This document shows positions 1-37,513 of a DNA stretch of 37,513 nucleotides, one piece after another (positions within the stretch are counted from its first letter, which is position 1; every line of letters starts with the position of its first letter). The DNA is taken from NCBI GenBank assembly GCA_030837085.1, contig JAUPLE010000623.1:1-37513 (forward strand), written 5' to 3'. The notes beneath the pieces are model-generated. The model did no database searches and had not been told where the DNA came from. It saw only the letters and a list, made by a program, of their open reading frames with translations. Source of the DNA: Acidobacteriota bacterium (GTDB lineage Bacteria; Acidobacteriota; Aminicenantia; UBA2199). The position numbers and the translations under genes are program-made.

Positions 1-6
1 CAATCT

Positions 7-675
7 ATGCGCACGGATTTACGTCAATTAATTAGCATGGCAGACGAACAATTCGCAAAGTTAATGACCACGCTGACCGCTGAGGCTCGGTATGGTCCGA
101 GGCTCTTAAGCCTGACGCCGTTAGAACCGGGTTTTTGGAATAAACCTGGTTGGCTCAGCCAAAAAATTCGTTTGACCCTGTGGTGCGAGCATTCCCGAAT
201 TCCTTTGCCGGAATTGTGCAAGGATCAGTCCCGCGGCGTATATGAATTCGACCGACCTCGAAAGTGGTTGAAGAAGGCAGCCCCGTATGTCAGATTTGTG
301 GCTGGCACCTTGAGACTAATCCTGCCCGTAGCCGGGTCCGCTGTTAAATGGGCGTTGGATGACGCCGAATACAAAAAGATCGATGAAGACCTGGACCTGT
401 CCCAGAAATCTTTTGACGCGCTTTTGGGGGCAGAGGAAGCCGCGGATAAAGCACTTATTGGCGACCACCAAGATAACCTGCCGGATGTGGATCAACAGGA
501 GGAACCGTGCGATGAATTCCCCTATGGTCACCCCACGTTGGCGCAGGTGGGTTTACTGCGTGAATTACACGCCCTGATACAGAAACGCGATCCGAGTTTT
601 GGAGGCTTAGTCCGGGTCAGGAATAAGCGGGGCGAATTTCTTTGGGTTCATCCGGATTTCCAGAAAGAATACTAA
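7..675 (+). CDS. C-terminal-like segment of a large signalling protein (Roc/COR or STAND-type C-terminus); probably 5'-truncated by the window edge
   Basis: Open frame from the window edge; C-terminal ...FGGLVRVRNKRGEFLWVHPDFQKEY resembles C-termini I associate with bacterial Roc/COR/leucine-rich proteins; no recognisable start context. Confidence 0.35.
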   Translation: MRTDLRQLISMADEQFAKLMTTLTAEARYGPRLLSLTPLEPGFWNKPGWLSQKIRLTLWCEHSRIPLPELCKDQSRGVYEFDRPRKWLKKAAPYVRFVAGTLRLILPVAGSAVKWALDDAEYKKIDEDLDLSQKSFDALLGAEEAADKALIGDHQDNLPDVDQQEEPCDEFPYGHPTLAQVGLLRELHALIQKRDPSFGGLVRVRNKRGEFLWVHPDFQKEY

Positions 676-711
676 ACCTGTATCCGCCGCCTGATTTTAT
701 AAGCCGGTAGA

Positions 712-770
712 GTAGTTGCGGAGGTTTCCCGCTTCCCTCATCGAACCGTGCAAGCGGCTCTCACTCTATT
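712..770 (-). mobile_element. Probable degenerate group II intron remnant (RNA region near the intron-encoded RT ORF)
   Basis: Minus strand reads gagagccgcttgcacggttcgatgaggg, resembling the GAGAGCCG...TGCACGGTTCGATGAGGGG segment common in bacterial group II introns, with the hairpin loop shortened; no RT ORF in the window. Confidence 0.4.
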
Positions 771-905
771 GGTGGATACATGACTAAAGTACTTGTCATG
801 CGCCCTTTGCCAATCTATAGACGCGCGCTCTCCCCAACCACCCCGGACGCCCCCCGTCGGGTTCTTTCTTATTCCATCGCTTGCAAAATCATTCAAGGAG
901 AACTT

Positions 906-1052
906 ATGATGATAAAAAATTTTAGAATGGTCATTGATCTTACAGTCAATATTTCAGAAATGATTACCCCCGAATTAATCGAACAACTCAAAACAGAAAA
1001 TATCGAGTATAATTATCTCACTCTTGACCGAGAAAAACTGGATAAACTCTAG
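906..1052 (+). CDS. Small hypothetical protein (MMIKNFRMVIDLTVNISEM...LDKL); possibly a decayed or truncated gene
   Basis: caaggagaactt SD directly before tandem ATGATG at 906; the listed ORF start at 780 is less likely. The frame stays open for 46 codons past the TAG at 1050. Confidence 0.4.
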   Translation: MMIKNFRMVIDLTVNISEMITPELIEQLKTENIEYNYLTLDREKLDKL

Positions 1053-1263
1053 GCAATCATATCAACCATTATCAACAGTGAAAAGCATCATAGGGATTGC
1101 CTCTTAGGGGCTATAACCTTCCAACTTACGTCGCAGGGCTTCGATGACGCGCTAGCAGACCCGGAAATAGTTGACCATACAATTGCCAATTAGAAAAATA
1201 AAAAGATTCCGGGGGCACAGTGGCGCAGTGACTCGCACCGCTGGGAAAAATGGAGGATTAGCA

Positions 1264-1293
1264 GGTTAAAAAAGCTTGATTTTTTCCTTAACC
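1264..1293. terminator. Inverted repeat, possible terminator or attenuator
   Basis: GGTTAAAAAA-gcttga-TTTTTTccTTAACC imperfect inverted repeat upstream of the Erm-like gene. Confidence 0.3.
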
Positions 1294-1453
1294 TATGGTA
1301 TATATACTTTTTTGTGAAATCCAGTAATATCAAACATGTTTAAAACTCGGTTAGAATTGCGAAATGGAATAAGGTTAGACTCAGGGGCGGGAGCCTATAT
1401 AACTTGATTAATAGCGGCCGAATGCTGTAAAATAAAATGGAGTAATTATTGAT

Positions 1454-2350
1454 ATGCCCACCAAAACTACGTATCCAAAAGGCAGTCCTGTCCATAGAGA
1501 GTTAAAACATTCTCAAAATTTCATCTGTCAACCGCGCCTTGTGGAAGAACTTATCGAGTTGTCTAACATCGAATGCAATGATTTAGTTGTCGATATCGGA
1601 GCCGGAAAGGGCATAATCACAAAGGGACTGCTGGAACACGCGGGTAGAGTCATTGCTATCGAACAAGATCCCAGACTCGCAGAGGAACTATCATCCCTTA
1701 ACTGCAAAAACAACTTTCAACTGGTGATTGGCGATTTCCGCAAATGGATACTTCCAAAAGAAAAATTTAAAGTCTTTTCAAATATTCCGTTTAATGTTAC
1801 TACCGATATTATTGCAAAATTGACCTCCCCTGTCAGTCTGGCAACCGATATATTCCTTATCATGCAAGAAGATGCGGCTTATCGGTTTACAGGAATGCCT
1901 TATCGCAGTAATTCGCAAAACTCAATATTACTTGCGGTTGATTTTTCAATTCAAATCATTCGGAAACTCAACAATGATTATTTTAAGCCAAAACCCAATG
2001 TGGGCCTTGTATTCACTCATTTTCACAGATATTTAAAACCACTCGTTGCAAAAAAAGATCGGCAGCATTTTCACGATTTTGTCGTCTATGGCTACAATCA
2101 ATGGGCTCCAAACATCCTTCAATCCTTCAAAAGAATATTTTCAAATAAGCAGCTCGAAATTATTAACAAAACACAGAAGTTAGAAGGCCTAAAGCCATCA
2201 GAACTATCGATTATGCAGTGGATCGAACTGTTCAATACATATTGTCAATACGTTCCGGAACCTAAACAGCGCCTCGTAAAGAAAAGTGAGAAGCATTTAA
2301 AAATTGAACAGAAAAAACTCGATAAATGGCATAGATCGCGTCAATATTGA
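1454..2350 (+). CDS. rRNA adenine N6-methyltransferase, Erm-type (KsgA/Erm superfamily)
   Basis: HSQNFI start motif, VVDIGAGKGIIT SAM-binding motif, IEQDP, and NIPFNVTTDI catalytic motif (NIPF as in Erm rather than NLPY of KsgA). Confidence 0.8.
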   Translation: MPTKTTYPKGSPVHRELKHSQNFICQPRLVEELIELSNIECNDLVVDIGAGKGIITKGLLEHAGRVIAIEQDPRLAEELSSLNCKNNFQLVIGDFRKWILPKEKFKVFSNIPFNVTTDIIAKLTSPVSLATDIFLIMQEDAAYRFTGMPYRSNSQNSILLAVDFSIQIIRKLNNDYFKPKPNVGLVFTHFHRYLKPLVAKKDRQHFHDFVVYGYNQWAPNILQSFKRIFSNKQLEIINKTQKLEGLKPSELSIMQWIELFNTYCQYVPEPKQRLVKKSEKHLKIEQKKLDKWHRSRQY

Positions 2351-2376
2351 AATTCCTTCTGTAGAAACCATAATAA

Positions 2377-4095
2377 TTGACTATTATGCTTAGAACTGAT
2401 AACTGCTACCCCCTTGTGCCAGAGAGTTCTATCCAGGAGTCGCTAATTGCCTCTTTTAAAGAGGGTGTCACTCCCTCGTTGCAATACCATCGTAACACTG
2501 AACTACTTGCAGACCTGGCGTTGAAAATACTAGATAGAATTAAGAGAAATGCCAACCCGGAACATATCCTAACCATTGTCCACAGCCTCATTAAAAACCA
2601 GGATTATCGCCTTGTTGCCGATTATTTATATGCCCGGCGTACTAACAAAAAAGAGATATTGAATATATTTGAACGACTTATCGCGACAGATAACCCCATA
2701 GAAATAAATAGAATACGATATCAATTGGCATTTGCCCGCTTTCTCAGTGCGGTTCCCTGTCCAGGGAAGGCCAATATTTCAATAGTTTCTCATCTTGATG
2801 ATGTCTTTTCCGAATCATTGCAAGGAACAGCCGTTTATCTAATCGATTCATCGATGGCATTACCTTTGATTGCTCTCCTTCACGATGTTGGGGTTGAGTT
2901 AGGAATCTTTATCGAACAGCAATATAATTTTCCTGGTCTTAACGCCCTTATACGACAAGGCGTTGTGCGGACCTGGGTTTTGCCAGACGGTAAAGCCATC
3001 GTTAGCAAACGAGATAATCCCCAAAAACCAGGACGGTTCCGTAAAGAACAATTTAATTATAAAGCCATTCTGTCTAGAATGGAGAGAAACACCACCCTGC
3101 TTCTCGAAAAAGCCATAAAGAAAAAGGATATCTTACTCAAAATTGCTCAGCCATTTGCTTACATTTGGGATGGCTGCTCGAGAAGGAATTACGCACTGTC
3201 TATCCAGAGTGACGGCATTTCCCTTGAAGACTTATTGATGAAAGAGCGTGATCAAGCCATGCGTTTTGACTATTTGACTCATTGCCGGTTGATTCTTGAT
3301 ACACTTTATGAGAGCGGTATCCTTTGGGGAGATATGAGCCCGCGTAATATCCTGGTGCAGCAGACAGCCCAGACGATTTCTTATCATATCTTTGATTTTG
3401 AAAAAACCCAGGTTATGGATGAACCAATTTCTATTGAGAAACGGAGAGAGCACTGCCGGGGACAGATTTGTGTGGAAGAATTCGGAATCATCTGTACACC
3501 GGAAGAGATGCAAAAATGCTTCCATGGTTACTTTAATCCGAAGGAATGGGATTTTGAATCGGGCGAGGCGCTGCGGTTTCCCCAACGCCCAGAAGTAGCC
3601 GATATCCTGAAGGGACGAGGTATCCATGATGTTACCCTTGGAAAGTACAATCAAACGGATTGGGACATGATGAATGCACGAATCCCTGATATTGATCCGC
3701 TAACCGGGGAACGCAGATTTCCCGGCCATTTGAATTTTAAAGTCGAGCATTATCTAAGCTGCGCCGGTTATCAAAATGCCGGGGACTATGAACGGAAAAC
3801 GACTGAAATTTTAATTGCCGCCAAACAATATGACTGTTATAATACTATTGTCGTATTATTAACCGAGGCCACGGATATTATTGAATCGGCTTTTCTCAAA
3901 ACAGAATTCGACTATATTCTTGATAATAAATCAACAGAATGGGTAATACCTCCAAAGCAACCCATTCGCATACTTACCCATACCATTGATGTATTCTACC
4001 GGTCTCGAAAAGACAAAAAAACGTTTCAAAATTTGTCTAGCCGCTGGAGGAGTGCCATGATCGAGGAAGAAGAATTACAGAATGGAAGAATTTAG
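2377..4095 (+). CDS. Protein kinase-like / Kdo-kinase-like fold protein
   Basis: GILWGDMSPRNILVQ...YHIFDFEKTQ matches the HxDxxxxN...DFE catalytic core of the kinase-like fold. TTG at 2377 or ATG at 2386 as start. Confidence 0.55.
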   Translation: MTIMLRTDNCYPLVPESSIQESLIASFKEGVTPSLQYHRNTELLADLALKILDRIKRNANPEHILTIVHSLIKNQDYRLVADYLYARRTNKKEILNIFERLIATDNPIEINRIRYQLAFARFLSAVPCPGKANISIVSHLDDVFSESLQGTAVYLIDSSMALPLIALLHDVGVELGIFIEQQYNFPGLNALIRQGVVRTWVLPDGKAIVSKRDNPQKPGRFRKEQFNYKAILSRMERNTTLLLEKAIKKKDILLKIAQPFAYIWDGCSRRNYALSIQSDGISLEDLLMKERDQAMRFDYLTHCRLILDTLYESGILWGDMSPRNILVQQTAQTISYHIFDFEKTQVMDEPISIEKRREHCRGQICVEEFGIICTPEEMQKCFHGYFNPKEWDFESGEALRFPQRPEVADILKGRGIHDVTLGKYNQTDWDMMNARIPDIDPLTGERRFPGHLNFKVEHYLSCAGYQNAGDYERKTTEILIAAKQYDCYNTIVVLLTEATDIIESAFLKTEFDYILDNKSTEWVIPPKQPIRILTHTIDVFYRSRKDKKTFQNLSSRWRSAMIEEEELQNGRI

Positions 4096-5107
4096 TAATT
4101 ATATACAGGATCACATCGCGGTAGCAGTAGATGAAACAATTCGTCTAGGAACGGTGGATTTTCGTTTAGTGAGCAATGTGCCCGGATTTGCAGCACTTCA
4201 GTATTTTAGTAAAGTCGCTCGACTCCCCAATCACGGTAAGAGAACAGTATTTGAGCTGTGGTGCGTATCATTGAAAGAATCCTCCCTCGATCGACAATAT
4301 ATCCAGGCGCATATTGATCAGACGTACCGCGGCAAGAGCTTCACGGATGGATATTATGCGACAGATCATTTCGGTTCACCTGTTTACCTCGTCACCTGCG
4401 GACATCGTTATTTCGTATTTGGTGAACAGTTGGAGCGTGTCGTTTGGCCATATTTCGTAAAATATTTTTTAATGCTGCATACCTTAAATGGAGAAGCGCT
4501 TCAACTTAAAGGAGCAGCTTGTAAAATTGGGTCGGCAGGCACACTTATACTTGGCCGGGGAGGGACGGGAAAAACCGTCTTTCTCACACAACTCTGTTTA
4601 CACGGCGCGAAATTCATAACGAATTCCCATGCGGTAATCACAAAGGGCCAGGTCATCGGCGTTGCCAGTTCAATTCGTATTAGACCCGGCCATTGGTTTT
4701 CCGACTTAACCGCAAAAGTCGAAAATACCCCGGCTCTTAAATCAGGCGAAATCATTATAGACCCCTACGATGTATTCGATATCCGTGTGAAAGACCAGGA
4801 GCCGGTAGAGATAAAAAACCTGTGTATTATTGATTTTCAAAAACCCGGTTGCCATATCATAAAGGAACTTTCGGAACAAGATGCTTATAATTATGCTGAA
4901 CAGTTCTCTTTGGCAATTAATGTTTATCGTTTAGAAGAGGATTTACTTGATCTCTATAAAAATGATCCCTGGAAATTTTCCCAGGCCTATAACAAAATGA
5001 AAATCCAACTTCGAGAGATAGTAGCGCGCAGTCGCTGTTATTACATCAGCAGCGACGTGCTTGAAAAAACATATCGAGATGAAATCATCGCTTTGCTTTC
5101 GTCATAA
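4082..5107 (+). CDS. HPr kinase-like ATP-binding protein
   Basis: Walker A LILGRGGTGKTVFL in a context typical of HprK-related kinases in biosynthetic clusters; overlaps the upstream CDS. Confidence 0.65.
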   Translation: MEEFSNYIQDHIAVAVDETIRLGTVDFRLVSNVPGFAALQYFSKVARLPNHGKRTVFELWCVSLKESSLDRQYIQAHIDQTYRGKSFTDGYYATDHFGSPVYLVTCGHRYFVFGEQLERVVWPYFVKYFLMLHTLNGEALQLKGAACKIGSAGTLILGRGGTGKTVFLTQLCLHGAKFITNSHAVITKGQVIGVASSIRIRPGHWFSDLTAKVENTPALKSGEIIIDPYDVFDIRVKDQEPVEIKNLCIIDFQKPGCHIIKELSEQDAYNYAEQFSLAINVYRLEEDLLDLYKNDPWKFSQAYNKMKIQLREIVARSRCYYISSDVLEKTYRDEIIALLSS

Positions 5108-5129
5108 AAAGCAGGGCCAGGTAGCTATA

Positions 5130-5612
5130 ATGACATATGGACATATTATTTCATTCGCGGATTTGGAATCGCTGCGCAGCCAGTTATCCGGGCAGACGCT
5201 CGTATTAGGAACCGGTTGCTTCGATCTATTGCATGTTGGTCATTTGTATTTTCTCAAGGACGCACGAAAACAAGGCGACGTCCTCGTTATCGGGATAAAT
5301 AGCGATCAGGCGGTACGGGCCATAAAAGGGTCCACGCGGCCAATTATCCGACAGGAGGACCGGGCGGAACTCATTGCGGCATTTCGCTTTGTTGACCATG
5401 TCTTTATCTATGACGATGTAGCGGCGGATGAGTGCATCCTTAATCTCAAACCAGATGTTTATGCCATCGGTGAAGAGAGTGTAAAGGCATATCCCGGTGA
5501 ATTAGCCGCGGTAAAAAGTATTGGCGGGCGTATCCATGTTGTAAAACGCATTCCCTTTATCTCAACCACCTCTGTTGTGGCAAACATTTTGAACGAAAAC
5601 ACATCTATTTAA
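5130..5612 (+). CDS. RfaE2/HldE-type nucleotidyltransferase (cytidylyltransferase family)
   Basis: GCFDLLHVGHLYFLKDARKQGDVLVIGINSD...STTSVV; HxGH motif. Start at 5130 rather than 5061. Confidence 0.8.
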   Translation: MTYGHIISFADLESLRSQLSGQTLVLGTGCFDLLHVGHLYFLKDARKQGDVLVIGINSDQAVRAIKGSTRPIIRQEDRAELIAAFRFVDHVFIYDDVAADECILNLKPDVYAIGEESVKAYPGELAAVKSIGGRIHVVKRIPFISTTSVVANILNENTSI

Positions 5613-5661
5613 TTGAGTATTTATCACCATTAATTATAATACAATATTAACGAGGCAAAAA

Positions 5662-7635
5662 ATGAAAAGTACCCCACAAAGAGTCTTAGGTATTAATTGT
5701 GCTCACGATGCTTCCGCTTGTTTGATAGTGGATGGAAAAATTCATACGGCAATATCGGAGGAACGTTTGACCCGGAAAAAACACCAGACAGGATTCCCTT
5801 GCAGGGCCATCTTTTACTGTTTAGAGGCCGCGGGAATAGCAGATATTAATTCCGTCGATTGCGCCGTGATGAATCAATACCCAAAAACCGATTATGAACA
5901 TAACTTGCGGTCCCTGCAATACGCAAACCAAATTATCATTAACCCATCTCACCATCTATTACATGCCTACTATGCCTGGTATGCTTCGAATTTTGATGAA
6001 ACAGCAATTCTCATTGTTGATGGTAGTGGTTACCATTATGGAGAATATGTGAAACGGAATAGCCCCCTTTTAGGCAAAAAACCCGAATTCTCCGAAGTAG
6101 ATGAAGCGGACGCGATATTTGTCATAAGAAACGGTGCTATTGAACTGGTAGAGAAGAGATGGGGCCTCTGGCAAGCCAGCGACCCTTATTTTCGTTTTCC
6201 AAGTTTGGGCCACATGTTTTCCTTAGCTTCTCAATACATATTTGGGTCTCTTGATTCCTGGGTCCATGCAGGAAAAACCATGGGACTTGCGCCATACGGC
6301 GATCCGGATGCACTGCCTTTCCGGATTGTGAAAAAAATAGATAACCAGTTAGATATTGATCCCAATTGGATTTTAAAACTCCCGAAACGAGTCGAAGATG
6401 TACCTGTACATGAGGTAAAAATTTACAGGGATATTGCCGCGAAGGTTCAAAAAGAGTTGGAAGAGGCTATGCTTTTCCTTGTCGAACGCGCTTATCAAAA
6501 GACCCAATGCCCAAACCTTTGTTTATCGGGCGGCGTTGCATTAAATAGCGTTACGAATGGGAGAATCATCTGCGAAAGCGCATTTAAAAATGTATTTATC
6601 ACTCCCGCTGCCAATGACAGCGGCATTGCGATAGGTGCGGCGCTGTATGGTTACTACCAGCTAAATCAAACCATCCCGTCGGTCAAATATGAAAGCGACT
6701 TTCATGGCAAATCCTATAACGATAGTGAACTATTAGCAGCAATTGCAAACGACCCACGTATTACTTACGCGGTCGAGGAGAATGCCGCCGAAAGCGCCGC
6801 GTATGACATTGCCGACGGAAAAATCATCGGTTGGTTTGAGGGAAAAAGTGAGTTTGGTCCCAGGGCGTTGGGACACAGAAGTATCCTGTGTGATCCGAGA
6901 CCGCCCTTCATGAAAGATTTACTAAATGCAAGAGTCAAATTCAGGGAATCATTTCGACCTTATGCCGCGAGCGTATTGTCTGAGCATACTTCAGAATATT
7001 TTGCTATCCAGCAGCCAAGCCCTTATATGCTTTTGGTTGCCCCGGTTTACCCCGGAAAAAGGGATGTTATTCCCGCGGTTTGCCATGTAGACGGCACCTG
7101 TCGAATTCAGACAATCGATAAAAATTTTGAAGGAAACTATAGACATCTCATCGAACACTTTCACAAGATAACAAAGGTCCCCCTGATACTCAATACTTCA
7201 TTCAATATTCGCGGCGAACCCATTGTGGAATCACCCGAACATGCGCTGGCATGTTTTTTAAGTTCCGGCATGGATGTTTTATACATAGGCAACTATCGCA
7301 TTCAAAAGATCGTATTGTCGCCTCGGCATGATCTCGATAAACTTGACACGCTGATACCGGTTTTAAATGACGGTCTGCAAATGATTTCTGAAAAAAAATC
7401 TCAGCGTAATGGCTGGACTGAATCCAAAGAAATGATTCAAACGCGAACCGGTCATCAAGTGCAGTTGGATAAATCACTAGTTAAGGCAATAAAATTAGTA
7501 AATGGTCAGCGCACAGTAAAGGAAATAATGGCAATGCTTAATGATGACGCCGCCGGCGAACTAGTTTTATTAATGCAAAAGTTACAGCAAAGCGGTTTGA
7601 TCTCATTTTTGTGCAAAAACCAGGAAGCGGGGTAA
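5662..7635 (+). CDS. Carbamoyltransferase, NodU/CmcH family, with C-terminal PqqD-like winged-helix extension
   Basis: GINCAHDASACLIVDGKI...ISEERLTRKKH...CLSGGVALNSVTNGRI...EFGPRALGHRSIL...NTSFNIRGEPIV; C-terminal LVNGQRTVKEIMAML...LMQKLQQSGLISF. Confidence 0.88.
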   Translation: MKSTPQRVLGINCAHDASACLIVDGKIHTAISEERLTRKKHQTGFPCRAIFYCLEAAGIADINSVDCAVMNQYPKTDYEHNLRSLQYANQIIINPSHHLLHAYYAWYASNFDETAILIVDGSGYHYGEYVKRNSPLLGKKPEFSEVDEADAIFVIRNGAIELVEKRWGLWQASDPYFRFPSLGHMFSLASQYIFGSLDSWVHAGKTMGLAPYGDPDALPFRIVKKIDNQLDIDPNWILKLPKRVEDVPVHEVKIYRDIAAKVQKELEEAMLFLVERAYQKTQCPNLCLSGGVALNSVTNGRIICESAFKNVFITPAANDSGIAIGAALYGYYQLNQTIPSVKYESDFHGKSYNDSELLAAIANDPRITYAVEENAAESAAYDIADGKIIGWFEGKSEFGPRALGHRSILCDPRPPFMKDLLNARVKFRESFRPYAASVLSEHTSEYFAIQQPSPYMLLVAPVYPGKRDVIPAVCHVDGTCRIQTIDKNFEGNYRHLIEHFHKITKVPLILNTSFNIRGEPIVESPEHALACFLSSGMDVLYIGNYRIQKIVLSPRHDLDKLDTLIPVLNDGLQMISEKKSQRNGWTESKEMIQTRTGHQVQLDKSLVKAIKLVNGQRTVKEIMAMLNDDAAGELVLLMQKLQQSGLISFLCKNQEAG

Positions 7636-7641
7636 AAACAA

Positions 7642-8640
7642 ATGGCCGTATTGGTAACGGGAGGGGCTGGATTTTTAGGCTCTCATATTGCCGAAGAGTT
7701 GATTAATATGCAATATGATGTTGTGGTGCTGGATGACCTTTCAGGCGGTTTTCTTGAAAATGTTCCCGGAGGCGCAACCTTTATCAAAGGTAATATTACT
7801 GATGCCGAGATCATCAAGCAGGTATTTCAAACATACGAGATTGAATACATATTTCATCTTGCCGCATATGCCGCTGAGAATCTTAGCCATTTTATTAGAC
7901 GGTTCAACTATGAGAACAACGTTGTCGGCAGCATGAACCTGATAAATGCAGCCATTAACCACCACGTTAATTGCATCGTATTTACATCTTCATCGGCAGT
8001 TTATGGAAATAACCAATTACCGTTCCATGAAGAGTTACCCCCAATACCGTCCGATCCCTATGGCGTTGCAAAGTTTGCCGTAGAACAGGACATTAAACTG
8101 GCAAACATGATGTTTAATTTACCCTATATTATATTTCGACCACATAATATTTATGGCGAACGGCAAAATATAGGTGACAAATATCGTAATGTCGTGGGGA
8201 TATTTATGAATCAAATCTTACAGGATAAGCCCATGACTATTTTTGGCGATGGCCAACAATCACGCTCTTTTAGTTACATCAAAGATGTGGCGCCCATCAT
8301 TGCAAAATCGATACATCATCAAGATGCTTATAACCAGGTTTTAAATATAGGTTCCGATGCCGTAGTGACTCTAAATGAATTGGCGGCAAACATTGCTTCT
8401 ATCATGGCTGTTAAACTTCGTATTGAATACCTGGATACCAGGCATGAAGTCAAACATGTCCATGCCGCGCATGAAAAAATAAAAAAAATATTTGGATTAT
8501 TTGCAGAGACACCCCTGGAAGAAGGATTGAGAAAGATGTTTAACTGGGTTAAGCAGCATGGCAGTCGAACTTCAAAAGATTTTGAACCCCTTGAAGTGAC
8601 AAAAAATTTGCCTGGTGTTTGGAGAAAGAGGGAATCATGA
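7642..8640 (+). CDS. NAD-dependent epimerase/dehydratase (UDP-glucose 4-epimerase-like, extended SDR)
   Basis: VTGGAGFLGSHIAEEL, SSSAVYG, YGVAKFAVE (YxxxK). Confidence 0.9.
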   Translation: MAVLVTGGAGFLGSHIAEELINMQYDVVVLDDLSGGFLENVPGGATFIKGNITDAEIIKQVFQTYEIEYIFHLAAYAAENLSHFIRRFNYENNVVGSMNLINAAINHHVNCIVFTSSSAVYGNNQLPFHEELPPIPSDPYGVAKFAVEQDIKLANMMFNLPYIIFRPHNIYGERQNIGDKYRNVVGIFMNQILQDKPMTIFGDGQQSRSFSYIKDVAPIIAKSIHHQDAYNQVLNIGSDAVVTLNELAANIASIMAVKLRIEYLDTRHEVKHVHAAHEKIKKIFGLFAETPLEEGLRKMFNWVKQHGSRTSKDFEPLEVTKNLPGVWRKRES

Positions 8641-9617
8641 TCGATGTTTCAGTAGTGATAGTCAATTGGAATACACGCGAGTTGTTGCATCAGACGCTCA
8701 CTACCTTATACAAAGAGACTATTAATACCAGTTTCGAAACCATTGTATATGATAATGGATCAACGGACGGCAGCGTCGATCTTATCCACGGAGAGTGGCC
8801 GCAAGTGTCTCTCATAGCCAGTCCTATCAATAGGGGGTTCGCCGTAGGCAACAATTCCGGTTTTCGCCAATGCCGGGGGCGCTACATCCTTCTCCTTAAT
8901 AGCGATACCATTGTCCTGGCCAGTACGATTAAAAGTATGACGCGTATTCTTGACGAGCATCCCGATGCCGGCTGCGTCGGTTGTCGCCACCTGAACGGTG
9001 ACGGCTCTCTTCAGCGATCTATGGACAATTATCCAAGTCTTCTAAATGATTTCCTGAGTTACACGGAATTACATCGCTTGAATATATTTCAACCCTTATT
9101 GCGCAAAAAATTTGCCTGGTGGAGTGATCACAATGCGAGCCGTAAAGTAGATTGGGTAAATGGCGCGTGCATGATGGTTCGGCGTGAAGTAGTGGAGCAG
9201 GTAGGTGGCCTGGATGAAGAATTTTTTATCTATGCTGAAGAAATCGATTGGTGCTATCGAATGAGCAAAGCCGGTTGGAATATCTATTTTACACCGGAAG
9301 GCGAAATTATACACCTCGGGGGTAAAGCTATGGACAGCGTACCTGACCGACGCCTAATCTTGAAATATATCGGTCAGTACCGCTTCTATCGCAAACACTA
9401 CTCTATCTGGCGGCAGTTCCTTTTCCGTATTCTTGTCGCCGCAATCGCCATCTCCCGCATGATGTTGATCCTATTTCTCCAGGTTACAAAACTCTTGCGC
9501 CGATCAATAAGCTCAACAAAATGGGAAAAGTTGACTCAAGAACCGATCGTAACCTCACCGGCAGCCATGCTGCGCGTTTGGTGGAAAATTTTATGGTTAC
9601 CCAAAAAATTACAATAG
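8637..9617 (+). CDS. Glycosyltransferase family 2 (rhamnosyltransferase-like)
   Basis: VVIVNWNTRELLHQTL...NGSTDGS...LLLNSDT...GACMMVRREV...EEIDWCYR; ATG at 8637 overlaps the upstream stop (ATGA). Confidence 0.88.
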   Translation: MIDVSVVIVNWNTRELLHQTLTTLYKETINTSFETIVYDNGSTDGSVDLIHGEWPQVSLIASPINRGFAVGNNSGFRQCRGRYILLLNSDTIVLASTIKSMTRILDEHPDAGCVGCRHLNGDGSLQRSMDNYPSLLNDFLSYTELHRLNIFQPLLRKKFAWWSDHNASRKVDWVNGACMMVRREVVEQVGGLDEEFFIYAEEIDWCYRMSKAGWNIYFTPEGEIIHLGGKAMDSVPDRRLILKYIGQYRFYRKHYSIWRQFLFRILVAAIAISRMMLILFLQVTKLLRRSISSTKWEKLTQEPIVTSPAAMLRVWWKILWLPKKLQ

Positions 9618-9675
9618 TTTTAGAAATCCTGCCATGACATTTCAAATGCTATAAAATTCCAGGAATGGAGAGAAA

Positions 9676-10923
9676 ATGACGCTGATATTATCACCACAAC
9701 CTACGGATCGATACCAGGAATCAGAACATTTACTGCGCCGCGCAGAAACCTGTGACGCCTGGGCAGCTACACGCAGAAAACAATATAACTCTATAGAAGG
9801 GGCGTTTCCAATTTATGCAAGCCGCGCACAAGGCGCGTATCTTTGGGATGTAGACAACAACCGCTATATCGATTACACCATGGGGTATGGGACGGTTGTT
9901 CTCGGTCATGCCGATCCACGAGTAAACGACGCCGTAATTCAAGAACTCAAAAAAGGGACTTGCCTTTCACCACTGTGGAAACCGGCCCAGGTTGAATTAA
10001 CCGATCTATTAAAGTCGGTCATTCCAGGCGCGGAAATGGCTTTTTTAATGAAAACCGGTTCAGATACAACCAGTGGGGCGCTTCGATTGGCACGAATTTA
10101 TACAGGCCGAAGTAAAGTTGCGCGCTGGGGCTATAATGGATGGCATGATTGGTCAACTCCACGGCCACTAGGCGTACCATCATCGATCCGAGCGGAAACT
10201 CTTGATTTTCATTATAACGACCTTGCCTCGCTCAAGGCACTATTCAAGGAATACCCGGACCAAATTGCCTGCGTGTTAATGATGCCGTTTGAAGTTGAGA
10301 AGCCATATCCAGGATTCCTCCAGGAGGTCAAAGCCACTGCGCATGAGCATGGGGCGCTTTTCATCCTTGATGAGATGCGCTCCGGTTTCCGAATGGCGCT
10401 TGGCGGGGCGCAAGAATATTTTGGAATTCACGCAGATCTGGCAACGTATAGCAAGTCAATGTCAAATGGTTACCCGATATCTGCGATTGTTGGTCGAAAG
10501 GATATTCTCCATGGCGTTGGTCGAACAAAAATGACCGCCACTTTTTTTGCAAATTCGGCAGAGATGGCCGCTGCCATTACCACAATCTCTATATTAAGGG
10601 AAAACAAGGCCATCCCCCATATTTGGGCAATGGGTAAACTCTTTCAAGAGGGCATCCAGGATATCATTACCGAGTATGCCGTACCAGCCAGAATTGTAGG
10701 TTATCCGCCATTCCCCTTTATAGAATTCACGATGCCCGACGATATGGAAATTGAAAACGCGAAAACCATATTCTACTCAGAAACCGCTAAGTTAGGTGTG
10801 TTGTTTCATCCCAATCATCATTGGTATATATCCGCCGCACATACCGAGGAAGACATCGGGAATACGATCGAGGTGTGCAGGAGAGGCTTTGAACTTGTTT
10901 GCAAGACACTCAATGGGAATTGA
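9676..10923 (+). CDS. Class III aminotransferase (glutamate-1-semialdehyde 2,1-aminomutase-like)
   Basis: LWDVDNNRYIDYTMGYGTVVLGHADP, FILDEMRSGFR, ATYSKSMSNGYPISAIVG (PLP lysine). Confidence 0.9.
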   Translation: MTLILSPQPTDRYQESEHLLRRAETCDAWAATRRKQYNSIEGAFPIYASRAQGAYLWDVDNNRYIDYTMGYGTVVLGHADPRVNDAVIQELKKGTCLSPLWKPAQVELTDLLKSVIPGAEMAFLMKTGSDTTSGALRLARIYTGRSKVARWGYNGWHDWSTPRPLGVPSSIRAETLDFHYNDLASLKALFKEYPDQIACVLMMPFEVEKPYPGFLQEVKATAHEHGALFILDEMRSGFRMALGGAQEYFGIHADLATYSKSMSNGYPISAIVGRKDILHGVGRTKMTATFFANSAEMAAAITTISILRENKAIPHIWAMGKLFQEGIQDIITEYAVPARIVGYPPFPFIEFTMPDDMEIENAKTIFYSETAKLGVLFHPNHHWYISAAHTEEDIGNTIEVCRRGFELVCKTLNGN

Positions 10924-10925
10924 TT

Positions 10926-11699
10926 ATGAAAAAAGAACTTTCGCTGGCGAAACAAATATATAAATCCAGGAAGCCTTTTATCTTTTTTCATACCCACGAG
11001 GTAACCAAAGAAGTCCTATTGGCAGCAATTAATGAAAACAAGAGCATGGATATTGACATATGCGTTGATGATACAGGGATGCCTTACTTAGGCCATTCAA
11101 GAGAATATTATGAAAAACTGTCTGAGCCGTGGGATCAATCCATTCCTCTGTGGGAAGCAGTGGAATTACTGGCCAATGCGAACATCCCGGTTATGGTAGA
11201 TTGCAAACATTATGGAGCATGGCGTTACGTCGAGGATGTGGTTACCAGGCTTGGTGCGGCAAACTGCCTGGTACACGCATTTATTTTTGAATTCGATTTC
11301 CATTACATACGGCATGATGACTATTATGTGAGGTGTGAATGGTTGCCAGTTGAACAACTTAAATATTTGAAAAGCAAATTTCCTGCAATTACGACAACTG
11401 CAAGTGCGAGAGGTCTGCCTCCGGATATACTAATCTCTGATCAATATCAAAAATTGCTCAAGGACATAAAGAAAATTCTTATCAGCAACCAGGTCGATAC
11501 CGTTTGTCTTAACGTCCCAGACAATACATTTTCAAATAGAGCTCTTCAATTTTTCCTGGCTGATAACATCCTCCCTCATGTTATGATAGACAAGATAGAT
11601 ACCAGCGGCTTGACGGAATTGTATATCGGGGAAACCGATTTATTAGAATCAGCGTCAAAATACACAAATAATAAAACCCAAATCGAGGCCAATCAATGA
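10926..11699 (+). CDS. Glycerophosphodiester phosphodiesterase-like (PLC-like TIM barrel)
   Basis: FFHTHEVTKEVLLAAINENKSMDIDICVDDTGMPYLGHS; GDPD-like layout; start at 10926. Confidence 0.5.
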   Translation: MKKELSLAKQIYKSRKPFIFFHTHEVTKEVLLAAINENKSMDIDICVDDTGMPYLGHSREYYEKLSEPWDQSIPLWEAVELLANANIPVMVDCKHYGAWRYVEDVVTRLGAANCLVHAFIFEFDFHYIRHDDYYVRCEWLPVEQLKYLKSKFPAITTTASARGLPPDILISDQYQKLLKDIKKILISNQVDTVCLNVPDNTFSNRALQFFLADNILPHVMIDKIDTSGLTELYIGETDLLESASKYTNNKTQIEANQ

Positions 11700-12571
11700 C
11701 ACCTTTAAAAGTTGTCAGGAATTTGATCACTCTCTTCTGGCCAGAGCGTCGGAAAATGAGAGAACGTTTAGCTGATTTCCCTGTGAGTAAAGAGCTTTTT
11801 TATAAATTTGGCAATTTACGCTGCCACTATGGCTACTCTCAAGTGCGTGATGTGCATCTGTACGATCCTGAATTTCCCTGGGCTATCACCTGTACACCAT
11901 CGGAAGCGGAACTGCTCTATACCCTGGTGTCTAAGTTTCATCCCCGGCGCCCCCTGGAGATTGGTTCTTATATGGGTTGGAGCACTGCCCACATTGTTTT
12001 AGCTTTGAACAATACGAAGCTACAGTGTATTGAGCCCTTTTTCGAGACGGACGCATTTTTTAAGCACAGAACCAGTGAACGTGCTTTGGAACGTTTTCGT
12101 CAAAACATGAGCATGTGTGGATGTTGGGACCGCATTGATTTGATTTCCTTACCTTCTCCTGGCTGTCTTAAGGAGCAATGCCCGGAGGGTGGCTGGGATT
12201 TTCTTTTCTTAGACGGATGGCATAATCACGGCCAGCCCCTCAAAGACATAGAAGGCGTGCTTCCATATTTGAGACCACAGGCCGTTGTTGTATTGCACGA
12301 TCCGTGGGTGCCGGATGTCCGTGACGCTATGCTGCGTTTGATGTACTACGGGTTTTCAGTCTACTCATTGGATACAGCCAACTTCCTGACAGTATGTTTC
12401 CGGGGAGAACCTTTTGCGGGATGGGACGAATTTTGCGGCGTGGCTTCTGAAATGCGCCATCGACTGGAGCAAGCCAGGGTTATGCGGCGCTACCTGGGGC
12501 TTTGTGAAATGAGCATTCATACGGTGTGTGACGCCTTTAAAATTCCTTGCCGTTATCATAGCGACTCATGA
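11696..12571 (+). CDS. Class I SAM-dependent methyltransferase (Methyltransf_24-like)
   Basis: PLEIGSYMGWSTAHIVLAL, DFLFLDGWHNHGQPLKDIEGVLPYLRPQAVVVLHDPW. Confidence 0.8.
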   Translation: MTPLKVVRNLITLFWPERRKMRERLADFPVSKELFYKFGNLRCHYGYSQVRDVHLYDPEFPWAITCTPSEAELLYTLVSKFHPRRPLEIGSYMGWSTAHIVLALNNTKLQCIEPFFETDAFFKHRTSERALERFRQNMSMCGCWDRIDLISLPSPGCLKEQCPEGGWDFLFLDGWHNHGQPLKDIEGVLPYLRPQAVVVLHDPWVPDVRDAMLRLMYYGFSVYSLDTANFLTVCFRGEPFAGWDEFCGVASEMRHRLEQARVMRRYLGLCEMSIHTVCDAFKIPCRYHSDS

Positions 12572-14091
12572 AAATCAAGGATGTTTCTTATGTGATTGTT
12601 CAAGCGGGTGGTAGGGGTGAACGACTCGAGCACTATACTTTCAATAAACCCAAATGCCTGCTTTCCGTCAACGGGGAGCCGATGTTATACCGGCTTTTTA
12701 GTCACTTCCCTAATGCACATTTCATTATCATCGGCGACTATCACTACCATGTATTGGAGAAATATCTCAAAGTGGTTCCTCCTGGAGTGGACGCCGAACT
12801 CCTACGTTCTCAGGACAAGGGGACCCTGGCTGGGATCAAAGAAGCGATCAGCCGCATAGAAGATCCACTGGCACCTCTCACTATTGTGTGGAGCGATTTG
12901 CTTTTCGAGGTATTTCCCGACGGCGAAGTGAACGACAATCCTGTCATTGGATTGAGCCGGAGCTTCTTATGTCGCTGGAGTTTGGATCTCAGGGGGAAAT
13001 TGGTTAACTTACCCTCAGATAAGCGAGGCATTGCAGGTTTTTTCTGTTTCCCCAACAAACAATTCTTAACTGGGTTGCCGGACAGCGGTGAATTTGTAAA
13101 ATACCTTTCCGGGTTGGATTATTGCTTTATACCCTTATATTTGGATGGTGTGTATGAACTGGGCTCCCTGGAAGCGGTGTATGACTTCCGTGAAAACCAC
13201 CCGGTGACAAGATTTTTCAACAGTATCGAAATAAAAGAACATGTAGTGGTCAAGCGTGCGCGCGATGCTGCGTTTGCTCATTTGATTGATAAAGAAACCA
13301 ATTGGTATGAGAAGGTGTCACAGGTAGGATTTAAGCGTGTGCCGCGTCTGATTTCACGGCATCCCCTTACCATTGAACGAATTAAAGGCTGTCATGCTTT
13401 TGATATCGAGGCGCCCGAAGCCAAGAAGCGGACAATATTGAGCAATATGCTGGATTGTTTCACTGACTTGCATTGTATTGAGTCAATACCGCCCGATTAT
13501 GAAGCGGTACGCGACGTATATTATCAAAAAACAATAGACCGCGTGGCCAGTGTCCAGGAACTCATTCCAAATGTGAAAGAAGAAACTTTGCACGTCAATA
13601 ATGTGCATTGTCGCAATCCTTTTCATCCAAAGCATAGGGAATGGTTCAGTAAGAAAATCCAGGCCCTGGAAGTCGAGGATTTCTCTATAATTCACGGTGA
13701 CCTGACCTTTTCGAACATACTGATCGATAAACATGATCAGCCCTGGCTGATTGACCCGCGCGGGCATTTTGCAAAAGTTCTTTTTTACGGGGATCGGAAT
13801 TATGACTGGGCCAAGCTTTATTACTCTGCAATGGGCAATTACGACCAGTTTAATCGAAAACGTTTTCGTTTAAAAGTAGAAGGAGCAGTGGTGAAACTCG
13901 ATATCGCCTCCAACGGATGGGAATCTCAAGCCCTACTGATACGTGAGCGATTTGATGGAGATTTCGCTGATATCGAGTTAATTCACGCCTTGATCTGGCT
14001 TTCCCTGAGTGGTTATGTCAAGGATGATTATGATTCAATATTAGCGTCCTTTTATAATGGTTTGTATTGGCTGGAGCAGACCGAATCATGA
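12568..14091 (+). CDS. Bifunctional sugar/choline-phosphate nucleotidyltransferase - aminoglycoside/choline kinase-like phosphotransferase fusion
   Basis: N-terminal VQAGGRGERLEHYTFNKPKCLLSVNGEPML (NTP transferase); C-terminal IIHGDLTFSNILIDKHDQPWLIDPRG (APH). Confidence 0.8.
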   Translation: MKIKDVSYVIVQAGGRGERLEHYTFNKPKCLLSVNGEPMLYRLFSHFPNAHFIIIGDYHYHVLEKYLKVVPPGVDAELLRSQDKGTLAGIKEAISRIEDPLAPLTIVWSDLLFEVFPDGEVNDNPVIGLSRSFLCRWSLDLRGKLVNLPSDKRGIAGFFCFPNKQFLTGLPDSGEFVKYLSGLDYCFIPLYLDGVYELGSLEAVYDFRENHPVTRFFNSIEIKEHVVVKRARDAAFAHLIDKETNWYEKVSQVGFKRVPRLISRHPLTIERIKGCHAFDIEAPEAKKRTILSNMLDCFTDLHCIESIPPDYEAVRDVYYQKTIDRVASVQELIPNVKEETLHVNNVHCRNPFHPKHREWFSKKIQALEVEDFSIIHGDLTFSNILIDKHDQPWLIDPRGHFAKVLFYGDRNYDWAKLYYSAMGNYDQFNRKRFRLKVEGAVVKLDIASNGWESQALLIRERFDGDFADIELIHALIWLSLSGYVKDDYDSILASFYNGLYWLEQTES

Positions 14092-14168
14092 AAGAACAAC
14101 AATTGAAGGCTGCGTACCATCGTGATCATGGAGTATGGAGTATGGAGTATGGAGTGAATAAGTTATGA
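14088..14168 (+). CDS. Candidate 26-aa small ORF MKEQQLKAAYHRDHGVWSMEYGVNKL, overlapping both neighbours
   Basis: ATG at 14088 overlaps the TGA of the upstream gene; its TGA (14166-14168) overlaps the ATG (14165) of the ligase gene; contains a heptamer tandem repeat. Confidence 0.3.
   Translation: MKEQQLKAAYHRDHGVWSMEYGVNKL
14128..14155 (+). repeat. 4x tandem heptamer ATGGAGT
   Basis: atggagtatggagtatggagtatggagt read directly, immediately upstream of the ligase start codon. Confidence 0.95.
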
Positions 14169-15652
14169 AGCGAGAATTCGAGCGGATAGATGGTTTTCTT
14201 CGGCAATGGTCCGAACATTCCGGGCCCTACCTTATCCATGCTAATCGTGTTATTACCTATCAACAGGCCTTTCGTTGTGTTGAAAAAGCCGAAGCTCTTC
14301 TTCGTTCGCTGGATATTACCAGGCAAAATGTGGGACTGTTTGCGGATAATTCCATAGAGTACGTACTCGGATACTTTGTTAATATGTTTTCCCGGAACAC
14401 AAATATCCCGATTAATGTTAAGTTGACCGATTATGAAATCAAAGCTGAGTTGAAATATTGTGATTGTAATTGGGTTCTATGTAAGGAAGAGTTTATTGCT
14501 CGCATAAAAACAATACGATCTGAGATGCCTTTGGGGATCATATCAATAAATCCTGCGGGTGAATTTACCGTGATCCATCATTCTGAAACCTCGGCGAGAC
14601 GTGAGAATAATGATGATATCGCTGTGATGCTGCACACATCAGGCACAATGGGTAATCCCAAAAAAGTAATGTTGACCCATGGCAACCTGGCAGCGAACAC
14701 TCAATCAAACATTGACTCCCTGGAACTCCATGGCAAGGATGTTGTTCTTGTTGCTTTGCCACTTTTTTTTGGATATTGCCATACAGCCCAGTTCCTGACT
14801 CATACACGGCTTGGCGGCAGCATTGTAATTTTCGATGAGCCCATTTTTACTGCAAAACGATTTTGCTCGCTTGTACAGGATTATCATGTGACCTGCTTTA
14901 CGGCAGTACCGACAATGCTTGCCCTCATAGAAAAGTATAAATATTTAAGTAATTATAAGCTGGAACACTTACGATATATCTGTTTTGGCGGAGGAAATGT
15001 TTCCTTGACAATGCTGGGGAGTCTTATTAATAAACTGCCCAATGCTGGAATTGTCCAGACCTATGGGCAAACCGAATGCTCGCCGCGAGTAACAGCCTTA
15101 CTTCCTGGGGACAGCATCCGCAAGCTTGGCTCTGTAGGTAAAGCAATCCCCGGGGTTGAGATCCAGGTTGTAAATGATGCAGATGAACCTGTCGGTGCCG
15201 GGAAGATCGGGGAAATAAGGGTGAGGGGAAAAAATACGACAATCGGTTATTATAAAAACCCGGGAGAAACGGCTAAGATCAAGAAAGGAGAATGGCATTA
15301 TACTGGGGATTTGGCTAAAGAAGATGATGAAGGGTATGTATACTTAGTAGGGAGAAAGAAGAATGTCATTATTTCAGGGGGGATGAACATCTACCCGGAA
15401 GAGATTGAAAGTGTTATTGCGTCTTTTGAGGGTATTGATGACGTTTTAGTAAAACCAGAAACAGATGACCTATTGGGTGAAATAGTTGCAGCAGAAATCG
15501 TTCTGAAATCCCCGGCGGAATTTTCGCAACTGGAGTTGGAAACATTTATGAAAACAAGGCTGGCTCCATACAAAATCCCCAAGAGATATTATATAAGAAA
15601 AGCTCTACCAAAAACTTCCACGGGGAAAAAACAAAGATGTAATGTCAATTGA
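14165..15652 (+). CDS. AMP-dependent acyl-CoA/acyl-ACP synthetase (ligase)
   Basis: VMLHTSGTMGNPKKVMLTHGNL, QTYGQTE, YTGDLAKEDDEGYVYLVGRKKNVIISGGMNIYPEEIE, LPKTSTGKKQR. Confidence 0.93.
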   Translation: MKREFERIDGFLRQWSEHSGPYLIHANRVITYQQAFRCVEKAEALLRSLDITRQNVGLFADNSIEYVLGYFVNMFSRNTNIPINVKLTDYEIKAELKYCDCNWVLCKEEFIARIKTIRSEMPLGIISINPAGEFTVIHHSETSARRENNDDIAVMLHTSGTMGNPKKVMLTHGNLAANTQSNIDSLELHGKDVVLVALPLFFGYCHTAQFLTHTRLGGSIVIFDEPIFTAKRFCSLVQDYHVTCFTAVPTMLALIEKYKYLSNYKLEHLRYICFGGGNVSLTMLGSLINKLPNAGIVQTYGQTECSPRVTALLPGDSIRKLGSVGKAIPGVEIQVVNDADEPVGAGKIGEIRVRGKNTTIGYYKNPGETAKIKKGEWHYTGDLAKEDDEGYVYLVGRKKNVIISGGMNIYPEEIESVIASFEGIDDVLVKPETDDLLGEIVAAEIVLKSPAEFSQLELETFMKTRLAPYKIPKRYYIRKALPKTSTGKKQRCNVN

Positions 15653-15676
15653 TTTTCAAACAAAAGGAGGTGTATT

Positions 15677-15913
15677 ATGGAACAAACCATAATTGAAATT
15701 GTCAAGAATATTCTTCCTGATAAGAGTAAAGCAGTTTTGCCTACGTCCGATTTGGTCGAATCGCTTGGCTTTGATTCTGTTAATATACTTGAATTGATTA
15801 CTGCTTTGGAAGAAAAATTCGACATTTTATTCGAGGATGAGGATTTAGACCTAGCTAATTTCGGGACAATAAATGCCATACAAGTAATACTTGGGAAATA
15901 CGGGAAGAGTTAA
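15677..15913 (+). CDS. Acyl carrier protein
   Basis: LVESLGFDSVNILELITALEEKFDI with phosphopantetheine serine (DSV); aaaggaggtgtatt SD. Confidence 0.92.
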   Translation: MEQTIIEIVKNILPDKSKAVLPTSDLVESLGFDSVNILELITALEEKFDILFEDEDLDLANFGTINAIQVILGKYGKS

Positions 15914-15934
15914 AAAATTTAGTGACAATCCCGA

Positions 15935-16849
15935 ATGAGGAAAAAAATTAGCATAATTATCCCGGTATATAATCAGGTAGAACGTCTACATTTGACACTA
16001 CACTCATTTAGGTATCAAACATGCAGTATGGATGCCTTTGAAGTTGTAGTAGTCGATGATGGGTCCAATGATGACACTTCGTCTGTCGTCAACTCGCTAT
16101 CGCTGCCATATCATCTTGAATATATATATCAAACCAATCACGGGCGGGCGGCTGCAAGGAATCATGGCGTAAAAAAAGCGACAGGCAATATCTTGATATT
16201 CAATGATGCAGATCGAGCCGTATCCCCCAATTTTGTGAGCGCACACCTTGGGAGACATGAATGCCATCCGGATATAGTCGCAGTGGGAGCGATCTACGAA
16301 TTCTACTTTGGCGATCTTTCATTGCGTCATACGGAACTGCTTGAGGATATTTCTCATGGATATACAAAATTTGGCCGATTAGCGAGAGAGTTTGCGTATG
16401 CTAAAGCAGTGCAAAATATGTTCGATTCCAGTGGGAGAACACAATATCATATTCCCTGGATATCCCTGTTCAGTGGAAATATGTCCTTAAAACGAGAGAC
16501 TTTCACACAAGTGGGCGGATTTGATGAGGGATTCGTTGATTGGGGTTTTGAACATTTCGAGTTTGGCCTTCGTCTTTATAAAGCTGGTATTAAGTACATT
16601 TTTGAGCCGCTCGCTCGGAATTACCATTTCGCTCACCAACGTGAGCAGAACTTCTATCGAAACAAAATTCAAAATAGTTTTGAATATTTTAAGAAAAAAT
16701 ACCCTGGAGAGCCAATCGAACTTCTCGTGGAATTTCTTAGCGGTAGATTGTCATTACTGGAATATGAGGCGCGCATAAGTGGTATACCCGTGGAAAAAGA
16801 TGGGGGGGCTGGAGTTATCCTCCCAAAATTAGTTAGAATATCATTATAA
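15935..16849 (+). CDS. Glycosyltransferase family 2
   Basis: ISIIIPVYNQVERLHLTLHSFRYQ...VVVDDGSNDDT...GRAAARNHGVKKATG...FNDADRAV...NMSLKRETFTQVGGFDEGF. Confidence 0.9.
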   Translation: MRKKISIIIPVYNQVERLHLTLHSFRYQTCSMDAFEVVVVDDGSNDDTSSVVNSLSLPYHLEYIYQTNHGRAAARNHGVKKATGNILIFNDADRAVSPNFVSAHLGRHECHPDIVAVGAIYEFYFGDLSLRHTELLEDISHGYTKFGRLAREFAYAKAVQNMFDSSGRTQYHIPWISLFSGNMSLKRETFTQVGGFDEGFVDWGFEHFEFGLRLYKAGIKYIFEPLARNYHFAHQREQNFYRNKIQNSFEYFKKKYPGEPIELLVEFLSGRLSLLEYEARISGIPVEKDGGAGVILPKLVRISL

Positions 16850-16867
16850 CCTGGAACAGAGGGAATC

Positions 16868-17248
16868 ATGAAAGAACAACGGTTAGCGGTAAGCACATTA
16901 CCGAAGACGTGGATTATTGATGTGGATGGCGTTATGCTGAAACATAACGGCTACCTGGATGGCGCTGATCAATTGCTGCCTGGCGCCCTTGAGTTTTGGA
17001 AAAAAATTGGGCCGCAGGATATTGTAATTATCACCTCCGCGCGAAATGAGAACTTAAGGGAAGCGACGCTACAGTTCTTGGCGGAACATGGGTTGAGGAT
17101 TGACTATGCGCTCTTTGGATTGCCGGTGGGCGAACGTATCCTGATCAACGACAGCAAACCTTCCGGGTTACCCATGGGGCATGTGGTTAACCTGGAGAGG
17201 GACAAGGGATTGGCTGGAATTATAGTGAGACAAGACCCGGGCTTATGA
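16868..17248 (+). CDS. HAD-like phosphatase/hydrolase
   Basis: TWIIDVDGVMLKHNGYLDGADQLLPGALEF (DxDG), IITSAR, ILINDSKPSGL. Confidence 0.65.
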   Translation: MKEQRLAVSTLPKTWIIDVDGVMLKHNGYLDGADQLLPGALEFWKKIGPQDIVIITSARNENLREATLQFLAEHGLRIDYALFGLPVGERILINDSKPSGLPMGHVVNLERDKGLAGIIVRQDPGL

Positions 17249-17287
17249 CTGTTTTGATACGACACCTGGTCCTGTAAGGAGAAGAAT

Positions 17288-18919
17288 ATGAATACAGTTG
17301 CACTTGTTGCATTTGGTAAGCATGAGACGGGTAACTTACAAGTAGGTTGGTTGGGCTTGGGGTATATCACCTCAGCATTGAAAAAGCTAAATAATGTCAG
17401 GGTCAATGTGGCTTATTATGACGCAAGTGAAATTGACAAGGCGACCGCGGATATCGTGGAGATGGCGCCTATGATCGTTGGCCTACCTATTTATCAAAAC
17501 AATTTTGAAGTAGCGACAGAGTTCATAAAGAAGGTGAAAAGCTGTCTACCCCAATTACATATAACAGTAGGTGGAGTGGAAGCCACTACATCTCCTATGG
17601 AGATACTTGAAAATATTCGTGAGATAGATAGCCTGGTCATTGGTGAAGGAGAATATACAGTTTGCGAATTGGTAAAACGGGAGATCAATGGTGAATCATT
17701 GAAGGATTGCAAAGGATTATTTTATCGTGAGAATGGCTTGATTAGGAAAAACGAAAATAGAGCTTTGGAGGAAGACCTGGATAAATTTGAATTTCCAGAA
17801 CGCCACTTGAGTGCTAATAAATCATCAGACTTGTTCAGAACATTTCTTTTGGCAACAACACGCGGCTGTCGTGGTAATTGTACGTTTTGCTGTGGTTCAC
17901 CGCATAAGTATCAACCGGGACCTCAGGTTCGCTTCAGGTCAATTAATAATGTACTAGATGAGATGGAATATTTGATTAATGAATACAAGGCGAATTATAT
18001 CCTATTTTGCGACAGTTCATTTGAGGATGGGCATGATATTAGCGGCGAACGCTATAATCAACTTTACAAAGGCATCGTCAGTAGAAAGATGAATGTTCGT
18101 TTCTTACTACAAAGTCGTGCGGAAACCATCGATGATAATTCTATTAAAGCCCTTAGTAACCTCCTTTGTGTAGGGCTGGATACGGTTTTCGTCGGGATTG
18201 ATGCCGGGAATAAAGAAGATTTGAACCTGTACGGGAAACGAGCAACGATAAATGATAACACACGGGCAATCCAACTTTTAAATAAGCATGAAATACCATT
18301 CACAATAGGATTAATTATGTTCAACCCATATACGACTTTTGAACGATTATATCAGAATATTAAATTTCTTAAGGAGACCAAAGCTCCAGTTCAATATGAT
18401 GTAGTAAGTAATCGTTTGTGGTTGCACAGTGGTTTACCTATAGCCAAGAAAATCAGGCGAGATGGGCTGCTCATAAAGCAAAAAGACACTCTTTTTATTT
18501 CAATGTCAGAGGGCTGGGAATATCATTTCAAGGATAAACGTATTGAGTGGGCCTGGCAAGCGATAAACCTAATTGACGGGATACCCGATACTCAAAAAAA
18601 CATGAATGAGACAATATCTTTTTCCAATTATTTATCTTTTTACAAAAATCCCTTTCGAAATCATGAGAAAGTTAGCGCATTCCGAGGAGAACTACAAAAA
18701 TATCTGAAGGAGAGCGCGGAATGGATACTGGCTTATATTACCAAAGTGTTGGAATATGCGGAAAAGGGTGAAAACAATCTGCTCCTGGTATTGAAACCTG
18801 ATTATGAAAATCTTATAAAGAGATTGAAACTAGCCTGGGATATTGTAAAAACCAGGAAAATAGCGGCAACATTGCTATTGAGAAAAGAAAGCCGTCCATT
18901 AAAGAACTATACTTATTAG
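17288..18919 (+). CDS. Cobalamin-binding-domain radical SAM protein (paralog A)
   Basis: N-terminal B12-like fold; CRGNCTFC (CxxxCxxC) cluster motif; TVFVGIDAGNKEDL. Confidence 0.85.
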   Translation: MNTVALVAFGKHETGNLQVGWLGLGYITSALKKLNNVRVNVAYYDASEIDKATADIVEMAPMIVGLPIYQNNFEVATEFIKKVKSCLPQLHITVGGVEATTSPMEILENIREIDSLVIGEGEYTVCELVKREINGESLKDCKGLFYRENGLIRKNENRALEEDLDKFEFPERHLSANKSSDLFRTFLLATTRGCRGNCTFCCGSPHKYQPGPQVRFRSINNVLDEMEYLINEYKANYILFCDSSFEDGHDISGERYNQLYKGIVSRKMNVRFLLQSRAETIDDNSIKALSNLLCVGLDTVFVGIDAGNKEDLNLYGKRATINDNTRAIQLLNKHEIPFTIGLIMFNPYTTFERLYQNIKFLKETKAPVQYDVVSNRLWLHSGLPIAKKIRRDGLLIKQKDTLFISMSEGWEYHFKDKRIEWAWQAINLIDGIPDTQKNMNETISFSNYLSFYKNPFRNHEKVSAFRGELQKYLKESAEWILAYITKVLEYAEKGENNLLLVLKPDYENLIKRLKLAWDIVKTRKIAATLLLRKESRPLKNYTY

Positions 18920-18946
18920 CAATATGAAAAAGATAAAGAGGGAAAA

Positions 18947-20017
18947 ATGACCCCCAAAGAACGAATGGTTGGTTTGATCCAGGGTAAAGAAATCGACCTG
19001 GTGCCATTTGTTCAGTACCATAATCTGAACGCCAAAGATGTAGAGATATGGGAAATGTTTGGGAAGGATAAGATGGGAGTTTTAAAATGGGTCCAGGCAT
19101 ATCGTATCGAAACCCCACATTGCAAATTCGTACATAAAATAATCCGGGATGGGAAATTATTCGGTTGGCAGGATACATTAATTACTCCAAAGGGAAACCT
19201 TATACAAAAGAGGTTCCGTATTCCGCACCTGGATGAGACCGCAATTGTTGAGCATTTCATCAAGAAAATCGATGACTACCATATTTTATTAGCCTATTTA
19301 AGAGATTTTCATATTGTTGAAGACCTAACTCAAATACAGCAGTGCCATAAAATGTTAGGTGAAGGAGGAATCCCACACGTATGTTTACCACGAACCCCCT
19401 TTCAATCCCTTTGGATTGAGTGGGTTTCATTGGAAGATTTCGTTATTCATTTATTTTGTGATGATCCAGGCTTATTAAATGAGGTGATGCAACTCCTCGG
19501 TGAAATCCTGCTCCATGCCCTAAAAGTAACGACCGACGCTATTGGAAAAGTCGAATTCTATCATGTTGTCATAGCTGATAATATACATGCCCCAGTTATA
19601 GGCAAACAATTGTTCCAAGAATGGTGCATACCATACTACAATACGATAAGTGATATTCTTAGGGAAAAAGGCTTACCGTTTTTGGTCCACATGGATGGTG
19701 ACCTGAGGGCGCTTTGGGATGAAATCGATACATGTCGAATTCGTGGATTCGATTCTCTATCGCCTCCACCCGATAATGACACCAGCGTTAGTGAAGCCCT
19801 GAGCAGGTGGCCGGGAAAAATGGTTTGGGCTAATTTCCCATCTTCCGTTCATCTCGACACTCAAGAGGATATTTATAATATGTCGTTAGAACTGCTCAAG
19901 CAGGGGGGGCATACGCGAAGATTTTGGATTCAGATATCGGAGAATGTTCCACCGGGTGTATGGCGTAAAAGTTTTCCACCCATTATCCAGGCCATAGAAG
20001 ATTTCGGCAAACCTTAA
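18947..20017 (+). CDS. Uroporphyrinogen decarboxylase/MtaA-CmuA superfamily protein
   Basis: MTPKERMVGLIQGKEIDLVPF start, PFLVHMDGDLRALWDEIDTCRIRGFDSL; overall UroD-like layout. Confidence 0.75.
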   Translation: MTPKERMVGLIQGKEIDLVPFVQYHNLNAKDVEIWEMFGKDKMGVLKWVQAYRIETPHCKFVHKIIRDGKLFGWQDTLITPKGNLIQKRFRIPHLDETAIVEHFIKKIDDYHILLAYLRDFHIVEDLTQIQQCHKMLGEGGIPHVCLPRTPFQSLWIEWVSLEDFVIHLFCDDPGLLNEVMQLLGEILLHALKVTTDAIGKVEFYHVVIADNIHAPVIGKQLFQEWCIPYYNTISDILREKGLPFLVHMDGDLRALWDEIDTCRIRGFDSLSPPPDNDTSVSEALSRWPGKMVWANFPSSVHLDTQEDIYNMSLELLKQGGHTRRFWIQISENVPPGVWRKSFPPIIQAIEDFGKP

Positions 20018-20101
20018 ATTCCTAGACCACTCGTTTTGTTAGTATTATGACTAAAATCCTTGATATTCATTCGTCAGCATAGACGGAAAGCAGGAGGGTA
20101 T

Positions 20102-21742
20102 ATGTTTGGAATAAATATTATCGTTTTTGAAGGAAGCCCAATTTATGATTCGGAAGCCTGGTGGGTGAGATTGGGCTATGTTATTTCGGCTCTTAAAAAA
20201 TTAGAAAATATATATCTCATTATTTCACAATATAACCTTGCAGAGATAGAGAAGGCCATTGCTGATACCATCGAAAAAGCGCCCAGGATAATTAGTCTTC
20301 AAATTCATCAAAATAACCTGGAAACGGCGGAAATTTTTGTAAAAAAGATAAAAGACTTGCTGCCCAGGGTACATATAACTTTAGGTAATATAGAAGCAAC
20401 TGCATTTCCCGAGGCAATTATGGAGAGATTGAGCAGCGCCGATAGCGTCATAATTGGGGAAGGTGAAGATACATTTCGTGAATTGACTGTACGATTGATG
20501 AATGATGAGTCGTTAGAGGGATGTAATGGATTGTATTATCGCGATAGCGGAGTGATTAGAAAGAATGAAATGCGCGCTTTAGAAGAGAACATTGATAGGT
20601 TTGATTTCCCCTACCGCCGTGTCACCCCCATTAAATTCCCCGAATTTTTTCGCCCATATACAGTGCTGGCTTCACGGGGATGCCAGGGGCATTGTACTTT
20701 TTGTCATAGTTCACCAAGTCAATTCCAACCGGGGCAGAGGGTTCGATCTCGCTCAATCAAAAATGTTCTTGATGAAGTTGAATACTTAATCAAAGATTAT
20801 GGCGCAAATTATATCCTTTTTAAAGATGGTGCGTTTGAAGATGGATGCAGTGTTGTAGGAGAACGCTATGAGGAACTTTACCAGGGTATCGCAGCTCGAA
20901 AATTGAATATTCGATTTTGGTTTCAATCCCGGGCGGAAACCATCGATGCGCAGAAGATACCTATCTTAAAAAAACTAACCACTGTAGGATTAGATTCGAT
21001 ATACATTGGGTGTGACGGCGGTAATGAAGAAGATCTGAGGCTTTATGGAAAACGGGCAAAAATCACAGACAATATTCGGGCGACAAAACTTCTTGATGAG
21101 GCCGGAATAAATTTCTTTACACAACTAATCATGTTTAACCCATATACTACAGTCGCTGGACTCTATCAAAACATTGAATTCCTGCAAAAAATTGCGGCGT
21201 TGCCAAACGCACTTTTTACAGGCGATACGATATTGACCCGATTATCGTTATGCACGGGATTACCCATTAATAGAAAGATCCGTGACGATGGCTTGATGAA
21301 CCAGGATGAAGGAAATCCTTTCATTAAAAATGGATTTGGCTATCACTTCAAAGATAAAAGAGTTGCAGAGGTATGGAATGTAATAAAAACAATCGTTGAT
21401 GTCCCAATTGATTCTCATACTTTGAATATGTGCGTTTCCATGAGTAACTATTTCTCATTCCATCGCAATCCATGGAGAGAGCATCCGGTAATCATGAGTT
21501 ATAAAATGGCCTTAAAAGAATATAGAGTGAAGAGTTCGTCCGGGCTATTGTCCTATGTAACCAAAGTCATTCAGCATGCAGAAAAGGGAGAAATGAATAT
21601 AATTAATTCATTGGGGAATGAACAGGAAAAGTTGATAGGAGAACTCGAAGCTTTATGGAGAAAGGTCGAAAAATGTAGATTTTCTGTAGCAGCTATGTTG
21701 AGACGAGAAGGCCTACCGCTGAAAAATTATATATTTGATTAA
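20102..21742 (+). CDS. Cobalamin-binding-domain radical SAM protein (paralog B)
   Basis: CQGHCTFC; strongly similar along its length to the 17288 protein; gcaggagggtat SD supports start 20102. Confidence 0.85.
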   Translation: MFGINIIVFEGSPIYDSEAWWVRLGYVISALKKLENIYLIISQYNLAEIEKAIADTIEKAPRIISLQIHQNNLETAEIFVKKIKDLLPRVHITLGNIEATAFPEAIMERLSSADSVIIGEGEDTFRELTVRLMNDESLEGCNGLYYRDSGVIRKNEMRALEENIDRFDFPYRRVTPIKFPEFFRPYTVLASRGCQGHCTFCHSSPSQFQPGQRVRSRSIKNVLDEVEYLIKDYGANYILFKDGAFEDGCSVVGERYEELYQGIAARKLNIRFWFQSRAETIDAQKIPILKKLTTVGLDSIYIGCDGGNEEDLRLYGKRAKITDNIRATKLLDEAGINFFTQLIMFNPYTTVAGLYQNIEFLQKIAALPNALFTGDTILTRLSLCTGLPINRKIRDDGLMNQDEGNPFIKNGFGYHFKDKRVAEVWNVIKTIVDVPIDSHTLNMCVSMSNYFSFHRNPWREHPVIMSYKMALKEYRVKSSSGLLSYVTKVIQHAEKGEMNIINSLGNEQEKLIGELEALWRKVEKCRFSVAAMLRREGLPLKNYIFD

Positions 21743-21757
21743 TTGGGAGTTTTATCA

Positions 21758-23752
21758 GTGACAAATACAGCAGCCAAAAAACTTTTAATCATTAAGCCGT
21801 CATTCAAACCCCCGAAAGGATTTGGTATTGCGATTGAATATCCAATTGGAATGGCATATGTATTGGGATGCCTGGAAGTTAACAATCTTGCTTTCGATTT
21901 CATTGATTTGGAATTGTCGCCAAACTGGGTTGATCCGGTTAAATCAGCGTTGCAGGAAAACCACTACTATGCAATTGCAACCGGTGGATTAATTGGTTCT
22001 TATTTTTTCTTTCAGCAGTTTGTATCGCTAATTCGAAAATTGAATCCAGAACTCCCGGTGATTTTGGGAGGAAATATCGTCAAAGACTCCAGCGATCAAC
22101 TCCTTTTCAAGACCATAGGCATTGATTTTGGAATAATTGGAGAGGCAGAGAATGCGTTCCCTATACTCCTAAGAGCACTCCGTGGTAATGATAAAAAAGA
22201 ATTTGCCAGGATACCGAACCTTGTTTATAAAAATGATGATGGGGAGATTATCAGGAATAGACAGGAAAGAATTGACCTGGCAAACGTAAATATCCTTCCT
22301 GCATGGCATCATTTTGATATGAGTTATTACAGCAATAAGGCTTTATTATCCCAGATTGGGGATCGGCTCAAGTTTATGCCGGTCATTACCGGGAGAGGGT
22401 GTATTGGAAAGTGTACTTTTTGTTCTCCCTCCATCGGTGGATTTCGGAAACGACCAATTTCCGATGTCATAAATGAAATAAATATAATTTCTTCAAGATA
22501 TGATTTCGATTTTATATTCTTCCAGAATGAATTGTTCTATCCGGATGTCAGAAGCATCCGTGAGTTCTGTAAAAAGTATATCGAGAGTGGGCTCAAAGTG
22601 CCCTGGGCGGCTTCGGTACGCGTTGATTCGAATATTGATGTTGACACATTTCTTTTGATGAAAGAAGCCCGCTGCCTGGAGATTATGGGTGGTTTGGAAA
22701 GTGGCTCTGAAAAAATACTCGAACAAACCAGGAAAGGAATTACTACGGCTCAAATAAAAACATTTTTTAACAATGCCAAACAAGCCAATTTGCGGGCATG
22801 GGGAGACTTCATTATCGGTTTTGAGGGCGAGACGGAACAAGACATTAAAAAAACAATAGATTTACTCATCGAATTAGACGTCAACGGCGATGGCGCCATC
22901 CTCTACGTGTACCCGGGGACCGAAGTATATAAAAATGCGTGTCAGAAAGGACTTATTAAGGATGAACTGGGGCATCTTCAAAAAATCACACGCCTGTTTA
23001 CCAGTATCCATTCGCCCCATATAAAAAGGGATATCTTTAATGTAACTGGTATGTCAGACAGTGATTTTGTTGAGGTGGCAACGCGGGAATTACGCCGATA
23101 CCTGACTTTTAAGTTTAGTCGCAATCAAATCGTGGATCCGGGCTACAGGATGTATCTTATGGGCGAGAATATTCTCATGAGGATAGTGGGAAAATGTAGC
23201 ACTTGCGGTAATATGATTACCATCCTTCACAAAGTAAGTTCAGGACGTGAATATCACGGTATCCTGGGAGACGGAGTCTATAGCCGTTTTCTTTGCCCAC
23301 ATTGCTTTAGTTCGGCTGCAATCAACATATATAATTGCACAAAAACGACTAATCTTAAAGAATATTTTAATGAACTAAAAAAGAAAATCTCTTTATATAA
23401 AAGGATTATTTTAATTGGGACAAATCAAGACACATCGCTTATGTTGAGAATTGATTTATTTGGAATCGATTATAATAACATTCTTGGGGTATTTGATATT
23501 GCCGGGAATTTCCAGGGGGAATATTTTTTTACTCTGCCGGTTCTGAATAAAAAAGATGTAGATGCCTTAAAACCAGACTTTCTTTTGGTTACGGACTGTA
23601 CTGTTGACCCTGCTCACATTAAACAGTTATTCTGTGCATCAGATAACCGGACGCCTGAAATTGTTTTTCTGGCCGATGATATTACGCGGGGTAAGATAGA
23701 ATCATTTATGAAACGGATAGAATCTCAAAACAATTCAAATGCAATCCAATAA
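21758..23752 (+). CDS. B12-type radical SAM protein with zinc-ribbon and Rossmann-like C-terminal domain
   Basis: CIGKCTFC; GGLESGSEKILEQTRKG; later CSTCGN...CPHC, then RIILIGTNQDTSLMLRIDLFGID...KPDFLLVTDC. Confidence 0.82.
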   Translation: MTNTAAKKLLIIKPSFKPPKGFGIAIEYPIGMAYVLGCLEVNNLAFDFIDLELSPNWVDPVKSALQENHYYAIATGGLIGSYFFFQQFVSLIRKLNPELPVILGGNIVKDSSDQLLFKTIGIDFGIIGEAENAFPILLRALRGNDKKEFARIPNLVYKNDDGEIIRNRQERIDLANVNILPAWHHFDMSYYSNKALLSQIGDRLKFMPVITGRGCIGKCTFCSPSIGGFRKRPISDVINEINIISSRYDFDFIFFQNELFYPDVRSIREFCKKYIESGLKVPWAASVRVDSNIDVDTFLLMKEARCLEIMGGLESGSEKILEQTRKGITTAQIKTFFNNAKQANLRAWGDFIIGFEGETEQDIKKTIDLLIELDVNGDGAILYVYPGTEVYKNACQKGLIKDELGHLQKITRLFTSIHSPHIKRDIFNVTGMSDSDFVEVATRELRRYLTFKFSRNQIVDPGYRMYLMGENILMRIVGKCSTCGNMITILHKVSSGREYHGILGDGVYSRFLCPHCFSSAAINIYNCTKTTNLKEYFNELKKKISLYKRIILIGTNQDTSLMLRIDLFGIDYNNILGVFDIAGNFQGEYFFTLPVLNKKDVDALKPDFLLVTDCTVDPAHIKQLFCASDNRTPEIVFLADDITRGKIESFMKRIESQNNSNAIQ

Positions 23753-23780
23753 ATGCTAACCTGAAACAAGTGAGGAAAAA

Positions 23781-25502
23781 ATGTTAATACAAACCTTTAT
23801 AGGAAACCAGGGTCGCGAGCTTTGCATTGTCTATCATTGGATTTGTCCTAATGCACCTGCGGTTATAATTTGTCCGGGAATAGCCAATAGTATGTCTGAT
23901 CCACGATATCTTTTGTCTATATTAGCGCGAAAGTTGGCTTCGCTAGGACTAAATGTCTTCCAATTTGATTATTTCGGCAGCGGCGACAGCGTCGGCGACT
24001 TTATTGGGATTACCCAGGAATCATTAATAGAATCCGCAAAACAAATCATTGAATTTGCAGAATCACTTGGAGTCGCTGAATTTGGACTTATTGGCTACGG
24101 GATAGGAAATGCCATAATCGGTTCCTTTATTGAACATCCTAAAGTAAAAACAGCCGCGCTTTTATCACCACACTTTCACATATATTCCCCGGAAGGTCAA
24201 GAGATATGGAAAAGTTTTGCCCAGAATTTATCATTTGATATGACAGAACCCGTATTTTCGCGGCGACAACATGCATCTGCTCCCATTGGTGATCTTTGGC
24301 GGGCTGTCGTAGGAGAAACCACAGAGGGAAGTAATGCCTGTGGTCCCCTAAATCCATTTTTCCTGCAAGGAGTAACAGATATGCGTCCCCAGGAAAAGTT
24401 TCTAATTTCTGATAAACCATTACTTATTATATCGGAGCAGAAAGATGATGCATTATTTAGATCAGGGCTGCCGGTTGAATATGCGCCTATTGAGAGTAAT
24501 ATTAATCCTGGAAGAATTTCCTGGCATTGGTGTATTCAATGCAGGGAAATAATAGTAGTTCGTTTATCGGATTGGTTTCAGTCGCACTTAATCACCAATC
24601 ATAATCTGCAAAGACAAAGTTCCCTTAATGCGCCAGGAATAGCTGGTGTTGATCAGCCAGGAGAAAAAAAACAGCTATACTCACTGACGATTGATGTTGA
24701 GGGACAATCAGTCCTGGGAATATTGCATGTGCCATCACTTACGTCGAAGCCAAAGCCGGTTTGTGTTATTTATGAACCTGGTCTAACCTGTAATCGTGTC
24801 GATATTCATCGTGTCGGTCCGAGGCTTGCCGCTGCATTAACAAAACGTGGATTTTACATGTGCCAATATGATGCCCGAGGAACCGGGGTAAGTGCAGGGG
24901 AATTCCATGAGTTCACCTGGAGTAGAAAAATGCAGGATATCCTGCGTATTATGCAATATATCGAGGACAAAACAGCAGTAAAACATTTTGTGATTCTTTC
25001 AGCCAGCGCCGGGGCCAAAATTGCCTGTTTGGCTGCCAACAGGGATCCACGTGTTTGTGGAATGATTCTATGGGGACCGATCATTGAAGAATATGATCCG
25101 GAGGAGCTTTTTCCTGAATATAATGAAAAAAATAAATGGATTATGGCATGTGGGCATGCGATCAAATCCGGGTTTGTACGTCACCCCTCAGGCACCCTGG
25201 TATTCGAATCGTCCGGCCTTTGGCTGGGGGTAAATTACCATATTGATGAACACAAATATAAATTTTTTGAGGAATTCGAGTCCTGTCGTAAACCGGGGCT
25301 GATCGTTCTACCGAGTAGTGACAAAGCTGTAGTTAATTCTGTGCTGCAAATAATTTTAAAACATGACGAAAAACACCTTCATGAGATACCAGGTATCCAT
25401 GGATTCGAACCGGAAGTGGTTGAAGATGTCGTTAATTATAGCGCCGAGTGGCTTGAGAAATTTATCGCATCTTCATCTTTGGAACCATATCCTGGTGGAT
25501 AG
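23781..25502 (+). CDS. Tandem alpha/beta hydrolase (two domains)
   Basis: Domain 1 VIICPGIANSMSD...FDYFGSGDSVGDF...LIGYGIGNA; domain 2 VIYEPGLTCNR...YDARGTGVSAGEF...VILSASAGAKIA. Confidence 0.75.
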   Translation: MLIQTFIGNQGRELCIVYHWICPNAPAVIICPGIANSMSDPRYLLSILARKLASLGLNVFQFDYFGSGDSVGDFIGITQESLIESAKQIIEFAESLGVAEFGLIGYGIGNAIIGSFIEHPKVKTAALLSPHFHIYSPEGQEIWKSFAQNLSFDMTEPVFSRRQHASAPIGDLWRAVVGETTEGSNACGPLNPFFLQGVTDMRPQEKFLISDKPLLIISEQKDDALFRSGLPVEYAPIESNINPGRISWHWCIQCREIIVVRLSDWFQSHLITNHNLQRQSSLNAPGIAGVDQPGEKKQLYSLTIDVEGQSVLGILHVPSLTSKPKPVCVIYEPGLTCNRVDIHRVGPRLAAALTKRGFYMCQYDARGTGVSAGEFHEFTWSRKMQDILRIMQYIEDKTAVKHFVILSASAGAKIACLAANRDPRVCGMILWGPIIEEYDPEELFPEYNEKNKWIMACGHAIKSGFVRHPSGTLVFESSGLWLGVNYHIDEHKYKFFEEFESCRKPGLIVLPSSDKAVVNSVLQIILKHDEKHLHEIPGIHGFEPEVVEDVVNYSAEWLEKFIASSSLEPYPGG

Positions 25503-25554
25503 CCGATTGGCTCCCATCATCTCAACAATAAGATTTAGATAAGGAGGATACTTC

Positions 25555-26502
25555 GTGTTGTATTTTGTTACTAAAGATGAGGCCTTAATATATGGTCGAA
25601 GAATAGAGATTAACGTCGTCTATCATTGCAATTTATCGTGTCGTGCCTGTGCTCACTTCTCCCCCATATCGCCAAAATACTATCTCGATCCAAATGAATT
25701 ATACCAACAACTTTCAATTTTAGCCAAATGTTTTCGGGTTAGGTATGTTGAATTACTTGGAGGCGAACCCTTGCTCCATCCGCAACTTATAGAAATCGCT
25801 CGTGCAGTCCGTGAATCCGGTGTAACTCGCTATATAAGAATTATAACCAATGGTCTTCTCTTGGAGAAAATGAAGGATATTTTCTGGAAGGAAGTAGACG
25901 AAATCCACATTTCAGAATATCCCGGGAAGGAAATGACACAGGCGCAATTGGATTACATCCGGAACAAGGCAGAATTATTAAATGTAAATATAGAGTTCAT
26001 GCATTATGTCAACTTTCGCGAAGTCTACTCCAGCATTGGCACAAATGATGCCGCGCTAATAAAACGTATTTATAAGTCATGTCAATGTACTCACCGATAC
26101 CAAAGCTTTACTTTTGCACAGGGATATTTCTATAAGTGTCCCCTGGCTTTCTTCATACCATTAAAATCACAAAATATTGAAATAAGCGATCCAACTGTGG
26201 ATGGAGTAAAAATTATTGACGTTCCGGACCTGAGAGAAAAGTTGCTGCAATATCTTGAATCGCCAAATCCACTGAACTCTTGCAAGTATTGCCTGGGAAG
26301 TGTTGGTAAATTGTTTCCCCATGAAACAATTCCACGAAAACATTGGCACACATTGCATGAATTTTCAACCGAACAATTAATTGATATGAAACAACTGGAT
26401 GTTTTAGAAAACATCAGTCCTGACGCGGATAATGGTTTTTTAAAACAACCATACCCTCAATACAATTATTTAGATGTAAGGCCGATAACAAGTGAGGTTT
26501 GA
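25555..26502 (+). CDS. Radical SAM protein
   Basis: YHCNLSCRACAHFSP, ELLGGEPLLHPQL, IITNGLLL; GTG start after aaggaggat SD. Confidence 0.88.
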   Translation: MLYFVTKDEALIYGRRIEINVVYHCNLSCRACAHFSPISPKYYLDPNELYQQLSILAKCFRVRYVELLGGEPLLHPQLIEIARAVRESGVTRYIRIITNGLLLEKMKDIFWKEVDEIHISEYPGKEMTQAQLDYIRNKAELLNVNIEFMHYVNFREVYSSIGTNDAALIKRIYKSCQCTHRYQSFTFAQGYFYKCPLAFFIPLKSQNIEISDPTVDGVKIIDVPDLREKLLQYLESPNPLNSCKYCLGSVGKLFPHETIPRKHWHTLHEFSTEQLIDMKQLDVLENISPDADNGFLKQPYPQYNYLDVRPITSEV

Positions 26503-27519
26503 ATGATAAAGGATCGCCAATTTACCGTTAGAACGGATATTACAAATTTTTGCAACCTAAGTTGTGATATGTGTCATTTCGGAGCCTATTCTCCCCCTGA
26601 CAAGACTCGAATAACATTGGAGCAATTTAAAACAAGATTTTCCGAACTGGGACAAAAAACAAAAACCATTCTTCTTTCTTGTGCTTGCGAACCTCTTTGC
26701 ACTACACTTGAAGAATTTAATTCAATTGTTAATTATGCCTCGAAAGAGCTCGATATCAAAGATATCAGGCTTATTACCAATGCAGTAAATCTAAACAAAA
26801 AATTCTGTTCACAAATCATTGAGTCCGGGATTTCTCAAGTTCATATCTCTATTGATAGTAATATAAAGGAAACTTATGAGAAGATCCGCAAGGTCGCCAA
26901 ATTTGAGCGAGTGGCTTCAAATATTACCAGGTTGCGAGACCTCAAAGATAAATATAAGACAACATTTCCCATAATTCAATTCAATGTTGTGCTCATGAAA
27001 TCAAATATTAAACAGATGGAAAATTTTATTGACTTTGCCCAGCAAATGGGTTGTGAGCAAATATCTTTTTTTCACCTGATTCCCAAGAAAAAAGAACATT
27101 ATGATGAAATATTATTCCATTACAAAAAGCAGACAAACGTAATTTTAGACATCATCCGGAAAAAGTGCAAAATGCATAAGATTTCCATCCTGGATATTCC
27201 CGAAAATTTTTGTTTGCCGCCATTGAAAACAGAAGCTGAAGCCAACAACAAAACCAGGCCACGTTTATGCCGATATGTTAATTCCAATGATGTCTTTATT
27301 ACCGATACTGCGGATTTTAGACCCTGCGGTTTCTGGTATAATGAACCTCCCTTTGGAAATCTTGATAAAGAAAAATTCCAGGACATCTGGGAAAAAAAGG
27401 ATTACATTCTTTTCCGCGATGAAATGAAAAAAGGCATCATTTCAAAATATTGTTGTGAAATTTGTCCATCAATGGGGACAGGCGATGTGAACGATCCCAA
27501 AACATTCCAGGTCCATTAA
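26503..27519 (+). CDS. Radical SAM protein with SPASM/twitch-like C-terminus
   Basis: NFCNLSCDMCHFG; C-terminal CRYVNSNDVFITDTADFRPCGFW...GNLDKEKFQDIW...CCEICPSMG. Confidence 0.88.
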   Translation: MIKDRQFTVRTDITNFCNLSCDMCHFGAYSPPDKTRITLEQFKTRFSELGQKTKTILLSCACEPLCTTLEEFNSIVNYASKELDIKDIRLITNAVNLNKKFCSQIIESGISQVHISIDSNIKETYEKIRKVAKFERVASNITRLRDLKDKYKTTFPIIQFNVVLMKSNIKQMENFIDFAQQMGCEQISFFHLIPKKKEHYDEILFHYKKQTNVILDIIRKKCKMHKISILDIPENFCLPPLKTEAEANNKTRPRLCRYVNSNDVFITDTADFRPCGFWYNEPPFGNLDKEKFQDIWEKKDYILFRDEMKKGIISKYCCEICPSMGTGDVNDPKTFQVH

Positions 27520-27538
27520 AATTACATCTTCCGGCTAT

Positions 27539-28546
27539 ATGGAGAAAAAACTTCGCATGCTTATACTTTTACGGCGACGCCTGGATTATGTTAAATATTT
27601 GTTAGGATTACGTAAATCCGTTCATATTTTTAATAATACTCCTGCGCCTAAACAAATATCCATCTTAATTCCTGATTCCCTGGGTGATATAGCGATCAAC
27701 TCGAGTATCACACAGTATTTTAAGTCGTGTTTTCCTGGTGTCAAAATTACGCTAATCACACATCCTAAATATCTGAAGGCCGGTTATTTCAACCCCAATT
27801 ATGATTTACTGATGGAGTATCCCACGCATTACCTGGTTTTTCAGCCGTGGGAACTGACCTATGAAAATCAATGCAAAATTGCACAAGAGGTAACACCCCA
27901 CATGGATAGGCTTTACTTATGTCAACCCAGCGCATGGTGTGACCACCTGGTGCCTAAGTTTACCATGCTGGAGTTACAAAACCACTTGTGCAAGATACCT
28001 GGCAAAGATCGGTTTCTGCCCAAATTGCGGATTCCCGAGCAATATCAAAAAAAGGCCGAGCAGTTTCGCGCCGGTTTGAGAGCCCCGGTATTTTTAATAG
28101 CGCGACAGGCGTACACTGCGACCTATAACAACCGGGTATGCGAATATTGGAGACGCCTCACGGAATACTGTGTTCATAAAGGATTAACTATCCTGGATAA
28201 TTCAAAAGAACCTGCTGTTAAACACCAACGCTGCCTCCCGGTTGGAGAAATGCCGCTCCCTGAGATCATTGCGCTGGCAAATCTCTGTGACGGGGTTATG
28301 GCTTTACGCAGTGGCTTGTGCGATTTAGTAGGGTTTTCGACCCGGTGCCCACAATACGTTATTCATCCATGTGGGTTCTATCCCTTCTCTCGCACCACTT
28401 TCCTGGCGTGGAGTTCGTTAGTTAAAATGGGGGCTGATTTTGTGGAGGAACACGAAAATTCTTTCACGGAAGCCGCCGATGTAGAAATTGAACTGGACCG
28501 AAGTCGAGAGTGGCTGTTATCAAGGCTTGCAAATTATGGATTATAG
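27539..28546 (+). CDS. Glycosyltransferase family 9-like (heptosyltransferase-like)
   Basis: ISILIPDSLGDIAINSSITQYFKSCFPGVKITLITHPKY. Confidence 0.55.
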   Translation: MEKKLRMLILLRRRLDYVKYLLGLRKSVHIFNNTPAPKQISILIPDSLGDIAINSSITQYFKSCFPGVKITLITHPKYLKAGYFNPNYDLLMEYPTHYLVFQPWELTYENQCKIAQEVTPHMDRLYLCQPSAWCDHLVPKFTMLELQNHLCKIPGKDRFLPKLRIPEQYQKKAEQFRAGLRAPVFLIARQAYTATYNNRVCEYWRRLTEYCVHKGLTILDNSKEPAVKHQRCLPVGEMPLPEIIALANLCDGVMALRSGLCDLVGFSTRCPQYVIHPCGFYPFSRTTFLAWSSLVKMGADFVEEHENSFTEAADVEIELDRSREWLLSRLANYGL

Positions 28547-30047
28547 TGCTATCTTGAAATGGGCTGCGGGTTGCGTCAAACCACTTACAGGCCCGCTTGA
28601 GTTTGATGAGGATGTCCTGATCAACCTGGTCGATAAACACAACTTATCAGGAAGATTTATGCAAAAACTTACCAATCATAAAGGACCTTCTTTCACACCG
28701 AAATTCAATGAGGCTTTAAAGGATTTGCATCACGAAACAAAAAGCCAGGTCATGCGAAATATAAACGCTTTTCGCAGCATAAAAACTCAGATGCCGCCTT
28801 CTACAGGTTTAATTATTATCAAAGGAGTTTCAACTTATGTACTGACAAGTCAAGAACATACAATGCGATCAGGGGATATTGACCTTCTCAGCAATGATAC
28901 AACCTCTCTTGTTCGTACACTAAGTGAGATGGCTTATCAACAAACACGAGCGCCCTTTCTACACGAAATCGGAGAATATACAAAAGGCTCCATTGAAGTC
29001 GATATACATGATCATTTCCCTGTATACGGCTACACCGATTCACTGCTTCATACAGATCTACTGCCCCAAAATAACCCGGGAATATGGCGCCAAAGCTATA
29101 CTATGAAACACACCAGGATTACCTATGATGATTTGAAAAAATATTCATGCCAGGGGAATATGTCCAGTACAGAAAATGTGACAGCAGCAGACCCCAATAT
29201 ATTATCCGTCATAATCTGCGCACATGCCTTTATGAATTATACAAATATGTGGTCTATCTCACATCGGGAAAAAGCTTATGTACGTCTGGGAGAAATTGCC
29301 GATTTATTTGATTTAGTTAGACATCCTGCGTTTGCTGACGCATATTTCCTGGAACTGGTAAAGCAATTTCAAGCGACAGATGCAGTCGAATGGGCTGCCA
29401 ACATTTCGTCCATTTTATTCGGAAAGAATCCTTTACCAATTCATAGTTCGACAGCGCTTGATGAAGAACTTCCAAAATCCCGTTTCCCGCGCTGCTTATG
29501 GTGGAATTTTTGGGCCGACCTACCATCCGGGGTAAACGAACTTATTCAAAAAGAGTGGCTGGCAATGGATTGGCTCACAAAAAAACTTGGCGCTAATATA
29601 TTGGCAAGCCAGGGACCTTCTAAAACATTTAGCACAATACAACATGAGGGATGTCAGTTATTAAAGCGTTTCATAACTCAGGAGAAACTTCCTATCCCCT
29701 TAGCTCTTGAAATGACCATATCAGAAATTGGTATTCAAATTATTATTAAGATATTACCAGGGCGACAGTCCGATATTGAGCGAATTCGGATAGACTTCGG
29801 GCATATTGCCACTGAATGGACTTATTCAAATAATAAGCAAATACAAACTCAAATAGGCAAGCATGTAGACGTAAAGTTGAATCATCAGGGTATGAACTGC
29901 GAGGTAAAGTTTCACTATCCATGGGAGTTACTTGGACAATCAATTAAAAAGGCACGTAAAGTGCCTGTCTTGATTGGTGTAGGGCAACAATCTGATAATG
30001 ATGGTTTAATTGCAAGTACACTGATTCCGTTAGAGTTATATTTATAA
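28536..30047 (+). CDS. Uncharacterised nucleotidyltransferase (NTP_transf_5-like)
   Basis: GLIIIKGVSTYVLTSQEHTMRSGDIDLL (KG...R..DIDLL pattern), VDIHDHFP; ATG 28536 overlaps the preceding CDS end. Confidence 0.7.
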   Translation: MDYSAILKWAAGCVKPLTGPLEFDEDVLINLVDKHNLSGRFMQKLTNHKGPSFTPKFNEALKDLHHETKSQVMRNINAFRSIKTQMPPSTGLIIIKGVSTYVLTSQEHTMRSGDIDLLSNDTTSLVRTLSEMAYQQTRAPFLHEIGEYTKGSIEVDIHDHFPVYGYTDSLLHTDLLPQNNPGIWRQSYTMKHTRITYDDLKKYSCQGNMSSTENVTAADPNILSVIICAHAFMNYTNMWSISHREKAYVRLGEIADLFDLVRHPAFADAYFLELVKQFQATDAVEWAANISSILFGKNPLPIHSSTALDEELPKSRFPRCLWWNFWADLPSGVNELIQKEWLAMDWLTKKLGANILASQGPSKTFSTIQHEGCQLLKRFITQEKLPIPLALEMTISEIGIQIIIKILPGRQSDIERIRIDFGHIATEWTYSNNKQIQTQIGKHVDVKLNHQGMNCEVKFHYPWELLGQSIKKARKVPVLIGVGQQSDNDGLIASTLIPLELYL

Positions 30048-30082
30048 CATTCGATGATTATACCTGGACAAGGAGAAATAAA

Positions 30083-31117
30083 ATGCAAGGAGCTTTGGTT
30101 GGTTTTGGAACAATCGCCGGGGGACACCTGGACGCCTACTTAAATACGGAGGTCATGGACATCAAAGCAGTATTTGATCCTTTAGCGGAGCGAAGGAAAA
30201 AGGCAAAACTAATTGCCCCTCGTATAAATACCTATAGTACTCTTGATGATATGTTTTCCAGGGAAAAGTTAGATTTTATAGATATTTGTTCACCCCCCAA
30301 TACCCATCATAACTACATCCGTTCAGGTCTTTCCAATAACTGCCATGTTATGTGTGAAAAACCGTTTCTTTTATTTTCCGAGCAATATAAAGGTCTCCTG
30401 GCTCTAACAAAGTCGGAAAACAAAGTAGTCTTTCCTTCTCATAATTATAAATTTTCACCGATACTGCGGCTTATAAGAGAAATCGTCCACTCAGAACATT
30501 TCGGACAAATAATAAGCGGACATTTTAGGACTTTTCGTTCCGGGCACGCCGTAGGTGTTCCCGAATGGAATCCCCATTGGCGACGCGATTTGAATATATC
30601 AGGCGGTGGTATCCTTCGTGATCATGGAACTCACAGCATTTACATTGCCTGTGAGATGTGCCGGCAAATTCCCACCGCGGTTTCATGCATCATGGGAAAT
30701 TTGAAGGCCGATCAATATAAAGATACCGAAGATACCGTTTTAATGACCCTGTACTTCGATCACAATATCCACTTTATCATCAATCTTTCCTGGGCCGCCG
30801 GTTATCGGAACACTTATTATTCAATTATGGGCAGTAATGAAAATATCATCGTTGAAAATGATAATTTGATATATACAAAAAAGGAAGGGGAAATAATCAG
30901 GAAATCAATATCTTCTGAATTTGACGATCCATCCCACAAATCATGGTTTAAGGGCATATTTTGCGACTTTAAAGATGTGGTTGAACATCAAAACCGCCAG
31001 TTGCCGTTGTTAAAAGAAGCTTTAATAACCACTTTAGTTATTGAGTGCGCCTATCTATCCGCGAAACAGGGAGGAAAATTAATTAATGTACCATCGATGT
31101 TCGAACAACTTACTTAA
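30083..31117 (+). CDS. Gfo/Idh/MocA family oxidoreductase
   Basis: ALVGFGTIAGGHLDAYL, DICSPPNTHHNYI, HVMCEKPF; ggagaaataaa SD. Confidence 0.92.
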   Translation: MQGALVGFGTIAGGHLDAYLNTEVMDIKAVFDPLAERRKKAKLIAPRINTYSTLDDMFSREKLDFIDICSPPNTHHNYIRSGLSNNCHVMCEKPFLLFSEQYKGLLALTKSENKVVFPSHNYKFSPILRLIREIVHSEHFGQIISGHFRTFRSGHAVGVPEWNPHWRRDLNISGGGILRDHGTHSIYIACEMCRQIPTAVSCIMGNLKADQYKDTEDTVLMTLYFDHNIHFIINLSWAAGYRNTYYSIMGSNENIIVENDNLIYTKKEGEIIRKSISSEFDDPSHKSWFKGIFCDFKDVVEHQNRQLPLLKEALITTLVIECAYLSAKQGGKLINVPSMFEQLT

Positions 31118-31121
31118 GGTA

Positions 31122-31982
31122 ATGACCTTCAATATAAACGGGTATTTTTCCGAACGTGAGGACAGGTATCATTGGGTAAAGCGATCTGATTTGGCAATGG
31201 CGGTAATCCAAAAATATGAGCCTGATTTACTGGGCTGCCAGGAAGTACAGGCAGGAAACCTGCCCTTATTTAATGAGTATTTGTCTGAATATGCGGCCCA
31301 TTTAGGCGCAGAAACCGTCATTCAAGACGACAATGAAAAAGCGGTATATAATCCGATTTTTTGGAAAAAATCTCGGTTCGAGAAATATTCCATGGGCAGC
31401 TTTTATTTATCCCAAACACCTGGAAAATGGTCAAAAAGTTGGGATTCAATGCATGTCCGCTGCGCAAATTGGATTAAGCTGCGTTGTCTTAAAAAAGGAA
31501 GCGAGTTCATCTATTTGAATACACACTTAGATCATCATGGCGAACAAGCGCGAATAGAGGGCAGTAAAATCATTGTAGACAAAATTAAAAAATTAAGAGC
31601 AGGAACGGATTTGCCAGTTATTATTACCGGTGATTTTAACTCAAGGGCATGGGCGCCTCCTGGTGAAAACGTAAATACATATCCTTTTCCAATCATTCCA
31701 CATTCACTTCCATCTGCGGGTACTGTTTTAAGCGTTTATACCGAAAATGGTTTCAGGGACACTTTCCTCGAAGCCGGTCATATAAACTCCCTCGATACCA
31801 ATACCTATCACGATTTTTATGGAGAATCATTTCCGCCGGTTGGCTTACGCCTGGACTGGATTCTTTTTTACAATGATAGTCAAAAAATTCATCCAAAAAC
31901 ACATCTGATCATTCATGACGCACAACCCCCAAGATATCCCAGCGATCATTATCCGGTCCTAACCGAATTTGTATGGGAGTAG
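31122..31982 (+). CDS. Endonuclease/exonuclease/phosphatase family protein
   Basis: MTFNINGYFSE...DLLGCQEVQ...VIITGDFNSRAW...PSDHYPVLTEF. Confidence 0.88.
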   Translation: MTFNINGYFSEREDRYHWVKRSDLAMAVIQKYEPDLLGCQEVQAGNLPLFNEYLSEYAAHLGAETVIQDDNEKAVYNPIFWKKSRFEKYSMGSFYLSQTPGKWSKSWDSMHVRCANWIKLRCLKKGSEFIYLNTHLDHHGEQARIEGSKIIVDKIKKLRAGTDLPVIITGDFNSRAWAPPGENVNTYPFPIIPHSLPSAGTVLSVYTENGFRDTFLEAGHINSLDTNTYHDFYGESFPPVGLRLDWILFYNDSQKIHPKTHLIIHDAQPPRYPSDHYPVLTEFVWE

Positions 31983-31986
31983 CCCA

Positions 31987-34011
31987 ATGGAAAACATCTT
32001 TCAAAAAGAAATCGTAACCTTTGTCGATAGGACGATCGAAGATTTATACATAAGAATAAATCCTGCAATGGGGCGCAACTTCAATAAAAGGTGTGAGAAA
32101 ATAGGCCCCGGGGTATTCAAAGTAAAAGTGAGTGTTCCCAAAGGAGAATTATTTTATTCATTTTTTGATCAGGCGAATCCCGATAAACCGATACTGGACT
32201 CGAATAATCTGCTGCGAGGTATTACGGATTGGTTTTCCATGTATAAAGTGGGCATGTCCTCTCTGCAGGCAGTTGTTTATTCTCCTGGTCCCTCTTTTTT
32301 CTCCAAATTAGATGATTCCAACTATGAAATGAAATTAATTACCACTGAGAATTGGATAGAACAGGCAGAACTATTATTATTATTATCGAATGGCAGCGTT
32401 TTTAAAGAAATAGAGTTCGAAATACAATTTTCCGCCCATGGATTTGTCTATTTTAAAACCTTTTTAAATGACGAATTGTTAAGTCAAGTCGATTCATATT
32501 TATTCAAGATATGTGGCAAATCGACTATCTATTATTTTGGGAAATCAAAATTATTGAGAAAAAAAATCACCATATCCGATAGCTATATACTTAATGATCC
32601 AGTCCAGGTTGATACAATGCTAGCATATCCACCCGACAGCATTGTATATCATTGTTTTGTTGATAGCTTTTGCAGGTTTCCTATAACTGTCCCCCAGGAT
32701 ATCGCCTTCATAGATTGGAATGAAAGACCTGATCTTGATTCGTACTATGGTGGAAATTTGCCGGGCATCATCTCGAAAATAGAACACTTTAAGGAGCTGG
32801 GAGTAACCCACTTGTATATTACACCGATATTTGCTTCCTCAAGTAACCATAGATATGATATCGATGATTTTTTCAAAATTGATCCTATCCTGGGAACAGA
32901 AAAAGATTTTGCAGAACTGGTTCAGAAATGCCACGAAGCTGGAATCAAAGTAATACTGGATATTGTATTAAATCATGTTGGCTCAAATTTTTGGGCATTC
33001 CAGGAAGTTTTAAAAAACCAGGAAAACGCAAAATACAAGGATTGGTTTTTAATACACTCGTTTCCTATAAAAGTAGAAACCTTTACAACAAACTACCAGT
33101 GTTGGTGGAACAAGGGCTATATGCCCGAGTTAAATTTTGCCAATCCCGAGGTTAGGGAGTACTTGAAAAAGATCTGCAAATACTGGATTGAAAGATTTAG
33201 GATAGATGGCTGGAGAATTGATGTCAGCATCGAAATGGAACTTGATTTTTTAAAGGAATTGCGCAGTGAACTGCAAAAATTTTCAAATATAATAATAATC
33301 GGCGAAAACTGGAGAGATGCAAGCTACTTTTTGAATAACAATATACTAAACGGAATTACGAACTACCTCTACTGGTGGATGGCATTTGTTCAATATTTCT
33401 GCGGCAATAAGATGAGTCTATCAAGATTTACCCTGTTTCTTATGGAGATTTACTATAAATATGCTCATAACCATGTATTAAATAGCTGGAATATTATCGG
33501 CAGCCATGATATTCCCAGGTTTCTCTCCCAGATTAAAAATAAAGACGATCTTTTTATGGTTATTTTTTTATATATTATGCTGCCGGGAACCCCTGTGGTT
33601 TATAATGGTGATGAAATAGGTATGGATGGTAAGGAAGAAATTGACAGCCGCGCCAGCATGAATTGGTCTAATGATTTGAAAGAAAACATGATTTTCCAAT
33701 GGTACAAAAAGCTTCTCAACATCTTTAAACAGGAGAAACTATTAGCATATGGACATTTTGCCGTCAAATATTGCAATGATGAAGAAGAATTATTAATCTT
33801 TTACCGTTATCTAAATGATGAAGGGCTATATTGTATTGTAAATTTTTCCCATGAGAGAATCATAAAGGATTTTAGTACATTTTTAAAAGAAAGCGAATAC
33901 CATGAATTGATCCATAACGAGAAGTGTTACCCAGGGCAGTTTAAATTAGAACCACGGGAGTGCCTTATTTTAAAAAAACTGGATAGAGTAGATTATGGTA
34001 AAGGGGGATAA
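31987..34011 (+). CDS. GH13 alpha-amylase family (neopullulanase/cyclomaltodextrinase-like)
   Basis: All four GH13 regions: DIVLNHVG, GWRIDVSIE, IIIGENW, GSHDIPR. Confidence 0.9.
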   Translation: MENIFQKEIVTFVDRTIEDLYIRINPAMGRNFNKRCEKIGPGVFKVKVSVPKGELFYSFFDQANPDKPILDSNNLLRGITDWFSMYKVGMSSLQAVVYSPGPSFFSKLDDSNYEMKLITTENWIEQAELLLLLSNGSVFKEIEFEIQFSAHGFVYFKTFLNDELLSQVDSYLFKICGKSTIYYFGKSKLLRKKITISDSYILNDPVQVDTMLAYPPDSIVYHCFVDSFCRFPITVPQDIAFIDWNERPDLDSYYGGNLPGIISKIEHFKELGVTHLYITPIFASSSNHRYDIDDFFKIDPILGTEKDFAELVQKCHEAGIKVILDIVLNHVGSNFWAFQEVLKNQENAKYKDWFLIHSFPIKVETFTTNYQCWWNKGYMPELNFANPEVREYLKKICKYWIERFRIDGWRIDVSIEMELDFLKELRSELQKFSNIIIIGENWRDASYFLNNNILNGITNYLYWWMAFVQYFCGNKMSLSRFTLFLMEIYYKYAHNHVLNSWNIIGSHDIPRFLSQIKNKDDLFMVIFLYIMLPGTPVVYNGDEIGMDGKEEIDSRASMNWSNDLKENMIFQWYKKLLNIFKQEKLLAYGHFAVKYCNDEEELLIFYRYLNDEGLYCIVNFSHERIIKDFSTFLKESEYHELIHNEKCYPGQFKLEPRECLILKKLDRVDYGKGG

Positions 34012-34012
34012 A

Positions 34013-35503
34013 ATGAAAAAATATCAAAACCTATTTTTCCAAAAAATTAAAGATTTAAAATCTGTAGTAGTTCATGTTGCCTTGGAGAATGCACCTTTTT
34101 CAAAAGAGGGAGGACTTGGCGATTTTGTCGGCAGTCTTCCCGTTTACTTAGCAAAACGTAAATTTGCCAATATCGTCTTTTCACCTTCTTATGACAAGAT
34201 TAATGAAGAACTAACACTAATTGCTGACTCTTATATCCATTTCAACAATATCAATTTTAATTATCAACTCCTGGTTAATGAAAGAGATTCGGTGCTTAAT
34301 ATTTTTATTCGGACTGAAGAAGCATTTTCTTTTGATCGAGTTTACCTGGATGGCTTGTTACCATATAAAGATGAAATATCTATAAAATATTTTATTTTTG
34401 CCAAAATAGTGGTGGATTTTTTAAACCGATATATCCCTGATTGTACAGTAATAACTCATGATTGGCATGTAGCCCCTATTTATCTCTATCTAAGAAGCTA
34501 TAAAAAAAAATACAGGACGTTTCACATTATCCATAACTTCCACTACCAGGGCGAATTTTTCAGTGATGCAACAGAGTTATTTGAAATGGAAATTCAAAAA
34601 GATATAAGACACATTTTTCATGAATATAATCATTGCAGTTTTTCGGCAATAGCCGCAATATGTGCAGATCAACTCATAACCGTCAGTCCGACATATGCTT
34701 TTGAATTATTTGAACAAACCGCGCCTCATCCTAATATAAGTGTTTTAAAAAATAAGCAGATAAAAGGAATTCTCAGCGGTATTGATGACAGGATCTGGAA
34801 TCCCAAAGTAGACAAATACCTGGGAAAAAATTATGATGACTTAACCATCGAGTTAAAGCGGGATAATAAAATAGAATTGATCAAGAGATTGAAAATGGGA
34901 ATTACCTGTGAAATGCCAATAATATCTGTTGTAAGTAGACTTACAATTCAAAAGGGAATTGATCTCCATATAAATTTAAACGACCCCTTTTCTGAAAAAG
35001 ATATAGGACAAATAAAACAAATGCTTGACCTGGGAGTTAGCTTCATAATAAATGGCGTCCCCCAAGGAGGAATTGAAGGTCCCATTGACATGCTATTTAA
35101 AAGAATAAACAAAGCTTTTCCTGATAGGTATATATATATAAATAAATATACAGAGGAATTAGCTCACCAAATAATTGCCGGTTCAGATCTTTTACTTCAC
35201 CTTTCACGGTTTGAACCCTGTGGTTTGACGCCGATGTATGCCTTAAAATATGGGACTATACCAATAGTAACTCCTGTTGGCGGATTAAAAGATTCAGTAA
35301 AGTGCTATTTCCAGGAACCTGGTTCTGGCTTTGGCTTTCATATTGAAGTTGCCCCAACGTTCCCTCATTTTTTTTACAGGCTAAAGGAAATTTTGCAAAT
35401 ATACAATAACAAAGTTGAGTGGAATGAATTAATGAAAAGAGCAATGAGGCAGCAAAACGGATGGGAATATCGCATTACAGAGTATATTCAACTACTAAAA
35501 TGA
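34013..35503 (+). CDS. GT5 glycogen/starch synthase-like glycosyltransferase
   Basis: FSKEGGLGDFVGSLP (KxGGL), TVITHDWHVAPIYL, SRFEPCGLTPMYALKYGTIPIVTPVGGLKDSV. Confidence 0.88.
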   Translation: MKKYQNLFFQKIKDLKSVVVHVALENAPFSKEGGLGDFVGSLPVYLAKRKFANIVFSPSYDKINEELTLIADSYIHFNNINFNYQLLVNERDSVLNIFIRTEEAFSFDRVYLDGLLPYKDEISIKYFIFAKIVVDFLNRYIPDCTVITHDWHVAPIYLYLRSYKKKYRTFHIIHNFHYQGEFFSDATELFEMEIQKDIRHIFHEYNHCSFSAIAAICADQLITVSPTYAFELFEQTAPHPNISVLKNKQIKGILSGIDDRIWNPKVDKYLGKNYDDLTIELKRDNKIELIKRLKMGITCEMPIISVVSRLTIQKGIDLHINLNDPFSEKDIGQIKQMLDLGVSFIINGVPQGGIEGPIDMLFKRINKAFPDRYIYINKYTEELAHQIIAGSDLLLHLSRFEPCGLTPMYALKYGTIPIVTPVGGLKDSVKCYFQEPGSGFGFHIEVAPTFPHFFYRLKEILQIYNNKVEWNELMKRAMRQQNGWEYRITEYIQLLK

Positions 35504-35509
35504 AAAGCA

Positions 35510-36850
35510 ATGTTCAAGGATAAAGAATTTAATGCCAGCCTATTCAAAATTGCTATCCCGATCATCATTCAGCAAAGTTTCATGTGTTCACTCAACTATG
35601 TTGATCTCATAATGATTGGCCAGTTAAGTGAAACCTCTGTTGTGGCAGTTGGCGCAGCCAATCAGTTATTTTTCATTTTTTCATGCCTTGTTTCCGGGTT
35701 GACTGATGGAGTTGCAATATTTTCGGCACAGTACTGGGGGAAAAGAGATGTAAAGAATATAAAAAAGGTGTTGGGATATTCTCTTCCATTGAGTATTTTT
35801 ATTGGTTTCTTGTTTTTTGTGTTGAGCATATTTTTTCCTGGCGTCATAGTAAAACAATATTCGCATGATGCAAAGGTAATTGGACAAGGAATAGATTATT
35901 TACGGGTTGCGGGTTTAAGTTATGTTTTTACTGCAATCACCTTCTGTTTTGTCTCTGTCTTGAGAAGTATACAGGATATAAAAATTCCTGTAACTGCTAG
36001 TGTTATCGCGCTTTTACTTAACAGTTCTTTAAATTATATTTTGATCTTTGGGCATTTAGGATTTCCAAGTTTAGGTGTAAAAGGGGCGGCATTGGCTACG
36101 TTGATTTCACGTGGTGTTGAAATGTCTATTGTTATATTTCATATATATCATAAAAATTCCCCGGCTTCAATATCTATTTGTCATATCCTCTCGTTGGATT
36201 ACAATTTTTTCAAATTATTTATGAAGATATCGATTCCACATGTACTCAGTTTGATGACCTGGTCACTTGGGTTGGCAGCATATCAAATAATATTTTCGAA
36301 AATGGGGACAAATGCATACGCTGCAGTTAATATAGCCCAAACCGTTGAAGCCTTAACGTTTGTCCTTTTTACAGGATTGAGTGGTGCGGCATCTGTAATG
36401 ATCGGCAACCAAATCGGCGCCAATAATATGCATCGCATTCTTACTTATTCGAAAAAATTTTTTATTTTTGGTATTTCTATGGCCCTATTCCTGGGTTGTC
36501 TTATGGCAATAGGGGGAAATATTCTACTATCGTTCTATGAAATTTCAGCGGCTACCCATAACTTCGCCGCCATGCTCATAAAAGTTTATGCTGCACTTTT
36601 ATGGATAAAGGTTCTAAATATGCTGTTGTATTCCATCCTGTGCGCGGGGGGTGACACGAAATATTCCTTTCTCATCTCGACTACTGCGCTGTGGTTTTTT
36701 GGAATACCGACGGTATTTATAGGTGCAATTATTTTTGAATTTCCGGTTTATATAGTTATGATACTCGTTTTCAGTGAGGAATTAGTAAAATTAATAGGCG
36801 GACTTCACAGATTTTTTTCCAGAAAATGGATAAGGAGAATCATTAGTTAA
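35510..36850 (+). CDS. MATE family multidrug/oligosaccharidyl-lipid/polysaccharide-type efflux protein
   Basis: IAIPIIIQQSFMCSLNYVDLIMIGQLSETSVVAVGAANQLF; multiple TM segments. Confidence 0.92.
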   Translation: MFKDKEFNASLFKIAIPIIIQQSFMCSLNYVDLIMIGQLSETSVVAVGAANQLFFIFSCLVSGLTDGVAIFSAQYWGKRDVKNIKKVLGYSLPLSIFIGFLFFVLSIFFPGVIVKQYSHDAKVIGQGIDYLRVAGLSYVFTAITFCFVSVLRSIQDIKIPVTASVIALLLNSSLNYILIFGHLGFPSLGVKGAALATLISRGVEMSIVIFHIYHKNSPASISICHILSLDYNFFKLFMKISIPHVLSLMTWSLGLAAYQIIFSKMGTNAYAAVNIAQTVEALTFVLFTGLSGAASVMIGNQIGANNMHRILTYSKKFFIFGISMALFLGCLMAIGGNILLSFYEISAATHNFAAMLIKVYAALLWIKVLNMLLYSILCAGGDTKYSFLISTTALWFFGIPTVFIGAIIFEFPVYIVMILVFSEELVKLIGGLHRFFSRKWIRRIIS

Positions 36851-36957
36851 ACGATTACCCATACAAAGTGAGAAAGTACTACCCGGAATTCATAAGCCAG
36901 ACAAGCAAACTCAAAATCTTTTTGTTTAAACCTTTCAGTTCTACGCGACAGCGGGAA

Positions 36958-37140
36958 TCAATTTACCACAATTTCATCTTCAGAACACAAAAACTGATTG
37001 TTTCCCAAAACTTCATCTTCAGAACATAAAACCTGATTGTTTACCAAAACTTCATCTTCACAAGTATACGAAACTTCTGTTGCTGAAATCCCACTACCCT
37101 TCACTCTAGCCGACTTAAGTAAATCAAGTACCTTTTTCAT
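36958..37140 (-). CDS. Small repeat-containing peptide, candidate RiPP-like precursor
   Basis: 60-aa ORF with AAGGAG SD at 37148-37153 (minus) 7 nt before ATG; C-terminal 13-aa tandem repeats. Confidence 0.78.
   Translation of the reverse strand: MKKVLDLLKSARVKGSGISATEVSYTCEDEVLVNNQVLCSEDEVLGNNQFLCSEDEIVVN
36961..37065 (-). repeat. 39-bp in-frame tandem repeat, about 2.7 copies
   Basis: ttcatcttc(a) anchors at 36973, 37012 and 37051 (exact 39-bp period); copies 1 and 2 differ at 6 of 39 positions. Confidence 0.95.
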
Positions 37141-37181
37141 GGTTAATCTCCTTAAAATAAATTTTTATAACTTGAAAATAA

Positions 37182-37210
37182 TGAATATCACAAAATCGGA
37201 CTTTTGTCAA
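37182..37210 (-). promoter_or_regulatory. Sigma70-like promoter for the repeat peptide gene
   Basis: Minus strand TTGACA (37205-37210), 17-bp spacer, TATTCA (37182-37187); followed by a short leader and SD. Confidence 0.5.
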
Positions 37211-37242
37211 TAGGAATATAAAAAAAATTCAAAAATCGAAAT

Positions 37243-37513
37243 TCACGGGCGATACTCAATATCACTATTATAACTTCCTGGTGGATGAAATTTCAACGAT
37301 ATTAACTTTTTCTCCAACATTTCCTCCAGCCAATGGCATTCGGAAATTAGCCTGGCTTTAATAATACTATTCAATTCTTTCAACCTTTGGGGATAAAAAA
37401 CCGGCGAATATCGTAATTCGATATGAATAACATTTGAGGGATCGTTTTCAAACCAAAATACTGGTTTAGATCCGATTGAATTGCAGCAAGACGAAAAGTC
37501 TGCCACTTCAGGA
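37243..37513 (-). CDS. C-terminal end of an unidentified protein, probably running off the window edge
   Basis: The frame is open to the window end; the listed start is a GTG with no upstream in-frame stop visible. Same strand as, and upstream of, the repeat peptide. Confidence 0.5.
   Translation of the reverse strand, partial: PEVADFSSCCNSIGSKPVFWFENDPSNVIHIELRYSPVFYPQRLKELNSIIKARLISECHWLEEMLEKKLISLKFHPPGSYNSDIEYRP

Follow-up and report, generated by a model that had tools for sequence, protein, structure and literature searches.

The cores of plesiocin-type graspetides combine paired Thr/Ser with paired Glu/Asp residues. Among ranthipeptides, the maturase PapB accepts spacings of n = 0-6 in Cys-Xn-Asp (PMC9413430), and because of this tolerance the spacing between a Cys and an acidic residue is weak evidence for a RiPP. 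The window, i.e. the whole stretch of DNA that was analysed (37,513 nucleotides, an entire contig), encodes a 60-aa peptide that ends in tandem repeats in which Cys and Ser lie beside acidic residues, and a preliminary description took it for a new multi-core RiPP precursor. This raises the question as to whether the repeats are cores or the product of a DNA-level duplication. The explanation that we moderately favour is that the ORF is a small orphan gene, translated and restricted to its lineage, that has recently grown by in-frame tandem expansion; its interpretation as a RiPP precursor is not established.

The small ORF and its surroundings

The minus-strand ORF is borne out in coordinates, sequence and AAGGAG Shine-Dalgarno (SD) element as first given (Table 1). 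It starts with ATG and ends with TGA, and its 60-aa product has a basic N-terminus, an acidic tail and three Cys in total. In Markov shuffles of the local 663-base region, 25% of cases contain an ATG ORF that reaches 60 aa, but such an ORF together with a strong SD arises in only 0.18% (a chance of ~0.002). The codon usage of the whole ORF gives an LLR of 0.114 per codon, which corresponds to the 32nd percentile of gene pieces of the same length and is attained by 9.6% of wrong-frame pieces. This score is carried mostly by the repeat part (0.167, vs. 0.039 for the first 25 codons), and codon usage is uninformative for the first 25 codons by themselves. Given the rare combination of SD and ORF and the gene-like codon usage of the whole, we treat the ORF as translated, which on these sequence features it probably is. 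A promoter is only suggested by the TTGACA upstream, which has no good -10 box at standard spacing and is absent from the output of a consensus promoter scan. A single-sequence model of the peptide yields no confident fold (mean pLDDT 47.6, pTM 0.25).

Table 1. Features at and around the 60-aa ORF (window coordinates).
Feature	Position	Strand	Basis
60-aa small ORF	36958..37140	-	ORF list, sequence, codon usage
39-bp (13-codon) tandem repeat array, ~2.5 copies, encoding (T/C)(C/S)EDE(V/I)(L/V)(V/G)N(NQ(V/F)L)	36962..37060	-	Tandem Repeats Finder, repeat search, codon comparison
Shine-Dalgarno-like AAGGAG, seven bases before ATG	37148..37153	-	Read in TTTTAAGGAGATTAACCATG and SD scan
TTGACA, possible -35 box, 65-70 bases ahead of the peptide ATG	37205..37210	-	Read from sequence
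Same-strand ORF upstream of the peptide, C-terminal 89 aa, cut by contig end	37243..37512	-	Family and homology searches, no match
MATE-family efflux transporter, convergent with the peptide gene	35510..36850	+	TIGR00797, 6.4e-61

In the window, the larger genes run along the plus strand. No gene follows the 60-aa ORF in its own direction, the next gene being the convergent MATE transporter, which ends 107 bases beyond the peptide stop. Upstream, the contig ends 373 bases from the start codon, and matching its last 214 bases against the genome gave no overlap by which to extend it. The truncated same-strand ORF on this side, separated from the 60-aa ORF by 102 bases, gave no match to any family, maturase families included, and no relative, and no SPASM-type Cys cluster is seen in it by eye. 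No modifying enzyme was found near the ORF on the visible side of the contig end, and Pfam scans found no ATP-grasp ligase among those window ORFs that were scanned, the upstream flank being off the contig. The neighbouring glycosyltransferase and MATE genes led to no close relatives by synteny. The tetranucleotide composition of the window correlates with that of the host at 0.918 (0.83-0.97 for host contigs) and is compatible with the window belonging to the host genome.

Short ORFs with a strong SD (at least 25 codons) occur independently three times in the 37.5-kb window, namely the 60-aa ORF, a 78-aa ORF at 15677 that encodes an acyl-carrier-like protein, and a 48-aa ORF at 906 (906-1052, plus strand; MMIKNFRMVIDLTVNISEMITPELIEQLKTENIEYNYLTLDREKLDKL). 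Between the first ORF of the window and this 48-aa ORF, the minus strand at 690-870 resembles by eye part of a group II intron end, with no Rfam match at the gathering threshold; no Rfam families were found in the window. Elsewhere (14128-14155), a perfect four-copy 7-bp intergenic tandem repeat, ATGGAGT, contains an SD-like GGAG and an ATG.

The tandem repeat and the search for relatives

The last 35 codons of the ORF amount to ~2.5 copies of a 39-bp unit, reported by Tandem Repeats Finder as a single array (2.5 copies, score 163), and a repeat search aligns three copies of it in register. At the DNA level, identity between copies 2 and 3 is 87%; between copies 1 and 3 it is just 62% across the whole unit, because the array includes only the 3' part of copy 1. 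The codons are ACT TGT GAA GAT GAA GTT TTG GTA AAC AAT CAG GTT TTA (copy 1), TGT TCT GAA GAT GAA GTT TTG GGA AAC AAT CAG TTT TTG (copy 2) and TGT TCT GAA GAT GAA ATT GTG GTA AAT TGA (copy 3). All nine bases of GAAGATGAA are identical in the three copies, so that its constancy in the protein cannot be told apart from mere identity of the DNA. Copies 1 and 2 differ by six base changes, of which one is silent; copies 2 and 3, compared up to the stop, differ by four, again with one silent, and the neutral share of silent changes is ~20%. The amino acids of the repeat show no sign of selection, though the numbers of substitutions are very small, and with so few the absence of selection is not proven. 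Since the copies agree at the DNA level and silent changes are not in excess, the "near-invariant" motif points to a young duplication and not to demonstrated selection. The preliminary description was right about the 13-aa repeats, but the near-invariant pattern that it noted in them is explained by the youth of the DNA duplication.

The position of the Cys also shifts by one residue between the repeats, with TCEDE in copy 1 (CXD/CX2E) and CSEDE in copies 2 and 3 (CX2D/CX3E). The CX2D/CX3E spacing to which attention had been drawn hence holds for copies 2 and 3 only, the Cys of copy 1 being one residue nearer to the acids, and this displacement speaks against the proposal that each repeat is an equivalent modification unit. 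The third copy ends after CSEDEIVVN; similarity is lost past GTAAA, and the stop follows. Such an ending would fit an ancestral gene that was shorter and underwent duplication, in frame, at its 3' end.

The peptide is present in a single copy in its own genome. By protein comparison, only chance-level matches were obtained among 100 relatives, 143 genomes of the class and 396 of the phylum, and nothing significant emerged from a search by exact octapeptides of 85,488 species genomes, from viral contigs, phages, plasmids and the PDB, or from the Pfam, NCBIfam, PHROGs and PADLOC profile libraries. Homologs with a conserved leader and repeat, the lack of which the preliminary description had itself named as counting against a RiPP precursor, were thus not found across genome, phage, plasmid and profile searches. 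A degenerate DNA pattern coding for two CxEDE motifs with variable spacing had one match in the 143 class genomes besides the 60-aa locus; the match to this pattern in genome G460 was rejected, having a TAG stop inside. A match with CTPDEML repeats in a phylum relative (G327) was rejected as chance. It is a long 21-bp tandem array between two genes (locus L016, 1141-1662), with CTPDEML in one frame, and shows that such repeats can arise without a gene.

Radical SAM genes of the window and of the host

Two radical SAM genes of the window, at 25555 and 26503, had been put forward as modification partners, which our analysis does not bear out. They lie 9-12 kb from the peptide on the opposite strand with seven other genes between, there is no SD-led small ORF beside them, and of the 29 places found by TIGR03974 in the whole genome none is on the contig of the window, the flank past the contig end being outside the search. 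Both look generic and unlike peptide maturases; the nearest models for the gene at 26503 are tungsten-cofactor and metalloenzyme maturases, far below cut-off. Their setting, a long plus-strand series shared with genes for glycosyltransferase, aminotransferase, AMP-ligase, ACP, B12-type radical SAM and FomB-like kinase proteins, is not a recognisable peptide cluster.

This kinase (4082-5107, plus strand) is related to FomB, a phosphonate monophosphate kinase (NF000361, E 4.5e-90, 302 bits vs. a cut-off of 400), and its series comprises a cytidylyltransferase, a carbamoyltransferase, a class III aminotransferase, three B12-type radical SAM genes, the AMP-ligase and the ACP. Elsewhere in the genome, a PEP mutase scores over cut-off (contig C862, 18205-19056), and the genes before it resemble by eye a phosphonopyruvate decarboxylase and an iron alcohol dehydrogenase. 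Taken together, these genes make it probable that the host has a phosphonate pathway.

With its 29 TIGR03974 places the host is rich in radical SAM/SPASM peptide loci, and for a draft genome the set is unusually rich. The comparison set consisted of 21 radical SAM places on ~19 host contigs. At ~15 of them a Cys-containing, SD-led small ORF lies upstream on the same strand, mostly 0.1-0.5 kb from the matched stretch, and at three a plausible small ORF lies directly downstream. Across these host contigs (L050-L069), about twenty radical SAM loci are seen, mostly with adjoining SD-led Cys-containing small ORFs and with several unrelated leader types. No leader common to the window peptide and the small ORFs at these loci was found.

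On host contig C133 (locus L055, 5033-7392, plus strand), two sister precursor-like ORFs lie beside a radical SAM gene that scores best, though below cut-off, with the PapB ranthipeptide maturase model NF047865 (E 3.9e-45). In one of the ORFs (L055, 5903-6154) the core is written twice (...LEPGCLGRPIADRTDAQEPGCLGRPIADRS; repeat GCLGRPIADR / PGCLGRPIADR), and the sister peptides have no match in Pfam or NCBIfam. Like the window peptide, this precursor is a small SD-led ORF of the same host that contains Cys and has a C-terminal segment repeated in tandem. What sets it apart is the paralogous sister, the shared leader and the PapB-like radical SAM gene next to it, none of which the window peptide has, and the two have no sequence in common. 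As a repeated-core RiPP candidate, the C133 pair of sister peptides is far superior to the window peptide, which is without the marks of the host's candidates, namely a paired enzyme, a sister copy and a shared leader.

The readings weighed against known peptide systems

If the peptide were a multi-core RiPP precursor, residues 1-24 would be the leader and each CSEDE-type repeat a core, and a maturase past the contig end or elsewhere would link Cys or Ser/Thr to the acids. Small size, SD, basic N-terminus, repeats and Cys/Ser beside acidic residues are in keeping with this, but no same-strand maturase is in view, and whereas the host's candidates precede a radical SAM gene at most places, nothing comes after the window peptide. 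PapB does join Cys to Asp or Glu (PMC9413430); the Cys of copy 1 is displaced by one residue. The many radical SAM peptide loci of the host, one with a twice-repeated core by a PapB-like maturase, raise the prior that a small Cys-bearing peptide is a RiPP precursor, yet its leader is not that of the small ORFs at those loci, it has no relatives, and what is left of the preceding gene resembles no maturase, either by family or by its Cys residues. On balance we regard a RiPP precursor as possible but unlikely. The more specific version, a new lineage-specific multi-core precursor with 13-residue (C/T)(C/S)EDE repeats and a maturase just past the contig end in a host rich in radical SAM peptides, is less likely still.

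There might also be no gene at all, in which case frames would stay open because an intergenic tandem array has a repeat period that is a multiple of three, and the SD and ATG would be coincidental. In its first 25 codons the ORF does not outscore wrong frames, ORFs of this length are common in shuffles if no SD is demanded, relatives are lacking, and a comparable array in a phylum relative is apparently not translated. SD and ORF together are rare by chance, however, and the codon usage of the whole ORF is within the range of genes, which makes an absence of coding improbable.

In the orphan-gene explanation that we favour, replication slippage or unequal recombination would recently have duplicated the 39-bp unit in frame, lengthening an ancestral peptide of ~34 codons, roughly MKKVLDLLKSARVKGSGISATEVSYTCEDEVLVN, and the CSEDE "motif" would owe its seeming invariance to the youth of the DNA copies. 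The product would probably be a small unmodified peptide, and its gene the last of a minus-strand unit, with a transcript that is probably its own or due to read-through. As to its role, the reading that assumes least is a lineage-specific small protein under weak constraint. As caveats, tandem duplication likewise enlarges real RiPP precursors, which are often orphans, the precursor-like ORFs linked to radical SAM genes in the host, one with a duplicated core, raise the RiPP prior, and the side of the genome that would carry an upstream enzyme lies beyond the contig end. If true, the orphan gene would be one of very many and otherwise of little importance, but it warns that tandem duplication at the DNA level can mimic a conserved core motif. 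If a maturase did adjoin the peptide, a new core sequence would be added to the repeated-core peptide set, and a host with about twenty other radical SAM peptide loci would lend itself well to the study of core multiplication.

The locus resembles ranthipeptides (freyrasin, PapA/PapB) in that a Cys is followed by Asp/Glu at short spacing, repeatedly. Ranthipeptides are judged by a constant CX3D/E-type motif in each repeat and a PapB/SCIFF-type radical SAM/SPASM maturase in the cluster. Here copy 1 departs from copies 2 and 3, so that the Cys spacing varies, there are just three Cys overall, no sequence relation is seen, and the visible contig has no such maturase by TIGR03974 and no PapB-like enzyme in view. 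From multi-core graspetides of the plesiocin type the peptide differs in having no ATP-grasp ligase in view and just one hydroxyl residue in each of copies 2 and 3, and it resembles them in its repeated acidic motif with hydroxyl residues nearby.
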